Source of the DNA: Arenibacter nanhaiticus
Lineage (GTDB): Bacteria > Bacteroidota > Bacteroidia > Flavobacteriales > Flavobacteriaceae
Direction of reading: 5' to 3'
Assembly: GCF_900141935.1 (NCBI RefSeq)
Contig: NZ_FQYX01000001.1
Span: 190,786-254,785 of the forward strand
DNA length: 64,000 bases
This document shows, piece by piece, positions 1 to 64,000 of this stretch. Below the pieces are notes generated by a model. That model did no database searches. It saw nothing but the letters and a program-made list of their open reading frames with translations, and was not told where the DNA came from. Both the position numbers and the translations under genes were made by a program. How positions within the stretch are numbered: the first letter of the stretch is position 1; each line of letters starts with the position of its first letter.

Positions 1-2481
1 GGATTCAAAAAAGTCGGTGGCATCAACACCCTCTAGTTGAGCCAGCTTTTCAATTAAAAAAGGCTCTAAGTACTTTTGGTTGTCCGGCAAGTAAAATTCC
101 GAAATGTAATATTTTAAAGAATCCTGGTCTTTTTTATCGAATTTAATGAACGGATAACCATCGTATAATATACTATCGTTTTGCCTTATCGCCTTAAAAA
201 AAGCATCGGTCTTATCTTGTAACAGCGACCATCCTATAAGGGTATCGCTAGGGGTAAAGTTGTCGTAAAACTCCCTGATAAACCGGCTAGGGGTGTTTTG
301 GGTATCTATGGTAGTCTTCACCTCATATAGCAAGCCTCCCTTTACAATGTTTTTTATTTTGATACCCCTAGAACTAGCCGTATCGGTCAGCACCAAATTA
401 AGCTCATAGGTGTTCTCGTTAAGGGTACGGTGCGTTTCTTTTTCGATTTTAAAAGTGTTTTGGGCGTATATTTTTTTTCGTAGCGCCCAAACCGAATCAA
501 TATTCGGAAACATTAAAAAGTCGTGCGATTTGTTCACCGTCACCAAAATTGCTTCGTTGTTCTTGTTTTGATAAATGGTTTTTTTAGAAAAGGCACTGTA
601 GGGTTTCGGTTTGCTGTGCTTATGGTGATAGTGCTGACTGTTTTCTACAAATTTTGAAGGAGGTACTGGGCTTATGGTGCTAAAGAACATGGCCGTATCC
701 TGTACGGTTTTAAACTGTTCGGTATAATTGACGGCTCTTGTTGTAAAGGAATTAAAAAACCGGTTGGCTTGGGTACTGTCTTGAGTGAGGACACCCAAAA
801 GGAAATATTCATTGGTATTGATACTCGTTTGCAAGTACAATTTTTTAGAATCTTTCTTGTAAAAATTGGCCCAAGAGCGAAGGTTTTTTTCTGTTGGTTT
901 ATGATAGGTTGGATTCAATTCTAGATCTTCATAAAATCTTGTCTGAATCTGTTTCAGTTCAAAAGTATCTGACTCGATAAAATTAAAATCGTTCAGCGTA
1001 GCCTTTTTTAGGAAATAGTAGGAAGCAGTTTCGGGATCGTAACCTTCAATGTAGCGATTTCCCTTGCGTTTCATATTTGTGAATCTGTAGACAGAAGGCA
1101 TTTCAATGGAGAAATCATTGGCCTCGGGAGATAATACCTCTCGGTGTTTTTTAATATCCCTAAACGCTATGCTATTGAAAATGGTATCGGAGTACTGAAG
1201 GACATAATCTTCTCTTCCGCTCATTTTAAAAATTACGATTTCCAAGGGGGTCAAATAGATTTGGTAGCGTTGATGGTTGCCGTTTTTCAATTGGTTTTTA
1301 ATGTCCAATCCCGGATAAGTAGCCTTGTCAATGGCTACTTTTTCTATAATCTTGCCAGGGATGTTCTCGTATAAAAGTTTGTCGATGGACTCTAAGGAGT
1401 AGGTCTGGTCTTTTTTTAAAAAGGAATAAGTAGGAATGCGATTCACCAATACATAACTGCCATTGGCCAAGTCCGGAGCGATATAGGTGGTATTGCTGTT
1501 TTCGGCAATAGGATATAGTTTATTGGGAAGGGCTATGCTAAATAAACTATCATCGGTACTCTGGGGGAAATATTCATTCTCCAATATTTTTCGCTCAAGG
1601 GAATCTTTCAGGGATTTTCCACGGTTACTGGCCTTGGAAACCAATGGTTTTACACTGTATCCTTTATCTCTTAGGAGTTGAAGGACGCCGTTTTTACCGG
1701 GTAAATGTGCCGCGCCAATGCCTGCAAAAACCTTGGCCGTTTGTATCACAGAATCTAGCAACCGAATCATATTTTTATTTCGGATATAGAGCATGTTTTT
1801 TAAATAGTAGTCGGTATATATGGCCTGGTCAAGAGAATCTATGAGGTTTAAATTACGTGCTCGGTAGGCATCCTGTAAAAGGGACAGGACATCTTGGGTC
1901 TGCATCTTTTTTTGCAGCCATTCGTCTGGTTTTGGTTTCATGGCGTTTAGATTGGCCCTGCTGACCAAAGCCGAAGATTCCTCTAAGTTTTCAAGGGCTA
2001 CAATAGGCTTGTTATATTTTTTGCCCGCCTGATAGATAAACATATCCAAATAGGTTTCCTCCTCGAAGTTTTCCGAATTGTCACTACTGCGATACAGTAT
2101 GCTATTGACAATACGGTCATCAAACGACAAATAGGAAGCCAGAAGTTCCCGGCTGGGGTTTTTTATAGAAAAGGGCCGCGTGTAAAAACCTTTGCTCACA
2201 AACCCGTTCCCATATCCAAGGGTAGGGGGGGCTATTTTGGAACGATCCTCCAGCCAAGTGCCAGGGTCCGATTCCAAGGCTATAAGTTCGCTATTGGCCA
2301 GGGCTTCATAGAATATATCGTCGAGCCTAAAAGCTATTTTGCTGCTGACATGCATAGTGCCGTACAGATAGGAAGTTTTTTCCAGTCCGTTGCCAGATAT
2401 TTCCCAAAGCAGGCTCCTTTCCTCTTGAGCAAAGAGCCCAGAGGTCATTAAAATAAAAAGAAAACCAAACCAAAAACGCAT
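1..2481 (-). CDS. TraB/GumN-domain secreted protein, partial (3' end outside window)
   Basis: An open frame of 827 codons runs without a stop from ATG at 2481 to the left edge. It begins with a signal peptide (MRFWFGFLFILMTSGLFAQ). Residues about 20-290 match the TraB/GumN family: the N-terminal YLYGTMH motif at 38-44 and, near residue 255, GIGAAHLPGKNGV followed by a leucine-rich stretch. The remaining 530 or more residues are hydrophilic with no domain I recognise. Classic GumN proteins are about 300 residues, so this is a much longer lineage-specific form. TraB/GumN proteins are proposed metallopeptidase-like enzymes; the substrate is unknown. The signal peptide predicts periplasmic or outer-envelope location. 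A TATATTTG box lies 89 bases upstream. Confidence 0.85.
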   Translation of the reverse strand, partial: MRFWFGFLFILMTSGLFAQEERSLLWEISGNGLEKTSYLYGTMHVSSKIAFRLDDIFYEALANSELIALESDPGTWLEDRSKIAPPTLGYGNGFVSKGFYTRPFSIKNPSRELLASYLSFDDRIVNSILYRSSDNSENFEEETYLDMFIYQAGKKYNKPIVALENLEESSALVSRANLNAMKPKPDEWLQKKMQTQDVLSLLQDAYRARNLNLIDSLDQAIYTDYYLKNMLYIRNKNMIRLLDSVIQTAKVFAGIGAAHLPGKNGVLQLLRDKGYSVKPLVSKASNRGKSLKDSLERKILENEYFPQSTDDSLFSIALPNKLYPIAENSNTTYIAPDLANGSYVLVNRIPTYSFLKKDQTYSLESIDKLLYENIPGKIIEKVAIDKATYPGLDIKNQLKNGNHQRYQIYLTPLEIVIFKMSGREDYVLQYSDTIFNSIAFRDIKKHREVLSPEANDFSIEMPSVYRFTNMKRKGNRYIEGYDPETASYYFLKKATLNDFNFIESDTFELKQIQTRFYEDLELNPTYHKPTEKNLRSWANFYKKDSKKLYLQTSINTNEYFLLGVLTQDSTQANRFFNSFTTRAVNYTEQFKTVQDTAMFFSTISPVPPSKFVENSQHYHHKHSKPKPYSAFSKKTIYQNKNNEAILVTVNKSHDFLMFPNIDSVWALRKKIYAQNTFKIEKETHRTLNENTYELNLVLTDTASSRGIKIKNIVKGGLLYEVKTTIDTQNTPSRFIREFYDNFTPSDTLIGWSLLQDKTDAFFKAIRQNDSILYDGYPFIKFDKKDQDSLKYYISEFYLPDNQKYLEPFLIEKLAQLEGVDATDFFES

Positions 2482-2569
2482 AGAAGATCTAAAATAGGAA
2501 TTAAAAATGCGGCAAATAACCTTAGAAATAAAAACTTCCCGCATAATTAACATTTTTTTATTTTAGGGT

Positions 2570-2577
2570 CAAATATA
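2570..2577 (-). promoter_or_regulatory. candidate -7 box for the TraB/GumN gene
   Basis: On the minus strand this reads TATATTTG, an exact match to the Bacteroidota TAnnTTTG -7 consensus, 89 bases before the start codon. No clear -33 TTG is seen. Confidence 0.45.
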
Positions 2578-2761
2578 CAGTGTTTAAATGATTTACGGCT
2601 AGCTAGGGCTACGGATCCTAAGGCTGCAGATCGGCTTGTATGTAGGGTTTATAATAGCGGTAGAAAGTAAAGGAGAAGCCTTATTGTGGAGAATAGTGTT
2701 TCTCTATGGCCCTATTGCCAAAGTATTTGTCCGTTTTAAATCAAAGTTCCCATACAAGTGC

Positions 2762-2769
2762 TATTTTTG
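2762..2769 (+). promoter_or_regulatory. candidate -7 box for hemH
   Basis: TATTTTTG matches TAnnTTTG and lies 29 bases before the hemH ATG, implying a short leader. The -33 element is not obvious. Confidence 0.45.
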
Positions 2770-2798
2770 TCACAATTGAGAATATAAAAAGCTGATAA

Positions 2799-3830
2799 AT
2801 GAAAGGAGTTTTGTTGGTAAATTTGGGGTCGCCAGATAGTCCCACTGCTAAAGATGTGAAACCATATTTGGACGAATTTTTAATGGATGAGCGAGTGATT
2901 GATGTGCCCAATTGGTTGCGAAACATCATCGTACGTGGAATTATTTTACAGACCAGACCTAAAAAATCTGCCGAAGCCTATCAAAAAATTTGGTGGGAAG
3001 AAGGCTCGCCCTTAGTGGTTATTTCTGAACGATTTACCGAGAAAGTACAAAAACAGACTAAAATTCCAGTGGCTTTGGGGATGCGATATGGAAGCATGAC
3101 CATTAAAAAGGCCCTTCAGGAACTTATTGATAAAGGAGTAGACGAGGTGCTTCTGGTGCCTTTGTACCCACAATATGCTATGTCTTCGTACGAAACCGTG
3201 GTGGTAAAAACCATGCAAGTGCAAGCAGCGCATTTTCCAAATATTAAGCTAACCACCCTTCCTGCTTTTTATAAGAACGATGAGTATATAAAAGTGCTTT
3301 CGGAGAGTATCGCCGAAGGGCTTAAAGATTTCGATTACGATCATATATTGTTCTCGTACCACGGTATTCCAGAAAGACATATCCGTAAATCGGACCCAAC
3401 AAAATTCCATTGTAAAATAGATGGCAAGTGTTGCCAGACCAATTCGGTGGCACATACTACTTGTTATAGACACCAATGTTTTGATACTACCGAGAAGGTA
3501 AAGGCCTATTTAGGTTTGCCAGATGATAAGATAAGCATTTCTTTTCAGTCTCGTTTGCCCAATGACCCTTGGTTAAAGCCTTTTACCGATTTCGAATTTG
3601 AACGTTTTGGTAAGGAGGGCAAGAAAGGTTTGGCAGTGATTACCCCGGCCTTTGTTGCCGATTGTTTAGAAACTTTGGAGGAAATTGCCATGGAAGGAAA
3701 AGAGCAGTTTCAGCAAGCCGGTGGTGGAGACTACAAGCATATTCCATGTTTGAACGACAGAGACGATTGGGTAGCGGTTGTGGCCAAATGGATCGAAGAT
3801 TGGCACGATAACGAAAGCCTTCCCGCCTAA
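2799..3830 (+). CDS. hemH: ferrochelatase
   Basis: This 343-residue protein inserts Fe2+ into a porphyrin in late heme synthesis. The N-terminus KGVLLVNLGSPDSPT and the active-site segment LFSYHGIPERHIRKSDP (His188) are diagnostic, and length is normal. Residues 205-227 form a loop with five cysteines (C205, C211, C212, C222, C227). Some bacterial ferrochelatases carry an internal [2Fe-2S] cluster, so a cluster here is possible but not shown. The stop codon overlaps the next gene's ATG by one base (TAATG), so the two are co-transcribed and probably translationally coupled. A HemJ-like gene follows 1.8 kb downstream. Confidence 0.95.
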   Translation: MKGVLLVNLGSPDSPTAKDVKPYLDEFLMDERVIDVPNWLRNIIVRGIILQTRPKKSAEAYQKIWWEEGSPLVVISERFTEKVQKQTKIPVALGMRYGSMTIKKALQELIDKGVDEVLLVPLYPQYAMSSYETVVVKTMQVQAAHFPNIKLTTLPAFYKNDEYIKVLSESIAEGLKDFDYDHILFSYHGIPERHIRKSDPTKFHCKIDGKCCQTNSVAHTTCYRHQCFDTTEKVKAYLGLPDDKISISFQSRLPNDPWLKPFTDFEFERFGKEGKKGLAVITPAFVADCLETLEEIAMEGKEQFQQAGGGDYKHIPCLNDRDDWVAVVAKWIEDWHDNESLPA

Positions 3831-5221
3831 TGGCCAGGGTATCGGCAGAACAGTTGGGCAACGAGCCTATAGGAAAATTACTTATTAAACAGGCCGTGCC
3901 TGCTTCGATAGGGATTTTGGTGATGTCGCTCAACGTGCTGGTCGATTCTATTTTTGTGGGCAATTGGATAGGATCCATTGCCATCGCAGCTATCAATGTG
4001 GTCTTGCCAGTGTCCTTTTTTATAGGGGCATTGGGAATGGCCATAGGAGTGGGGGGGGCTAGTATAATTTCGCGGGCCTTAGGGGCCAATAACACCAATA
4101 AGGCCTTAAAAACTTTTGGGAATCAGATAACCTTAACGCTTTTGGTGACCACCATAATGGTGGCCTTAGGACTGTATTTTGTCGATAGCCTTATCCCGGC
4201 TTTTGGCGGAAAAGGGGCTATTTTTGAACCTGCAAAAATCTATTATGTCATAGTCCTCTTCGGGGTGCCATTTCTGGCGCTGTGCATGATGGGGAATACG
4301 GTGATACGGGCAGAAGGAAAACCAAAGTTTGCCATGATTGCCATGATCATTCCCTCGGTAGGGAATTTGGTAATGGATTACCTCTTTATCTATGTGTTCG
4401 ATTGGGGTATGGCAGGGGCAGCCTGGGCAACGACCATCGGTTATGTCCTTTGTTTTGCCTATGTGCTCTACTTTTTCCTTTCTAAATACTCCGAACTCAA
4501 ATTAAATAGGACCCATCTGGGACTAGACATCCCCATTCTCAAGGAAATCGGATCCTTGGGATTCGTTACCTTGGCTAGACAAGCCGTGATCAGTTTAATC
4601 TATCTTTTAATGAACAATATCCTGTTCACTTTGGGCGGAGAAGCCTCCATTGCGGTGTACGCCATTATAGCCAGGATGTTGATGTTTGCCCTGTTCCCTG
4701 TTTTTGGTGTTACCCAAGGCTTTTTGCCCATTGCCGGCTTTAATTATGGGGCCAAAAAATACCAAAGGGTACGAGAATCTATCAATACCGCTATTTTCTA
4801 TGCGGCAGTTTTGGCAACGGTGGTTTTTATGGGGCTTATGATCTTTCCCTTAGAAATTGCCTCCCTGTTTTTGAGCCAAAATCCGAATTTATCGGAGCAT
4901 GAATTGGCGGTCAATGCCTATGTATTAGAACATACCCCATCGGCAATGAGGATGGTTTTTGCCGCAACCCCCATCATTGCGCTTCAATTAATCGGAGCGG
5001 CCTATTTTCAAGCAATAGGAAAGGCGGTGCCGGCACTATTATTGACCCTGACCAGACAAGGGTTCTTTTTTATACCGCTCATTTTAATTTTGCCGCCTTA
5101 TCTGGGAGAAGTAGGGGTGTGGATCGCTTTCCCCATTGCCGATGTCTTGGCTACCATTGTCACAGGCTATTTTCTACGGAAAGAAGTGCGAACAAAATTG
5201 CTAGCCGCAAAAGAGCCCTGA
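3830..5221 (+). CDS. MATE-family multidrug/metabolite efflux transporter
   Basis: This 463-residue protein has about twelve hydrophobic segments and the MATE architecture: an N-terminal region with KQAVPASIGILVMSLNVLVDSIFVGNWIG, then a repeat-like second half with a GVTQGFLPIAGFNYGAKK segment. MATE proteins export cationic or other organic compounds using Na+ or H+ gradients across the inner membrane. Its start overlaps hemH by one base, which suggests it may export a heme precursor or product, but that is only inferred from position. The substrate cannot be read from sequence. An 83-bp interspersed repeat lies 85 bases after its stop. Confidence 0.9.
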   Translation: MARVSAEQLGNEPIGKLLIKQAVPASIGILVMSLNVLVDSIFVGNWIGSIAIAAINVVLPVSFFIGALGMAIGVGGASIISRALGANNTNKALKTFGNQITLTLLVTTIMVALGLYFVDSLIPAFGGKGAIFEPAKIYYVIVLFGVPFLALCMMGNTVIRAEGKPKFAMIAMIIPSVGNLVMDYLFIYVFDWGMAGAAWATTIGYVLCFAYVLYFFLSKYSELKLNRTHLGLDIPILKEIGSLGFVTLARQAVISLIYLLMNNILFTLGGEASIAVYAIIARMLMFALFPVFGVTQGFLPIAGFNYGAKKYQRVRESINTAIFYAAVLATVVFMGLMIFPLEIASLFLSQNPNLSEHELAVNAYVLEHTPSAMRMVFAATPIIALQLIGAAYFQAIGKAVPALLLTLTRQGFFFIPLILILPPYLGEVGVWIAFPIADVLATIVTGYFLRKEVRTKLLAAKEP

Positions 5222-5650
5222 TCATCGCCTACAACAAATCGAATGTTTGATTGATTCCGATTCGATCATCGAAATTTTAAAATACCTAAAGCTGTAATCA
5301 GAATGATTTGGGCGTTCCCTCCTTCGTCGGGCGGGCCCTTGTCTATATCCCTTGCTTCGCTGCGGGGATGCCGCCGCGGTCCCTAACGCATCAATTGGTG
5401 CCAATGGTTCCCAAGGGAAAAGAATTTGTCGTCTTAGAAACTATGGGTTCCAGGCATGATAAACATTAAGGCGTGCTACAGTCGAACCTTGTTTGTTCCT
5501 CAATTTCTTCTATTAACACGATGGCTGTGACGGTCTCGGTCCTAAGTGCGAACTTCTATTCTCAAACAGCCATAAAACTGCGAGGCTAAAGGCTATGTTT
5601 ATGGGATATTACTATATTTACACCCCATTTAGGCTTAATTTTAAATAAGC
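5222..5650. other. intergenic region with an interspersed repeat
   Basis: This 429-base space holds repeat copy 1 (5307-5389) and, just before the next gene, TATATTTA at 5613-5620, one base off the -7 consensus. The rest shows no gene. The open frame across the repeat is an artefact of its GC-rich sequence. Confidence 0.6.
5307..5389 (-). repeat. 83-bp GC-rich interspersed repeat, copy 1
   Basis: Read on the minus strand it starts GCGTTAGGGACCGCGGCGGC and ends GAGGGAACGCCCAAA. It is nearly identical to 17193-17275 and 60954-61036 and related to 33248-33338. Ends are short inverted repeats (GCGTT/AACGC). It is far more GC-rich than its surroundings. The roughly 15 bases outside the GCGTT end also resemble those beside copy 2 (GGCACC-AATT). 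It lies downstream of the MATE gene. Confidence 0.9.
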
Positions 5651-6202
5651 ATGTCCGACTACTATAACTACATAAAATCGCTTCACCTCATATTTGTGGT
5701 GACCTGGTTTGCGGGTTTGTTTTATATACCCCGTATTTTTATCTATCATATCGAAGCTAGTGAGAAACCTTCCCCAGACAAGGAAATTCTTACCGATCAG
5801 TTGCAGTTAATGGCCAAACGCCTGTGGTATATCATTACCTGGCCCTCTGCGGTCCTTGCAACGGTTTTTGCCATATGGTTGCTCATAATTTTTCCGGCAT
5901 GGCTACAACAGCCTTGGATGCACGTTAAACTGGGGTTTGTGGTGTTGTTAATCGCCTATCACCTAAAAAATCACCAGATATTTCATCAACTTCAGCGAAA
6001 CGAGGTGAAATATACCTCTAATTTTATGCGATTATGGAATGAAGGAGCTACCCTGATCCTATTTTCAGTGGTGTTTTTGGTGATTTTAAAGAATGCCTTT
6101 AATTGGATTTTTGGCGTGGTGGGGATCATTGTCTTAGGGATGTTATTGATGCTGGGGATTAAAGTTTACAAACGGATTCGCGATAAAAACCCAAGGGCTT
6201 AA
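5651..6202 (+). CDS. hemJ: HemJ-like protoporphyrinogen IX oxidase (CopD/UPF0093 family)
   Basis: This 183-residue membrane protein has four to five hydrophobic segments. The N-terminus IKSLHLIFVVTWFAGLFYIP and the MHVKLGF segment are typical of HemJ, which oxidises protoporphyrinogen IX to protoporphyrin IX. His12 and Lys93 are the likely counterparts of the conserved His and Lys essential in characterised HemJ proteins. Protoporphyrin IX is the substrate of ferrochelatase, encoded by hemH just upstream, so the two act in sequence. A 429-base gap with a repeat separates it from the MATE gene, so it probably has its own promoter. A general CopD-like label is the alternative. Confidence 0.82.
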   Translation: MSDYYNYIKSLHLIFVVTWFAGLFYIPRIFIYHIEASEKPSPDKEILTDQLQLMAKRLWYIITWPSAVLATVFAIWLLIIFPAWLQQPWMHVKLGFVVLLIAYHLKNHQIFHQLQRNEVKYTSNFMRLWNEGATLILFSVVFLVILKNAFNWIFGVVGIIVLGMLLMLGIKVYKRIRDKNPRA

Positions 6203-6511
6203 CACCCGGTTGGTACGGATAACCCAAGGGGAAGGCAAGACAATAGGAGTTTTGGAAGTTAGCCTTGGACCAAGAAATTAAAACCTGCGCAATCATTGAA
6301 AAAATAAACGAAAACCAAAGTTCCTATGGTAACTTCTTTTCACGTCCTATACGTGGCCCAATAATTGTTATCTTTAAACGGCCTACTGTATTAAAGTCGA
6401 TTTTATCGTTTTAATTGTGGCATATATGGTACGCATCACATTTTTTTAAAATGCAAATCCACATAGATTTTTAAAGGAACGATGCCCGTTTAACATAAAA
6501 ATAGAATACAA
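6203..6511. other. intergenic region, possible promoter only
   Basis: In this 309-base stretch I see no gene. TATCTTTA at 6369-6376, one base off TAnnTTTG, is the best -7 candidate for the kinase gene and would give a leader of about 130 bases. Confidence 0.5.
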
Positions 6512-7990
6512 TTGTTTACGAATATATCCCTAAGATCCCGAATTTTTATTTCCATGATATTGTTGGTGCTGATAGCATCGGTATTGATTGCGGCCGTTAC
6601 CATTTACCAATACAGGGAACAATCTAGGGATTACCACCAGGATAGAATGTTGCGGAAGGAAGAACAGATTAAACAAAGTATAGAGCTTACCCTTCAAAAG
6701 ACCACCTATCCCGTGACTACCGAAAATTTAGAACTCATTTTTAAGGATGATATCTATGAGATAGCATCGGTGCAAAAAATGAATTTTAATATCTACGATT
6801 TACAGGGCGGGCTGATAAAAAGTTCTAGGCCGAAATTTGAGATCGATTCCCTGTCCCTTTGTTTGGATGCCGAAGTTTTAAACAATTTGCACCGGGCTTC
6901 CAAAAAACGGTACGTGGAGGAAAAATCGACTGCCGGATATAATTATCAGGCTTCCTATACCTATATTACCGATTATCAGTTTAAACCAATAGGTATACTA
7001 AACTTGCCTTATTTTGAGGACAATTCTTTTAATGATAAGGAATTAAAAGAGTTTCTAATTCGGTTGACAGGCGTGTATGTACTGATGTTGTTATTGGCTA
7101 TTGGTTTGGCTTATTTTATCTCCAAATATATCACGAGGTCCCTACAAACGATCTCAGAAAAATTAAATCAGACCGAATTAAATAAGCGCAACGAGAAAAT
7201 TATTGTCGACAATCCGAGTCAGGAAATAGGAAAACTTATTGTTGCCTACAATGAAATGATAGACGAATTGGAGATCAGTGCCGCAAAATTGGCCAAGGGC
7301 GAACGAGAACAGGCGTGGCGAGAAATGGCCAAACAGGTGGCCCATGAGATTAAAAACCCCTTGACTCCCATGCGATTGAGCGTTCAAAGCTTTGAACGCA
7401 GGTTTAACCCCAATGATCCAGATATCATCCAAAAGGTATCCGAATATTCCAAGACGCTCATTCAGCAAATAGACACCATGAGCAGCATAGCATCGGCTTT
7501 TTCTAATTTCGCCAATATGCCCGCACAGCAAAACGAAACCTTAAATGTGGTGCATATCGTAAAATTGGCCGTCGATATTTTTAATGAGAATTATATTCAT
7601 TTTTCTGCCGAGGAAGACCGTATTATAGCCAAATTAGACCGAACCCAATTGATTAGAGTGGTGACGAATTTGGTAAAAAATGCCAATCAAGCCATAGCCG
7701 ATGTCGAAGTTCCCAATATCCAAGTGTCAGTGGCCAGAGAAGGGGAGTTTGTAAAACTGACCATTGCAGATAACGGGGTCGGGATTTCCGAAAAAGTAAA
7801 AGAAAAGGTCTTTGAACCAAAGTTTACGACCAAAACTAGCGGAATGGGGCTAGGATTGGGAATGGTAAAAAATATTGTGGAAACCTATAAAGGAAGTATA
7901 GAATTTAGTTCGGAACCTTTACAAGGAACAGAATTTATTGTTAAATTCCCTATCGCAAAGGAAAATGACAGCACGGATAAGAAGGCTTAA
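6512..7990 (+). CDS. NtrY-like membrane sensor histidine kinase
   Basis: This 492-residue kinase has a TM helix at about 10-32, a periplasmic or extracytoplasmic sensor region, a second TM helix near 187-205, a HAMP linker, then HisKA and HATPase domains. Visible motifs are the H box VAHEIKNPLTPMRL, N box NLVKNANQAI, G1 DNGVGI, F box FEPKFTTKTSG and G2 GMGLGLGM. The start is TTG at 6512; no ATG occurs in frame until residue 15, inside the first TM helix, so TTG is preferred. No response regulator is adjacent, so it is an orphan kinase. It may share a transcript with the enoyl-CoA hydratase gene 67 bases downstream. The signal sensed is unknown. Confidence 0.88.
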   Translation: MFTNISLRSRIFISMILLVLIASVLIAAVTIYQYREQSRDYHQDRMLRKEEQIKQSIELTLQKTTYPVTTENLELIFKDDIYEIASVQKMNFNIYDLQGGLIKSSRPKFEIDSLSLCLDAEVLNNLHRASKKRYVEEKSTAGYNYQASYTYITDYQFKPIGILNLPYFEDNSFNDKELKEFLIRLTGVYVLMLLLAIGLAYFISKYITRSLQTISEKLNQTELNKRNEKIIVDNPSQEIGKLIVAYNEMIDELEISAAKLAKGEREQAWREMAKQVAHEIKNPLTPMRLSVQSFERRFNPNDPDIIQKVSEYSKTLIQQIDTMSSIASAFSNFANMPAQQNETLNVVHIVKLAVDIFNENYIHFSAEEDRIIAKLDRTQLIRVVTNLVKNANQAIADVEVPNIQVSVAREGEFVKLTIADNGVGISEKVKEKVFEPKFTTKTSGMGLGLGMVKNIVETYKGSIEFSSEPLQGTEFIVKFPIAKENDSTDKKA

Positions 7991-8057
7991 CATTAGCGTG
8001 GCCTCCAATGTGTGCTTCATGCCCTGATAAAAGAAACAACCAAATAACACCACTATC

Positions 8058-8840
8058 ATGAAATTTGAAAATTTAGATATTCAAACCCAAGACCGAATCG
8101 CAATATTGACCATTAACCGGCCATCAAAATTAAATGCCCTTAACAAAGCGACGATCAAGGAGCTTCACAAGGCTTTTGAGATGTTGGATAGCGAAAAGGA
8201 CGTACGGGTTATTATTCTGACCGGAAGTGGAGAGAAGGCCTTTGTTGCCGGTGCCGATATTGCCGAGTTTGCTACATTCTCTATGAAAAAGGGCGCTCGC
8301 TTGGCAGAAAAGGGACAGGAAATACTATTCGATTTTGTCGAAAACCTATCCACTCCCGTAATTGCAGCCATCAATGGCTTTGCCTTGGGTGGTGGACTAG
8401 AATTGGCGATGGCTTGTCATTTTAGAATTAGTAGTGATAATGCAAAAATGGGACTGCCCGAAGTTTCCTTAGGGGTTATTCCCGGTTATGGGGGTACCCA
8501 ACGCTTGCCACAGCTCGTAGGTAAGGGCAGGGCCATGGAAATGATCCTGAGCGCGAGCATGATCGATGCAAAAAAAGCCCTGGAATATGGATTGGTCAAT
8601 GAGGTGGTGGCACAGGAACAATTACTAGAAATGTGTAAAAAAATGGCCGCCAAAATCAGTAATAATTCTCCGGTGGCCATGAGGTATGCAATAAAATCGG
8701 TAAATGCTGGTTTTAAATATAATATCAATGGGTATAAAACAGAAATGGAAGCTTTTGGCATTTGTTTTGGCACTGCCGATTTTAAGGAGGGGACGACCGC
8801 CTTTTTAGAAAAAAGAAAAGCAGATTTTCCAGGGAAGTAA
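8058..8840 (+). CDS. enoyl-CoA hydratase/isomerase family protein
   Basis: This 260-residue crotonase-fold protein hydrates trans-2-enoyl-CoA in fatty-acid or related acyl-CoA degradation. The oxyanion-hole segments AFVAGADIAEFA and NGFALGGGLELAMAC are present, and both catalytic glutamates of true hydratases are visible: Glu115 (GGGLELAM) and Glu135 (GLPEVSLG). It ends with a normal C-terminal helix (FLEKRKADFPGK). Retention of both glutamates favours hydratase over isomerase. It is cytoplasmic and follows the kinase gene in the same direction; no other beta-oxidation gene is nearby. Confidence 0.9.
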   Translation: MKFENLDIQTQDRIAILTINRPSKLNALNKATIKELHKAFEMLDSEKDVRVIILTGSGEKAFVAGADIAEFATFSMKKGARLAEKGQEILFDFVENLSTPVIAAINGFALGGGLELAMACHFRISSDNAKMGLPEVSLGVIPGYGGTQRLPQLVGKGRAMEMILSASMIDAKKALEYGLVNEVVAQEQLLEMCKKMAAKISNNSPVAMRYAIKSVNAGFKYNINGYKTEMEAFGICFGTADFKEGTTAFLEKRKADFPGK

Positions 8841-8856
8841 TGCCTACTGGAAAATT

Positions 8857-10452
8857 ATGCCCATGAAATTCAAGAACTGTGTTTTTGTCCTATTTATTTT
8901 CGCCTGCCTGTTTAAAATAAAGGCACAACAATTGCCCGTCAGTTACCAGCTTGGAGAACAATATCACGATCGGTATAAATATTCCAAGCTTTTGGCGATC
9001 TCCGAAGATGGCCATGGAGGGACCATTTTAGTACGATCTTACTACACCGGGATGGTCCTTAAACCAAAGGGATACTTTATAGAACATTACAACAAAGACC
9101 TGGAATTAATTGCGGAGTATAATTACAAGCTCAAGGGGCCTTATTTTGTGAATGCCTTTGTAAATAATGGACAGCTCCATATGTTGTTGTTAGAATACAA
9201 TACAAAAAAGGAATCCTATGACTATGTGGTGCATAAAAGTGCTATCAATAATTTTGATTTTACCCAACAGACCATTCTCTCTATTCCCTCCAAAGAGGTC
9301 GCTATTCCCTTAGATCACAATTATTACGATCGTAAGTTTTCGTCCCTGTTTACATCTTCAGTTTTTTTTAATGAAGCTAAAACGGCATTTGTCATCAGTG
9401 CCCAATTTAAAGCGGAAAGAGAGGAAAAACACATCATTTATCTATTTGATACTAGCTTAAACAAGCTCATGGAACGCGATTTTTCTCGGGAAATAGAGGA
9501 GAAAATATATGGATTTGAGCATATGGTCATATCAGCCGATCACGAGCGTGTGTATTTGGTAGGGAAGGCTTTTTTTAGGAAAAAGCGGTTTCAAACTACA
9601 GACCGACGGTTTCAGTACGAATTGGTACAAATGTCCAAAAATGGCCTCAAAACACAGTTTTTTGATGCTGCAGGGAAGTTTTCAGAATCGCTTAAACCAC
9701 TGCTCCTAGACGATAAGTTGCTATGTGTTGGTTTCTACGCCGACAGAAAGGATAACCGTTACAACGGCCTTGCCTATTTTGATATTGATCCCCATGAGCT
9801 GACTGTAAACACCAAAAAATACCATCCGTTTTCCCAACAGTTTATGGAAGATAAGTACGGAAGGTCGGAGAAATTGGAAGTGAAAAACCTGATTTTTAAG
9901 AACCTTAGTGTCAATTCAGAAAATGAGATCCTTTACAATGCCGAGGAGTATTTTGTGACCTCGGGGATGCAAGATGGGTGAGCCGGTATTCGGATCAAAA
10001 TAGATAGGTATCATTACAACGATATTGTAAGTGCCAAATTAACGGCCAATGGCGATATGGTATGGGCACGAAACATTAATAAGGCCCAGGTAACCCAAGG
10101 CGATGGGGCATATGCCTCCTATAGCTCCTATGCCGAAGGAGATAATACCTATTTTGTTATTAGTACTGCGGCAGAAAATCCACAATTATTAACGGGACAA
10201 AGACTTGTTTTTAAACAAGGCCTAGGGAGAAATAGAAATGTATTTGCGATTTGTTTGGACAAAAAAGGACAGATCAGTTACGATAAAATTATTGACGATA
10301 AAGAGGCAAGACTACCGCTCATGGTCTCTATGCCCCTTATAAACAAAAGTGATGGTGTCTTGCTGTTCTATGCCAAGAGGGGTTCTAAAAAACAACTTGT
10401 TAAAGTGATCATAGGACCAGCAGTACAAACGGAGGTCGGTAGTCGAAGCTAA
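8857..10452 (+). pseudogene. secreted protein of unknown function, interrupted by an in-frame TGA
   Basis: A signal peptide (MKFKNCVFVLFIFACLFKIKAQ) starts a frame that reads 374 codons to TGA at 9979-9981, then continues in the same frame for 156 more codons to TAA at 10452. Both halves have the same composition and no other disruption, so a single base change (for example TGG to TGA, in GlnAspGly-stop-AlaGlyIle) explains it. I do not recognise the family; it is rich in beta-strand-like alternation. A sequencing error is the main alternative. The first half could still be made as a 374-residue truncated protein. The start at 8857 or the ATG two codons later is equally possible. Confidence 0.75.
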
Positions 10453-10552
10453 TGCTTGCCACCTTAACTTCTGTAGAAGTTAACCAAGAGGTTCCATCAG
10501 CAATCTTTGTGTTAAAACAGCCATAGACATGAAAAACATAGGATATATTCCA

Positions 10553-10560
10553 TAAATTTG
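10553..10560 (+). promoter_or_regulatory. candidate -7 box overlapping the apparent TTG start of the radical SAM gene
   Basis: TAAATTTG matches TAnnTTTG exactly, and its last three bases are the TTG that opens the longest frame of the next gene. If it is a promoter, translation must start further in. Confidence 0.35.
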
Positions 10561-11667
10561 GAAAAAATCCATGTTTTGAAGCAGGAAAATTATATAAAGG
10601 GCCGTGGTGCCCAACAAAATACCAAGAATAGGTTTTTTGAGTTCTCCAGTGAAGTAAGGGACGATTTTCTGGAATTCTGTCGTCTGGAAGGGGAGGAAGC
10701 GGATGCCAATAAAACCCAATACCTCCCAATTTTTCCAAGAACCATCGTAAATAAAATTTCAAATCCTGATGCAGGGATGCTGTATTCTATGAATCCCTAT
10801 CAAGGATGTGAACACGGCTGTGTGTATTGTTTTGCCAGAAATACCCATGAGTTCTGGGGATACAGTGCCGGTCTCGATTTTGAGCGCAAAATATTGGTCA
10901 AGGAAGACGCGCCCAAATTATTGGAAGCTTTTTTAAAACGGAAAAGCTGGAGGGCGCAAACCATTGTCCTTTCGGGGAATACCGATTGTTATCAGCCTGC
11001 CGAAAAACAATATGGGATAACCAGGGCCTGCTTGGAGGTGTTTCTAAAATTTAGGCATCCCGTAGGTATAATTACCAAAAACGCCATGATCTTAAGGGAT
11101 CTGGATATATTAAAGGAATTGGCCAAGCACCAATTAATAGGGGTACATCTATCCGTCACCTCCCTTTCCGAGGATACTAGGCGGATATTGGAACCTAGAA
11201 CTGTTAGTATTAAAAAACGCTTGGAGACCATAGCGGTTTTATCAGAAAACAATATTCCCGTCAATGCCATGTTGGCCCCAATCATCCCCGGAATCAATAG
11301 TCATGAGGTACTGCCCTTGGCCAAGGCAGTATCAGAAAATGGCGCCTTGTCTTTTGGCTATACAGTGGTTCGGCTCAATGGTGCTATCGGACAGATATTT
11401 GAAGATTGGCTCAGGAAAACCATGCCCGATAAGGCAGAAAAGGTATTGCAACAGATTAGGGAGTGCCATGGCGGACAATTAAACGATAGCCGCATTGGAA
11501 TCCGCACCAAGGGCGAGGGGGTCATAGCGCAACAGATCCGCGATATGGCACGCCTCGCCAAACACCAATATTTTAAGGATAAGAACCTGCCCAAACTAAA
11601 TATGAACTTATACGAAGAAAACAAAATACACTGGCCCAATGCCCAAGGACAGCTGAAGTTATTTTAA
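10558..11667 (+). CDS. PA0069/SplB-like radical SAM protein
   Basis: The product, up to 369 residues, carries the radical SAM cluster motif CEHGCVYC (C84, C88, C91) with spacing CX3CX2C, preceded by the family landmark IKGRGAQQNTKNRF near residues 13-25. It belongs to the PA0069 group related to spore photoproduct lyase; the reaction is not established. The start is uncertain: no ATG is in frame before a stop at 10513, and TTG at 10558 sits inside a promoter-like box. TTG at 10576, just before the conserved segment, is an alternative. An antisense frame at 10480-10719 overlaps it and is rejected. Confidence 0.85.
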   Translation: MEKIHVLKQENYIKGRGAQQNTKNRFFEFSSEVRDDFLEFCRLEGEEADANKTQYLPIFPRTIVNKISNPDAGMLYSMNPYQGCEHGCVYCFARNTHEFWGYSAGLDFERKILVKEDAPKLLEAFLKRKSWRAQTIVLSGNTDCYQPAEKQYGITRACLEVFLKFRHPVGIITKNAMILRDLDILKELAKHQLIGVHLSVTSLSEDTRRILEPRTVSIKKRLETIAVLSENNIPVNAMLAPIIPGINSHEVLPLAKAVSENGALSFGYTVVRLNGAIGQIFEDWLRKTMPDKAEKVLQQIRECHGGQLNDSRIGIRTKGEGVIAQQIRDMARLAKHQYFKDKNLPKLNMNLYEENKIHWPNAQGQLKLF

Positions 11668-11914
11668 AACCTAGGAGCAATAGATTAAATTTATACACCG
11701 CTTGTAAGGATTGGAGAGCTGAGGAGTCTAATACCGAGTATATGTGGTTGCTATCTGCTTTTGGCGGATAATACCGATTCTGTTTGAAGATAGCAGCGTG
11801 TTGCGAATCGCCACATTTAGAAGAAGGATTTACAATAGTTCGTTGGAAGGCACTGTTATAAATCCTTATGGAAGGAGGCGATTAAAATTTTGAACAACAA
11901 TAAAAAATAAATAA

Positions 11915-12616
11915 ATGGAAATTAGTATTTGGTCAGACATTAGGTGTCCCTTTTGTTATATTGGAAAAAGAAAATTTGAAGCGGCTTTAAAAGATTTCGC
12001 CCATAGCGATAAGATTCAGATAGCTTGGAAAAGTTTTGAACTAGACCCTAGTTTAGAGACCCAAACCGATATGAATGCCATTGAGCATTTTATCAGTTCC
12101 AAGGGAATTGAAAAAGAGCAGGCCATGCAAATGTTCGAGGGAGCCACCCAAATGGCCAAAGATGCAGGTATAGATTTTAATTTAGAGAAATCAGTACCCG
12201 CAAATTCATTAAAGGCACATAGGGTATTGCATTTCGCCAAAACCAAAGGTCCTGTAGATGCATTAAAAGAAGCCTTATTAAGCGCTCAATTGGTAGAGGG
12301 GAAAAATATTGATGATATCGAGTTTTTAGCAGTGTTGGGAGCCGATCACGGGTTGGATGCCGCAGAAGTGCGTACGATGTTGGCTTCGGACGATTTTACC
12401 TATGAGGTAAGACAAGATCAGATGGAAGCTAGAAATTTAGGGATTAGCGGGGTGCCATTTTTTGTATTGAACAATAAATATGGGGTTTCCGGAGCACAAC
12501 CTACCGAGGTCTTTTTGGAAACTTTGGAAAATGCTTGGGCAGCTTATGAAAAAGAAAATTCGGGTTTAGATATCATAGAAGGGAAAACCTGCGATGTATC
12601 TGGGAATTGTGATTAA
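11915..12616 (+). CDS. DsbA-family oxidoreductase (FrnE-like)
   Basis: This 233-residue thioredoxin-fold protein has the active-site motif CPFC (C11, C14) right after the first beta strand (MEISIWSDIR), an internal helical insertion, and a cis-Pro segment GVPFFVL, as in FrnE-type dithiol-disulfide isomerases. A second Cys pair, CDVSGNC, lies at the extreme C-terminus and could form a resolving or regulatory disulfide. There is no signal peptide, so it acts in the cytoplasm. It is a single-gene unit ended by the strong hairpin at 12638-12674. Its substrate is unknown. Confidence 0.88.
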   Translation: MEISIWSDIRCPFCYIGKRKFEAALKDFAHSDKIQIAWKSFELDPSLETQTDMNAIEHFISSKGIEKEQAMQMFEGATQMAKDAGIDFNLEKSVPANSLKAHRVLHFAKTKGPVDALKEALLSAQLVEGKNIDDIEFLAVLGADHGLDAAEVRTMLASDDFTYEVRQDQMEARNLGISGVPFFVLNNKYGVSGAQPTEVFLETLENAWAAYEKENSGLDIIEGKTCDVSGNCD

Positions 12617-12637
12617 GACCATTATGCGGATTAAATT

Positions 12638-12674
12638 AAAAACCCCCTTGGTTCTTTACCAAGGGGGGGTTTTT
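12638..12674. terminator. bidirectional terminator
   Basis: The stem AAAACCCCCTTGGT pairs across a 5-base loop with ACCAAGGGGGGGTTTT. Both strands end in a T run, and it sits between convergent genes (FrnE-like and Gfo/Idh/MocA). Confidence 0.88.
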
Positions 12675-12691
12675 AATGTTGTATAGATGGG

Positions 12692-14116
12692 TTAACTAAG
12701 CTCCCAGCCTTTACGGTAGGTGCCTTTTACCCATTCGTTGGCTTTTTCGTAGTTGGTTACCTTCATATTAGCACCATCCCAAAGGATCTTGCGTCTTCCT
12801 GGATAATCATAAGGATCCCAATCTCCTACTTTTTTACCTTCTTTCAGTACTTTGTACTGATAGGCTTTAATGGCTAAATTCCCCATAAGAACGGCTTCGG
12901 TAAGCGGACCGGACTTGGTAAAATCAGAGGAAGTTTTTATGCCGTTAAGACATCCGTCTACCCAGTTCTTCTGGTGGCCATTGAAACCGCCATCAATACG
13001 TTCCAGGTAAGGTTCCGGTGCCGAAATCATATTCATAAGATTCGATGGCAATAATCGGGCGTTTCTAGAATAGGTATCGGTAACCAAAATTCCTTTGGTA
13101 CCATAGAAAATAGAACCACCGTCCCAACTTCCAATGGTTTCCCCATCTTTAAGCTCGTCCGGTAAATCGGGCATCAAACCACCATCATACCAGTTTAAGG
13201 CTATTTCCCCGTGTTTAGGGGTATTAAATTTAAGTCTAACTATAGATGAAGGAGGGCAAGAATCGCTGTAGTTAGCTTCTTTAAAATCGCCAATCCAACC
13301 GGTAGTACAACTCGCTTCGGCTTCTGTCGGGTAACCTAAATCCAGCACACTAAAAGGAGTCTCCATAATATGACATCCCATATCGCCTAAGGCTCCAGTT
13401 CCAAAGTCCCACCAACCTCTCCATTTAAAGGGCAGGTAGGCTTCGTTATAATCGCGCATGGCCGCAGGTCCTAACCATAGGTCCCAATCTAGTTGCTTGG
13501 GAACTCTTTGTTTTTCTGAAGGCTTTGGTAGTCCTTGTGGCCACACCGGGCGGTTGGTCCAACAGTCAACCTTGTACACATCTCCAATAATTCCAGATTC
13601 CACCCATTCTCTGGCAATTCTACTGCCATCGCTAGAAGCACCTTGGTTTCCCATTTGGGTAACCAGACCATGTTCCTTGGCAACCTGGGTCATGATACGG
13701 GCTTCGTTAATATTGTGGGTCAATGGCTTTTCTACATAGGCGTGTTTTTTGGCACGCATAAAAGGAAGCGCTATTGTGGCATGGGTATGGTCTGGAGTGG
13801 CTACCATAATGGCATCCATATCATTGAGGTGATTGTCGTAAACTTTTCTAAAATCCTTATATCGTTTTGCTTTAGGGTGCAAGGCCTGACTTTGTTTTAC
13901 TTGCCTATCATCAACGTCGCAAAGACTTACAAACTTAACCCTATTGGTTTTGGTGAGTTCGCTAATAACCCCGGCACCACGGCCACCGATACCAAAAGCT
14001 CCAACATACAGCGTATCACTAGGTGGAACATGGGTTTTTCCCATTACAAAACTGGGAACAATAGAAAAAACAGCCGAGGTGGCTGCTACATTTTTAATAA
14101 ACTTTCTTCGTTGCAT
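12692..14116 (-). CDS. exported Gfo/Idh/MocA-family oxidoreductase
   Basis: This 474-residue protein has a Rossmann N-terminal domain (VGAFGIGGRGAGV) and the EKPLTHN motif near the catalytic lysine of the family, followed by the GFO_IDH_MocA C-terminal domain. The longest frame begins at 14164, but I chose ATG at 14116 because it yields a twin-arginine-like signal (MQRRKFIKNVAATSAVFS). Such exported homologues are common in Bacteroidota sugar clusters and use tightly bound NAD(P), often for 3-keto-sugar or epimerisation chemistry. It stands apart from the sugar cluster at 33-45 kb but could feed it. The substrate is not predictable. Confidence 0.88.
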   Translation of the reverse strand: MQRRKFIKNVAATSAVFSIVPSFVMGKTHVPPSDTLYVGAFGIGGRGAGVISELTKTNRVKFVSLCDVDDRQVKQSQALHPKAKRYKDFRKVYDNHLNDMDAIMVATPDHTHATIALPFMRAKKHAYVEKPLTHNINEARIMTQVAKEHGLVTQMGNQGASSDGSRIAREWVESGIIGDVYKVDCWTNRPVWPQGLPKPSEKQRVPKQLDWDLWLGPAAMRDYNEAYLPFKWRGWWDFGTGALGDMGCHIMETPFSVLDLGYPTEAEASCTTGWIGDFKEANYSDSCPPSSIVRLKFNTPKHGEIALNWYDGGLMPDLPDELKDGETIGSWDGGSIFYGTKGILVTDTYSRNARLLPSNLMNMISAPEPYLERIDGGFNGHQKNWVDGCLNGIKTSSDFTKSGPLTEAVLMGNLAIKAYQYKVLKEGKKVGDWDPYDYPGRRKILWDGANMKVTNYEKANEWVKGTYRKGWELS

Positions 14117-14208
14117 TTCGGATTCATTTTTGGTAATAGGGTTTGAAGATACAAAAAAAACCAAAATGCAAGCGCCCTTAGATTAGGAATGTAGGTAAAT
14201 TTCTATGG

Positions 14209-14892
14209 CTATATTTTACCATTCCATTCGTTGTAAAACTGCTCTAGAAAGTCGCGCATAAACTGATGCCTTTTTTCGGCTATCCGTTTTCCCGTTTCCG
14301 TATTCATCTTGTCTTTTAACAGCAAGAGCTTTTCGTAAAAATGGTTAATGGTCGGCGCTTGGGAATTTTTGTATTCTTCCTTGCTCATATTTAAGTTAGG
14401 AGCAATTTCGGGGTCGTACATCCCTCTGTTTTTAAAACCGCCATAATTAAAGGCACGCGCTACACCTATGGCGCCAATGGCATCTAAGCGATCGGCATCT
14501 TGCACAACGGCCAATTCATGGGAAAAGAAGCTGGGCTTGTTTCCCAAGCTCGATTTAAAGGAGATGTTTTCTATGACAAGGACAATATGGTCTACAGTTT
14601 TTTGGTCTATGGACAAGGTTTCCAAAAATTTCCGTGCCGTTCTAGGACCAATAGTTTCGTCCCCATTATGAAATTTAGGATCTGCAATATCGTGCAACAA
14701 AGCAGCCAAACCAACCACTAAGGTATCGACCTTCTCATCCTTTGCTAGGAGGAGGCTATTTTTAAATACCCGCTCTATATGGAACCAATCGTGCCCGCCT
14801 TCGGCACCTTTGAGCGTCTCTTTTACAAATACAATAGTTTGTTCTATATGGGAGGATGTACTCATGGGAAGGCTGGGTATTAGATTAATCAT
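14209..14892 (-). CDS. HD-domain phosphohydrolase
   Basis: This 227-residue protein has the HD signature: HDWFHIERVF near residues 34-43, LLHDIADPKF near 65-74, and a later VVQDADRLDAIG. These supply the metal-binding histidines and aspartates of YedJ-like HD hydrolases, which act on nucleotides or related phosphoesters; the substrate is unknown. With the upstream ATG (14892) it overlaps the end of plsC by 8 bases; the ATG at 14865 (MSTSSHIEQ) gives no overlap and is equally plausible. It is probably co-transcribed with plsC. Confidence 0.87.
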   Translation of the reverse strand: MINLIPSLPMSTSSHIEQTIVFVKETLKGAEGGHDWFHIERVFKNSLLLAKDEKVDTLVVGLAALLHDIADPKFHNGDETIGPRTARKFLETLSIDQKTVDHIVLVIENISFKSSLGNKPSFFSHELAVVQDADRLDAIGAIGVARAFNYGGFKNRGMYDPEIAPNLNMSKEEYKNSQAPTINHFYEKLLLLKDKMNTETGKRIAEKRHQFMRDFLEQFYNEWNGKI

Positions 14893-15625
14893 TTACAGGA
14901 AGAATCCCTTGGGTGATGGTTTGTTCTATTTTCCCGATAAGAACATCCAAGTCTCCGGAAATTTCCATGGGTGTATGTACATCTAGGGTAATATGGTTGC
15001 CAATTCCTTTAGGGAATTTCCCATATTTCAGCATTTTCCAAGAGTTGTTGATGCTAATCGGGATGATTAAGGCACCGGGTGCTTTTTTCATTAATACTTT
15101 TAATCCGGTAGTATGAAATTTTTTCGGTGCTCCGGTTTTGCTCCTAGTACCTTCCGGAAAAATAACGGCCGAACGATTGTGCTTGGCAATATAACTGCCC
15201 AGTTTTCCTATTTCCGTTAATGACTGGCGGCTGTCTTTTCTGTTGATCAGCACAGAGCCCCCATGTCTTAAATTATAGGATACGCTAGGGATGCCTTTTC
15301 CCAATTCTTTTTTGCTGACAAATTTAGGATGGTGTTTTCTTAAAAACCAGGTAATAGGCGGAATATCGTGCATGCTTTGGTGGTTCATGACAATAATGGT
15401 AGGCCTATCGGTAGGAATGGCATGCGGGTTGTTACAAGTATACCGAGTTCCCAGGATATGGGTACATCGCAGCAGGCAGAGGTTTAAAATGGCCACACTT
15501 TTTCTATGGGCGTCATAGCCAAAAAGATTAAAACAAATCCATTGAATGGGATGAAACAGTAATAGTGTAATCCCAAAAAACAGAAAATAGACTATGGTTA
15601 AAGGATAGGCGAGTATTTTTTGCAT
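14885..15625 (-). CDS. plsC: 1-acyl-sn-glycerol-3-phosphate acyltransferase
   Basis: This 246-residue enzyme acylates lysophosphatidic acid to phosphatidic acid in phospholipid synthesis. The HX4D catalytic motif (NHQSMHD) and the FPEGTRSKTG substrate-binding motif are present, after an N-terminal membrane segment (LTIVYFLFFGITLLLFHP). I chose ATG at 15625 (MQKILAYPL) over the upstream one at 15655, because the latter would lie in the hairpin terminator of the gene before it. It overlaps the HD hydrolase gene by a few bases, which suggests one transcript. Confidence 0.9.
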   Translation of the reverse strand: MQKILAYPLTIVYFLFFGITLLLFHPIQWICFNLFGYDAHRKSVAILNLCLLRCTHILGTRYTCNNPHAIPTDRPTIIVMNHQSMHDIPPITWFLRKHHPKFVSKKELGKGIPSVSYNLRHGGSVLINRKDSRQSLTEIGKLGSYIAKHNRSAVIFPEGTRSKTGAPKKFHTTGLKVLMKKAPGALIIPISINNSWKMLKYGKFPKGIGNHITLDVHTPMEISGDLDVLIGKIEQTITQGILPVND

Positions 15626-15639
15626 GGTACAAAAATAAA

Positions 15640-15663
15640 AAACCGCTCTTTTCAAAGCGGTTT
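15640..15663 (-). terminator. terminator of the bacilliredoxin gene
   Basis: AAACCGCT pairs with AGCGGTTT; on the minus strand the stem is followed by a run of six Ts. It separates the bacilliredoxin gene from plsC. Confidence 0.85.
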
Positions 15664-15707
15664 ATATCAAAATTCTTTTATACGCAAGGTAACAAAGAAG
15701 TTGTGAA

Positions 15708-16118
15708 TTAACAAAATTCGTTATAAGCCTCCATGAGGTTATCGGCGATCATTTCTGCCGGACGTCCTTCAATATGGTGGCGCTCTATCATATGAACCAA
15801 TTCACCGTCCTTAAACAAAGCCATACTTGGCGAAGATGGAGGGAAAGGCGCCATTAAACTTCTAGCGGCGTTTACGGCTTCGGTATCTACCCCGGCAAAT
15901 ACAGTTACCAAATTGCTTGGTTTTTTGTTGTTTTGCAAGCTCATTTTTGCAGCTGGTCTCGCATTGGCAGCAGCACATCCACAAACAGAGTTTACTACTA
16001 CTAATGTTGTTCCTTCTTTATTGATAGCCGCTTCCACCGCATCGGCAGTATATAATTCTTCAAACCCGGCAGATGCCAAGTCTTGTCTCATTGGTTTTAC
16101 TAATTCCGCAGGATACAT
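15708..16118 (-). CDS. BrxA/BrxB-family bacilliredoxin (YphP/YqiW family)
   Basis: This 136-residue thioredoxin-like protein has the unusual CGC active site (C46-G47-C48, in VVNSVCGCAAANARP) that defines bacilliredoxins. In Firmicutes these remove bacillithiol from oxidised protein thiols; several Bacteroidota also make bacillithiol, so a similar thiol-repair role is likely. It is full length and lacks a signal peptide. It has its own -7 box (16155-16162) and terminator, so it is a single-gene unit divergent from the TerB-DnaJ gene. Confidence 0.93.
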   Translation of the reverse strand: MYPAELVKPMRQDLASAGFEELYTADAVEAAINKEGTTLVVVNSVCGCAAANARPAAKMSLQNNKKPSNLVTVFAGVDTEAVNAARSLMAPFPPSSPSMALFKDGELVHMIERHHIEGRPAEMIADNLMEAYNEFC

Positions 16119-16154
16119 AAGTATTTATTTTATTCGATTAATAATATAAGTTTT

Positions 16155-16162
16155 CAAAGATA
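16155..16162 (-). promoter_or_regulatory. -7 box of the bacilliredoxin gene
   Basis: On the minus strand this reads TATCTTTG, an exact TAnnTTTG match, 37 bases before the start codon. Confidence 0.6.
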
Positions 16163-16203
16163 ACTAATTTGTAGCATTTTAGTAGGATACCTTAACTTTT
16201 CAT

Positions 16204-16238
16204 TTGACCTTCAGTTCTTCCATTAAATTATATCTTTG
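16204..16238 (+). promoter_or_regulatory. promoter of the TerB-DnaJ gene
   Basis: TATCTTTG at 16231-16238 is an exact -7 match, with TTG at 16204-16206 upstream (24-base spacer, slightly long). The TTG that opens the longest frame of the next gene is the end of this box, which shows that frame start is wrong. Confidence 0.6.
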
Positions 16239-16256
16239 CCAAAATTTTGTATTCAG

Positions 16257-17006
16257 ATGATGAAATGGTTTGCCGCAGTATTGGGTTTTTTTGTATATAG
16301 GTTCCCAGGAGCTGTAATAGGCTTCCTTATTGGAAGTTTTATCGAAAATTTAAGTAAAGGCAGTAATAGTACAAGTGGGAGGGGAGGCTCTATTTTTGGG
16401 GAGGTAAAGCCGCAGAAGGTATCTCCGGAAGATTTTGAGTTACAACTGCTGTCGCTCTGTTCTATTGTTATCAAGGCCGATGGCTCGGTCAGTCCATCCG
16501 AAATGGCTTATGTACAGCAGTATTTTGTAGGTACTTATGGCAAGGAAAAAGCCAATGCTATTTTTAGGACGTTCAACGAAGTGGTTAAGAAAAATGAAAT
16601 TTCTGCCCAAAAGGTATGTTCCTACCTTAACCAACGTACCCGTTACGAGGTAAGATTGCAATTGTTGCACTTTTTATTCGGAATTGCCCAGGCCGATGGC
16701 CAAGTGAGGGCATCGGAAATTGATAAGATCCGAGAAATAGCGACTTATTTTAGGGTTAGCATGATCGATTTTGAAAGTATTAAGGCCATGTTTATTAAAT
16801 CTGCCGACAATGCCTATAAAATCTTGGAAATAGAGAAGTCTGCCACCGATAGTGAAGTTAAAAAAGCATACCGCGATATGGCTAAAAAGTATCACCCAGA
16901 TAGGGTAAATACCGAAAATGAAGCTATTAAAAAAGGGGCCGAAGAAAAGTTTAAAGAAGTTCAGAAGGCCTATGAGACCATTCAAAAAGAACGGGGAAGT
17001 CTGTAA
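16257..17006 (+). CDS. TerB- and DnaJ-domain membrane protein (DjlA-like)
   Basis: This 249-residue protein has an N-terminal hydrophobic, glycine-rich segment (FRFP-type [13 protein letters not shown]), a central TerB-like helical domain ([19 protein letters not shown] and [17 protein letters not shown]), and a C-terminal J domain with the HPD motif in KKYHPDRVN. This is the DjlA layout: a membrane-anchored co-chaperone that stimulates DnaK. I chose the ATG pair at 16257/16260 because the upstream TTG at 16236 lies within the promoter -7 box. It is a single-gene unit with its own terminator. Confidence 0.9.
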
Positions 17007-17035
17007 ATAAGAACTTTACGACTCGTTTAAGATAT

Positions 17036-17067
17036 AGGGGCCCATGCAGATGCGGCCCCTTTTTTTG
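17036..17067 (+). terminator. terminator of the TerB-DnaJ gene
   Basis: AGGGGCC pairs with GGCCCCT over an 11-base loop and is followed by seven Ts. Confidence 0.87.
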
Positions 17068-17192
17068 CCTTTGTCCAAACTATGTTCTGGAAATATAGCG
17101 GGACATTAAAGTTGTTTTAATCGATGGTATAACCTGATTTTCTGGAGGCGTTACAATCCCTTACCACTGTGTATTCCATGGCACCTAATTCC

Positions 17193-17275
17193 GCGTTAGG
17201 GACCGCGGCGGCATCCCCGCAGCAGCGCAAGGGATATAGCCAAGGGCCCGCCCGACGAAGGAGGGAACGCCCAAA
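17193..17275 (+). repeat. 83-bp GC-rich interspersed repeat, copy 2
   Basis: It starts GCGTTAGGGACCGCGGCGGC and ends GAGGGAACGCCCAAA, differing from copy 1 at only a handful of positions, mainly in a short central stretch. It lies between convergent genes. Confidence 0.9.
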
Positions 17276-17340
17276 GTATTCAATGACGGCAAAATGTAAT
17301 TATTCAGAGGTCCGTCCTAATCTAAACTGGCCACGGCCTA

Positions 17341-18504
17341 TTAATTTTCTTTAATTTGTTTGTTCCGAGAATGCTGTTTTCCCTTTTTCTTTTTCAGCTT
17401 GTTCCACCAAATGAGGGTACCGCTAATGGGGAGACTGGTTCCGATAAGGCAGGCGATGAAATATAGGAACTTGGAGAAACCCCCAAAAATATCGCCCATA
17501 TGCAAGGGCTTAATCATAGTGGCTATCTGTACATTCAAGGGTTTCTCGCTAAAGAGTTCCTTGTGAAGGGTATTGCCATAGAGGTCTACCATATAGCTGT
17601 CGGCAGCATGGGGCATCCAACTGTTACCATCGTATTTCTGCATGGTGTAATAAGGTGTTTTTTCCGAGGGGAAGGACAGGGTTAATTTGCCGCTATACGA
17701 TAAGTTATTATGGGCTAAGGCGATGGCCTCGTCATAACTTATGGGGGTGCCCTCTTTGGCAAGGGTGTTTTCGGAAAAACTGAGATCCCTGTTCCCAAAG
17801 ACCTTGGTGCCCAGAATATTTCCCAAACCTTCCCTGTAGCCTTCAAAAGACCAACAAAGTCCGGTTAAGCCCATGACCAATAAAAATATACAGGCATAAA
17901 AGCCCAAGGTGTTGTGCAGATCGTGGTTAATGCGTTTCCAATTGGCATCGGTTTTTATTTTAAAGCCGTGTTTTAAATTCTTCCATTTTAATTTTTTAGG
18001 AAACCACAATACCAGTCCACTTATGCTTAAGATTATAAAAATGATGGTGGCTATACCAACAATCGGTCTTCCCCATGGAATATCTAACAGCAGCCAACGG
18101 TGCAGTTTAAACATGGTCATCATAAATCCATCTGCCGGATTTTCCTTATTCTGAAGGATTTCGCCCGTATAAGGGTTCATTAAATAGGTGGTTCCTCTAC
18201 GTTCTTTAGGATTTTTTTTTACCGTAAAGGCGTAGGGAGCCCCGGCGGTTTCTAGGATGCTAACCCTTGTGACCAAGCCGGCTGTGTGGGCCGTTAATTT
18301 GGCCGATAAAGCTGCTACTGTTTGTTTTTCGCCAACAGCTTCTATTTTTGGGTCTTCGGAAAAGAAGGCCTTGATTTCCTTTTCGTAGGTGAGTACCGTT
18401 CCGGTAAAACAAATTATAAAAAGTATGATACCACTGATAAGACCTAACCATAAATGGATGTCGTTGATAAGATTTCTAAGGCCGTACGATTTCTTTTTTG
18501 TCAT
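17341..18504 (-). CDS. PepSY-associated membrane protein
   Basis: This 387-residue inner-membrane protein has four TM helices in the PepSY_TM arrangement: one at the N-terminus (LINDIHLWLGLISGIILFIICFTG-type), two central, and one near the C-terminus before a basic tail. A PepSY-like module (residues near 50-100) lies between helices 1 and 2. Homologues are encoded beside siderophore receptors and are thought to be ferric-siderophore reductases or accessory factors. The longest frame starts at 18549; I chose ATG at 18504 (MTKKKSYGL), since the upstream part overlaps a hairpin. It follows the TonB receptor gene by 76 bases. Confidence 0.87.
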   Translation of the reverse strand: MTKKKSYGLRNLINDIHLWLGLISGIILFIICFTGTVLTYEKEIKAFFSEDPKIEAVGEKQTVAALSAKLTAHTAGLVTRVSILETAGAPYAFTVKKNPKERRGTTYLMNPYTGEILQNKENPADGFMMTMFKLHRWLLLDIPWGRPIVGIATIIFIILSISGLVLWFPKKLKWKNLKHGFKIKTDANWKRINHDLHNTLGFYACIFLLVMGLTGLCWSFEGYREGLGNILGTKVFGNRDLSFSENTLAKEGTPISYDEAIALAHNNLSYSGKLTLSFPSEKTPYYTMQKYDGNSWMPHAADSYMVDLYGNTLHKELFSEKPLNVQIATMIKPLHMGDIFGGFSKFLYFIACLIGTSLPISGTLIWWNKLKKKKGKQHSRNKQIKEN

Positions 18505-18526
18505 GGGAATACGAGTTGAAAAGGGG

Positions 18527-18552
18527 AAGGTGCGGGGAGGAACCCGCACCTT
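18527..18552 (-). terminator. hairpin between receptor and PepSY genes, possible partial terminator
   Basis: AAGGTGCGGG pairs perfectly with CCCGCACCTT over a 6-base loop. On the minus strand it is followed by CCCCTTTTC, a weak T run. It may reduce, but not stop, transcription into the PepSY gene. Confidence 0.55.
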
Positions 18553-18580
18553 AAATGATTAAAAATGTTTATATGATAGC

Positions 18581-20965
18581 TTAAAAGGAGTACGAAATAA
18601 CCCCGGCAAAGTTTCTTGGATCTGTTTGGTTGATATACCTGGTGCGATACGCATTGTAGCCTATTTCATCAAACATATTATTCATAAGAACCCTAAAGTT
18701 CCAATGCTTGTTTAGTTGATACGAGGCTTGTGCGTTTACCAAGGTGTAGGCGGCTACATCAAATGGTTTTTGGTTGGGGACAATACCCTCATGGGTAATG
18801 GCTCCCGAACTCCAATCATTAATAGGTCTTTCTCCGGTGTAGTAAGCTCCGGCACCTAGGGACAGGCCGTTTAATTTTCCTTTAAACCCATAATTGGCAT
18901 AGGCGTTAAAAGTATGTTTTGGGGTGTTTAGCGGTGAAGAACCATAGACATAGGCATTGTGTTCTTTGTATTGTGCGTCTATATAGGAATAGCCTGTAAT
19001 AAGTTCAAGGTTTTCTAAGATCCTACCCGTAAGTTCTACCTCAATACCCTTGCGCTCGTCATTTCCACCTTTTTCATAGAAACCGGTTGCCACCCAGTTT
19101 TCGTCATAAACGGCTAGGTTAATATTCTTGTTGTTAATTTTAAAGAAGGTAAAATTAAATCGAAGACGGTTGTCGAACCAATTAGTTTTTATCCCAGCTT
19201 CCAATTGATCAAAACGCTCATTGCCCAATTCCCTTCCTTCTACGTCCAAGCGAGTAGCCGTTCTTGGGTAAGAACTATTGGTGTAGGAGGCAAATACATT
19301 TAGGTTGGTAACCGGATTCAATACAAGGCCAAACAGCGGGTTAAAGGCGTTGCTATTGGTAGTTTCGGTAGCGGTACTAGACTGGGTGGAGCTATAACGT
19401 ACCCCTAAGAATGTTTTTAACCAAGAGTTGAAGGAAATAACGTCTTGGGCAACAAACCCAATAGATCTAGAAGAAGCCCCAGCTTCCTTGGCTGCACCGA
19501 AGGCTAAAGCTCCGGGTAAGCTGTTGTTTATTCCTGTAAATACGTTAATGGTGTCTACGGTAGAAACACTTTGGTTAAAGGTGTTAAAAGCGGTGGTCCT
19601 GTAATCAAATCCGACCTGAAAAGTGTGGCTGATGTTTCCTGTCTTTAATTTGTCGCCCACCAAGTCAAATTGTAGTACGCTATTGTCGTCGCTCCTTGTG
19701 GACACCGCATAGCCTCTTTTTCGTAGTTCGTATTGCGGGTTTCCGTCGGCATCGTTTATAACATTGCCCAAACTGGCACCCTTGTCATCCAAGTCCAAGC
19801 TCGATTTGTAAAAGGCGGCCTTTAAGCTTAGTTTATCGCTGAGGTTACGGCTGAATCTAACAGCGTAGCTGGCGTTTTGAGTGATGGCTTTATCGTTCTT
19901 ATACCCTAGGAACTGCTCGTATGGCATGTCGTAAATGGCATTGATATCACTTTCATTTAAGTTTACCGTACCTAGATCTGGTGTTCTGCTATCATCCATA
20001 TAGTCCATTTCAAAACTAAGCTTGGTCTTATCGTCTACCCGCCATTCCAAGGACGGATTGATATAGAACCTTTCGGAAGAAATTCCTTTTCTAAAGCCAT
20101 CGGCACGTTCTAAGGCGCCGTTTATTCTAAAGGCCAGGTTTTTATGCTCGTCTAAAGGACCGTAGACATCAAAGGTTGTTCTTGCTTGGCCAAAGCTGCC
20201 AACTCGTAGGGCCGTATTGCCCCCAAATTGATAGACAGGTGTTTTGGTGACTATATTAATGACTCCGCCCGGACTTCCCAAATCGGTAGCAACACCCTGG
20301 GTAATGGCAGTGGCTCCTTTTAAAACCTGAATGTTGTCTACACCTTGCATGTCGGTTAAAATACCCACACCCCTAAAATCTGAATGTACTCTAACGCCAT
20401 TTTTAAGGATAGGAATACCCCTAAACCCTCTAGAAGACATGCTTTCCCTTTTATTGCCGTAGGTGGCAAAAGTATAAACCCCGGGAACGTTTTTCGTGGC
20501 ATCGGAAATGGTCAAATTACCTTGTTGCTCTATCAGTTTATCAGAAATGATGGAAATACTTTGTATTTGTTCGTAGGGCGCTAGGGGCAATCTGGTCAGC
20601 GCCTCTATCTTATCAGGATGTTCATAGCGGTTTCCAAAAACTTCTACCTGGTCTAATTGCATCCCGTCCTTAAGATGAACCTCTATAGCTATGGATTCAT
20701 TTTCCTTCAGGATGATATTTTTAGTATAGGCTTGGTAGCCTACTGAACTTACTTTAAGGGTATATTCTCCCGGTTTTAGGTGGTTAATGGCGAAATTTCC
20801 GTTTTCATCCGCTGCCGTTCCTATAGCTGCCGATTCTAAGATTACGGAGGCATAGGAAACAGCATCCTGCCTTTCATTAAATACTTTTCCGGTAATTTTT
20901 CCTTCTTGTGCATACCCAAAATGAAGGCATAGGGCAATTAATAGGAATATTGACTTATTGTACAT
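18581..20965 (-). CDS. TonB-dependent siderophore receptor
   Basis: This 794-residue outer-membrane protein has a signal peptide (to about residue 19), a carboxypeptidase-regulatory-like domain (about 22-105), a plug domain (about 125-240, with ISDATKNVPGVYTFATYGN and PGGVINIVTK motifs) and a 22-strand-type barrel ending in Phe (GVISYSF). The plug motifs match FhuA/FpvA-like ferric-siderophore receptors. TonB energises uptake. A PepSY membrane gene follows in the same direction. Two AT-rich operator-like repeats flank its promoter, consistent with iron repression. The siderophore is not predictable. Confidence 0.93.
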   Translation of the reverse strand: MYNKSIFLLIALCLHFGYAQEGKITGKVFNERQDAVSYASVILESAAIGTAADENGNFAINHLKPGEYTLKVSSVGYQAYTKNIILKENESIAIEVHLKDGMQLDQVEVFGNRYEHPDKIEALTRLPLAPYEQIQSISIISDKLIEQQGNLTISDATKNVPGVYTFATYGNKRESMSSRGFRGIPILKNGVRVHSDFRGVGILTDMQGVDNIQVLKGATAITQGVATDLGSPGGVINIVTKTPVYQFGGNTALRVGSFGQARTTFDVYGPLDEHKNLAFRINGALERADGFRKGISSERFYINPSLEWRVDDKTKLSFEMDYMDDSRTPDLGTVNLNESDINAIYDMPYEQFLGYKNDKAITQNASYAVRFSRNLSDKLSLKAAFYKSSLDLDDKGASLGNVINDADGNPQYELRKRGYAVSTRSDDNSVLQFDLVGDKLKTGNISHTFQVGFDYRTTAFNTFNQSVSTVDTINVFTGINNSLPGALAFGAAKEAGASSRSIGFVAQDVISFNSWLKTFLGVRYSSTQSSTATETTNSNAFNPLFGLVLNPVTNLNVFASYTNSSYPRTATRLDVEGRELGNERFDQLEAGIKTNWFDNRLRFNFTFFKINNKNINLAVYDENWVATGFYEKGGNDERKGIEVELTGRILENLELITGYSYIDAQYKEHNAYVYGSSPLNTPKHTFNAYANYGFKGKLNGLSLGAGAYYTGERPINDWSSGAITHEGIVPNQKPFDVAAYTLVNAQASYQLNKHWNFRVLMNNMFDEIGYNAYRTRYINQTDPRNFAGVISYSF

Positions 20966-20966
20966 C

Positions 20967-21051
20967 TTATTTAGACTTAATTAAAATTATAGGCACAAAT
21001 ATAGAAGAAGTGTTTTTGTTTCTAAAACTTATTTAGACTAATTATAAATAA
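20967..21051 (-). promoter_or_regulatory. receptor promoter with two candidate iron-responsive operators
   Basis: A -7 box reading TATATTTG on the minus strand is at 20996-21003. Two related AT-rich motifs flank it: at 21029-21051 a near-palindrome TTATTTA(9 bases)TAAATAA containing TTTAGACTAATTAT, and at 20967-20987 TTATTTAGACTTAATTAAAA. Both share TTATTTAGACTwAATTA in the same orientation. Position around the promoter of an iron-uptake gene suggests binding by a Fur or DtxR-type repressor; which one is not shown. Confidence 0.6.
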
Positions 21052-21150
21052 ATTTCTTAGTGTGTTCTTTATGAATAATTTACACCGATGAAAATTCTAA
21101 AAATTTTCTTAAAGGGATGTAAAAAGAGAATGGTCGCTAAATAAAAATTG

Positions 21151-21158
21151 TATGTTTG
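21151..21158 (+). promoter_or_regulatory. candidate -7 box for the HupE gene
   Basis: TATGTTTG matches TAnnTTTG and lies 23 bases before the ATG at 21182. Confidence 0.5.
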
Positions 21159-21181
21159 GTACTGTTATTTAATTTTTTGAC

Positions 21182-21766
21182 ATGAACGATTTTTGGTTTT
21201 ATATACAATTGGGTTTAGATCATGTGTTGGATTTTTCTGCCTATGATCACATTCTGTTTTTATCGGCATTGGCATTGCCCTTTACCTTTTTGCGTTGGAA
21301 ACAACTGTTGTTACTGGCTACTGTATTTACTATTACCCATTGCCTGTCCTTGGGATTGTCTGCTTATGGAATTTTAACGGTAGATGTGGGGTTGATAGAA
21401 TTTTTAATCCCCATCACCATTTTCTTAACAGCGGCCTATAATTTGATGCGTATTAAAATCGGTGCCGCACATGGCCGTTTCGACTTTTTGGTTGTGGCCA
21501 CGTCTTTTTTTGGACTGGTTCACGGGTTTGGGTTTTCCAACTATTTTAAAATGTTGATGGCAGGGGAAGAGGATAAATTAACGCCACTATTAGGCTTTGC
21601 AACGGGAATAGAACTATCGCAAGTGTCCATTATACTGATGATCTTGGTCTTGGCCTATCTTGTACAGGCGTTGGGAAAGGTAAAACAAGCTTATTTTATC
21701 CTAACCGGATCTGTCCTGATATTGTTGCTGACCATTCCCATGTTGGTAGATACCTATCCTTGGTAA
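21182..21766 (+). CDS. HupE/UreJ-family membrane protein
   Basis: This 194-residue protein has about six TM helices and the family landmarks: LGLDHVLDFSAYDHILFL near the N-terminus, FTITHCLSLGLS, and LVHGFGFSNYF, all with histidines placed in or near membrane segments. HupE/UreJ proteins are associated with nickel or other metal uptake; no hydrogenase or urease gene is nearby, so the metal is unknown. It has its own -7 box and is divergent from the iron receptor, so it may share that intergenic control region. Confidence 0.85.
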   Translation: MNDFWFYIQLGLDHVLDFSAYDHILFLSALALPFTFLRWKQLLLLATVFTITHCLSLGLSAYGILTVDVGLIEFLIPITIFLTAAYNLMRIKIGAAHGRFDFLVVATSFFGLVHGFGFSNYFKMLMAGEEDKLTPLLGFATGIELSQVSIILMILVLAYLVQALGKVKQAYFILTGSVLILLLTIPMLVDTYPW

Positions 21767-21880
21767 AACCAATGGAAATGCTGTATCTTAAATAGAAAAA
21801 AACAATTTTTTATAGCACTCTTGGGCGGGTTTTACTAAAAATTAGCCTAGCCGTTGGCCCTGAGGATAAAAAAGTTCGCT

Positions 21881-21888
21881 TACCTTTG
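21881..21888 (+). promoter_or_regulatory. promoter of the dCMP deaminase gene
   Basis: TACCTTTG is an exact -7 match, with TTG at 21854-21856 (24-base spacer, the same spacing as at 16204-16238). The leader would be about 80 bases. Confidence 0.5.
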
Positions 21889-21973
21889 TAAAGTGAACCC
21901 TAGTGACTTATATTATGGTCTATCGATCAGAAAACTACTGACCATACGTTAGGGATTATAGCATACGTAATAA

Positions 21974-22408
21974 ATGAAAGAACTTAAACAAGAGAAGTAC
22001 GATAAGGCCTATCTCCGTATGGCCAGCGAATGGGGAAAGCTCTCTTTTTGTAGCCGCAAACAGGTAGGAGCAATTATCGTAAAGGATAGGATGATCATTT
22101 CTGATGGTTATAACGGCACCCCCACCGGTTTTGAAAACGATTGTGAAGATGAGGAAGGGTACACAAAATGGTACGTTTTGCATGCAGAAGCCAATGCAAT
22201 ATCGAAAGTAGCATCGTCTACCCAATCCTGTGAAGGCGCTACCTTGTACATTACTTTATCTCCATGTAAAGAATGTAGTAAGCTCATCCACCAGTCTGGC
22301 ATAAAACGTGTTGTATATCAAACATGGTACAAGGATCCTTCGGGCTTGGAGTTTTTGGAAAAAGCAGGCGTAGAATTGGTACATATGCCTTCTATAGTTA
22401 CGGTGTAA
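21974..22408 (+). CDS. dCMP deaminase-family protein
   Basis: This 144-residue zinc-dependent cytidine/deoxycytidylate deaminase has the zinc ligands and catalytic Glu in HAEAN (H70, E72) and PCKEC (C98, C101). The N-terminal part with GYNGTPTGFEND is typical of dCMP deaminases, which make dUMP for thymidylate synthesis. Homologues in flavobacteria usually sit before an S41 protease gene, as here (128-base gap). A ComE-like deaminase label is the alternative. Confidence 0.9.
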   Translation: MKELKQEKYDKAYLRMASEWGKLSFCSRKQVGAIIVKDRMIISDGYNGTPTGFENDCEDEEGYTKWYVLHAEANAISKVASSTQSCEGATLYITLSPCKECSKLIHQSGIKRVVYQTWYKDPSGLEFLEKAGVELVHMPSIVTV

Positions 22409-22536
22409 AAATATGCTGAAAAAAAAAATTTTTGAGTACTGAACTGTAGGAGGCCACAGCATCCGAAAAGGCGTATAGAAATATCCGTATTCCTTGCTAG
22501 ATGGCCGTACTTGGCCAATAATAAAAAAGTAAACAG

Positions 22537-24147
22537 ATGAAAAAGAAAAGCTCATATCTATGGCCTACCATAATTGCCGCATCCATGGCTGTGGGCATAT
22601 TTGTGGGAGGCAAGCTTAATTTTAACGATTCGCCGGAGAAACTGTTTACGACCAACTCCAAAAAAGATAAGCTCAACAGATTAATAGATTATATAGATTA
22701 CGAGTATGTAGATGAGATCAATACGGATAGTATTGTAGATATTACCGTAAACAATATCCTAGAGAAATTAGACCCGCATTCCGTTTATATTCCCAAACAG
22801 GAAATGGATAAGGTGGCCGAGAACATGAAGGGCGACTTTGTAGGAATAGGGGTTAGTTTTTATATGTACAAGGATACTATTTCTATCATCAGGGCAATAG
22901 AAAACGGACCTAGTTTTTTAAAGGGATTAAAGGCGGGAGACCGTATCTTGATGGCGGATAAGGACACCTTATTTGGAGAGCGTATTCCCAATGATGTTAT
23001 CATTGAAAAGCTTAAAGGGGAAAAAGGAAGTCCCGTAGAATTGCAGGTATACCGCAAGGAAGACAAACGATTCTTCAGGGTGAACGTAAAACGCGATGTT
23101 GTCCCCATAAAAAGTGTCGATGCCTATTATATGTTAAGTCCAGCCATGGGCTATATTAAAGTGAACAGGTTTGCAGAAACCACTTTTAAAGAATTTAAGA
23201 CCGCTCTGGAAAAACTGCGGGCCCTAGGGGCTCAAAAACTGACCTTGGACCTTAGGGATAACCCCGGAGGGTACTTGGGGATTGCCGAGCAAATGGCCGA
23301 TGAATTCTTATCGGAAGGCAAGCTTATTCTGTTTACCAAAAACAAGAAGGGAAAGGTCGATAAGGTTTTTGCAACCAAAAAGGGAGATTTTGAGGACAAG
23401 CCGGTGTATGTGTTGATCAATGAGCGCTCGGCATCGGCGAGCGAAATTATAGCCGGATCCTTGCAAGACAACGACCTAGGAACCATTGTAGGGCGTAGGT
23501 CTTTTGGAAAAGGCTTGGTGCAGCGCGAAATGGATTTGGGCGATGGCTCTGCTATTCGATTGACCGTGTCTAGGTATTATACCCCAACCGGACGATCGAT
23601 CCAAAAATCATATGCCAACGGGAATAGGGATTATTATCAAAGATTTACCGAACGCTTTCACAGTGGAGAGCTTTTTTCCGTAGATAGTATTAAGTTGGCC
23701 GATTCCTTGAAGTTTAAAACCCCAAAAGGCAAAGTGGTTTACGGAGGCGGGGGGATTATTCCCGATGTTTTTGTGCCAATACAAAATTATGAGACCCTAG
23801 CCTGGGAAAATTTGGAAAATGGAGGTCTTTTTTCCCGCTTTATCTTTGAACATTTGGATGAAAATAGAGCCCAGTATGCAGCGTACTCCAAAGAAGCATT
23901 CATAAAAGACTTCAAAGTAGATGATGTGCTATTTGGGTTGTTCTCCCATTATTGTATTTCCAATAATTTGAACATGGACCTGTCTGCCTACCAAAAGAAA
24001 ATAAAACTCTTTTTAAAGGCTTCTTTAGCAGAGCAATTGTTCGATGCCAATACCTATGCCGAAATTAAGAGCCAAGGCGATGCCATGTTGCAAAAGGTAT
24101 TGGAGCTAGATAAGGAAGCTAGTACGCTGAGCGAACCTGAAAAATAG
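22537..24147 (+). CDS. S41-family C-terminal processing peptidase
   Basis: This 536-residue protein has an N-terminal membrane anchor or signal (YLWPTIIAASMAVGIFVGG), a PDZ domain (about residues 95-180, with FVGIGVSF and KGLKAGDRILMAD), and the S41 protease core. The catalytic Ser300 lies in NERSASASEI, and Lys325 in RSFGKGLVQ, 25 residues later as in Tsp/CtpA. The enzyme cleaves proteins in the envelope, often from their C-termini. A further region of about 130 residues follows the core. It probably shares a transcript with the dCMP deaminase gene. Its stop is 7 bases from a convergent gene. Confidence 0.93.
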   Translation: MKKKSSYLWPTIIAASMAVGIFVGGKLNFNDSPEKLFTTNSKKDKLNRLIDYIDYEYVDEINTDSIVDITVNNILEKLDPHSVYIPKQEMDKVAENMKGDFVGIGVSFYMYKDTISIIRAIENGPSFLKGLKAGDRILMADKDTLFGERIPNDVIIEKLKGEKGSPVELQVYRKEDKRFFRVNVKRDVVPIKSVDAYYMLSPAMGYIKVNRFAETTFKEFKTALEKLRALGAQKLTLDLRDNPGGYLGIAEQMADEFLSEGKLILFTKNKKGKVDKVFATKKGDFEDKPVYVLINERSASASEIIAGSLQDNDLGTIVGRRSFGKGLVQREMDLGDGSAIRLTVSRYYTPTGRSIQKSYANGNRDYYQRFTERFHSGELFSVDSIKLADSLKFKTPKGKVVYGGGGIIPDVFVPIQNYETLAWENLENGGLFSRFIFEHLDENRAQYAAYSKEAFIKDFKVDDVLFGLFSHYCISNNLNMDLSAYQKKIKLFLKASLAEQLFDANTYAEIKSQGDAMLQKVLELDKEASTLSEPEK

Positions 24148-24154
24148 AAAAGGA

Positions 24155-24358
24155 CTAATCCTCTTCTACCTTTTTTTGGATCTTCTTAGCGGTCGTATAA
24201 ATTAATAAGAGTAGAATGGCACAAAAAGAAGCCGCTATGCCTATTAGAGCTATGGTACTGTCTCCTTGAAAAGGATTACTGAAATCTACTATGGTTACAT
24301 TATAAGCTATGATAGCGATCGCTATTCCAATCAGGACAATGGTGACTACTTTGTTCAT
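24155..24358 (-). CDS. small two-helix membrane protein, unknown
   Basis: This 67-residue protein has two hydrophobic segments (residues about 4-24 and 36-56) and a charged C-terminus (KKIQKKVEED). I do not recognise a family. It follows marC by 60 bases on the same strand and may share its transcript. The hydrophobic pattern, ATG start and placement between real genes argue that it is expressed. Confidence 0.6.
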   Translation of the reverse strand: MNKVVTIVLIGIAIAIIAYNVTIVDFSNPFQGDSTIALIGIAASFCAILLLLIYTTAKKIQKKVEED

Positions 24359-24418
24359 TTGAATTCTTTTTTATGCCTAAGTAATTATCTGTTTAATTCT
24401 TGTAGACGAAAAATACGG

Positions 24419-24997
24419 TTAAAATAATTGATTGATATTGGCGGTGAACAATTTTACGGCAATTGCCAATAAGATAACCCCAAATATTTTACGAATTACG
24501 TTAAGTCCGTTTTTTCCCAACAGTCTTTCTATCTTACTGGAAGACTTTAATACAAAGTATACAAAAATAACATTTATTACAATGGCTACAATAATATTCT
24601 CTACGTAGTATTCTGCCCGTAACGAAAGCAGGGTGGTTACGGTACCGGCACCCGCAATCAGGGGGAATGCAATAGGGACAATAGAGGCGGTTTCGGCCTC
24701 GTCGTCCTTGTAAAGGGTTACCCCTAAAACCATTTCGATCGCCAAAAAGAAAATAATAAATGCCCCGGCAACGGCGAAGGAGTTCACATCTATTCCGATA
24801 AGTTTTAATATTTCTTCTCCAACAAACAAAAAGGCAACCATTATAAAGGCAGAAACCACAGAAGCTTTTCCAGATTCTATATGGCCTACTTTGTTTCTTA
24901 GATTGATGATAATAGGGATGCTTCCAACAATATCGATGACAGCAAAAAGTACCATGCTTGCAGTGACTATTTCCCTTAAATTAAAATGTAAATCCAT
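24419..24997 (-). CDS. MarC-family integral membrane protein
   Basis: This 192-residue protein has about six TM helices and MarC-family motifs (FAVIDIVGSIPIIINLRNK near the N-terminus and IVPIAFPLIAGAGTVTTL in the middle). MarC proteins were once linked to multidrug resistance, but their substrate is unknown. A TAAATTTG promoter box with a TTG 23 bases upstream lies at 25054-25087 on the minus strand, divergent from the DUF3109 gene. Confidence 0.9.
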   Translation of the reverse strand: MDLHFNLREIVTASMVLFAVIDIVGSIPIIINLRNKVGHIESGKASVVSAFIMVAFLFVGEEILKLIGIDVNSFAVAGAFIIFFLAIEMVLGVTLYKDDEAETASIVPIAFPLIAGAGTVTTLLSLRAEYYVENIIVAIVINVIFVYFVLKSSSKIERLLGKNGLNVIRKIFGVILLAIAVKLFTANINQLF

Positions 24998-25053
24998 TGA
25001 TTTTTAAAAAGATAGTGGTTCGATCAGCCGTATATCAGTGGGCTAAGATTAGG

Positions 25054-25087
25054 CAAATTTACGGTTTATTGGGAGCTTTTGAATCAA
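25054..25087 (-). promoter_or_regulatory. promoter of marC-like gene
   Basis: Minus strand: TTG at 25087-25085, 23-base spacer, TAAATTTG at 25061-25054. This is a good match to the Bacteroidota promoter form. Confidence 0.6.
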
Positions 25088-25117
25088 TTAAAAGAAAAAT
25101 TAATCCAACGAAAGAAT

Positions 25118-25125
25118 TATCTTTG
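25118..25125 (+). promoter_or_regulatory. -7 box of the DUF3109 gene
   Basis: TATCTTTG is an exact match, 18 bases before the ATG at 25143, so the leader is very short. It lies back to back with the marC promoter. Confidence 0.6.
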
Positions 25126-25142
25126 CAGCTTAAATCAGTATT

Positions 25143-25715
25143 ATGTTCCAGTTAGGGAAAACAATAGTATCCGAAGAAATCATAGAAAATGATTTTGTGT
25201 GTAATTTAAATGCTTGCAAAGGGGCGTGTTGTGTCGATGGTGATGCCGGGGCACCCCTAGAAGATAAGGAGACCGAGATATTAGTGGATATCTACAGTAA
25301 GGTAAAACCGTTCTTACGCCCAGAAGGGATCGCTGAAATAGAAAAACAAGGTGCCTTTATCCGAGGCGAGGACGGGGAGTGGGAAACTCCTTTAGTGAAC
25401 GGAAGCGAATGTGCTTATGTGACCTTTTCGGATAACGGTACCGCAAAATGTGGCTTGGAAGAAGCCTACGATCAAGGGGTTACCAATTGGAAAAAACCGG
25501 TGTCCTGCCATATGTACCCTGTTCGTGTTCGTGAATATACAGAGCTTACCGCTGTCAATTACCACAAATGGGAAATCTGCGACGCTGCATGTTCCTTGGG
25601 CGGCGAACTTAAGGTTCCTGTATATAAGTTTGTCAAAGAAGCCTTAATTAGAAAGTTCGGTAAAAAATGGTATGCCGATTTAGAAAAAATTGCCGAAGAG
25701 CATTCTAATGGGTAG
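25143..25715 (+). CDS. DUF3109 cysteine-rich protein
   Basis: This 190-residue cytoplasmic protein matches DUF3109. It is rich in cysteines placed like metal ligands: C20, C25, C29 and C30 (CNLNACKGACC), then C at NGSECAY, AKCGL, PVSCHMYPVRV and WEICDAACSLG. This pattern suggests an Fe-S cluster or zinc sites, related to YkgJ-like proteins, but no function is known. Its last 11 bases overlap the convergent histidine kinase gene. It has its own short-leader promoter. Confidence 0.9.
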   Translation: MFQLGKTIVSEEIIENDFVCNLNACKGACCVDGDAGAPLEDKETEILVDIYSKVKPFLRPEGIAEIEKQGAFIRGEDGEWETPLVNGSECAYVTFSDNGTAKCGLEEAYDQGVTNWKKPVSCHMYPVRVREYTELTAVNYHKWEICDAACSLGGELKVPVYKFVKEALIRKFGKKWYADLEKIAEEHSNG

Positions 25716-27705
25716 GGATGTGTAGGACAACTTCGGTGCTCCAGGCCCTATCTGTACGGTAAAGGTCTAAAATTTCTACCTGAAAGGAATTTTGGTAGTC
25801 CTTGGAAAAATTAGCAAGGCGTTGCTTGGTGATATCGATCCCAATCGATTTTCGCTTTAGGGACTTGTTTTTTTTGATTTTTTCCGAAGCTTCACGGCCT
25901 ACGCCATTGTCTTTTATGCTAATCTTTATAAAATCTTTGTTCTCTTGGGTTACCGACAGCGCTATATGCTTTTCGCCTTCCTTGGAAGAGAGGCCATGCC
26001 ATAGGGCGTTTTCTAAAAATGGCTGAAGAATCAAAGAGGGTATCTTAATGGTATGGGGATCTAGGTTTGGATCTAAATGAACCTTGAAATGTATTTCGTT
26101 GGAAAATCGGATGTTCTCTATATTCATATAGAGGGCGATGGTGTCTAGTTCATCGGCCAAAGAAATTTCTTTTAGGGAAGACGATTCCAGAATTTTTCGG
26201 ATCAATTTGGAAAATTTATTGAGGTAGTGTACCGCATTCTTTTTTTCGTTGTTGATGATGTATAGTTTAATGGAATTTAGGGTATTGAATAGGAAGTGGG
26301 GGTTCATTTGGCTGCGAAGCATACTTCGCTCCAAGGTTAAAATTTGTTTATCGTTCTTTAATTGTTTCTGACGGTATAAGATATACAGTATAAACATCAA
26401 TAAAGCCAAAACAATAATACTAATGATCAGGGTGTTTTTGTTCCTGCGCAGCCTTAGGTTTATTATTTCGTTTTCTTTGGCCAAGGAGGTTATTTCATTC
26501 TCCTTTTTTTCAGTCTCGTATTTTATGATCAGATCGTTTGTATAGCGTTGGTTCACCTCGTTGTTTATTTCCTTGTGCAGACTGTCTGCTTTCACATAAA
26601 ATTCCAAGGCCTTTTTGTAATTGCCCTTATTCTTGTACAATTCTGAAAGAAAATTATTGGCTTCGGACGCAAAAAAAGGAAAATGGAAATCGTTGGCAAG
26701 TTGCAAGCCTGCGAAAAGGTGGGTTTCTGCCTTTTTAAGTTGGTTTAGTTTCATAAGGGCCGATCCCATATTGATGTGAATAGCGGTGATAATATGTTTG
26801 TCGCCCAATGCTTCGGCGGCTTGTAAATTTGGGGTCAGCAGTGCTAATGCCTCACTTAATTTCTGTTGTTTAATAAAGATCCTTGCAATGCTATTGTTGC
26901 ATATGATCTTGCCTTTGATATTTTCTATTTCTTGGTTGTAACCAAGGGAAGATCGATAATGTTCCAACGCTTCTATAAACAGCCCTTTGTTTTCGAGGCA
27001 TTCGCCTATGTTTTGGTGGCTGATGGCCAGTCCTAGTGAATTGTGGAGTTGGAGTTCTAATTCCATCGATTTTTTGTATTGGGCAATGGCTATGTCGTAT
27101 TGTCCCAGGGTTTGGTATAGGTTGCCAATCCCATTTAAAGATACATTTCTGCTTCTTTTGATGCTATTGGAAGGGTGTGGTACGGCCTCGGCCAAGTTTA
27201 GGGCTTCCTGATGATATTCCAGGGCGGTTTTAATGGCGTCTATTCTGCGATAAACCACCCCCAACATGTTAAGGCTAAATATTTTAAACTCTACATTTTT
27301 GGCGTCCATGGCAGCTTTTAAGGCCTTTTCATGGTATTCAAGGGCCTTGTTGAACCTAGAAATATTGCGGTATTTTCTCCCTATTTGGTTAAGGGCATAG
27401 GACTGGCCTACATAGTATTTTTCTTGGGCAGCAATGCGGTTCACATACCGCATATAAGTGGTGTCATTTCTTTTTGGTTTTAAAATGGCATCTATTTCTT
27501 CATAGGATTGAGGAGCCACTGTAACCAGGGTGGAGGTAAGTTTTTTAAAAGCATCTGGAATTTCTTGGGCATATAGGTGTGGCCATGGGAATAGGGCAAA
27601 ACATAATAGAAAACTGCCCCTTAGAAAACTGCCCCTTAGAATACGCGCCCCAAAATATCGCCTGTACCATTCTTGTAAGCTTATAAAACGGGGGCGATTT
27701 ATCAT
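25705..27705 (-). CDS. TPR-containing LytS/YehU-type sensor histidine kinase
   Basis: This 666-residue protein has a signal sequence or anchor, about seven TPR units (residues about 60-390), a TM helix near 425-445 (TLIISIIVLALLMFILYILY), then a His_kinase domain with the MNPHFLFNTLNSIK phospho-acceptor motif and an ATPase domain (DNGVGR). It partners the LytTR regulator encoded 7 bases upstream, and together they form a two-component pair. The N-terminus contains a perfect 15-base tandem duplication (27609-27638, encoding RGSFL twice) just before the hydrophobic core. Extracytoplasmic TPRs suggest protein-mediated sensing; the signal is unknown. Confidence 0.9.
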   Translation of the reverse strand: MINRPRFISLQEWYRRYFGARILRGSFLRGSFLLCFALFPWPHLYAQEIPDAFKKLTSTLVTVAPQSYEEIDAILKPKRNDTTYMRYVNRIAAQEKYYVGQSYALNQIGRKYRNISRFNKALEYHEKALKAAMDAKNVEFKIFSLNMLGVVYRRIDAIKTALEYHQEALNLAEAVPHPSNSIKRSRNVSLNGIGNLYQTLGQYDIAIAQYKKSMELELQLHNSLGLAISHQNIGECLENKGLFIEALEHYRSSLGYNQEIENIKGKIICNNSIARIFIKQQKLSEALALLTPNLQAAEALGDKHIITAIHINMGSALMKLNQLKKAETHLFAGLQLANDFHFPFFASEANNFLSELYKNKGNYKKALEFYVKADSLHKEINNEVNQRYTNDLIIKYETEKKENEITSLAKENEIINLRLRRNKNTLIISIIVLALLMFILYILYRQKQLKNDKQILTLERSMLRSQMNPHFLFNTLNSIKLYIINNEKKNAVHYLNKFSKLIRKILESSSLKEISLADELDTIALYMNIENIRFSNEIHFKVHLDPNLDPHTIKIPSLILQPFLENALWHGLSSKEGEKHIALSVTQENKDFIKISIKDNGVGREASEKIKKNKSLKRKSIGIDITKQRLANFSKDYQNSFQVEILDLYRTDRAWSTEVVLHIPTH
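27609..27638. repeat. 15-bp perfect tandem duplication in the kinase signal region
   Basis: The unit GAAAACTGCCCCTTA occurs twice head to tail. It is in frame and duplicates RGSFL, just before the hydrophobic core of the N-terminal signal. Confidence 0.9.
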
Positions 27706-27712
27706 GAATAAT

Positions 27713-28447
27713 TTAAATTAAATCTAGAAAATCGGATTTCTTTTGTCTGGAAACCGGAATTTTATGGTTCGACTCCAATACCAAATACCCGTCTGTTTTA
27801 AAAAACTCCTTTATTTTATGAAGGTTGATGATAAAAGAATTGTGAACCCTGAAAAAAATGCTTTTAGGGAGAATTTCATTGACCTCCTTTAGTTTCTTGG
27901 TAAGCACAATTTTCTGGCCGTCGGTTAAAAACAAGGTACTGTAATTACCATCAGATTCGGCAAACAGGATCTCATCACTTTGTAAAAACAACAATTTTCC
28001 GTCGGTGTTGATAGTGATTTTCTTTTGGTTGGTTTCGGCATTAATTTTCAATATCATTTTTTCCAACTTTTTGCTGTTGTAGGCTCGTTGGTTGAATTTC
28101 TTGATTTTTGTGATCGTTTCTTTTAAATCGTCCGTATCTATTGGTTTTAACAGGTAATCTAAAGCTTCGTTCTTTAGGGCTTTTATAGCGTATTGGTTGT
28201 AAGCAGTAGTGATAATTACCGGGAAGTCTTTATGGTGTAGTTTTTGGATGAACTGAAATCCGTCCATGGTAGGCATTTCTATGTCTAGAAACAAACAGTC
28301 GGGTCTGTGTTTCTCTAAATATAAAAGCGCCTGAAATGGGTCAGTAAAGGTAGCTACTACTTTTATTTCCTTATTAAAATTGGTCAATTCCCAAGAAAGA
28401 CTTTGCAGGGCCTTTATCTCGTCGTCTACTAACACTGCTTCTAACAT
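27713..28447 (-). CDS. LytTR-family response regulator
   Basis: This 244-residue regulator has a receiver domain (acidic pair DDE at 8-10, phospho-acceptor D55 in LFLDIEMPT, Lys in LLKPID) and a C-terminal LytTR DNA-binding domain (about 145-244, with LFAESDGNYSTLFL and FFRVHNSFIINLHKIKEF). It binds direct repeats upstream of its targets. It is the first gene of a two-gene operon with the TPR kinase 7 bases downstream, so regulator precedes kinase. No target is evident nearby. Confidence 0.93.
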   Translation of the reverse strand: MLEAVLVDDEIKALQSLSWELTNFNKEIKVVATFTDPFQALLYLEKHRPDCLFLDIEMPTMDGFQFIQKLHHKDFPVIITTAYNQYAIKALKNEALDYLLKPIDTDDLKETITKIKKFNQRAYNSKKLEKMILKINAETNQKKITINTDGKLLFLQSDEILFAESDGNYSTLFLTDGQKIVLTKKLKEVNEILPKSIFFRVHNSFIINLHKIKEFFKTDGYLVLESNHKIPVSRQKKSDFLDLI

Positions 28448-28726
28448 AGTATAAGAAATATAGATAAAAATAGAAACATTGTGTAGGAGTGGCTTGTAAA
28501 TATGACCAATGGAATAAAAAGGCGGTTAAAAGGTAATTATTGATCATAAATGCACAGTTTTACAGCTGTTTAGGCGTTGTTTTGTAAGGAAAAACCAATT
28601 ACACAAGAATTATTACCGATTATACAATTGTTATTCAGCAGTTTGAAGGAATGCTATACTTTTAATCTCGCCCCGAATTTTTCTTACAGAACTGACGAGA
28701 TCATTAATGCTTTAAAATGTAAGATT

Positions 28727-28894
28727 ATGAGAAAATGTTTTGTTTATTTTATTGTTTTATTGATAGTATTATTTGTATCGGTGTGGATAGAAAGAAAAGA
28801 CACCTCAACAAGGGAAGGGGAGTTGGTAGAACATAAACTCAATTTGGAGGTCAATGATTCCTTAAATCCGATTCATAAGACTAGGGAGAATTAA
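28727..28894 (+). CDS. small membrane-anchored protein, unknown
   Basis: From ATG at 28727 this reads 55 residues: an N-terminal TM helix (CFVYFIVLLIVLFVSVWIE) and a charged tail. The open frame extends upstream to a TTG at 28577, but the added part looks non-coding. I do not recognise it. The TM helix and basic start suggest a real small protein; it is divergent from the LytTR operon. Confidence 0.4.
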   Translation: MRKCFVYFIVLLIVLFVSVWIERKDTSTREGELVEHKLNLEVNDSLNPIHKTREN

Positions 28895-29100
28895 AACAAG
28901 CAGCATTCAGGAATAAGATTTCAGATGTTTTTAAAGGGAGCCATTGGGAATGTTGCAAACGAATAGAGGAATAAAAAACGTATAAATGAAATGAAAATTA
29001 AACTGCCAAAGTAAGTATGATACTTAAGATGTGTTGAAAAAGAACATGATGTTGCAATGCAACTAACCACTAGATGAAAATTTGATATTTGAAAATTCAA

Positions 29101-29322
29101 CCAACTCGTTGGTGTCGGATCGTTCAGTATGTTAGGTTTCGGGGGAACTACCTAATATGTGTACATCCGACTCTAGGAATTGAAAATTTCAGCACCTCAA
29201 AGGAAAGGGTACTCTTTGGCAGTATTTTTTTAAACCATTTTAATCAAATTGATGGCCCTTACAAGGGGGCTTAAATTAAACCAAGAAGTATATTCAACTA
29301 TACTTCTTGGTTTATTTTTTTT
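29101..29322 (+). ncRNA. candidate structured small RNA with intrinsic terminator
   Basis: Three elements follow each other: a small hairpin CCAA-CTCG-TTGG (29101-29112); a nested stem with outer pairing GTCGGAT (29114-29120)/ATCCGAC (29165-29171) and inner pairing TTAGGT (29132-29137)/ACCTAA (29150-29155) around a G-rich loop; and a 15-bp terminator stem plus T run. No upstream gene on this strand needs that terminator except the doubtful small ORF. No known RNA family is recognised. Confidence 0.4.
29278..29322 (+). terminator. strong intrinsic terminator without an obvious upstream gene
   Basis: AAACCAAGAAGTATA pairs perfectly with TATACTTCTTGGTTT over a 6-base loop, followed by ATTTTTTTT. 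Confidence 0.85.
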
Positions 29323-29552
29323 GCCCTAAATCTAAAATACTGTTAAAACCATTTTTTTTAAAAAAAGCTAATAGCCGCTGAGCCTAACAAACATCAAGGG
29401 AGCCTTAGATGTAAACATTTTCTGTTAAAAACTTATTGCCCTAATTGCAAAATAAGCTTTAGTTATTGCCGGTATTTTACAATCTTTGCGGGTTCCTAGT
29501 GAGGGTAGGATAACACCCTGGTTTTAAGAATATTTTAATTCAAAAAAGATAT

Positions 29553-30539
29553 ATGTCAGTAGCTATCGAACCTATTCTGCAAGAAAATGTCAACAGATTC
29601 GTGATTTTTCCAATTAAACATCACGATCTATGGGAATGGTACAAAAAGTGTGAGGCCAGTTTTTGGACGGCTGAAGAAATAGATCTTCATACGGACCTAC
29701 ACGATTGGAACAATAAATTAAATAGCGATGAACGTTATTTCATAAAGCACATATTGGCTTTCTTCGCGGCTTCTGACGGAATTGTAAATGAAAATTTGGC
29801 CGAGAACTTTGTGAGCGAAGTTCAGTATGCAGAAGCCAAATTTTTCTACGGTTTCCAAATCATGATGGAAAATATTCATTCGGAAACCTATTCCTTGCTC
29901 ATAGATACCTATGTAAAGGACGAGAAGGAAAAAGACCTGTTGTTTAACGCCATCGAAAATTTCCCGGCCATCAAGAAAAAGGCCGACTGGGCATTGAAAT
30001 GGATCGAATCGCCAAGTTTTGCCGAACGCTTAATAGCGTTCGCTGCTGTAGAAGGTATTTTCTTCTCTGGAGCTTTTTGTTCTATTTTCTGGCTTAAGAA
30101 AAGGGGCCTAATGCCAGGACTGACCTTCTCTAACGAGCTAATCTCTAGGGACGAAGGAATGCATTGCGATTTTGCAGTACACCTTCACAACCATCACCTG
30201 ATCAATAAAGTGCCAAAATCTCGTATTACCGATATCTTGGTGGATGCCTTAAATATAGAAAGAGAGTTTATTACCGAATCGCTTCCAGCAAGCCTTATCG
30301 GAATGAACTCAAAATTAATGACGCAGTATTTAGAGTTCGTAACCGACCGTTTATTGGTAGAGCTAGGATGTGATAAAGTGTACAATTCTACCAATCCGTT
30401 CGACTTTATGGATATGATTTCCCTACAAGGGAAAACCAATTTCTTTGAGAAAAGAGTGGCAGAATACCAAAAAGCAGGAGTTGTGAAAAAAGACAATGAT
30501 GAGGATGCTCAAAAAATAAGCTTCGACGCCGATTTTTAG
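29553..30539 (+). CDS. nrdB: class I ribonucleotide reductase, small (radical-bearing) subunit
   Basis: This 328-residue ferritin-like subunit houses the di-metal centre and tyrosyl radical. The segment [11 protein letters not shown] supplies metal ligands E106 and H109 and the radical tyrosine Y113, in the spacing of class Ia enzymes. Further ligands lie in [12 protein letters not shown] and the [10 protein letters not shown] segment. It pairs with NrdA, encoded 140 bases downstream, to reduce NDPs to dNDPs. The order nrdB-nrdA is usual in Bacteroidota. A hairpin after the stop may set the subunit ratio. Confidence 0.96.
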
Positions 30540-30565
30540 TATTTAACTTCAACGATCATAGTGCT

Positions 30566-30595
30566 AAATCCCCTTTGGGTTATAAGGGGATTTTT
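30566..30595 (+). terminator. hairpin between nrdB and nrdA
   Basis: AAATCCCCTT pairs with AAGGGGATTT over an 8-base loop, followed by only a short T run. It may be a partial terminator or mRNA 3' end. Confidence 0.65.
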
Positions 30596-30679
30596 ATGCC
30601 GATAACATTAAGTGTTAATAAAATTAACATAATGTAGTGAGTAGCCCAAAGCAAGGTATCATTTAAAAAATTGTAGCAA

Positions 30680-33127
30680 ATGTACGTAGTAAAAAGAGAT
30701 GGTAGAAAAGAGCTGATGATGTTCGATAAGATCACGGCTAGAGTAAGAAAATTATGTTATGGCCTTAATGACCTAGTAGACCCTTTAAAGGTTGCCATGA
30801 GGGTTATTGAAGGTCTATATGATGGGGTTACCACTTCGGAACTGGATAATTTGGCAGCCGAGATTGCGGCAACCATGACCACTTCCCATCCTGATTATGC
30901 AAAATTGGCCGCCCGTATTTCAGTGTCCAACTTACATAAGAACACTAAAAAATCCTTCTCTGATACAATGAAGGATCTTTACGAATATGTAAACCCAAGA
31001 ACAGGGAAAAAAGCCCCCTTGTTATCCGATGAAGTGTACCAAGTAATCATGGAGAATTCCGAGAAATTAGATTCTACCATCATTTATAACCGAGATTTTG
31101 GCTACGATTATTTCGGATTTAAAACCTTGGAGCGCTCTTATTTGTTAAAATTAAGCGGCAAGATCGCAGAACGTCCACAGCATATGTTAATGCGTGTTGC
31201 TATTGGGATTCACCTAAACGATTTAGACGCGGCTATAGAGACCTATGAGCTGATGTCCAAAAAGTATTTTACCCATGCGACCCCAACATTGTTCAATTCT
31301 GGGACGCCAAAACCACAAATGTCTTCCTGCTTTTTATTGGCTATGAAAGACGATAGTATCGATGGTATTTATGATACTTTAAAACAAACAGCCAAAATTT
31401 CACAGTCGGCCGGAGGAATAGGATTATCTATCCACAATGTACGTGCTACCGGGTCTTATATTGCCGGCACTAACGGTACCTCTAACGGTATTGTACCAAT
31501 GTTACAGGTGTTTAACGATACCGCCCGATATGTAGATCAAGGTGGCGGAAAACGAAAAGGAAGCTTTGCTATTTATGTAGAGCCATGGCATGCCGATATC
31601 TTTGAGTTTTTAGATTTAAAGAAAAACCACGGGAAGGAAGAAATGCGTGCCCGCGATCTTTTTTATGCCATGTGGATTCCGGATTTGTTCATGAAAAGGG
31701 TAGAAAACAACGATACTTGGACCCTTATGTGTCCAAATGAATGCCCAAGCCTTTTCGAAATTCACGGAGAAGAATTTGAAGCATTGTACCTAAAATACGA
31801 AGCCGAAAACAAAGGCCGTAAAACGGTAAAGGCCCGCGATCTTTGGGAGAAGATATTAGAATCTCAAATTGAAACCGGAACACCATATATGCTGTACAAG
31901 GATGCAGCAAACCGCAAGAGCAACCAAAAGAACCTAGGAACCATTCGCTCGTCTAACTTATGTACGGAGATTATGGAATATACCTCCCCGGATGAGGTGG
32001 CCGTATGTAACTTGGCTTCCATTGCCTTGCCAATGTTTGTGAAGAACGGAGAGTTCGATCACAAAGAACTCTATAAGGTAACCAAACGCGTAACCCGTAA
32101 CTTAAACCGCGTTATCGATAGAAACTACTATCCGGTAAAAGAAGCCGAAAACTCTAACCTGCGCCATAGACCTATTGGTCTTGGGGTACAAGGATTGGCC
32201 GACGCTTTCATCATGTTGCGATTGCCTTTTACAAGCGATGCCGCCAAGGCATTGAACCAGGAAATCTTTGAGACCATGTACTTTGCGGCAGTTACTGCTT
32301 CCATGGAGATGGCCAAAGAAGAAGGTACCTATTCAACTTATGAAAACTCTCCAATCTCGAAAGGCGAATTTCAACATAACCTTTGGGGAATAAACGATGA
32401 GGAGCTGTCCGGAAGATGGGATTGGGCCAAATTGCGTAAAGAAGTCGTTAAAAATGGCGTTAGAAACTCCCTATTGGTGGCCCCAATGCCAACCGCTTCT
32501 ACGTCTCAAATCTTAGGAAATAACGAATGTTTTGAGCCCTATACTTCCAATATTTATACCCGTAGGGTGTTGTCTGGTGAGTTTATCGTTGTCAACAAGC
32601 ATCTGTTGGAAGATTTAGTAGAACTAGGACTTTGGAACGAGAATTTAAAGCAAGAATTAATGCGCGCCAATGGTTCTATCCAGCATATCGACGGTATACC
32701 TCAAGATATTAAGGAACTGTACAAGACGGTCTGGGAATTGAGTATGAAAGATATTATAGACATGTCTAGACAGCGTGGTTATTTCATCGACCAAAGTCAG
32801 TCCCTAAACCTGTTTATGGAGAATGCGAATTATTCCAAGCTTACCTCCATGCACTTTTATGCTTGGAAAAGCGGACTTAAGACTGGGATGTATTATTTAA
32901 GGACCAAAGCTGCTGCCGATGCCATTAAGTTTACGGTAGATAACAGTAAAAAGTCCGAACCGGTAGTTGCGGCGGCACCAGTAGCCCAAGCAGTGCCTGT
33001 ACAGGCGCCAACGGCAAAAACTACAGATATGGAGGTGCAGCCATTGACGGCCGCCGAAATGAAAGAGTTAATTGCCAAGGCCAAAGAAGGTCAGGCAGAC
33101 GACGATTGCCTAATGTGCGGATCTTAA
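30680..33127 (+). CDS. nrdA: class I ribonucleotide reductase, large (catalytic) subunit
   Basis: This 815-residue enzyme has an N-terminal ATP-cone (about 1-95, [17 protein letters not shown]), which senses ATP/dATP, then the ten-stranded catalytic barrel. The thiyl and reductant cysteines include the one in [11 protein letters not shown] and one in SSNLCTEI; the substrate-binding SxLCxE type motif is visible. The C-terminus DDDCLMCGS holds the redox-relay cysteine pair. A flexible, alanine/proline-rich linker (about 760-790) connects the pair to the core. It has its own terminator. Confidence 0.96.
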
Positions 33128-33155
33128 ATTCTCGCATTTAGCCATCATATAATAT

Positions 33156-33187
33156 AAACCTCGAGGATTTTTCTTCGAGGTTTTTTT
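33156..33187 (+). terminator. terminator of nrdA
   Basis: AACCTCGA pairs with TCGAGGTT over a loop of about 10 bases, followed by seven Ts. Confidence 0.87.
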
Positions 33188-33247
33188 GTGCCGAATAGGC
33201 TGAAAAGAACAAATAAACGCTTGGAAAAAGTACGATTGTTTAGTGTG

Positions 33248-33338
33248 GGGCGTTCCCCTAAAGGGTCGCTCTTTCCGCTATATCTTTTTTAAACGGCCCC
33301 TGGCCCCTAAAAAAGGATGCCGCTGCAATAGCTAACGC
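33248..33338 (-). repeat. degenerate copy (4) of the interspersed repeat
   Basis: Read on the minus strand it keeps the GCGTTAG start, the GCGGCATCC segment, a GATATAGC core and the GGGGAACGCCC end, but the middle has diverged. Size is similar (91 bp). It lies downstream of nrdA. Confidence 0.7.
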
Positions 33339-33707
33339 GAATTCAGTGAACAATGATCAATTGGAGGATAGAAAAGAGAGAAGAGAAAAAAAGACTGTAT
33401 AAATGTAAGGGAGTATTCGGAGAGTGAAGGTTAATTTCAATTCATAGGACCGAAGGACCAAAACATCGATTTGCATTTTGTCGTGAGGGACAGGGATTCA
33501 ATGAATGCTGATCTGGGAAGTTCAAGTGAACAGTAAACAGTACCTCCCCGGCCTAATTTCGGGACTACCTATCAAAATGACTATTGCTAAATGTTATAGA
33601 AATACATTCTTGTTCAAAAGAGAAAAGGAATGGTCAGCAACCCCACTGCCCATGTGCTGCAAAAGCTTGGTGCAAGCCGCAACGGGCTAGGGGACAAGAC
33701 AAAAAAA

Positions 33708-33744
33708 GCGCCCCATTTTCCTTTTAATTCGGAATATGGAGCGC
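33708..33744 (-). terminator. terminator of the GMC-subunit 3-isomerase operon
   Basis: On the minus strand GCGCTCCATATTCC pairs (with a few bulges) with GGAAAATGGGGCGC and is followed by TTTTTTT. Confidence 0.75.
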
Positions 33745-33780
33745 AATTATATTATTTATAAAGGTTGGTCGAGACTATTT

Positions 33781-34701
33781 CTACATAAAATTATCAACTT
33801 CTTTATAGGCATTTATTACAGCCAATTCGCCTTCTTTATGAGGTCTAGAATTGCCGTGTTCCATCCCTAGAATACCGTTAAAGCCTTTGTCTTTTATAAA
33901 CTTAAAGACATTGCGGTAGTTTATCTCTCCCGTGGTAGGTTCTTTACGCCCGGGATTATCGCCTATTTGTATATAGGCAATTTCGTCCCAACTGGCTTCC
34001 ATATTCGGAATGAGGTTGCCTTCCTGAATCTGTTGGTGGTAGATATCGAACAAGATCTTACAGGCAGGAGAATCTACCGCCTTACAAATCTCATAGGCCT
34101 GTGGCGAATCTGTGAGGAAAAGTCCTGGGTGATCCCTAAAGTTTAAGGGTTCTAAAACCATGGTCAAGCCATGGGGTTCCAAAATGGCCGAGGCCTGTTT
34201 TAAACTTTCAATGACATTGGCCTGCTGGTAACCAGGCTGTAGCCGTAAATCTACATGGCCGGGTACAACGGTCATCCATTTCGCATTGACGCGTTTGGCA
34301 ACTTCTACCGATTGGCGGATATAGTCCAGAAATTCGGCTCGTTTGTCCTTGTTTCCAGAGGCCAGGTTAGGTTCTTTCCAATAGATTTCATGGGCCACAA
34401 ATACGCCCATTTCTATCCCTCTATCCTGCATGGTCTTTGCCATTTTCTCTTGTAGGGAAACGGCACGTCCGCGCATCCCATTGTCTTCAAAGGCCGTAAA
34501 ACCTTGGTCGGCCATAAAGTTCAATTGATCTATGGGGTCCTTACCGGCATGTTGTTGAAACATGCCCAAATGTGGGGCATATTTTAAATTAAAGCTGTGT
34601 TTCGCCTTTCTGAGCTCTGGCATGCCATAGGCCATAGACCCTGTAAGACCTATGGCGCCGCTAGAAAGGGCGGTTTTCTGAATAAAATCGCGTCTTTTCA
34701 A
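33781..34701 (-). CDS. exported hydroxypyruvate isomerase-like TIM-barrel protein
   Basis: This 306-residue protein has a twin-arginine-type signal (MKRRDFIQKTALSSGAIGL) and an AP-endonuclease-2/xylose-isomerase-like TIM barrel. Likely metal-ligand segments are MVLEPLNFRDHPG, ILFDIYHQQI, YIQIGDNPGR and GILGMEHGNS. It resembles hydroxypyruvate isomerases, but in sugar clusters such proteins often act on keto-sugars. It is the last gene of the operon with the GMC oxidoreductase, 12 bases after subunit 3, so it probably works on the product of that dehydrogenase in the periplasm. Confidence 0.87.
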   Translation of the reverse strand: MKRRDFIQKTALSSGAIGLTGSMAYGMPELRKAKHSFNLKYAPHLGMFQQHAGKDPIDQLNFMADQGFTAFEDNGMRGRAVSLQEKMAKTMQDRGIEMGVFVAHEIYWKEPNLASGNKDKRAEFLDYIRQSVEVAKRVNAKWMTVVPGHVDLRLQPGYQQANVIESLKQASAILEPHGLTMVLEPLNFRDHPGLFLTDSPQAYEICKAVDSPACKILFDIYHQQIQEGNLIPNMEASWDEIAYIQIGDNPGRKEPTTGEINYRNVFKFIKDKGFNGILGMEHGNSRPHKEGELAVINAYKEVDNFM

Positions 34702-34713
34702 TGTCTTTTCCTA

Positions 34714-35361
34714 TTAAATTGACCAGGCTTTGCCCTGGGTTAACTCATTTAAATCGCCACAGCTAATATATTCACCGGGGACCGGCAAATAGGCAAGCAC
34801 ATTTTCGCCAACATATTCCGAGGATTTATAGGCCCAAATAGTCAAACCTCTATGGTTATTGGCAAAAGCAAACCTAGATAGTTCATCGTCTAGTTCGGCA
34901 GCCTTACCTTCTTTAATCGCTTCCGTATAGGAGGAGATCAGTTCCATATTATTAATCTCTTCTTCCTTGGTTATTTTTAGGGCTTTGGCCAAAATCGGTT
35001 CTAGATCGGCAGGCTCTAGTTCGGCCATGGTTTCCTTTTTAGAATCTACCAGGGCTTTTTCCAAAAACTTGCCCATGCTCATTTTAAAAATAGCTTGTTG
35101 CTCCGGTTCCATCACCTCCTGGGCAAAACGGTCTATAAAGATATGTACGTTTACCTCGGTGGCGGAAGGGGTATCGGTTTTGGGCAATATGATATCTACC
35201 AAGTGGGCAAGAGCATTTCCTGCGTCTTGGCTAAGGAAGGTCGGTGTCCATGTAATGGCCTTCTCTTGTTTACAACTTTGTACCAGGCTTAATAGGGTTG
35301 GGGTTGCTACAACATACCCTAGGGTCAAGCCCATGTTTCTGAGTGCTTTTCTTCTATCCAT
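34714..35361 (-). CDS. gluconate 2-dehydrogenase subunit 3-like protein
   Basis: This 215-residue protein matches the gluconate 2-dehydrogenase subunit 3 family. It starts MDRRKALRNMG (twin-arginine-like) with a hydrophobic stretch and a Cys at LLSLVQSCKQ, so it may be a Tat-exported lipoprotein. Such small subunits bind the flavin-containing GMC partner and can carry it across the membrane. Its ATG overlaps the stop of the GMC gene by one base, so stoichiometric synthesis is expected. Confidence 0.9.
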   Translation of the reverse strand: MDRRKALRNMGLTLGYVVATPTLLSLVQSCKQEKAITWTPTFLSQDAGNALAHLVDIILPKTDTPSATEVNVHIFIDRFAQEVMEPEQQAIFKMSMGKFLEKALVDSKKETMAELEPADLEPILAKALKITKEEEINNMELISSYTEAIKEGKAAELDDELSRFAFANNHRGLTIWAYKSSEYVGENVLAYLPVPGEYISCGDLNELTQGKAWSI

Positions 35362-37073
35362 TATAAGGTTCCTTTTTTAAGTTCTTTTGCGGCGTGGTTG
35401 GCAGCTCTTGCGGTAAAGGCCATGTAAGTAAGGGAAGGGTTTACACAACTGGCAGAAGTCATAAAAGCCCCATCGGTTACATATACATTTGGTACGGCGT
35501 GTACTTGGTTATAGCCGTTAAGTACAGATGTTTTAGGATCTCTACCCATTCGCGCGGTACCCATTTCATGGATCCCCAATCCAAGGGCACCCGGATTGTC
35601 ATAGGCCTTTACGTCCCTCATTCCTGCCTTGGTAAGCATGTCTACGGCATTCTGTTTCATGTCTTCGCGCATCTTCCATTCGTTTTCCTTGAACTCCGCG
35701 TCAAAGGTTACTGTAGGCAAGCCCCAGTCGTCCAATTTGTCGTAGTCTAAGGTCATTCTGTTTTCTTGGTATGGCAACACTTCTCCAAAGCCCATCATTC
35801 CAAAGGTCCATCCCCCCGGCTTTAAGATCGCCTCTTTTAAGTCCTTGCCATACGATAGTTCTGCGACAGACTCTTCCCAATCACCTCTGCTGGCTCCCCC
35901 CTGATAGCCAAAACCACGGAGGTAATCCTTTGTATCCGAATCGCCGCCTAAATTTTTAAACCTGGGAATATAGATCCCATTGGGTTTTCTTCCTTTGTAG
36001 TACTTGTCTTCAAAGCCATCAAATTTCCCCGAAGCTCCAACACCTAAATGGTGGTCCATAATGTTTCTTCCCAATTGGTCAGAATCGTTGCCCAATCCGT
36101 TAGGAAAACGATCAGATTTGGACTGCATTAAGATAGAGGTAGAGGCAATGGCAGAAGCACATAAGAAAATAACTTTAGCTTTAAACTCAAAGGTTTCTTT
36201 GGTTACACGGTCTATTACCTTCACCCCTGTTGCCTTTTTAGTATTTGGATCGTAAATAACCTCGGTCACAATAGAATCTGGTCTAAGGGTCATGTTGCCG
36301 GTCCGTTCCGCAGCGGGCAGGGTAGAAGAAAGGCTGCTGAAGTAAGCTCCAAAAGGACAACCGCGCATACAGCGGTTTCTGTACTGGCACTTGCTTCTTC
36401 CTTCAAATTCCTTGTTGCCGGTGATATGGGCAACACGGCCCGCGGTAACGACTCTCCCGTCAAAATTTTCAGCAACTTTTTCCCGGAAATGCTGTTCCAC
36501 ACAGTTCAGTTCCATCATCGGCAAAAATTGGCCATCGGGCAATTGTGGCAATCCTAAGTTTTCGCCACAAACCCCTATATAGGATTCTACCTTGTCGTAC
36601 CAAGGAGCAATGTCCTTATAACGAACAGGCCAGTCTACGGCAATGCCTTCTTTTTTATTGGCCTCAAAATCCATCTCGCTCCAGCGGTAGCTATGGCGCC
36701 CCCACTGTAGGGAACGGCCCCCGAGGTGGTACCCTCTCATCCAGTCAAAACGCTTGGTTTCGTTATAGGGGTGTTCTAGGTCGTTGACAAACCACTGGTT
36801 GTGTTGGGCTTTTACGGTATATCCCGTCCTTGCTTGTTTTAGTTGTTTTGCTTTTTCTTCTCTAGACAACTCGCCATTATTAGGAAAATCCCAGTCGTCC
36901 ATATTCGCTGTCGTATAATCATTGATGTGGGTCACCATTCTTCCTCGTTCCAAAACCAAGGTTTTTAAGCCGTTTTCACATAATTCTTTGGCGGCCCAAC
37001 CTCCGCTGATGCCCGTGCCCACTACGATTGCGTCGTAGCTCTCCTGCTCTTCGTTATAATAAAATTTGCTCAT
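35361..37073 (-). CDS. GMC-family FAD oxidoreductase, probable glycoside 3-dehydrogenase large subunit
   Basis: This 570-residue flavoprotein has the FAD Rossmann motif GTGISGGWAAKE (residues 19-30), a cysteine-containing segment CxYRNRCMRGCPFGAYFSS, and the C-terminal GIHEMGTARMG and CVNPSLTYMAFTARAANHA motifs with the catalytic His/Asn region. It resembles large subunits of gluconate, sorbitol and glucoside-3-dehydrogenases. It has no signal peptide of its own and probably travels with the Tat-tagged subunit 3 encoded next. I infer oxidation of a glycoside at C3; the substrate is not shown. It heads the leftward operon and is divergent from a lipoprotein isomerase. Confidence 0.9.
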   Translation of the reverse strand: MSKFYYNEEQESYDAIVVGTGISGGWAAKELCENGLKTLVLERGRMVTHINDYTTANMDDWDFPNNGELSREEKAKQLKQARTGYTVKAQHNQWFVNDLEHPYNETKRFDWMRGYHLGGRSLQWGRHSYRWSEMDFEANKKEGIAVDWPVRYKDIAPWYDKVESYIGVCGENLGLPQLPDGQFLPMMELNCVEQHFREKVAENFDGRVVTAGRVAHITGNKEFEGRSKCQYRNRCMRGCPFGAYFSSLSSTLPAAERTGNMTLRPDSIVTEVIYDPNTKKATGVKVIDRVTKETFEFKAKVIFLCASAIASTSILMQSKSDRFPNGLGNDSDQLGRNIMDHHLGVGASGKFDGFEDKYYKGRKPNGIYIPRFKNLGGDSDTKDYLRGFGYQGGASRGDWEESVAELSYGKDLKEAILKPGGWTFGMMGFGEVLPYQENRMTLDYDKLDDWGLPTVTFDAEFKENEWKMREDMKQNAVDMLTKAGMRDVKAYDNPGALGLGIHEMGTARMGRDPKTSVLNGYNQVHAVPNVYVTDGAFMTSASCVNPSLTYMAFTARAANHAAKELKKGTL

Positions 37074-37102
37074 CTAGAAAATTGTTTAGTTAATAAATTT
37101 AT

Positions 37103-37175
37103 TAAATATAGAATTAATTATCTACATTTAAACCTTATATTTCTTGATAATACAACACTATAACGTTGTAGTTGC
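37103..37175. promoter_or_regulatory. divergent control region between GMC operon and lipoprotein isomerase
   Basis: Near-consensus -7 boxes face each way: TATATTTA on the minus strand (37103-37110) and TATATTTC on the plus strand (37136-37143). An interrupted palindrome, ACTATAACGTTGTAGT (about 37157-37172), has an AACGTT core of the type bound by LacI-family regulators. AACGTT recurs at 42009-42014 before the second sugar operon. Confidence 0.35.
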
Positions 37176-37208
37176 TCATAATCGTTAAATTAATTATTAC
37201 ACAAAAAA

Positions 37209-38198
37209 ATGAATCGTAAAAGTTTAAAAGTCAACGGATTTAAGGCGCTTTTGGCCTTGTTGTTAATCGGAGGAGTTTCTTGTAAAGAGGCCCCAAAAGA
37301 ACAGTCTAAGGAAGTTGCTGCTGAAAAAATAGCAGACAATGCCGAAACACCTTTTTTTAAATTGTCTTTGGCCCAATGGTCCATGCATAGAATGATTTCA
37401 AGTGGCGAGGTTGATCCTTACTCCTTTGCAGAAAAAGCTAAGGAATGGGGCTTTACCGGATTGGAATATGTTAGCGGATTGTACTATAAGGAGTTAAAAG
37501 CGGCTAATTTTTCTGAGGAAGCTATGGCGGCCTTTGTAGAAAAAAGTAATGCCGAAAGTAAAAAGCACGGAATGCAAAACGTTTTGATCATGATCGATGG
37601 TCAAGGAGATCTTGCTACGCCTAATGCTGCCAAAAGAAAAGAAGCGGTAGAAAACCATTACAAATGGGTCGATGCGGCTGCTGCTATGGGATGTCATTCT
37701 ATTAGAGTGAACCTTGCAGGAACAAACAAACCAGAAGAGTGGATTGCAAGTTCTGTAGATGGTCTAACGCAGTTGGCTACGTATGCCAAAGAGAAAAACA
37801 TCAACATTTTGGTAGAAAACCATGGAGGTCTTTCTTCTGATGCTTCAAAATTGGCCGAAGTAATGAGCAAAGTAAATATGGATAACTGTGGTACGCTACC
37901 AGATTTCGGGAATTTCTGTGTAGAAAGAGACCAAACAGGTTGTACCAAAGAATATGATTACTACAAGGGTGTAAGCGAGTTAATGCCTTATGCTAAAGCA
38001 GTAAGTGCAAAATCGCATGATTTCGATGCCGAAGGTAACGAGGTGAAATTAGATTATGCTAAACTTCTTAAGGTCGTAAAAGACGCTGGGTATACTGGGT
38101 ATATTGGAGTTGAATACGAAGGAGGAAGATTGAGTGAAGAAGAAGGTATTATAGCTACTAGAGATTTATTGGTAAAGGCCGCTAAAACTCTTAAATAA
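37209..38198 (+). CDS. lipoprotein sugar phosphate isomerase/epimerase-like TIM barrel
   Basis: This 329-residue protein has a lipoprotein signal (LALLLIGGVSC, acylated Cys25), a short linker, then a xylose-isomerase-like TIM barrel. Metal-site segments include INILVENHGG, GTLPDFGNFC, VSAKSHDFD and YIGVEYEGG. It is probably anchored in the periplasm and acts on a sugar or keto-sugar, not a phosphate. It is divergent from the GMC operon and has a strong terminator, so it is a single-gene unit in the same sugar cluster. Specificity is unknown. Confidence 0.88.
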   Translation: MNRKSLKVNGFKALLALLLIGGVSCKEAPKEQSKEVAAEKIADNAETPFFKLSLAQWSMHRMISSGEVDPYSFAEKAKEWGFTGLEYVSGLYYKELKAANFSEEAMAAFVEKSNAESKKHGMQNVLIMIDGQGDLATPNAAKRKEAVENHYKWVDAAAAMGCHSIRVNLAGTNKPEEWIASSVDGLTQLATYAKEKNINILVENHGGLSSDASKLAEVMSKVNMDNCGTLPDFGNFCVERDQTGCTKEYDYYKGVSELMPYAKAVSAKSHDFDAEGNEVKLDYAKLLKVVKDAGYTGYIGVEYEGGRLSEEEGIIATRDLLVKAAKTLK

Positions 38199-38226
38199 GC
38201 CTTCAGATTTTGAAGCGATATTTTTA

Positions 38227-38272
38227 AATCGGTTTTTTGACCCCAATTAATATTGGGGTCAAAAAACCGATT
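38227..38272. terminator. 21-bp perfect bidirectional hairpin
   Basis: AATCGGTTTTTTGACCCCAA (plus T) pairs without mismatch with its complement over the loop TAAT. The stem is much longer than usual terminators and carries T6 runs within both arms. Confidence 0.85.
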
Positions 38273-38275
38273 CAT

Positions 38276-38321
38276 CTTTATAAGGACAAACAACTGGGCT
38301 AAGGTCAATGTCCTTATAAAG
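38276..38321. repeat. 13-bp perfect inverted repeat (stem-loop)
   Basis: CTTTATAAGGACA (38276-38288) and TGTCCTTATAAAG (38309-38321) flank a 20-base loop, four bases after the terminator. No T run follows on either strand, so it is not a simple terminator. Confidence 0.8.
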
Positions 38322-38620
38322 AACACCCAAAAGGTTATTAATTGCTATGCAAAGCGAATTAGGAGGCAAGTACAGGATTCCAATGATTTATTTATCAAAA
38401 TGAAATCAATATTTTTGGAATTATGATAGATGTTGATACTTTTGATCCTAGTTCGAAAGATGCATATTGAGTTATTGATATATCCAGAATCTTAAAAGGA
38501 GATATATTAATTTTGGGGAGACATCCTTCAACGAGTGGTAGGATCCAAATAAAAAAAGTAGTAGATACACTTTTTTTATTTGGACATATTTTTAAAAACG
38601 ATAAACATATCTAGAAAAGC

Positions 38621-39850
38621 ATGAAACTAAAGATTAAAATGCAATTGTCATTTATGATGTTCCTCGAGTTTTTTATTTGGGGAGGATGGTTTGTAACCTT
38701 GGGAACATTTTTAGACAAAAACCTAAGTGCCAATGGCGGAGAAATAGGGATGGCCTTCTCTACCCAATCTTGGGGAGCCATTATAGCTCCTTTTATTATT
38801 GGATTGATAGCAGACCGTTATTTTAATGCAGAGCGCATATTAGGAGTCTTGCATCTTCTGGGAGCAGTACTAATGTATCAAATGTATACCGCCGTCGATT
38901 TTGAAAGCTTTTATCCCTATGTATTGGGGTATATGATTTTATATATGCCAACCTTGGCCTTGGTAAACTCCATTTCCTTTAACCAAATGAAAAATCCAGC
39001 CAAGGAATTTTCATTTATTAGGGTGTTCGGAACCATTGGATGGATCATAGCCGGACTGATCATTAGTTATGTTTTTCTTTGGGATTCTGAAGCATCTAGA
39101 GAGGCCGGAATGTTAAAAAACACATTCTTAATGGTGTCTATTGCTTCTTTATTGTTGGGTCTATTTAGTTTTACACTTCCTAAGACTCCTCCGGTAGTAG
39201 CAAAAGACGAAAAGGTTTCTATAGGTAGTATTCTAGGGCTAGACGCCTTAAAGCTGTTAAAGGACAGAAACTTTTTAATCTTCTTTATATCTTCTATCCT
39301 TATCTGTATTCCATTGGCATTTTATTACCAAAATGCAAATCCGTTCTTATCGGAAATAGGGGTGGATAACCCAACAGGGAAAATGACTATAGGACAGGGG
39401 TCAGAAGTGTTGTTTATGTTATTATTGCCATTCTTTTTTAAGAGATTTGGTTTTAAAAAGACCCTGATCGCAGGTATGTTGGCCTGGACGGTAAGATACC
39501 TTCTATTTGCCTATGGAAATGAAGGGGATTTGGCCTTTATGCTTATCTTGGGGATTGCATTGCACGGAATTTGTTACGATTTCTTCTTTGTTTCTGGTCA
39601 GATATATACCGATTCCAAGGCAGGGGAAAAATATAAGAGTGCAGCTCAAGGGTTAATCACCTTGGCGACCTATGGGGTAGGAATGTTGATAGGGTTCTGG
39701 ATCGCAGGAAAAGTCTCCGATATTTATTTGGTGAGTCCAGGGGTTCACGATTGGGAAAATATTTGGATCTTCCCGGCTGTTTTTGCTTTCGGGGTGATGA
39801 TTCTGTTCACCATATTTTTCAAAAATGTTGAAGTAGAGTATAAAGAGTAA
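38621..39850 (+). CDS. NupG-like nucleoside/sugar:H+ symporter (MFS)
   Basis: This 409-residue MFS protein has twelve TM helices and matches the nucleoside:H+ symporter family (FFIWGGWFVTLGTFL near the N-terminus, IADRYFNAERILGVLHLLGA, and LYMPTLALVNSISFNQM). Bacteroidota encode many such NupG-like proteins in sugar clusters, where they probably import unusual sugars. Here it precedes a Gfo/Idh/MocA dehydrogenase by 18 bases, which suggests it brings in that enzyme's substrate, perhaps a keto-sugar. Nucleoside transport cannot be excluded. Confidence 0.87.
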   Translation: MKLKIKMQLSFMMFLEFFIWGGWFVTLGTFLDKNLSANGGEIGMAFSTQSWGAIIAPFIIGLIADRYFNAERILGVLHLLGAVLMYQMYTAVDFESFYPYVLGYMILYMPTLALVNSISFNQMKNPAKEFSFIRVFGTIGWIIAGLIISYVFLWDSEASREAGMLKNTFLMVSIASLLLGLFSFTLPKTPPVVAKDEKVSIGSILGLDALKLLKDRNFLIFFISSILICIPLAFYYQNANPFLSEIGVDNPTGKMTIGQGSEVLFMLLLPFFFKRFGFKKTLIAGMLAWTVRYLLFAYGNEGDLAFMLILGIALHGICYDFFFVSGQIYTDSKAGEKYKSAAQGLITLATYGVGMLIGFWIAGKVSDIYLVSPGVHDWENIWIFPAVFAFGVMILFTIFFKNVEVEYKE

Positions 39851-39868
39851 TTTAGAAAGAATAAGATT

Positions 39869-41005
39869 ATGAGTAAAAAAATTAAATTAGGTATTTTAGG
39901 AGGAGGAGGAGACTCCCTGATCGGAGTGCTACATAGAGTGGCTTCCTTTATTAATGATAATTATCAAATTGTAGGAGCTGTTTTTAATCCGAATTTCGAG
40001 GATAATATGGCTTTTGCAAAACAAATAGACATCCCTACCGATCGTATTTATAAGGATTTTGACACCTTGATCGAAGAGGAGTTGAAGTTGCCAAAAGAAG
40101 ATCGTATTCAGGTCTGTTCTGTACTAACACCCAACTTTTTGCACTTCCCAATGGTGAAAAAGTTATTGGAAAACGGGTTTAATGTTATCTGCGAAAAACC
40201 GATGACGACCACCTATGAGGAAGCCAAAATATTACAGGCTACCATGGAAAAGTCTAAGACGGTATTTGCCCTTACCCATACCTATACGGGCTACCCAATG
40301 GTACGTCAAATGAGGGAGATGGTGAAGGCCGGCGCAATAGGAAAGGTTCACAAGGTCGATGCTAGTTACTACCAAGGCTGGATAAATCCTATTATTCACG
40401 ACAAAGAGAAACGTGCTTCTACTTGGAGGTTAGATCCTAAAAAAGCCGGAATCAGTTGTTGTATTGCCGATATTGGGGTACATGCCTTTAATATGATTGA
40501 GTATACTACCGGGTTAAGAATAAAATCTATCCTGGCCGATTTTAATTATGTGTACGATGACAACCCAATGGATGTTGACGGAACGGTATTGGTACGTATG
40601 GACAAACACGTAAAAGGGTTGATAAGGTCTAGCCAGATTGCTACCGGAGAAGAAAACGGTCTTTCCATTGCTATTTATGGCGATAAAGGCGGATTGCGAT
40701 GGGAACAAGAAAGCCCTAACCAATTATTCGTCCTAAGTGACGATAAGCCTTTGCAAGTATACAAGCCAGGGCATGGTTATAATTCAGAATTGTCTTTGGG
40801 AGGGACCAAATTGCCTCCAGGGCATCCTGAAGGAATCTTTGATGCTATGGCCAATATCTATTTGGGCGTAGCCAGAGCTGTTCGTGGAGAAGCTTATAAC
40901 GATGGTGAATTCCCTACCATGCTGGACGGTGTCCGAGGAATGGATTTCATAGAAAGCACAGTGGCTTCCAATAAACAAGGAAATGTGTGGGTAGACCTAC
41001 ACTAA
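39869..41005 (+). CDS. cytoplasmic Gfo/Idh/MocA-family dehydrogenase
   Basis: This 378-residue protein has an N-terminal NAD(P)-binding Rossmann fold (LGILGGGGDSLIGV), the catalytic-lysine motif CEKPMTTTYEEAK, and a C-terminal domain with ADIGVHAFNMIEYTTG carrying the usual His. It has no signal peptide, unlike the homologue at 12692-14116. Enzymes of this type reduce or oxidise sugars, including 3-keto-glucose. It follows the MFS transporter by 18 bases, so uptake and conversion are probably co-expressed. It ends at a palindromic terminator. Confidence 0.92.
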   Translation: MSKKIKLGILGGGGDSLIGVLHRVASFINDNYQIVGAVFNPNFEDNMAFAKQIDIPTDRIYKDFDTLIEEELKLPKEDRIQVCSVLTPNFLHFPMVKKLLENGFNVICEKPMTTTYEEAKILQATMEKSKTVFALTHTYTGYPMVRQMREMVKAGAIGKVHKVDASYYQGWINPIIHDKEKRASTWRLDPKKAGISCCIADIGVHAFNMIEYTTGLRIKSILADFNYVYDDNPMDVDGTVLVRMDKHVKGLIRSSQIATGEENGLSIAIYGDKGGLRWEQESPNQLFVLSDDKPLQVYKPGHGYNSELSLGGTKLPPGHPEGIFDAMANIYLGVARAVRGEAYNDGEFPTMLDGVRGMDFIESTVASNKQGNVWVDLH

Positions 41006-41031
41006 AAGCTATACCGCTTAATTTTTAAATA

Positions 41032-41061
41032 AATAAGGCCGTCTGTACAGACGGCCTTATT
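41032..41061. terminator. perfect palindromic bidirectional terminator
   Basis: AATAAGGCCGTCTGT is followed directly by its exact complement, giving a 15-bp palindrome between convergent genes. T runs are short. Confidence 0.75.
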
Positions 41062-41082
41062 GCATATTGGACCTATAGAGCG

Positions 41083-41541
41083 TTAAAATACTTTTTCGAA
41101 CTCTTGGCAAACGACAATCATACTCTCCTTCGGGACTTTATTAAAGGGTTTCAATTCTTCAGAAAATCGCTCCCAAGTGGCCTTTTTCCATGCTTCTAAA
41201 CTGTGATCGTCTATGGCTTCTTTTAAGGCGTAGTCCTTAGTGATGCTATAAAAAGGTTTTAACTGTACCGCAGTAGTCCTTACAATACATTGAGCCTTTC
41301 CTTCCCAATTAGTTATCACCATAAAGGATCCGATTTTTGGCAAAGACTCCTTACGGTGTTGTAGCCCTAGAAGGGAATAGGTGGTCGCTTTTTTAATTTG
41401 GTCAAGGACAAGGGCGGTACTCCTATTGGCTTCTAATTCAGTATTGCAAAAGTGTAATACTTTTGGGGGGTCTACAAAAGCGTATTGCAGGTGGGCGTCC
41501 AAAAAATCGCCCCACATATGTCTGGCCGAACTGTTTTCCAT
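41083..41541 (-). CDS. ASCH-domain protein
   Basis: This 152-residue protein matches the ASCH family (PUA-like fold): the N-terminal ARHMWGDFLDAH, the KATTYSLLGLQHRKESLPKIGSF segment and VVCQEFEKV at the C-terminus. ASCH proteins are thought to bind RNA or hydrolyse modified nucleosides such as N4-acetylcytidine. It lies alone, convergent with the dehydrogenase gene, and has no evident link to the surrounding sugar genes. Confidence 0.85.
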   Translation of the reverse strand: MENSSARHMWGDFLDAHLQYAFVDPPKVLHFCNTELEANRSTALVLDQIKKATTYSLLGLQHRKESLPKIGSFMVITNWEGKAQCIVRTTAVQLKPFYSITKDYALKEAIDDHSLEAWKKATWERFSEELKPFNKVPKESMIVVCQEFEKVF

Positions 41542-42037
41542 TAAGAAGATTTACATTAATTAATAATTTCTTATGTTATTTGATCCATACCATTAGCTGT
41601 TTTTTTATTTAAATTTAAGCTATCATGGTATTTCGAACTTATAAGCGGCAATGACTCTTAACTTCTATGTTCTCAATAAACAAGCAGTGGAAAAACGATG
41701 GTTTCGAGGCCGATCCGATGGTTGTTCCCGTATTCCTGTTGCTTATTCATTAGGTTATATTCTTATATTTCTATAGTAATTCCTATATTTATAACGTCTC
41801 TCCATTTGGGGGTATTTTGAAAGCTATTGATTTTAAATATAAGGTTTATTTTTTGATCTTATCAAGACAGATTTTCACATGTTCTATTCATAATACTAAT
41901 GATTTAATTTTTTTGGATAGATTTCAATAATAGTGTACATATAAAATGGGATTAATTCTATAACAATATGGTCTAGGCCATGGGATGTAGTACCCCTATA
42001 GCAATACAAACGTTAATTATAACAATAAATTATATAG
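41542..42037. other. 496-base upstream region of the second sugar operon
   Basis: No gene is seen. The region is AT-rich and holds several TATATTTA-like sequences (near 41790-41797) and an AACGTT motif at 42009-42014 close to the start of the isomerase gene. No promoter can be fixed. Confidence 0.5.
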
Positions 42038-43090
42038 ATGAAAACAATTAAGGGGCCTGCGGTTTTTTTAGCACAATTTGTAGACGATAAAGCACCGTTT
42101 AATTCTTTGGATGGCATTTGTAAATGGGCATCCGACTTAGGGTATAAAGGTATACAAATACCTACATGGGTCGACTATCTTATAGATTTGGACAAGGCGG
42201 CAGAAAGCCAGACGTATTGTGACGAACTAAAGGGAAAGGTAAATTCGTATGGTTTGGAAATCACGGAACTTTCTACCCACCTTCAAGGTCAATTGGTCGC
42301 GGTACACCCTGCATATGATCTAATGTTCGATAATTTTGCGCCAGATGCGGTAAAGAACAATCCAAAGGCACGTACGGAGTGGGCGGTAGAAGTGGTAAAA
42401 AAGGCAGCAACGGCCAGTAGGAGGTTGGGGATTACTGCCCACGCAACCTTTTCTGGGTCTTTGCTATGGCATACCATGCACCCTTGGCCACAACGTCCTG
42501 CAGGTTTGGTAGAAATGGGCTTCGAGGAATTGGCAAAGAGATGGTTGCCGATCTTGGATCACTTCGATAAGGAAGGTGTTGATGTCTGTTATGAAATACA
42601 CCCAGGAGAAGACCTTCATGACGGGGATACCTTTGAGCGCTTTTTAGCAGCGACAGGAAACCACAAAAGGGTGAATATTTTGTACGATCCAAGTCACTTT
42701 GTATTGCAACAATTAGATTACATCACCTATATAGACCACTACCACGAATTCATTAAGTCGTTCCACGTAAAAGATTCCGAATTTAATCCAACTGGGAAAA
42801 AAGGTGCTTTTGGTGGCTATAACGACTGGAGCGATCGCGCTGGGAGATACCGCTCTTTAGGAGATGGTCAAATAGATTTTAAGACCATATTCTCTAAATT
42901 GACACAATACGGATGTGATGTTTGGGCCGTAATGGAATGGGAGTGCTGTATTAAGAGTCCGGAACAAGGCGCTAGGGAAGGGGCCAAGTTTATTCAGGAC
43001 CATATTATCGAAGCAACACAAAAAACCTTTGACGATTTTGCCGGAGGGGAAATAGATAAAAATGTATTAAAGAAAATACTTGGACTTTAA
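42038..43090 (+). CDS. cytoplasmic sugar isomerase/epimerase-like TIM barrel
   Basis: This 350-residue protein is a xylose-isomerase-like TIM barrel without signal peptide. Probable metal-ligand segments are VCYEIHPGED, NILYDPSHFVLQ, IKSFHVKDSEF and WAVMEWECC. It resembles sugar phosphate isomerase/epimerases found beside Gfo/Idh/MocA and DUF1080 genes. It heads an operon with two DUF1080 lipoprotein genes (21- and 26-base gaps). Activity on a 3-keto-sugar is inferred from context. Confidence 0.88.
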   Translation: MKTIKGPAVFLAQFVDDKAPFNSLDGICKWASDLGYKGIQIPTWVDYLIDLDKAAESQTYCDELKGKVNSYGLEITELSTHLQGQLVAVHPAYDLMFDNFAPDAVKNNPKARTEWAVEVVKKAATASRRLGITAHATFSGSLLWHTMHPWPQRPAGLVEMGFEELAKRWLPILDHFDKEGVDVCYEIHPGEDLHDGDTFERFLAATGNHKRVNILYDPSHFVLQQLDYITYIDHYHEFIKSFHVKDSEFNPTGKKGAFGGYNDWSDRAGRYRSLGDGQIDFKTIFSKLTQYGCDVWAVMEWECCIKSPEQGAREGAKFIQDHIIEATQKTFDDFAGGEIDKNVLKKILGL

Positions 43091-43111
43091 TTAACCTCTA
43101 ACATAAGCGAC

Positions 43112-43870
43112 ATGAAAAATTTATGGATAACAGCTTTCGTAGCGATATTGACAATAGGCTGCAAAGAAAAGACAACGAACGCTCCTAAGGAGCAGCCCAT
43201 GGAGAACGCCAATACAGAAATGTCAACAAAGCCCGATCAAGGAGAGTGGAAGGTTCTCTTTGATGGGACTAATTTTGACGCCTGGAAAGGGTATGGGCAA
43301 GAGGGTGTAGAAGATGCCTGGAAGATAGAAGAGGGGGCCATGGTTTTTTATCCTCCCAAGGAGCGTAAAGAAGGCGCCAATTACAACCTGGTATCCAAGG
43401 AAGAGTTTCGCAATTTTGTGTTGTCCATAGATTGGAAAATATCCGAAGGAGGTAACAGTGGTGTTTTTTGGGGTGTTAGGGAAATACCTAGCCTTTCCGA
43501 AGCCTACCAGTCCGGTCCGGAGATTCAGGTGCTGGATAACGAAAAACATCCAGATGCCAAAAACGGGACTACCCACCAAGCAGGTGCGCTTTACGATATG
43601 ATAGCCCCTAGTAAGGACGTAACAAACCCGGTAGGAGAGTGGAATACCTTTGTGATAACGGTAAACCACAATGCCAACCAGGGAAGCGTGGTGCTTAACG
43701 GTGAAGTTATCGTAGAATTCCCGGTAAATGGGGAGCCATGGAATGAAATGGTAGAGAAATCTAAATTCAAAGGCTGGGAGCATTTCGGGAAATATGCCAC
43801 CGGAAAAATAGGGCTACAAGACCATGGGGATATAGTTTCTTTTAAAAATATTAAAATAAAAAGTCTATAA
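43112..43870 (+). CDS. DUF1080 lipoprotein (3-keto-disaccharide hydrolase family), first copy
   Basis: This 252-residue lipoprotein (FVAILTIGC, acylated Cys17) carries one DUF1080 domain (about residues 45-250), a concanavalin-like beta sandwich. Landmarks are WKVLFDGTNFDAWKGYG, SGVFWGVREI, GPEIQVLDNEKHPDA and GLQDHGDIVSFKNIKI. Members are reported to cleave 3-keto-glycosides. Anchoring predicts periplasmic or outer-membrane action on the product of the GMC dehydrogenase. It is 21 bases after the isomerase gene and 26 before its paralogue. Confidence 0.9.
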   Translation: MKNLWITAFVAILTIGCKEKTTNAPKEQPMENANTEMSTKPDQGEWKVLFDGTNFDAWKGYGQEGVEDAWKIEEGAMVFYPPKERKEGANYNLVSKEEFRNFVLSIDWKISEGGNSGVFWGVREIPSLSEAYQSGPEIQVLDNEKHPDAKNGTTHQAGALYDMIAPSKDVTNPVGEWNTFVITVNHNANQGSVVLNGEVIVEFPVNGEPWNEMVEKSKFKGWEHFGKYATGKIGLQDHGDIVSFKNIKIKSL

Positions 43871-43896
43871 ACTGTATTGACCTCTAATAAAAAATA

Positions 43897-44712
43897 ATGA
43901 AACAAATCTATTTTATTGCCTGTGCCTTAGTCGTTTTTTCTTGTAAGGAAAAGGAGTATAAAGCAGCTGGCAACGCCAAGGAATTGGCCGAAGCTGTCCA
44001 TACCGATAAAGAGCATAAGGGCGAAGAACCCACGACTCCTGAAGGGACTGAATTTTATGAGCCGGTTCCGCCGAAGGTGCAGCCAGGAGCCAAAATTAAC
44101 GAAGCCCCAAGCGATGCTATTGTACTTTTTAATGGGGAAAGCCTAGATCAGTGGGTAAGTGCCAAAGATGGTAGCTCGGCCAAGTGGCACCTAAATAAGG
44201 ACGGAAGTATGACCGTGAACGATAAATCCGGCGATATACAGACGAAACAAGAATTTGGTAGCGTACAATTGCATGTCGAATGGAAATCTCCGGCAGACAT
44301 TCAAGGTGAAAAGCAAAGTAGGGCCAATAGCGGGGTGTTTTTACAAGGCTTGTACGAAGTACAGATATTAGACAACAACAATAACGATACCTATGTAAAC
44401 GGGCAGGTAGGGGCTATCTATAAGCAGCATGTGCCTTTAGCGATGGCATCGGTCCCTAGTGGCGAATGGAATACCTATGATATTATTTATCACGCCCCAG
44501 AGTTTAATGCGGAAGGTGAAAAAATAAAATCGGGAACCCTTACACTTCTACATAACGGTGTCTTGGTACAAGACCATGTAGAAATTAAAGGAACTACCCC
44601 ATATATTGGATGGCCTAAAAATCCACCGCACGGCAAGGGTCCCATTAAATTGCAAGACCATGGTGATAATAGCCGTGTAAGCTATCGCAATATTTGGGTA
44701 AGGGAATTATAA
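43897..44712 (+). CDS. DUF1080 lipoprotein (3-keto-disaccharide hydrolase family), second copy
   Basis: This 271-residue lipoprotein (IACALVVFSC, Cys16) has the same DUF1080 fold as its neighbour, with a longer linker after the signal. Landmarks are IVLFNGESLDQWVSAK, SGVFLQGLYEVQILDN, GQVGAIYKQHVP and IKLQDHGDNSRVSYRNIW. The two copies are clearly diverged, so they may differ in the glycoside cleaved. It is the last gene of the operon. A 12-bp inverted repeat lies 29 bases downstream. Confidence 0.9.
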   Translation: MKQIYFIACALVVFSCKEKEYKAAGNAKELAEAVHTDKEHKGEEPTTPEGTEFYEPVPPKVQPGAKINEAPSDAIVLFNGESLDQWVSAKDGSSAKWHLNKDGSMTVNDKSGDIQTKQEFGSVQLHVEWKSPADIQGEKQSRANSGVFLQGLYEVQILDNNNNDTYVNGQVGAIYKQHVPLAMASVPSGEWNTYDIIYHAPEFNAEGEKIKSGTLTLLHNGVLVQDHVEIKGTTPYIGWPKNPPHGKGPIKLQDHGDNSRVSYRNIWVREL

Positions 44713-44740
44713 GTTCCAAAGGTCTATTGCTAGAAACCAT

Positions 44741-44837
44741 ACGCCCTACTGTTTGTTTTTTTTAGATAATTTTGAAGTGTTTTTTAAAATTCGGGATCAA
44801 AAAAAATCTCCTTTTAGGTTATAGTACAGTAGGGCGT
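44741..44837. repeat. 12-bp perfect inverted repeat with a 73-base spacer
   Basis: ACGCCCTACTGT and ACAGTAGGGCGT are exact complements. The spacer begins TTTGTTTTTTTT-like, so the left arm plus T run could also serve as part of a 3' end for the DUF1080 operon. Confidence 0.7.
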
Positions 44838-45114
44838 GTGGCAACTAGTAAGAATAAGAATGTTCGATTTTAAAAGTCTTCCAAAGCGCTTAACTTTAAA
44901 AACAACATAGCTGCCGATCATAGGGGCGGTAGGTCTTCTATAAGGAGGCTTGGCAAAGGGGCATTATCTTTTATGTTAGTTTGGAAAATATTGAAACTCA
45001 AGAACCCCAATAGAAAAGTCCGGAAATGCCCGAAAAACAAGCCGAAGATCTCTAAAGGGAGATATTTTACTTTTTTAGCCCTGATCCTTAAAAGTACAAA
45101 ACCCTATTTTTATG

Positions 45115-45122
45115 TACCTTTG
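45115..45122 (+). promoter_or_regulatory. -7 box of the yicC-gmk-nadD operon
   Basis: TACCTTTG is an exact match, 20 bases before the ATG at 45143. Confidence 0.6.
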
Positions 45123-45142
45123 CCAAAATTTAAAGCAATTTT

Positions 45143-46000
45143 ATGATTCAATCCATGACGGGTTTTGGAAAGCATGTAATACAACTTTCCACGAAGAAAA
45201 TTACCATAGAGATTAAATCCCTTAATAGTAAAAGTCTCGATTTAAATGCCCGAATTCCATCGGCCTATAGAGAAAAGGAATTGGAATTACGCAGGACTAT
45301 TGCGAATTCTTTGGAAAGGGGAAAAATAGATTTTGGACTGTATATTGAAAACACTGGAGGAGAAACTTCCTCTTTTGTCAATGAAGGAGTGGTACGCCAA
45401 TATATGCAGCAATTAGGGAATATAGTACCTGGTAACGAAATGGGCTTGTTAGAAATTGCCATGCGTATGCCCGATACCATGAAAACCGAACGTGAAGACA
45501 TCAATCCAGAGGAATACCTGGTGATTAAGGATACCTTGAGCAAGGCCTTGGAAGAAATAAATACCTTTAGAACGGAGGAAGGGAAAGTCTTGGAAGCGGA
45601 CTTTTTAGCGAGGCTGGCAACATTAAACGACTTATTAGGACAAGTCGCAGCAATGGATCCAGATAGGCTTTTAACCGTTAGGGAGCGTTTGGAAAAGGCG
45701 GTATCAGATTTAAAAACAGAATTGGATGCCAACCGATTTGAGCAAGAGCTGATTTATTATTTGGAAAAATACGATATAACCGAAGAGAAGGTCCGTTTAA
45801 AAAATCACTTGGATTATTTTGGGAGTACCTTAAAGTCTGACGATTCTAACGGAAAGAAACTAGGGTTTATCAGTCAGGAAATCGGAAGGGAAATCAATAC
45901 AATAGGATCAAAGGCCAACTTTGCGCCTATGCAGCAATTGGTGGTACAGATGAAAGACGAATTGGAAAAGATTAAGGAACAAATGTTGAATGTATTGTAA
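45143..46000 (+). CDS. yicC: YicC-family endoribonuclease
   Basis: This 285-residue protein has the YicC N-terminal signature MIQSMTGFGK and the C-terminal DUF1732 signature (KLGFISQEIGREINTIGSKANFAPMQQLVVQMKDELEKIKEQ). E. coli YicC is an endoribonuclease acting on structured RNA. Its stop overlaps the ATG of gmk by one base. The pairing with gmk is widely conserved. Confidence 0.94.
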   Translation: MIQSMTGFGKHVIQLSTKKITIEIKSLNSKSLDLNARIPSAYREKELELRRTIANSLERGKIDFGLYIENTGGETSSFVNEGVVRQYMQQLGNIVPGNEMGLLEIAMRMPDTMKTEREDINPEEYLVIKDTLSKALEEINTFRTEEGKVLEADFLARLATLNDLLGQVAAMDPDRLLTVRERLEKAVSDLKTELDANRFEQELIYYLEKYDITEEKVRLKNHLDYFGSTLKSDDSNGKKLGFISQEIGREINTIGSKANFAPMQQLVVQMKDELEKIKEQMLNVL

Positions 46001-46581
46001 TGGCAGGAGGTAAATTAATAATTTTTTCTGCCCCTTCTGGCAGTGGAAAAACAACCATAGTAAAGCATTTATTATCAAAGCCAGAGCTTAATTTGGCCTT
46101 TTCAATTTCGGCTACTTCCCGTCCTAGAAGAGGGAAAGAAAAGCACGGGGAACATTATTACTATATGTCCTTGTCCGAGTTTAAAAACCATATTAAGAAC
46201 GATGACTTTTTAGAATGGGAAGAGGTATATCGCGATAATTTTTACGGTACCCTAAAAAGTGAGGTAGAACGTCTCTGGGCCGAAGGCAAGAATGTTATTT
46301 TTGATATAGACGTGGTCGGAGGATTGCGGATAAAAAAAACATTTCCTGACCAAACCTTGGCTGTTTTTGTAAAGCCGCCGAGTATTGACGAACTTAAGAT
46401 CCGTTTAAAAAAGCGCAGTACCGAATCTGAGGATAAAATAAACATGCGTATTGCCAAGGCATCGGTTGAATTGGCTACCGCACCACAGTTCGATAGCATT
46501 ATAAAAAATTACGATTTAGACACTGCCCTTGAGGAGGCCCATACGTTGGTGGCTGACTTTTTGGGTGTAGAAAAAAAATAA
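46000..46581 (+). CDS. gmk: guanylate kinase
   Basis: This 193-residue enzyme phosphorylates GMP to GDP. The P-loop APSGSGKTTIV (11-19), the GMP-binding SATSRPRRGKEKHGEHYYY and the IDVVGGLRIK segment are all present. The ATG overlaps yicC by one base (TAATG), so it is translationally coupled. A long hairpin lies between it and nadD. Confidence 0.96.
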   Translation: MAGGKLIIFSAPSGSGKTTIVKHLLSKPELNLAFSISATSRPRRGKEKHGEHYYYMSLSEFKNHIKNDDFLEWEEVYRDNFYGTLKSEVERLWAEGKNVIFDIDVVGGLRIKKTFPDQTLAVFVKPPSIDELKIRLKKRSTESEDKINMRIAKASVELATAPQFDSIIKNYDLDTALEEAHTLVADFLGVEKK

Positions 46582-46585
46582 TAAT

Positions 46586-46631
46586 ATATCGGTCCTTCCC
46601 CCAACAGTATATTGCGGGGAATGGCCGATAT
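46586..46631. repeat. stem-loop between gmk and nadD
   Basis: ATATCGG (46586-46592) pairs with CCGATAT (46625-46631), and CTTCCCC pairs with GGGGAA inside, with a two-base internal loop on each side. There is no T run on the plus strand, so it is more likely an RNA-stability or processing element than a terminator. Confidence 0.6.
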
Positions 46632-46668
46632 TTGGTTTTAGCCGAATAAAGCGCGGTACAATTTCTAT

Positions 46669-47256
46669 ATGAAGAAAAAAATAGGACTCTACTTCGGGAC
46701 ATTTAACCCCATCCATGTGGGACATTTGATCATTGCCAATCACATGGTGGAGTTTTCAGATCTGGAGGAGGTCTGGTTTGTGGTAACGCCTCATAATCCG
46801 TTTAAGAAGAAAAGTACTTTATTAGACGACTATCATCGTTATGATATGGTGTACGAGGCTACCAAGGAATATCCTAAGTTAAAACCGAGTAATATTGAGT
46901 TTAAGCTACCGCAGCCCAATTATACTATCAATACCTTGGTGCATTTGGAGGAAAAATATCCTAACAAATACGACTTTGCACTCATCATGGGGAGGGATAA
47001 TTTAAAGAGCCTTCACAAGTGGAAGAATTATGAGGTCATTTTGGAGAATTATAGTATTTATGTGTATCCAAGAATAACCGAAGTCGAGAATATTGCTGTC
47101 CTAAAAAACCATCCAAAAATCGTAGAGGTCGATGCCCCTATCATGGAAATTTCATCGACGTTTATCCGCAAACAAATCAAGGCCGGTAAAAATATCAAAC
47201 CTTTATTACCTTTAACTGTTTGGGAGTATTTGGATAAAATGAATTTTTATCGCTAG
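46669..47256 (+). CDS. nadD: nicotinate-nucleotide adenylyltransferase
   Basis: This 195-residue enzyme adenylates nicotinate mononucleotide to make deamido-NAD. The nucleotidyltransferase HxGH-type motif is present in GTFNPIHVGHLIIAN, and the C-terminal ISSTFIRKQI motif is intact. It is the third gene of the yicC-gmk-nadD unit, 87 bases after gmk. Confidence 0.95.
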   Translation: MKKKIGLYFGTFNPIHVGHLIIANHMVEFSDLEEVWFVVTPHNPFKKKSTLLDDYHRYDMVYEATKEYPKLKPSNIEFKLPQPNYTINTLVHLEEKYPNKYDFALIMGRDNLKSLHKWKNYEVILENYSIYVYPRITEVENIAVLKNHPKIVEVDAPIMEISSTFIRKQIKAGKNIKPLLPLTVWEYLDKMNFYR

Positions 47257-47634
47257 TTAGGCAATTCTAGGATTCCTTAAACTTTGTACCGGTATCTAAA
47301 AGAGCACCTTCAATAGGCGCGCAGTAGATTTGGTTTAGTTCCTTTCTAAGGGTTGCTGCTGCCTTTTAGGTAAGGCTGCTTCATTCCTCTTATCTAATAT
47401 TGAATAGCTGGCTGTAGCGTACTGCGTACAGAGCCTTTCTGTGTCGTTTTTAGTTTTTATGGAACTGATGTAGGCTTGTTTGGTTAAGCAATCTTAAAAC
47501 CGATGTAAAGGGCAAAACAACACCCTGATTGAGTCATAGAGTCGACTGTTCCTAAGTGGAAGAGGTTTGTCGTTGCATAGAAGGCAAAAAAAATACCGTA
47601 GCGAAGGCTACGGTATTTTTGGAAAGCTTTTTAA
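47257..47634. other. convergent intergenic region
   Basis: Apart from the terminator at 47588-47620, I see no gene or known element in these 378 bases. Confidence 0.5.
47588..47620. terminator. bidirectional terminator between nadD and the PiT gene
   Basis: AAAATACCGTAGC pairs perfectly with GCTACGGTATTTT over a GAAG tetraloop, with A and T runs on both sides. Confidence 0.9.
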
Positions 47635-49902
47635 TTAAGGCTCTATGGTTGCTGGTTTTACAGAACTGTCGTGTTCTTGGTAGTACAGCTCCAATAAGTT
47701 CATAGTAGCATTTATAAAATCCTTTGTTTCTAATAAAAAGGTAAAGTATAAGGTGGTATTTTTTGGACTGGATTCTTCCGTACGTGTCCTAGCCACCTGC
47801 TTTTCTATTTTAGAGGAAACAAGGTCTAATAACTCTTGTTTGCTAGCCAATATAGAACCAATATTCTCAAAGGAACGAGTTTCGAAAGTGTGTTTGGTCT
47901 CACTTAACAAGGTATCTAGTTTTAGGTCTATCTCCTTAAGTTCCTTAATTTGGTTGTACTTTAATTTTTTGTGATTGTTGTGAATATGCTTGTGGCTTAT
48001 CTTGGTCAAATATTCCAAAGATTGGGCCATATCCTGGAGGTATCCCAATATATTGATGTAGAAATTACTGGCGCCAACACTGGCATCGTCCAGGTTTTTG
48101 ATAAAGTAAAAAATATGATCCCTTAATTCATCTACTTCATCAGAAAGTTTAACAACGCCTTTTTTGTTCTTTTTCAACATATCCAAATCTTGTTTGGCAA
48201 GACCATCAATGGTATTGGTGAAAATCTTGTTACTTCGTTTGGCAACGTTAGAGATGTTGTTGGCACTTTCTTCGATAACGCCCTGTATAGAACTGCTTTC
48301 TGCCTTTCTAAGGCTGTCTTCGGCTCTTATTTCTTTAGATTTTTTATTGTGGGAGATATAGTTTCTCACCAATAAAAATACCGCTATCAATAATAAGATA
48401 GCCAACATAGAAGGCACATGGATATTTAATAGGTAAACGATTACTGCCGCAGAAATAAAGGCGATAAAGGCTGTAAAAAACCAACCTCCAATTACATTTA
48501 ATACTCCAGCCACCCTGTAAACGGCACTTTCCGCACCCCAGGCCCTATCGGCCAAGGACGTACCCATCGCAACCATAAAGGTAACGTAGGTTGTAGACAA
48601 TGGTAATTTATAAGAGGTCGCAATAGAGATCAAAACCCCGGCAACCATAAGGTTTACCGCTGCCCTTACCATATCAAAAGCCGGCAGTTCATAGGTTTTG
48701 TCCTTCGATAAGGCGATGACCGGTTTTTGAAAATTCAAATCGATTTTTTTCTGTAATGAATTTGGGATAAGGGCGTTTGCCCCAGCAGACAGTAACATGG
48801 CGGTCCTTACGATGCCACGTGATAGGAAATTGGGCTGAAAACGCTCTTTAGACTCCCCTTCCCTGGAAAGGTTTATTTCGGTTTCTGCTACGTAACGTGC
48901 CTTTTTGGAAAACCATAAGGTGATAACCATGATCATTCCGGCAACAAATAACAATACCGTAGGCGTAGGAACTTTTTTAGCCAATATGTTCATGCTGAAT
49001 TCCGTCGCAGGGATACCAGAGGCACTCCATGCTTCAAAAGACTGCCAAGCGGCGATCGGAACACCGATAAAGTTTACCAAGTCGTTCCCCGCAAAGGCCA
49101 AGGCCAAGGCAAAGGTACCAGCGACAATGATAAGTTTGTAGATATCGTATTTTAAAACGGAAGAGACAATGTAAGAAATTGCAGAACAAACAACAAGACT
49201 TCCAACGATGATCACTTTGGTGCTGTGTTGAATAAAGTATAACACATCTTCACTGACAAAGGTGGCTCCTTTTAAACCTTTGATCAATATAAAATAAGTG
49301 ATGGCGGTTAAAGCAGCCCCTCCAAATAGGGCGCCCACCCATTTCGGTTTTTTTCTAAAATCGAAAGAAAGCAATAAACGGGAAAAATATTGGACCAAGG
49401 CCCCTATGGTAAAGGCAATGACCACCGAGAGCAAAATACCCAATATAATTTCTGTGGCCTTGGAAGTGTTAATATGGTTGTAAACATCCATATAGTCGCC
49501 CGTTGTATTGGCAACTTTTATAAAGGCCATTGCAACGGCAGCTCCCAAAAGTTCAAAAACGATCGATACCGTCGTAGAGGTAGGCATCCCTATGGTATTG
49601 AAAAAATCCAGGAGAAGAATGTCGGTGATCATGACCGCCATAAAGATAATCATAATCTCACTGAACATAAATTCACTCGGATTAAAGATCCCTTTTCTGG
49701 CAACCTCCATCATTCCGCTCGAAAATATGGCACCTATGGCAATTCCCAAGCTGGCAACGATCATGATGGTCCTAAAAGAAATCGCCTTGGAACCAATGGC
49801 AGAATTCAGGAAATTAACGGCATCATTACTAACGCCTACTACCAAATCTGCCGCTGCCAAAAAGACAAGGGCAATAATCATTAAGAAATATATATTATCC
49901 AT
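47635..49902 (-). CDS. PiT-family inorganic phosphate permease with PhoU-like C-terminal domain
   Basis: This 755-residue protein has about twelve TM helices with the two PiT signatures (VGVSNDAVNFLNSAIGSKA near the N-terminus, AFAGNDLVNFIGVPIAAW in the middle), then a helical region (about 530-750) resembling PhoU/DUF47 proteins (LDMLKKNKKGVVKLSDEVDEL). Classic PiT proteins are about 400-500 residues, and PhoU-like partners are usually separate. Fusion gives a permease with its own regulatory domain. It follows phoU by 129 bases and lies at the end of the pst region. Confidence 0.9.
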   Translation of the reverse strand: MDNIYFLMIIALVFLAAADLVVGVSNDAVNFLNSAIGSKAISFRTIMIVASLGIAIGAIFSSGMMEVARKGIFNPSEFMFSEIMIIFMAVMITDILLLDFFNTIGMPTSTTVSIVFELLGAAVAMAFIKVANTTGDYMDVYNHINTSKATEIILGILLSVVIAFTIGALVQYFSRLLLSFDFRKKPKWVGALFGGAALTAITYFILIKGLKGATFVSEDVLYFIQHSTKVIIVGSLVVCSAISYIVSSVLKYDIYKLIIVAGTFALALAFAGNDLVNFIGVPIAAWQSFEAWSASGIPATEFSMNILAKKVPTPTVLLFVAGMIMVITLWFSKKARYVAETEINLSREGESKERFQPNFLSRGIVRTAMLLSAGANALIPNSLQKKIDLNFQKPVIALSKDKTYELPAFDMVRAAVNLMVAGVLISIATSYKLPLSTTYVTFMVAMGTSLADRAWGAESAVYRVAGVLNVIGGWFFTAFIAFISAAVIVYLLNIHVPSMLAILLLIAVFLLVRNYISHNKKSKEIRAEDSLRKAESSSIQGVIEESANNISNVAKRSNKIFTNTIDGLAKQDLDMLKKNKKGVVKLSDEVDELRDHIFYFIKNLDDASVGASNFYINILGYLQDMAQSLEYLTKISHKHIHNNHKKLKYNQIKELKEIDLKLDTLLSETKHTFETRSFENIGSILASKQELLDLVSSKIEKQVARTRTEESSPKNTTLYFTFLLETKDFINATMNLLELYYQEHDSSVKPATIEP

Positions 49903-50031
49903 AACTATTTGTTAAAAAGCAACGGTGCAAACCTAATTAAAACCTAACAATCTTGGATATTAATTTGGTAATAATTTATAAAAAAATAGAGAGTGACAAT
50001 ACATTACACAACAAGGGAATGGCCTTTGTTC

Positions 50032-50700
50032 CTATTTTTTTTTCTTGTGCTTTACTACTTCGGCTTCTATATAAAAAATAATTTCCTCGGCAATATTTTT
50101 AAGCAGATCGCCTACCCTTTCCATTTTTTTTACTACCGAGAATAAAATCAAGGATTGTTTAATAACGGCGATATCCTTTTTTATTTCTTCTTCGATAATT
50201 CCAAAGGAGTCTCTGTTGATCTGATCTAGGATCTTATCCTTTTTAAAGACCTTTCTGGCCAGGCTTACGTCTTTCTCCTCATAGGCGGTCGTAATATAGT
50301 TGAACATCTCCATGATGGTGCTGTACATTTTTTCGAATTGTAAGACCTGGAATAATTCGGGTTTAATTTTCTCGTCCATATCGTCTACATAGCGCGAAAT
50401 ACTATAAGCATGGTCAGCGATACGTTCTAGGTCGAAATTAATTTTCCTGATGGCCATGACAAAGCGTAGGTCTATGGCTACGGGATTGTACAGGGCCAAG
50501 AATTTTTCACAATCTTCCTCTATCTTTAGATCTAGGGCGTTAACACGGGCTTCTTTAGTGATGACTTCCTCTGCCAGATCGCTATCGTGCTCCATAAAGG
50601 CTTCCTTTGCCTTTTCCATTTGGGATTTGCAAAGAGTAAGCATTTTAAAACCAGCTTGGTTTATAACGTCTCGTTGGTGGGTTGCATTTGCCATATACAA
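50032..50700 (-). CDS. phoU: phosphate transport regulator PhoU
   Basis: This 222-residue protein consists of two three-helix PhoU repeats; conserved acidic patches are visible in DLRFVMAIRKINFDLERIADHAYSI and VVKKMERVGDLLKNIAEEI, which bind metal. PhoU links Pst transport to PhoR signalling and limits uptake. It follows pstB by 5 bases. The start could be Met1 or Met3 (MANATHQRD). Confidence 0.94.
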   Translation of the reverse strand: MYMANATHQRDVINQAGFKMLTLCKSQMEKAKEAFMEHDSDLAEEVITKEARVNALDLKIEEDCEKFLALYNPVAIDLRFVMAIRKINFDLERIADHAYSISRYVDDMDEKIKPELFQVLQFEKMYSTIMEMFNYITTAYEEKDVSLARKVFKKDKILDQINRDSFGIIEEEIKKDIAVIKQSLILFSVVKKMERVGDLLKNIAEEIIFYIEAEVVKHKKKK

Positions 50701-50705
50701 ATTGT

Positions 50706-51545
50706 TTATCCGAACCTACCGGTAATGTAGTTTTCGGTTTGTTTTTTTTCTGGGTTAGTAAAGATATTCTTTGTTTTATTAAATTCTATGAGTTCCCCCA
50801 GGTAGAAAAAGGCAGTATAATCACTGATTCTACTGGCTTGTTGCATATTATGGGTAACAATAACAATGGTATATTTCTGTTTTAGCTGAAAGATAAGTTC
50901 TTCAATTTTTGCCGTAGAAATAGGGTCTAATGCAGAGGTAGGTTCGTCCATTAAAATAATGGAAGGTTCTACCGCCAAGGTCCTTGCAATGCACAAACGT
51001 TGTTGTTGTCCTCCTGAAAGGGCCAGTCCCGATTTTTTTAAATCGTCCTTAACTTCCTCCCATAATCCTACTTGTTTCAAAGAAGAAATTACACGGTCAT
51101 TGATCAACTGTTTGTCCTTGATGCCTTGTATTTTGAGGCCATAGGCAACATTGTCGAATATTGATTTTGGAAAGGGGTTCGGTTTTTGAAAAACCATTCC
51201 TACCTCCTTGCGCAACTCTTCGACATTCACATTTTTCTTGTAAATGTTTTGTCCGTTGATCTTAATTTTTCCTTCTAGAGAAAATCCGTCTACATAATCG
51301 TTCATCCTATTGAATAGGCGAAGGAAAGTAGATTTTCCACATCCCGATGGGCCAATAAAAGCAGTTACTGTATTTGGTTTAATACTCATGCTAATGCCTT
51401 TGATGGCATTAAACTCTTCGTACCAAACCTTAATATTTTTGGTTTCTATTTTCGGGGTCTTTTTAAGGCTAGTATCGACAATGCTATCTAGTACTACACC
51501 TTTTTTCTTTGGATTCTCCATAGTTATTTCCATTTCTTTTGCCAT
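50706..51545 (-). CDS. pstB: phosphate ABC transporter ATP-binding protein
   Basis: This 279-residue ATPase has Walker [10 protein letters not shown], the ABC signature [13 protein letters not shown] and Walker [12 protein letters not shown]. It powers phosphate import with PstA, PstC and PstS. The longest frame overlaps pstA by 22 bases; starts at Met5 or Met9 (MENPKKKG, 51521) would remove most or all of that overlap and are possible. The first 30 or so residues precede the usual ABC core. Confidence 0.95.
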
Positions 51546-52378
51546 TTATTTCTAAAGTATACCGCTATACCGTTCATTATAAAAGTGATGCCCAATAATA
51601 TGATAATCGCAGCGGCGGCGTTTTCTATAAATCCTGCTTGTGGCCTAGAGATCCAATTGAATATTTGGATGGGCATGACCGAAAATTCATCCATGGGGCT
51701 TTGAGGGACAAAGGGCACATAGGCCAAAGCTCCTACGACTATTAAAGGGGCTGTCTCTCCCACAGCTCTGGAAAGGGCCAGGATGACCCCGGTAAGGATT
51801 CCTCCTCCCGAAGCGGGAAGAATTTGGTGCCAGATAGTTTGCCATTTTGAGGCTCCCAAGGCAAAGGAAGCATCTTTAATAGATTGTGGCACCGCTTTAA
51901 TAGCTTCTCTTGTCGATACGATTACGATAGGAAGTATCAGCAGGGACAAGGTTAAACTACCTGCTAGGACACTAGCTCCCAAATTCATGATTCTTACAAA
52001 TACTTCCAATCCCAGAAGCCCGTATATGATAGATGGGACACCGGCTAAATTAGAGATGTTGATTTCTAACAATCCGGCCAGTTTGTTATTCTTAGCGTAT
52101 TCTTCCAAATAAATACCAGCCGCAACGCCAACCGGAAAAGCTATGATGGTGGTAAGGGCTAAAATCCATATACTCCCCATTAAGGCAGTATAAATACCGG
52201 AGTTTTCGGCCTTTCGAGAGGGAAGATCGGTAATAAAGTCCCAATCGATTCTACGAATACCATCAATAAGAATGTCACCAATAAAAATGGTCAACAACAC
52301 CAATCCTATAACGGTACAGAATATACCCCAAAATTTGAAAACCTGGTCTTTCCACCTATTTTTTTGAATGTTATTCAT
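51524..52378 (-). CDS. pstA: phosphate ABC transporter permease PstA
   Basis: This 284-residue membrane protein has six TM helices and the binding-protein-dependent permease EAA-like loop ([31 protein letters not shown]), which contacts the ATPase. It pairs with PstC. Its start overlaps pstC by 8 bases. Confidence 0.95.
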
Positions 52379-53249
52379 ATTTCTCCTGGTATTTTTTTCT
52401 GATTCTATAACTCAATGTGTTCAACAAGAAGGTAAACGTAAACAAGGTGATCCCTGCTGCAAATATGGTTCTGTATTCTAGGGATCCGTGCTGTACATCC
52501 CCTAGGCTTACCTGTACAATGTAGGCGGTAATTGTCTCTACCGGTACTGTAGGGTCTAGGGTTAGTCTTGGTTGTTGGCCGGCCGCTATCGCTACAATCA
52601 TGGTTTCCCCAATAGCTCTTGAAATAGCCAAAATTATGGAGACGATGATCCCGGAGGAGGCCGCAGGGACAATGACCTTAAAGGCGGTCTGTAATTTTGT
52701 AGCCCCCATACCATAAGAAGCTTCACGAAGGGAAGCAGGAACGGCATGTAAGGCATCCTCACTAATAGAAGATATATAAGGAATAATCATGATCCCCATC
52801 ACTATCCCGGCAGAAAGAGAGTTAAAGCCGGCAAGATCGGGAAAGAATCCTTGTAAAAAAGGCGTTACTACGACCAAGGCAAAGAAACCATAAACTACGG
52901 TAGGGATAGAGGCCAATAGCTCTAATAAGGGTTTAACGGCTTTTCTAAAAGCTTTAGGGGCGTATTCGCTTAAGTAAATACTTATGGTCAACCCAATAGG
53001 CAAGGCCACGGATATCGCAATAAAAGAAGTGAGCAAGGTTCCAGAGAGCAGGGGCAATATCCCAAAGTGTTTCTCGGTAAACAATGGAGTCCATTGGGTA
53101 TCGGTTAAAAAATCGAAAATGGAAACCTCACTGAAGAATTGAATGGCTTCAATAGAAAGTACCAATATAATGCCCAGAGTTACGGCAATGGTTATTAAGG
53201 CGCTTGTCATAAGCGTTTTCTCAATAATAAGCTCTTTTATTTTGCGCAT
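52371..53249 (-). CDS. pstC: phosphate ABC transporter permease PstC
   Basis: This 292-residue membrane protein has six TM helices and the EAA-like loop (DALHAVPASLREASYGMGATKLQTAFKVIVP). It forms the channel with PstA. A hairpin in the 67-base gap after pstS suggests that less pstC than pstS message is made. Confidence 0.95.
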   Translation of the reverse strand: MRKIKELIIEKTLMTSALITIAVTLGIILVLSIEAIQFFSEVSIFDFLTDTQWTPLFTEKHFGILPLLSGTLLTSFIAISVALPIGLTISIYLSEYAPKAFRKAVKPLLELLASIPTVVYGFFALVVVTPFLQGFFPDLAGFNSLSAGIVMGIMIIPYISSISEDALHAVPASLREASYGMGATKLQTAFKVIVPAASSGIIVSIILAISRAIGETMIVAIAAGQQPRLTLDPTVPVETITAYIVQVSLGDVQHGSLEYRTIFAAGITLFTFTFLLNTLSYRIRKKYQEKYE

Positions 53250-53268
53250 GGAAGCAGGTTTAAAAAAA

Positions 53269-53300
53269 GAAAATCAGGAGCAGGATAACTCCTGATTTTC
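53269..53300 (-). terminator. attenuating hairpin between pstS and pstC
   Basis: GAAAATCAGGAG pairs exactly with CTCCTGATTTTC over 8 bases; on the minus strand a run of seven Ts follows. It has the form of a full terminator inside the operon, consistent with extra production of the binding protein. Confidence 0.8.
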
Positions 53301-53316
53301 GAAATAAATCTGGATT

Positions 53317-54261
53317 TTATTGATTGTCGGCAACAAAAGATTTAAAACTTTCTTTTTGTTGTGTGTACTTTTCCTCTGGTAGTGGAATGTATCCTACATC
53401 TGTTGCCAATTCTCCTGCAGTTTCCAAATAGAAGTTTACAAACTCAACCACTTCAGGCGATTTTACAGAAGTACTGTTAACGTATACAAACAGGGGTCTA
53501 GACAAAGGAGAATAGGTGCCGTTCTTAACAGTTTCTATGCTCGGTTTTACGACCTCGGTCCCATTATGAACCCCTATTAGGGATAATTTATCCTTGTTTT
53601 CGGAATAGTAAGCCAATCCAAAGAAACCAAGGGAATATTTATCGCCAGAAATACCTTGTACCAAAACATGGTCGTCTTCACTGGCCGTAAAGTCACCTCT
53701 ACTAGAACCGCTTTTTCCAACAACGGCTTCCGTGAAATAGTCATAAGTTCCGGAAGCAACACCAGGACCGTACAAATGTATTTCTTCGTCAGGCCACTCT
53801 GGACGGATCTGATTCCATTTCATGATGGTTCCCTGTGCTGCAGGCTCCCATATTTTCTTTAATTCTTCAATTGTAAAGCTGTCTACCCAAGTGTTTTCCG
53901 GGTTTACCAATACTGCCAAACCATCATAGGCTACTTCTAACTCTAGGTAATTGATGTTATTTTCTTTACAAATGGCAATTTCTTTGTCCTTAATAGGACG
54001 CGAAGCATTGGAAATATTGGTTTCTCCTCTAGAAAACTTTTGGAATCCACCTCCAGTACCAGACACTCCTATGGTAACCTTTACATCGGGCTGTACATTT
54101 CTAAATTCCTCGGCAACAGCTTCTGACACAGGGAATACGGTACTGGAACCATCTATTTTAATGGTGCCATTCAATGCCTGGGCATCTCCTTTTTTCTCAT
54201 TCTTACTTCCGCAGGCACCTAAGGTCAAGGCCAGGGATAGGATACAAACAACTTTTTTCAT
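53317..54261 (-). CDS. pstS: phosphate ABC transporter substrate-binding lipoprotein
   Basis: This 314-residue protein has a lipobox (LALTLGACGS, Cys17) and the PstS fold with phosphate-contact segments IDGSSTVFPVSEAVAE, GVSGTGGGFQKFSRGE and ASGTYDYFTEAV. It captures phosphate and delivers it to PstCA. A candidate PHO box lies 65-81 bases upstream of the start. It follows the porin gene by 119 bases and begins the pst operon. Confidence 0.95.
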   Translation of the reverse strand: MKKVVCILSLALTLGACGSKNEKKGDAQALNGTIKIDGSSTVFPVSEAVAEEFRNVQPDVKVTIGVSGTGGGFQKFSRGETNISNASRPIKDKEIAICKENNINYLELEVAYDGLAVLVNPENTWVDSFTIEELKKIWEPAAQGTIMKWNQIRPEWPDEEIHLYGPGVASGTYDYFTEAVVGKSGSSRGDFTASEDDHVLVQGISGDKYSLGFFGLAYYSENKDKLSLIGVHNGTEVVKPSIETVKNGTYSPLSRPLFVYVNSTSVKSPEVVEFVNFYLETAGELATDVGYIPLPEEKYTQQKESFKSFVADNQ

Positions 54262-54325
54262 GTTATCTTTTGGATTTATATTGTATAAATAATTTTTAAA
54301 ATTAGATACTTTAAAGTCGGGCCGG

Positions 54326-54342
54326 GTTAACTGAAGGTTAAG
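54326..54342 (-). promoter_or_regulatory. candidate PHO box of pstS
   Basis: On the plus strand GTTAACTGAAGGTTAAG; hexamers GTTAAC (54326-54331) and GTTAAG (54337-54342) are 11 bp apart, the repeat length bound by PhoB-type regulators. It differs from the porin box at 2 of 17 positions and has the same orientation. Confidence 0.65.
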
Positions 54343-54380
54343 AAGCTATGGACCTTAAGTAATTGGTTGTAAATTATTGT

Positions 54381-55583
54381 TTAGAAATGAATATCCATTT
54401 GAAGGCGGAACATAAGTTCGTCCTTGCCGGCATCTAGGGATAAGTAACTTATATCTGACTGAACCTTTAATTTATGCCCAGCAATGTATTTTGACAAGCC
54501 TAGGGTGTATTGGTTTTCCGGTGCTTTTCCGGTAATATCCTGATCTAGGGTAATATTGGTATATCTTCCAGAAACCTCCCAGTTTTTCTTAAATAGATAG
54601 CCTGTTTGTAGGTTTAATCCGCTTCCTACCTGTACTTTATCACCCGTTAGGGTACCGTCAGAATTTTTAGCCAAGGGATCTTTGGCATCTCTATGTGCGT
54701 ATTCGCCCATAAATGAAAAGCCATTATATTTAAACATAGCATCTAAAAAGAAGGTGCTGATGTTAGTGGAGTAAAATCCGCTTTCATCGTCAATGGTCAT
54801 ATAAGAACCTTGGTTACTTCTGTTTTTTACGGCATCTTGGTTAAAGTCGTAGGTTGCTCCTATCATTAGTTTTGGCGATGGTTCCCTTTGTAAATCTCCT
54901 CCTTGGTAATCTCCCTTAAAGGTTCCAAAAGGTAAAAGCTCTAGTCTTGAGGTGTATTGGTAGCCACCTAAATTGGCAGAAGTAATGTTTCGGCCTTCAC
55001 CTTGAGAAATCGCAAATTTTTCGCGAATGACAAAGTTATCGCTTACATCGATCTGGTGTCTTAACTGAATCCCAATATCCCTGTCCAAGTTGAACCTGCT
55101 ATTTAATAGGGAACGGTCTACCATTTGTAGGTTGGCAGAAGATACTACACGCTCTAAATTCCCTGGAAGTTTGGTTTGTCCTACCCAAAGGTCAAAATTC
55201 TCGTAGAAGTTCCATTTGGCAACGGCATCTAAAATATATCTTGGCGCATTGCTGGTGAATTCCGAAGCTCCGGATATATCTCTATTCGATAGGCCTAACT
55301 CTACTTTATATCTTAATTTTGGAGAGTAGGCGAACCCTTCAAATTTTAACCTCGATCTGCGGATCATAAAACGAGTCTCGGGATCAACAAGGTCGTTGTT
55401 GTTTCCTTCTTCCCAATTGGCGATGCCTAGAATTTGCATTCTAAAGCCAATCTTCATACTAAAAGTACTGTCTTTTCCAACCAAATTAAATAACCCTTTT
55501 CCAAAAGCAGGAGCATTGCTGTCCTGGGCAAAGGATGTCGAAATAGCAAATAATAAAGTGATTACTAGGATCTTAATTTTCAT
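54381..55583 (-). CDS. OprP/OprO-like phosphate-selective porin
   Basis: This 400-residue outer-membrane protein has a signal peptide (MKIKILVITLLFAISTSFAQ) and a barrel rich in alternating strands ending in HF (LMFRLQMDIHF), matching the phosphate-selective porin O/P family. I chose ATG at 55583 over the upstream 55607, because the former starts the signal peptide and the latter precedes the promoter. It is upstream of pstS on the same strand and has its own candidate PHO box, so it probably passes phosphate to PstS. Confidence 0.9.
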   Translation of the reverse strand: MKIKILVITLLFAISTSFAQDSNAPAFGKGLFNLVGKDSTFSMKIGFRMQILGIANWEEGNNNDLVDPETRFMIRRSRLKFEGFAYSPKLRYKVELGLSNRDISGASEFTSNAPRYILDAVAKWNFYENFDLWVGQTKLPGNLERVVSSANLQMVDRSLLNSRFNLDRDIGIQLRHQIDVSDNFVIREKFAISQGEGRNITSANLGGYQYTSRLELLPFGTFKGDYQGGDLQREPSPKLMIGATYDFNQDAVKNRSNQGSYMTIDDESGFYSTNISTFFLDAMFKYNGFSFMGEYAHRDAKDPLAKNSDGTLTGDKVQVGSGLNLQTGYLFKKNWEVSGRYTNITLDQDITGKAPENQYTLGLSKYIAGHKLKVQSDISYLSLDAGKDELMFRLQMDIHF

Positions 55584-55622
55584 TTTTATTAGTTTTTGTC
55601 GCTGCAAAGAACTAACAGTAAT

Positions 55623-55639
55623 GTTAACTTAAGGTTAAC
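55623..55639 (-). promoter_or_regulatory. candidate PHO box of the porin gene
   Basis: On the plus strand GTTAACTTAAGGTTAAC; two GTTAAC hexamers start 11 bp apart. It lies directly upstream of a near-consensus -7 box (GTTCTTTG on the minus strand), in place of a -33 element, as expected for an activator site. Confidence 0.65.
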
Positions 55640-55665
55640 TGAAAAACAATTTTACTTTAAGTAAA

Positions 55666-55692
55666 AAAGCTACCTTGGCCAGAGGTAGCTTT
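55666..55692 (-). terminator. orphan terminator-like hairpin upstream of the porin promoter
   Basis: AAAGCTACCT pairs with AGGTAGCTTT over 7 bases, and on the minus strand a run of six Ts follows. No minus-strand gene lies upstream within 300 bases. Confidence 0.7.
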
Positions 55693-55916
55693 ATTGATCT
55701 CCAATAATTTAGTCGACAAAAACTAATAATTTAAGGAAAATCAGCTTTGTCTTAAGACGTGTGCTAAATTCGCCTTTATTGTTAATGTTGATGTAAACTC
55801 AATATTAATTTAATATTAAGCTTGCTGCTTTCCCAATAAAAAGGGAATTTATAGGTCTAGTTTTAATTATGTAGAAAAGTGCCAATCGTGTATATTGCAT
55901 GTATTAATAAGCAGTT

Positions 55917-57260
55917 ATGAATTGGGAACAACTACTATCGCTAAAACGATTTGGAGACAGACATAAAAGGATTAGAAAGGAACAGGACGAAACCCGTTTG
56001 GGCTTTGAGGTCGATTATGACCGAGTCATATTTTCTTCGGCCTTTAGAAGTTTACAAGATAAGACACAGGTGATACCGCTTTCGAAAACCGATTTTGTAC
56101 ACACCCGTTTAACCCATAGTTTAGAAGTTTCTGTCGTTGGGAGGAGTCTTGGAAGGATCGCGGGCCGGAAAATATTGGAGAAGCATCCTTATTTACGGGA
56201 GATACACGGATATCAATTTAACGATTTTGGGGCTATCGTTGCCGCGGCGGCTTTGGCACACGATATTGGGAACCCACCCTTTGGACATAGCGGCGAAAAG
56301 GCAATAGGGGAATATTTTAAGACGGGGAAGGGGCAGCAATATGCGGCGGTATTATCGGAAAAAGAATTTCAGGACATCGCCGATTTTGAGGGGAATGCCA
56401 ATGGTTTTAAACTATTGTCGGAATCGCGCACCGGGGTAGCGGGCGGACTAAGGCTTAGTTATGCCACCTTGGGGGCTTTTATGAAGTATCCCAAAGAATC
56501 CCTGCCTATAAAACCTACCAAACACATTGCCGATAAAAAGTTTGGGTTTTTTCAGTCTGATGTGGCTTCTTTTGAAGAAATAGCCAAGGAATTGGGACTT
56601 ATTCAGACTAGAAGTGGCAAGGATATCGGCTATTGCAGACACCCCTTGACCTTTTTGGTAGAAGCAGCAGACGATATTTGTTATACCATCATAGATTTTG
56701 AGGATGGTATTAACCTAGGACTTATTTCCGAGGACTACGCCTTGGAATACCTAATAAAATTGGTGAAAGACTCCATTAATATCCAGAAATACCACGAGTT
56801 GGTGTATCGGGAAGATAGGATAAGCTATTTAAGGGCCTTGGCCATTAATACTTTAATTTCGGATGCTATCGATGTTTTTGTGGCTCATGAAGAAGCAATA
56901 TTAAAGGGAGAATTTACGGTGTCCTTGTTAGAAAAGAGCAAATTTAAGGCTCAAATAAACGACATCATTGACCTCAGTGTACGAAAGATCTATGAATCGC
57001 AAGAAGTGATCGAAAAGGAAATTGCGGGCTATAAAATTATATCCGATATTCTAGATGTGTATACGACCGCCTTGATTAGGGACCGGGAAGGAAACAGTTC
57101 TAATTACGATCAGCTGATGATAGCTACCCTGCCTGAATTTTACAGGCAGAGCGATACCTCTGTATATAAGATCTTATTAAATACTTGTTGCTATGTTGCT
57201 AGTTTATCGGATAGTGCTGCCGTACATATTCACAATAAAATTATGGGTAAAACACTCTAG
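55917..57260 (+). CDS. dgt: deoxyguanosinetriphosphate triphosphohydrolase (dGTPase)
   Basis: This 447-residue HD-domain enzyme hydrolyses dGTP (or dNTPs) to deoxynucleoside and triphosphate. The landmarks are FRSLQDKTQVIPL, FVHTRLTHSLEVSVVG, and AAALAHDIGNPPFGHSGE, which bears the HD metal ligands. It ends 6 bases from the convergent DUF3078 gene, with no terminator between them. It is divergent from the porin gene. Confidence 0.93.
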   Translation: MNWEQLLSLKRFGDRHKRIRKEQDETRLGFEVDYDRVIFSSAFRSLQDKTQVIPLSKTDFVHTRLTHSLEVSVVGRSLGRIAGRKILEKHPYLREIHGYQFNDFGAIVAAAALAHDIGNPPFGHSGEKAIGEYFKTGKGQQYAAVLSEKEFQDIADFEGNANGFKLLSESRTGVAGGLRLSYATLGAFMKYPKESLPIKPTKHIADKKFGFFQSDVASFEEIAKELGLIQTRSGKDIGYCRHPLTFLVEAADDICYTIIDFEDGINLGLISEDYALEYLIKLVKDSINIQKYHELVYREDRISYLRALAINTLISDAIDVFVAHEEAILKGEFTVSLLEKSKFKAQINDIIDLSVRKIYESQEVIEKEIAGYKIISDILDVYTTALIRDREGNSSNYDQLMIATLPEFYRQSDTSVYKILLNTCCYVASLSDSAAVHIHNKIMGKTL

Positions 57261-57266
57261 TTCAAT

Positions 57267-58544
57267 TTAGAAATTATAGGAGATACCTACCGCAAAGAGT
57301 TGCTTAAACTGAATTTTAGGGACCCCTTCACTTATAATGGAACCATCTTCGGCCTTTACAGGATCCATCAAAATATCATCATCATATAAGATATGGGTGC
57401 CTAATTTTGTGCTCACATATTTATTGACTTTAAGGTCAAGGTTCAGTTCCCAGTCGAGATCAATATTTCCAAAGCTTTTCAGGTAATCGGAATATAAACT
57501 GGCCCTGCTCCTTAACTTTACATTCTCAGAGATCTTAGATTCCCATGTATTGGTAACGAGGAACCCAAATTCCATGAGCACATTTTCACCGTCGGTTATT
57601 TTATTGCCATCGGCATCATATTGTGCTTTTTTTGCTCCAAAGGCACCTTTATCTGCCAAATCTTGATCTAATATAAAGGTTGCTTTTTGTGTAAAAGGGG
57701 AAATGTATAAGTTTAGTTTTTTCCCTTCAGGAATAAAGGAGGTTCCGGCTCCAATAAATCCATACCCAGGGGCCATAAACCTGGAAATAGGAGTTTTTCT
57801 ATTGGGATATTTAAAACCTTTTGAAAATTGGGTGTTAAAGTTCGCCCGAACCGAGTAGTACCAGTTACTGATGGTGTCTCTTCGGTATGCAAAGGTCGAT
57901 GAAATACGGATCGCATCATCTGTCTTTCGCAGCTTTTCATTTTCTTGGGAGTTTATGCCATACCTGAGTTCTAGGTCATTATCCCATTTTATATATCTAA
58001 ATTTATAATTTCGGACAAATTTGATGTTGGCCAAGGCCGAAACGGAATTGTTACCCCCTGCATTCCAATTGATAAAGGCTACTTCACTTAGATTTATTCC
58101 TAATTTATTTTCTTTTTCCCAAAAAGACGGAATCCTAAATCGTTTGTATTGTTCGTCTAAGGGCTTTGTTCTTTTAAAAGAAATTACGGGGTTCGTAAGG
58201 TTGGCGCCTCTAGGGATATTTTTAATCTTATCCTGAAAGGTCCTAATGACAATAGTATCGACAACGCGCATGCTATCGATCTGCATGGAATCTAAATACT
58301 GAAAAGGCATTATGGAATCTATCGCCGGAGCAGGTCTTAGCGAGTCTATAGTAGGGGTAGGCCTAAGAGAATCAATCTCCCGAGCAAGTCTTATCGAGTC
58401 TACAGTAGCGCTGGTTCTAAGAGAATCTATCACCGGAGCGGGCCTCAGAGAGTCTATCGCCGGAGCGGGCGGAATAGTGTCCTGTGCATTAAGTTGGTTA
58501 AAACAAAGTATTAAAAAGGCAATGAAAGTTATTTTACTACGCAT
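57267..58544 (-). CDS. DUF3078 outer-membrane-associated protein with N-terminal 9-residue repeats
   Basis: This 425-residue protein has a signal peptide (FIAFLILCFNQLNAQ) and a C-terminal DUF3078 domain (about 140-425), rich in beta strands ending in YNF, which suggests an outer-membrane barrel. Between them, residues 26-79 contain six tandem 9-residue units of the form PAPxIDSLR. The dxs stop is one base upstream of its ATG, so it is co-transcribed with dxs. Function is unknown. Confidence 0.87.
   Translation of the reverse strand: MRSKITFIAFLILCFNQLNAQDTIPPAPAIDSLRPAPVIDSLRTSATVDSIRLAREIDSLRPTPTIDSLRPAPAIDSIMPFQYLDSMQIDSMRVVDTIVIRTFQDKIKNIPRGANLTNPVISFKRTKPLDEQYKRFRIPSFWEKENKLGINLSEVAFINWNAGGNNSVSALANIKFVRNYKFRYIKWDNDLELRYGINSQENEKLRKTDDAIRISSTFAYRRDTISNWYYSVRANFNTQFSKGFKYPNRKTPISRFMAPGYGFIGAGTSFIPEGKKLNLYISPFTQKATFILDQDLADKGAFGAKKAQYDADGNKITDGENVLMEFGFLVTNTWESKISENVKLRSRASLYSDYLKSFGNIDLDWELNLDLKVNKYVSTKLGTHILYDDDILMDPVKAEDGSIISEGVPKIQFKQLFAVGISYNF
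58308..58469 (-). repeat. six tandem 27-bp repeats encoding PAPxIDSLR units
   Basis: Six 27-base units encode 9-residue repeats ending in IDSLR or close variants. The DNA copies have diverged, so this is an old protein-level repeat. Confidence 0.9.
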
Positions 58545-58545
58545 G

Positions 58546-60324
58546 TTAATCTGTGTTCAAAATAGAATTAATGTAATTATTAAGGCTCAACATATCAATT
58601 TCAGTAAGCGATTGAAGCTCTTCAACGGTACCGTGTTCTATAAATAAATCTTCTATTCCAAAGATTTTGATTGGTTTTCTTATCCCAATTTCATTGGAAA
58701 ACTCTAGGACGGCACTGCCGAATCCACCAGCTTTACAACCGTCTTCAATGGTTATAATATGGGTATAGGTTTCCAGGATACTTGTCAGCATTTTGGCGTC
58801 CAAAGGTTTTATAAACCGCATATTATAATGACCAATTTTACTAGCATCTTTTCGAGCTTCCAGTAATTGGGTGACCATATTACCAATATGGCCGATGGAA
58901 AGAACAGCAATTTCCGTACCTTTTTTTAATTCTTGAGCGATTCCTATGGGAATTGCTTTAAATTTCTGCTTCCAATCGATGGTTACTCCCCTTCCTCTAG
59001 GGTATCTGATGGCAATAGGGTGCTGTAATCCCAATTGGGCCGTATACATTATATTGCGCAATTCTACTTCGTTCATTGGTGCAAAAATAACCAGATTCGG
59101 AATACATCTTAGATAAGCAATATCGTAAAGTCCGTGATGGGTAGCCCCATCCTGACCTACTAGGCCGGCACGATCCAAACAAAAAACCACCGCTAGGTTT
59201 TGCAGTGCCACATCGTGAATTATTTGATCGTAGGCCCTTTGTAAAAAGGTTGAATAGATATTGCAAAAGGGCACTAAACCTTCAGCAGCCATCCCGGCGG
59301 CCATGGTAACGGCGTGTTGTTCGGCAATGCCAACATCGAAGGCCCTTTCTGGAATTTGTTCCATCATAAACTTTAAGGAACTACCGGTAGGCATAGCAGG
59401 GGTAATACCCACGATACGTCGATTTTCCTTGGCGAGTTCTACGAGCGATAGACCAAAAACGTCCTGGTATTTGGGCGGTTCAACTCGACTTGATTTTGGC
59501 AAAAGATCGCCGGTTAGTTTATCGAATTTCCCTGGGGCGTGATATACGACCTGATTTTCCTCGGCCTTTTTCAATCCCTTGCCCTTGGTGGTAATAATAT
59601 GTAAGAACTTTGGGCCTTGAATGGTTTTTAACCTTTCTAGTTCCTGTATAAGCCCCGGTAAATCATGTCCGTCTATAGGACCTGAATAGTTGAAATTTAG
59701 GGCCTCGAATATATTTTCTTGTCGTGCCGTGCCTTTTTTTACGTTCGTCAAATATTTTTTTAAAGCTCCCACACTTGGATCAATGCCAATGGCATTATCG
59801 TTAAGAATAATTAATACATTGGCTGTTGTTACCCCTGCATGGTTAAGGCCTTCGAAGGCCATACCGCTAGCAATAGAGGCATCCCCGATGACGGCAATAT
59901 GTTGGCGTTCCTTTTCTCCCTTTAATGCAGATGCCAAGGCCATTCCTAGAATAGCAGAAATTGAAGTAGAGCTATGTCCGGTTCCGAAATCGTCATAGGG
60001 ACTTTCGCTGCGGTTTGGAAATCCGCTAATTCCTCCTTTTTGTCTGTTGGTATGGAAAATATCCTTTCGACCAGTCAAAATTTTATGTCCATAGGCTTGG
60101 TGGCCCACATCCCAGATAAGTTTGTCATTGGGCGTATCAAAGACATAGTGTAGGGCTATAGTCAGTTCTACGACTCCTAAACTAGCGCCTAAGTGACCTT
60201 CTTTAGTAGCCACGATATCGATAATAAACTCCCTTAACTCTTGGGCGAGTTGATGGAGTTCGGCAAGTTTTAATTGACGAAGCTCAAGAGGACTATGTAT
60301 ATGTTGAAGGAGACCTGTAGGCAT
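58546..60324 (-). CDS. dxs: 1-deoxy-D-xylulose-5-phosphate synthase
   Basis: This 592-residue TPP enzyme condenses pyruvate and glyceraldehyde-3-phosphate in the MEP isoprenoid pathway. The N-terminal TPP domain has GHLGASLGVVELT, WDVGHQAYGHKIL and the TPP motif GDASIASGMAFEGLNHAG with NDN. The middle domain has the GIAEQHAVTMAAGMA segment with the catalytic Glu, and the C-terminal domain is complete. It is slightly shorter than the usual 620 residues. A TAGTTTTG promoter box is at 60342-60349. Confidence 0.96.
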   Translation of the reverse strand: MPTGLLQHIHSPLELRQLKLAELHQLAQELREFIIDIVATKEGHLGASLGVVELTIALHYVFDTPNDKLIWDVGHQAYGHKILTGRKDIFHTNRQKGGISGFPNRSESPYDDFGTGHSSTSISAILGMALASALKGEKERQHIAVIGDASIASGMAFEGLNHAGVTTANVLIILNDNAIGIDPSVGALKKYLTNVKKGTARQENIFEALNFNYSGPIDGHDLPGLIQELERLKTIQGPKFLHIITTKGKGLKKAEENQVVYHAPGKFDKLTGDLLPKSSRVEPPKYQDVFGLSLVELAKENRRIVGITPAMPTGSSLKFMMEQIPERAFDVGIAEQHAVTMAAGMAAEGLVPFCNIYSTFLQRAYDQIIHDVALQNLAVVFCLDRAGLVGQDGATHHGLYDIAYLRCIPNLVIFAPMNEVELRNIMYTAQLGLQHPIAIRYPRGRGVTIDWKQKFKAIPIGIAQELKKGTEIAVLSIGHIGNMVTQLLEARKDASKIGHYNMRFIKPLDAKMLTSILETYTHIITIEDGCKAGGFGSAVLEFSNEIGIRKPIKIFGIEDLFIEHGTVEELQSLTEIDMLSLNNYINSILNTD

Positions 60325-60341
60325 GAAAAAAAATTAAAGCA

Positions 60342-60349
60342 CAAAACTA
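60342..60349 (-). promoter_or_regulatory. -7 box of dxs
   Basis: On the minus strand TAGTTTTG matches TAnnTTTG, 17 bases before the start codon, so the leader is very short. Confidence 0.5.
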
Positions 60350-60492
60350 CGGTATTTACGGATTCAATTTAGAATTCCTTAGGGTATCCTTAACGGTTTT
60401 TAGTAATATTTGTTGAAGGTGAGGACAGGAGAGCCCAATTTTTTTTTGCTCATAGGCCATTATTGTTTACTATTGTATCTAAACTTTTTAGG

Positions 60493-60942
60493 ATGATAAC
60501 ACCCTTTGATGACGCCTATTTTATGAAGAAGGCCTTGCAAGAAGCCGAAATTGCCTTTGAAAAGGGAGAGGTTCCGGTAGGGGCAGTGATTGTGGTAGAG
60601 GACAGGATTATTGCCCGAGCGCACAACCTTACCGAACAATTAAACGATGTTACTGCCCATGCAGAAATGCAGGCTATTACGGCTGCGGCCAACTTTTTAG
60701 GAGGGAAATATTTACATAATTGTACCCTTTACGTCACTTTAGAGCCTTGTCAAATGTGTGCGGGGGCCCTTTATTGGAGTCAAATTTCCAAAATTGTCTA
60801 CGGTGCCAAGGACACAGAAAGAGGTTTTTCTACCATGGGAACTAAAATACACCCTAAGACAAAGGTGGTACAAGGGGTCATGGAAAAGGAGGCGGCGCAA
60901 CTATTGAAGCGATTTTTTATCGAAAAAAGAAATTTAAATTAA
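60493..60942 (+). CDS. tadA: tRNA-specific adenosine deaminase (TadA)
   Basis: This 149-residue zinc deaminase converts the wobble adenosine of tRNA-Arg(ACG) to inosine. Zinc and catalytic motifs are HAEMQAI and PCQMCAGAL. I chose ATG at 60493 (MITPFDDAYFMKKAL) over a TTG ten codons upstream. The C-terminus (AQLLKRFFIEKR) is typical. Repeat copy 3 begins 12 bases after its stop. Confidence 0.92.
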   Translation: MITPFDDAYFMKKALQEAEIAFEKGEVPVGAVIVVEDRIIARAHNLTEQLNDVTAHAEMQAITAAANFLGGKYLHNCTLYVTLEPCQMCAGALYWSQISKIVYGAKDTERGFSTMGTKIHPKTKVVQGVMEKEAAQLLKRFFIEKRNLN

Positions 60943-60953
60943 AGTTCTTTTTT

Positions 60954-61036
60954 GCGTTAGGGATCGCGGCGGCATCCCCGCAGCAAGGCAAGGGATAAAG
61001 CCAAGAGCCCGACCGACGAAGGAGGGAACGCCCAAA
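60954..61036 (+). repeat. 83-bp GC-rich interspersed repeat, copy 3
   Basis: It starts GCGTTAGGGATCGCGGCGGC and ends GAGGGAACGCCCAAA. It has a few more differences from copies 1 and 2 than they have from each other. It sits between the convergent tadA and cold-shock genes. Confidence 0.9.
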
Positions 61037-61141
61037 TTATTTTGCTGAACACCTTGGAAAATTGAAGGTGACGAGATCTAGAATGCTTGCTGTTATAAGT
61101 TTCGAGATGAATGGCTTGTACCCTCGATAAAATCCATAAAA

Positions 61142-61166
61142 AAACCCTCAGCGTGACTGAGGGCTT
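61142..61166 (-). terminator. terminator of the cold-shock gene
   Basis: CCCTCAG pairs with CTGAGGG over a 5-base loop; on the minus strand seven Ts follow. A T run on the plus side (61171-61177) is separated by 7 bases. Confidence 0.87.
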
Positions 61167-61191
61167 TGCATTTTTTTCAAAATAAAATATA

Positions 61192-61386
61192 TTAGCCTAT
61201 TACCTGCACTTGTGCGGCAACGATGCCCTTTCGTCCTTCTTCTTCCTGATATTCTACTTTGTCACCTTCGTTAAGCTCGGTTCCGTTCAGTGCCGTGGCG
61301 TGAACAAAAATGTCTTGTCCTGTGTCGTCGTTTGTAATGAATCCAAAACCTTTGGTTTCATTGAAAAATTTTACTGTTCCTGTCAT
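61192..61386 (-). CDS. CspA-family cold-shock protein
   Basis: This 64-residue single OB-fold protein has RNP1 KGFGFI and RNP2 DIFVHAT, the RNA-binding motifs of cold-shock domains. Such proteins melt RNA structure. An odd-length palindrome, TAGCTTA-C-TAAGCTA, lies 28-42 bases upstream (61414-61428) and may be part of a structured leader. Confidence 0.95.
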
Positions 61387-61413
61387 TCCATTAAGATTAA
61401 AATAATAACTGAT

Positions 61414-61428
61414 TAGCTTACTAAGCTA
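61414..61428 (-). promoter_or_regulatory. palindrome upstream of the cold-shock gene
   Basis: TAGCTTA and TAAGCTA are exact complements around one central base. It could be a protein-binding site or, with a longer loop, a leader hairpin. Confidence 0.4.
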
Positions 61429-61479
61429 TGTTTATTTTAATATAAAACCAAACGGAATTAATTTAAAATGGGGAAAAAC

Positions 61480-61731
61480 TTACTGATTTTGAGGCTTCTT
61501 CTTTTCATTTGCCTGCATTTTTTTTATGTTTTCCTCGTTCAGCATATAGTCTTTCATGTTTTTGCCCTTGCTGACTTTTATTAAAAAAAGCGGCATGGCC
61601 ACCAAAAATATGCCTACAGTGCCAAAGCCAATACACTTGTTTGCTAGGACCAGGTTTTCTTCGTTGATGGTGAATCCGTAAGTAATGGAGGCCAAGGAGC
61701 CTACAAAAATTAGAATTATAAGATACTTCAT
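61480..61731 (-). CDS. small membrane protein, unknown
   Basis: This 83-residue protein has two hydrophobic segments (about 2-20 and 32-52) and a charged, lysine-rich C-terminus (KMQANEKKKPQNQ). I do not recognise a family. It follows the ClC gene by 16 bases on the same strand, so it is probably co-transcribed. Confidence 0.65.
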   Translation of the reverse strand: MKYLIILIFVGSLASITYGFTINEENLVLANKCIGFGTVGIFLVAMPLFLIKVSKGKNMKDYMLNEENIKKMQANEKKKPQNQ

Positions 61732-61747
61732 TGGTATGGAATGAACA

Positions 61748-63541
61748 TTATCGTGTAAAATTAATTAATTTTCTTCGGTAAGAGGTCAATAGTTTTGATT
61801 TAGAAATGAATCCGGAGTATTTACCGTCCTTAACTACCGGAAGGTTCCAGGCGCCACTAGCTTGAAATTTGTCCATAATATCGGTCATCTTATCCTTTTC
61901 CCACGCAATAATCTCGGGTGGGGTCTGCATTATATCACTGGCTATTACTTCTTGGTACATAGATTGGTCGAACATGATGGGTCTTATATCGTCTAATAGG
62001 ATGACCCCTAGTAGGGAGCCGTCTTTTTCATCGATTACCGGAAAAATATTCCGATTAGATTTTACGACGGCCCGGTGGACAATATCGCCAAGGTTCATTT
62101 CTGGATAAATAGGAATGAAATTGGTCTCTACCACCTTTTCAATATCCATTAGGGTTAAAATGGCATGATCTTTATCGTGGGTGATCAATTCCCCTTTTCT
62201 ACCCAATTCCATATTGTAAACGGAGTGCGGGTGTACGTATTTGGTAATGGCGTAAGAGATGGTAGCGGTAATCATTAGGGGAATAAATAGTTCGTACCCT
62301 CCGGTGACTTCTGCGATAAGGAATATTGCGGTCAAGGGGGCGTGGAGCACCCCTGCCATTAAACCGGCCATGCCTACCAAGGTAAAATTACTTTCGGAAA
62401 TTTGTTGGGGGAATATACCGATCTGGTTGATGATTTTGGCAATGCAGTTGCCCATGATACTGCCCATAAATAGGGTAGGGGCAAAAATACCACCAACGCC
62501 ACCCGCCCCAAAGGTAAGGGCGCTAGCAATGATTTTAAAGAATATGAGGCCAATTAATAAGGCTATAACCACCCATGCATTGCTGAGGTCTAAGTGGAAA
62601 ATATTGGTTTCAAGGGCTTTCTCGGGCTGTCCTAGGATAAGGTTGTTGATAACATCGAACCCTTCTCCGTATAGGGGCGGAATTAGATAAATCAGTATCC
62701 CGATTCCAATTCCCCCTATGAGGAGGCGTTTTATGGGCGATTTTATGCGGTCAAAGAGCTTTTGTATACGATCGTAGACTTCGGTAAAATATATGGAGGT
62801 CAACCCGGCAAACAGTCCTAAAATTATAAAGTAGGGAACATCGCTAATTTTAAATCCGTCTATAATTTTAAAAGGCAGCAATATATCGTTTCCAAAGAAA
62901 AAGTAGGACGTAATGATAGCGGAGATAGATGCCAGCAATAGCGGGATCATGGACGCTATGGTCAAGTCTAGGCTAAAGACCTCAATGGCAAAAATAATAG
63001 CGGCTATGGGCGCTTTAAAGATAGACGACATGGCCCCTGCAGCTGCGCAACCGATCAATAGGTTTCTGGTACTCTGGTTCATATGGAGCACCCTCGAAAT
63101 ATTGGAGCTAATGGCTGCACCGGTGGCTACGGTGGGGCCCTCAAGACCTACGGATCCTCCAAAACCTATGGTAATGGGAGCTGTTAATATTGAGCCCAGC
63201 ATTTGATACTTTTTCATAACCCCCTTTCGTTTGGAAATAGCAAAAAGGGTAGAGGGGATGCCGTGGCTGACCTTGTTTCTAAGGACATATTTTATAATGA
63301 GGTAGACCAGGGCAAACCCAATGAGAGGAAAAACAAAATAAAAGGCATTGTGGTAATGGCGAACTAAATTCCCTTCTAATAAATGCTGAAAAAAATGGGT
63401 GAGGTTTTTTAGGATTACTGCCCCTACTCCAGAGGTGAATCCTACTAAGATACTCAGTATATAAATGAAGTGTTTCTGGGAGATGTGCTTAGCACGCCAA
63501 ACCAAAAAATTGGTCAACCAAGATTTTTTTAGTGTCGCCAT
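61748..63541 (-). CDS. ClC-family chloride channel/transporter with CBS domains
   Basis: This 597-residue protein has the ClC core (about 20-440) and two CBS domains at the C-terminus. Selectivity motifs are SHGIPS, GSVGLEGPT (with the gating glutamate in GLEGP) and GGIFAPTLFMGS. The gating glutamate is consistent with H+/Cl- exchange, but other anions are possible. The CBS pair usually binds nucleotides. It lies after the aspS terminator and before a small membrane-protein gene. Confidence 0.93.
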   Translation of the reverse strand: MATLKKSWLTNFLVWRAKHISQKHFIYILSILVGFTSGVGAVILKNLTHFFQHLLEGNLVRHYHNAFYFVFPLIGFALVYLIIKYVLRNKVSHGIPSTLFAISKRKGVMKKYQMLGSILTAPITIGFGGSVGLEGPTVATGAAISSNISRVLHMNQSTRNLLIGCAAAGAMSSIFKAPIAAIIFAIEVFSLDLTIASMIPLLLASISAIITSYFFFGNDILLPFKIIDGFKISDVPYFIILGLFAGLTSIYFTEVYDRIQKLFDRIKSPIKRLLIGGIGIGILIYLIPPLYGEGFDVINNLILGQPEKALETNIFHLDLSNAWVVIALLIGLIFFKIIASALTFGAGGVGGIFAPTLFMGSIMGNCIAKIINQIGIFPQQISESNFTLVGMAGLMAGVLHAPLTAIFLIAEVTGGYELFIPLMITATISYAITKYVHPHSVYNMELGRKGELITHDKDHAILTLMDIEKVVETNFIPIYPEMNLGDIVHRAVVKSNRNIFPVIDEKDGSLLGVILLDDIRPIMFDQSMYQEVIASDIMQTPPEIIAWEKDKMTDIMDKFQASGAWNLPVVKDGKYSGFISKSKLLTSYRRKLINFTR

Positions 63542-63552
63542 AGGTTGAAAAA

Positions 63553-63578
63553 AAAATCCCGTATAAGAACGGGATTTT
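63553..63578 (-). terminator. terminator of aspS
   Basis: AAAATCCCGT pairs perfectly with ACGGGATTTT over 6 bases; on the minus strand nine Ts end the stem. Confidence 0.92.
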
Positions 63579-63582
63579 AAAG

Positions 63583-64000
63583 TTATAAAGAAATATTTAG
63601 TTTCAGATTAAGTTCTTTTAGTTGTTCTTCATCAATAGGGGAAGGGGCATCGATCATCACATCCCTACCGCTGTTGTTTTTTGGAAAGGCGATAAAATCG
63701 CGGATGGTTTCCTGACCTCCTAAAATAGCGACCAATCTGTCTAGACCAAAGGCAAGTCCACCATGTGGGGGAGCACCGTACTTAAAGGCCTCCATTAAAA
63801 ATCCAAATTGTGCTTTGGCTTCTTCCGGACTAAAACCTAAATGTTTAAACATCGTGGCTTGCATATCGGTATCGTGGATACGGATAGACCCGCCTCCAAT
63901 TTCATTACCGTTCAATACCAAATCGTAGGCATTTGCCTTCACTGCTCCCGGGTCTGTATCCAATAGTGCTAACTGGCCAGGTTTTGGGGAGGTAAACGGG
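63583..64000 (-). CDS. aspS: aspartyl-tRNA synthetase, C-terminal part (5' end outside window)
   Basis: The frame is open to the right edge and covers the last 138 or so codons. It shows the class II motif 3 region [28 protein letters not shown] and, before it, the GGGSIRIHD segment specific to bacterial AspRS. The C-terminus ([11 protein letters not shown]) is normal, ending just before the terminator. Confidence 0.95.

Follow-up and report, generated by a model that had tools for sequence, protein, structure and literature searches.

Organization of the locus

The window, the entire 64,000-nucleotide stretch of Arenibacter nanhaiticus DNA that was analysed, carries a cluster of ten genes at 33781-44712. 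All nine genes named by the first-pass annotation are present on the strands it gave, each scoring above its Pfam family cut-off: AP_endonuc_2 (three copies), Gluconate_2-dh3, GMC_oxred_N/C, Nuc_H_symport, GFO_IDH_MocA and 3keto-disac_hyd (DUF1080; two copies). That annotation overlooked an ASCH-domain gene within the same interval (Pfam E 2e-16), and once this gene is counted the four transcription units it described become five blocks. Its observation that a SusC/SusD pair and classic glycoside hydrolases are missing holds among the ten cluster proteins covered by the Pfam search. The features are as follows.

33781-34701, minus: P0001, Tat TIM barrel, hydroxypyruvate-isomerase/ketose-epimerase-like (AP_endonuc_2, E 1.7e-35)
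34714-35361, minus: P0002, gluconate 2-dehydrogenase subunit 3-like small subunit (PF13618, E 5.1e-26)
35361-37073, minus: P0003, GMC flavoprotein large subunit, predicted glycoside 3-dehydrogenase (PF00732/PF05199)
37154-37175 (core 37157-37172), no strand: putative palindromic operator (exact match and matrix score)
37209-38198, plus: P0004, TIM-barrel lipoprotein, candidate periplasmic 3-keto-glycoside β-eliminase (likeness to 4ovx, profile)
38227-38272, no strand: perfect inverted repeat between the TIM-lipoprotein and MFS genes, terminator-like by eye (repeat listing and sequence)
38621-39850, plus: P0005, NupG/LacY-like MFS importer, predicted carrier of the keto-sugar product (PF03825, E 7.8e-117)
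39869-41005, plus: P0006, cytoplasmic Gfo/Idh/MocA oxidoreductase, predicted 3-keto-hexose reductase (Pfam; 3v5n match)
41034-41059, no strand: perfect inverted repeat 3' of the Gfo gene, terminator-like by eye (repeat listing and sequence)
41083-41541, minus: P0010, ASCH-domain gene (PF04266, E 2e-16)
42038-43090, plus: P0007, cytoplasmic relative of 2-hydroxy-3-keto-glucal hydratase (65% identity to 8ro4)
43112-43870, plus: P0008, DUF1080 lipoprotein a, 3-keto-glycoside lyase/hydrolase family (PF06439, E 1.2e-48)
43897-44712, plus: P0009, DUF1080 lipoprotein b, distinct subfamily (PF06439, E 5.3e-42; 4qhz match)

Inspection of the N-termini by eye revealed a twin arginine in P0001 and in P0002 (which has Cys30 as well) and a lipobox-like cysteine in P0004, P0008 and P0009. 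No export signal was seen by the same means in the GMC protein, the Gfo protein or the third TIM barrel, P0007.

Enzymes of the cluster

The genes for P0002 and P0003 overlap by one base. P0003 aligns with the large subunit of fructose dehydrogenase (E 1.4e-42), with C229, C235 and C239 matching three cysteines there, and its closest solved relatives are fructose and glucose dehydrogenases. By family, the GMC large subunit and the adjoining Tat-tagged small subunit of the gluconate-2-dehydrogenase subunit 3 type are features of LacABC-type systems, as are the DUF1080 protein, transporter, epimerase-like TIM barrels and reductase recognized by Pfam. A cytochrome-c gene lies near the hydratase gene in 14 of 33 neighbourhoods from other Bacteroidota genomes. 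When the cytochrome of a Hymenobacter cluster was used as a tblastn query, no match at 1e-3 was found in 80 family loci (taken from 201 flavobacterial relatives fetched with the GMC protein; 58 are full-length and 22 shorter), and the best match in the window (E 0.31) lies outside the cluster. The same query has three distant matches elsewhere in the A. nanhaiticus genome, the best (39%) in a 1118-residue frame. Because the cytochrome c subunit is without a match, the cluster is not counted as a full three-component LacABC member; the first-pass annotation had passed over this absence from the cluster and the family loci.

P0007 is related to 2-hydroxy-3-keto-glucal hydratase and is predicted to have the same activity. 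It matches the solved enzyme 8ro4 over its whole length (E 3.1e-163; 227 of 350 aligned columns identical, or 65%), and both contain the E-x-H, DPSH and HVK stretches. Earlier described only as a cytoplasmic TIM barrel, P0007 keeps that location and gains the hydratase identity that had been missed. The Gfo/Idh/MocA reductase of an oxidation, elimination, hydration and reduction pathway is represented by P0006, a predicted keto-sugar reductase by Pfam, whose solved match 3v5n (281 bits) is named only 'Oxidoreductase'. Its identity to most of the Gfo proteins adjoining the hydratase in distant clusters is only 34-41%, so its reaction may differ from theirs. P0006 scores 33.2 bits against NCBIfam NF058561, the BT2158 family of glycoside 3-dehydrogenases (cut-off 750), and is not a member. 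The two DUF1080 lipoproteins are 30% identical (blastp); P0008 matches 14 different solved proteins at E 0.001, and 4qhz is the sole solved match of P0009 (E 2.9e-80).

P0001 may be a keto-sugar epimerase or isomerase. Its nearest folds in structure comparison are 3ngf and 1k77 (Z 28.6), followed by the 3-keto-D-glucoside 4-epimerase YcjR (Z 25.6), which is level with ketose epimerases. Residues E184, D219 and E281 are kept in 20 of 20 sequences and Q245 in 18 of them.

P0004 is 51% identical to 4ovx over 269 aligned residues, and besides 4ovx its profile matches mainly C-glycoside β-eliminases (DgpB-C, AgCarB2-C2, DfgA-B and others). The metal-binding glutamate and catalytic histidine of these enzymes, spaced E-x-H, and their aspartate and C-terminal glutamate ligands are present: E203, N204, H205 and D232 are kept in 22 of 22 sequences and E302 in all 21 that have a letter there. 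E203 and H205 align with E141 and H143 of PuCGE, by hand count in a stretch that alone scores only 10 bits. Unlike the eliminases, P0004 lacks the seventh-strand histidine ligand (H-x-K), having S266-A267-K268 at this place in 22 of 22 sequences, and no partner small (β) subunit was found by Pfam among the ten cluster proteins. The fold resembles C-glycoside eliminases at Z 24.1-26.5, with 18-21% identity in the structural alignments; ketose epimerases score equally and the isomerase Art22 scores higher, so an eliminase is not preferred on fold alone. AtOGE (8BVK) is absent from the match lists of P0001, P0004 and P0007, with which a distant relation stays compatible.

A predicted oxidative route from glycosides to free sugar

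Within the 80 loci of the family set (of 201 relatives), subunit 3 is present in 78, the TIM lipoprotein in 74, Gfo in 66 and the hydratase in 60. All nine genes occur together in 27 of the 58 full-length loci, and the eight besides the Tat TIM barrel in 36. The 33 hydratase neighbourhoods of other Bacteroidota contain Gfo in 30, MFS in 25, GMC in 18, a DUF1080a-type gene in 16 and subunit 3 in 12. Five plasmid records were hand-picked from 351 and 708 with matches. Among them, hydratase, Gfo, GMC and subunit 3 lie together on Pseudoalteromonas, Ketogulonicigenium, Croceicoccus and Hymenobacter plasmids, with DUF1080 also on the first and last of these, and a Catenovulum plasmid carries GMC, subunit 3, DUF1080 and one TIM barrel only. 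Parts of the cluster can separate, since 4 of the 58 full-length family loci have GMC and subunit 3 without Gfo and 15 of the 33 hydratase neighbourhoods have no GMC.

The locus probably encodes a pathway from periplasm to cytoplasm that frees sugar from small glycosides by oxidation, β-elimination, hydration and reduction. The GMC flavoprotein, exported by the Tat-tagged subunit 3, would oxidize C3 of the glycosyl unit, and the DUF1080 lipoproteins, the TIM-barrel lipoprotein or both would eliminate the aglycone to leave a 2-hydroxy-3-keto-glycal (or, by hydrolysis, a 3-keto-sugar). The NupG-like MFS protein would import the keto product, the P0007 hydratase would add water to the imported glycal, and the Gfo enzyme would convert 3-keto-hexose to hexose for glycolysis, with P0001 possibly epimerizing or isomerizing keto-sugars. 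Signal peptides are visible on the candidate cleaving enzymes but not on the hydratase, from which we infer that the glycal itself is most likely the transported species. The sequence of oxidation, cleavage, import and reduction proposed in the first-pass annotation survives in outline and matches clusters described in PMC9007349 and PMC10628242, although the hydration step was missing from it. Its assignment of cleavage to the DUF1080 proteins only was too narrow, as P0004, which resembles C-glycoside eliminases, is also present.

Alternatively, though we think this rather unlikely, hydrolysis could be completed in the periplasm, with DUF1080 proteins carrying out elimination and hydration at one site, the MFS protein importing 3-keto-sugar, and the hydratase handling leaked glycal or running in reverse. 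The Pfam name of the DUF1080 family, 3-keto-disaccharide hydrolase, agrees with this, as do the two different DUF1080 subfamilies in the cluster and, in PMC9007349, the description of BT2157 and the proposal of CCNA_01705 as 3-ketoglycoside hydrolases. A dedicated hydratase that has been kept, with Gfo beside it in 30 of 33 neighbourhoods, is however hard to explain without glycal entry. It is improbable that the GMC complex instead oxidizes a free sugar or polyol, as fructose, glucose and gluconate dehydrogenases do, and that the cluster handles the oxidized monomer; the nearest solved relatives of P0003 and the ketose epimerase-like TIM barrel would suit such a role, but the linkage to DUF1080 and hydratase genes, both tied to 3-keto-glycosides, and the action of a similar Caulobacter gene set on glycosides (PMC9007349) argue against it. 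Finally, vertically inherited gene order rather than a single pathway is a very improbable explanation: nrdA lies beside the locus in 49, yicC in 39 and the ASCH gene, elsewhere without a pathway link, within 65 of the 80 family loci (of 201 relatives), but in other families and phyla, where ASCH and the nrd/yicC flanks are absent, most of the genes remain neighbours.

The ASCH gene was rejected as a pathway component, as it occurs in only 2 of the 33 hydratase neighbourhoods, both with the yicC/gmk flank. A second GMC gene, its product 65-71% identical, lies between the hydratase and ASCH genes in 40 of the 60 family loci that have both (within the 80 of 201). In the window, this place is a 496-base gap without it, and the only other GMC found in the genome is 33% identical. 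The second GMC was likely lost from the gap, although tblastn found no scar: 47 such proteins gave 37 rows, only two at E ≤0.1 (E 0.003 over 24 residues and 0.047 over 21), and these mostly precede the start methionine of the query frame and were discarded as a remnant.

Cleavage of glycosides by oxidation and elimination is a recently recognized alternative to the classical glycoside hydrolases, and work in Nature in 2024 reportedly dealt with non-Koshland glycosidases of the gut. The pathway type is already described in Caulobacter (PMC9007349) and Agrobacterium (PMC10628242). Genes important for lactose utilization in C. crescentus include lacABC, two epimerases, a reductase, a transporter and a DUF1080 gene; lacABC is important for salicin and raffinose as well (PMC9007349). 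Counting against the pathway proposed here, none of ten Pedobacter DUF1080 genes had a lactose phenotype (PMC9007349). That system (lacABC/CCNA_01705) and its Bacteroidetes counterparts share with the window two nearby DUF1080 proteins, the likeness being one of gene family and published description. The window cluster differs in that it and the 80 family loci have no cytochrome-c match, and in its three TIM barrels (one a lipoprotein), the ASCH gene inside it and an operator common to glycolysis genes.

The biochemistry of the Agrobacterium route (GlycDH, AtOGE, AtHYD and Gfo) is described for the same four steps in PMC10628242, and the same chemistry is predicted here, GlycDH being likened by description; its eliminase is AtOGE, whereas the enzymes assigned to elimination here are DUF1080 and another TIM barrel. 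BT2156-BT2160 of B. thetaiotaomicron combine a DUF1080 protein with periplasmic glycoside 3-oxidation, as predicted here (PMC9007349, PMC11300592, PMC11501099 and PMC12385236). Oxidation there is by the periplasmic dehydrogenase BT2158, whereas P0006 falls below the cut-off of its NCBIfam family and has no visible signal peptide; deletion of BT2157 or BT2158 left growth on raffinose-family sugars unimpaired (PMC11501099), which also counts against the pathway proposed here. The levoglucosan pathway (LgdA/B1/B2/C) has the same four kinds of step, with a TIM-barrel-type eliminase and hydratase, but its first oxidation is NADH-linked and no DUF1080 or GMC gene is described in the available sections of PMC10066097. 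Thus, the cluster is a variant with three traits: the cytochrome-c gene not found, the TIM lipoprotein resembling C-glycoside eliminases, and a promoter palindrome common to glycolysis genes.

A palindrome in the divergent promoter

The palindrome core at 37157-37172 reads ACTATAACGTTGTAGT on the plus strand and ACTACAACGTTATAGT on the minus strand. It lies 36 nt away from the start of the TIM-lipoprotein gene and 83 nt away from that of the GMC gene, and is the sole exact match to ACTACAACGTTATAGT in the genome. With a matrix built exclusively from sites at glycolysis genes in other genomes, it scores 25.9; on the plus strand, the one scanned, the next best place in the window reaches 5.2. 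Of 75 divergent regions, the window included, 25 contain a site with at most one mismatch and 50 do not. Related sites in other Flavobacteriaceae are for the most part 80-110 nt ahead of pfkA, fbaA, pyk and eno, and also near gap, fbp and α-glucan genes. Of 50 sites in relatives, 47 precede a start codon and 2 are inside genes (the 13 at other genes or inside genes are counted in this number), whereas all 22 classified sites of the reversed control are inside genes (32 places found, 22 of which came as loci). The palindrome is thus a putative operator at the GMC/TIM-lipoprotein promoter that is common to glycolysis genes of other Flavobacteriaceae.

In the A. nanhaiticus genome, seven places match at 2 mismatches, a number equal to the reversed control; those on C31 and C30 lie inside genes and those on C36 and C59 probably do. 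For this reason, only sites with 0-1 mismatch or a matrix score carry weight, and the pfkA site of this genome (2 mismatches) draws its weight from its matrix score of 23.0. Upstream regions of the hydratase contain no site within 3 mismatches (n=60). A word shared by the divergent and hydratase promoters, AACCTTATAT, was dropped, being present in only 4 of 75 and 4 of 60 relatives. Of the cluster promoters only the divergent one carries the operator, and no other place in the window scores above 5.2, so common control of all the units is not proposed.

The operator suggests a regulon for central carbon metabolism in Flavobacteriaceae. We regard as evenly balanced the broader proposal that the oxidative glycoside pathway of Arenibacter and many of its marine flavobacterial relatives belongs to a global sugar-burning regulon whose regulator, unnamed in the literature searched, binds ACTAYAACGTTRTAGT. 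The pathway would then be a central route by which glucose-containing disaccharides or glucosides enter metabolism, and its electrons would go to an acceptor that is not the cytochrome of related clusters. A conserved marine Flavobacteriaceae locus that lacks the cytochrome gene of related clusters and has an operator in common with glycolysis genes gives a handle on regulation and a testable view of what the pathway feeds.

The palindrome looks LacI-type. A survey of LacI regulons reports central carbohydrate regulators of this family in Firmicutes, Enterobacteria and Alphaproteobacteria, and the string 'Flavobacteri' does not occur in the part of it available (PMC4052901). The A. nanhaiticus genome has six LacI genes. 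The one at C40, at 52% the best relative of an operator-adjoining LacI in G150, was rejected as the regulator, the best score in its surroundings being only 2.9. A LacI match at 1e-60 is present in 26 of 27 genomes with sites and in 17 of the 33 (of 60) that have no site anywhere (Fisher p 1e-4, relatedness left in), which points towards a regulator of the LacI family with no single gene picked out.

Gene layout and conservation

The cluster lies in a 4.36-Mb assembly that is 99.98% complete and is arranged as follows.

Minus strand: unit of GMC flavoprotein (P0003), subunit 3 and Tat TIM barrel (P0001)
37157-37172: palindrome ACTACAACGTTATAGT (one strand), in the divergent GMC/TIM-lipoprotein promoter
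Plus strand: TIM-barrel lipoprotein (P0004), single gene
Plus strand: unit of MFS protein and Gfo
41083-41541, minus strand: ASCH-domain gene, between Gfo and the last unit
Plus strand: last unit, cytoplasmic TIM barrel (P0007) and two DUF1080 lipoproteins (a and b)

Perfect inverted repeats follow the TIM-lipoprotein and Gfo genes. This type of cluster is already known; the one described here is a variant that lacks the cytochrome gene and carries a glycolysis-type operator, and, judged from sequence, it is conserved among marine Flavobacteriaceae. All nine genes claimed by the first-pass annotation are present as described, the ASCH-domain gene having been overlooked. Its observation is thereby confirmed with additions, and its interpretation as a locus for oxidation, cleavage, import and reduction of glycosides is partly borne out.

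Flavobacterial loci were fetched with the GMC protein and the best 80 of 201 compared, 22 of which fall below full length. The closest named locus among these 80 is that of Arenibacter sp. 6A1, with a GMC protein 97% identical. Subunit 3 is retained in 78/80, the TIM lipoprotein in 74, Gfo in 66, the MFS protein and P0007 in 60 each, DUF1080a in 56, the Tat TIM barrel in 53 and DUF1080b in 49. Gfo is absent while GMC and subunit 3 are retained in 4 of the 58 full-length loci. Because these loci are closely related, 49 of the 80 also retaining nrdA, distant genomes offer a better test of linkage.

P0007 has a match at E 0.001 or better in 50 of 148 Bacteroidota genomes. We inspected the neighbourhoods (up to about 10 kb per side, three shortened by contig ends) of all 33 matches with at least 65% identity that come from other genomes, 32 in number. 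Gfo is found in 30/33, MFS in 25, GMC in 18, a DUF1080a-type protein in 16, cytochrome c in 14, subunit 3 in 12, a Tat-TIM-like protein in 9, a DUF1080b-type protein in 6, the TIM lipoprotein in 5 and yicC/gmk in 2. Four of five plasmid loci picked by hand (Pseudoalteromonas, Ketogulonicigenium, Croceicoccus and Hymenobacter) carry the hydratase, Gfo, GMC and subunit 3 together, with DUF1080 only in Pseudoalteromonas and Hymenobacter, the latter additionally having a nucleoside permease and cytochrome c. The Catenovulum plasmid locus contains GMC, subunit 3, DUF1080 and a TIM barrel and lacks the hydratase. This recurrence in distant genomes argues that the module is a functional unit that is widespread and varies in its parts.

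Among the best 80 of 201 loci, 65 have the ASCH-domain gene inside the cluster, as against 2/33 hydratase neighbourhoods elsewhere. A second GMC gene occupies the place of window 41542-42037 in 40/60 relatives; no clear remnant of it was found in this gap in the Arenibacter loci seen.

Predicted pathway chemistry

P0007, which the first-pass annotation had called merely a cytoplasmic TIM barrel, shares 65% identity (227 of 350 aligned columns) with PDB 8ro4, an entry named 2-hydroxy-3-keto-glucal hydratase; the location stood and the likeness to a hydratase had gone unnoticed. Such a hydratase performs the third step of an oxidation, beta-elimination, hydration and reduction route in Agrobacterium, on evidence its authors term preliminary (PMC10628242). 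Since P0007 resembles 8ro4, cleavage by elimination, with a glycal reaching the cytoplasm, is the likely chemistry. The order would be oxidation, elimination, uptake, hydration and reduction, as drawn from gene families, export signals judged by eye and published relatives. We regard this type of pathway as quite probable, and are less confident as to which protein cleaves and which species is imported. Fitness data for such sets in Caulobacter indicate broad use, including lactose, salicin and raffinose (PMC9007349), so sequence cannot name the substrate.

P0004 groups with 4ovx (51% identity), which has no stated function. Beyond 4ovx, the matches of a profile made from 22 relatives (E 6e-11 to 2e-5) are for the most part C-glycoside beta-eliminases and include the isomerase Art22. 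Its E203-N-H205 aligns onto Glu141-x-His143 of PuCGE, although the motif stretch alone scores only 10 bits; His143 is catalytic according to PMC10628242. D232 is retained among the relatives, whereas the strand-7 His of the eliminases is Ser266 in 22/22. In fold comparisons of the predicted model (pLDDT 87.7), 4ovx scores Z 41.2 and Art22 about 29; several C-glycoside eliminases reach 24.1-26.5, a tie with ketose epimerases. P0004 is a candidate eliminase outside the C-glycoside beta-eliminase family. P0001 resembles hydroxypyruvate isomerases or ketose epimerases; it lacks the E-x-H motif, with E184-P-L186 at that place. The own genome has 14 DUF1080 matches over 10 contigs, some frames with two and many beyond the cluster.

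A search with the small c-type cytochrome from the cluster in Hymenobacter gave no match in either the window cluster or the 80 family loci (the best of 201), and in the own genome distant domain matches only. The GMC protein retains three cysteines aligning with fructose dehydrogenase, where their counterparts hold an iron-sulphur cluster. A second GMC/subunit-3 pair lies elsewhere in the own genome (C35:35073-37364; GMC 33% identical).

A putative sugar regulon operator

The window palindrome, 83 nt away from the GMC start, scores 25.9 with a matrix derived from 25 glycolysis-gene sites in other genomes, none of them from this cluster; the runner-up within 64 kb reaches 5.2. Further own-genome sites lie upstream of eno (1 mismatch; score 30.1) and pfkA-gap (2 mismatches; 23.0). 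The palindrome occurs at 0-1 mismatch, at varying offsets, in 25/75 divergent regions, window included, versus about 0 in shuffles. The GMC/TIM-lipoprotein gap holds the best site of the entire locus in 32/74 related loci, 24 of the 32 scoring above 15. About two thirds of the family clusters have no close operator match, and no operator site was found in the other units of the window cluster.

Of 60 Flavobacteriaceae genomes, 27 contain the pattern at up to 1 mismatch, with 52 occurrences in all; its reversed control has 32 occurrences, spread over 22 genomes. For each of the 50 sites in genomes other than the own, the surroundings were inspected, neighbours being assigned by resemblance to representatives run against Pfam/NCBIfam, and SusC-like genes by eye.

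Genes by the 50 sites
Glycolysis and associated: pfkA 8, IPExxxVDY gene 8, fbaA 5, fbp 2, eno 1, gap 1
Glycan and transport: GH31 3, GH13 1, sugar MFS 2, SusC-like 3, LacI/SusC-like 1
Other: GMC/TIM lipoprotein 2, others 13

In one locus (L194), a pyruvate kinase gene, named by eye, comes after the IPExxxVDY gene. Forty-seven of the 50 sites have a start codon no more than 400 nt downstream, the distance being 76-88 nt in 20 and 70-100 nt in 28. Only 2/50 fall inside frames of at least 100 codons, compared with 22/22 control sites examined (Fisher 1.5e-16, the sites being non-independent through relatedness). Standing upstream of pfkA, fbaA, pyk, eno, fbp, gap and alpha-glucan genes in the various Flavobacteriaceae, the palindrome has the look of an operator for a global sugar regulon. 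A regulatory link of part of the cluster to central sugar metabolism is thus very likely.

Sites of the palindrome ACTAYAACGTTRTAGT lie at window 37157-37172, at C42:97972-97987 and C35:23631-23646 of the own genome and in the fetched loci L193-L242. Another own-genome locus, on C40, is apparently for maltodextrin: with genes named by eye, a LacI regulator is divergent to SusC/SusD-like genes, accompanied by beta-phosphoglucomutase-, GH65- and GH13-like genes.
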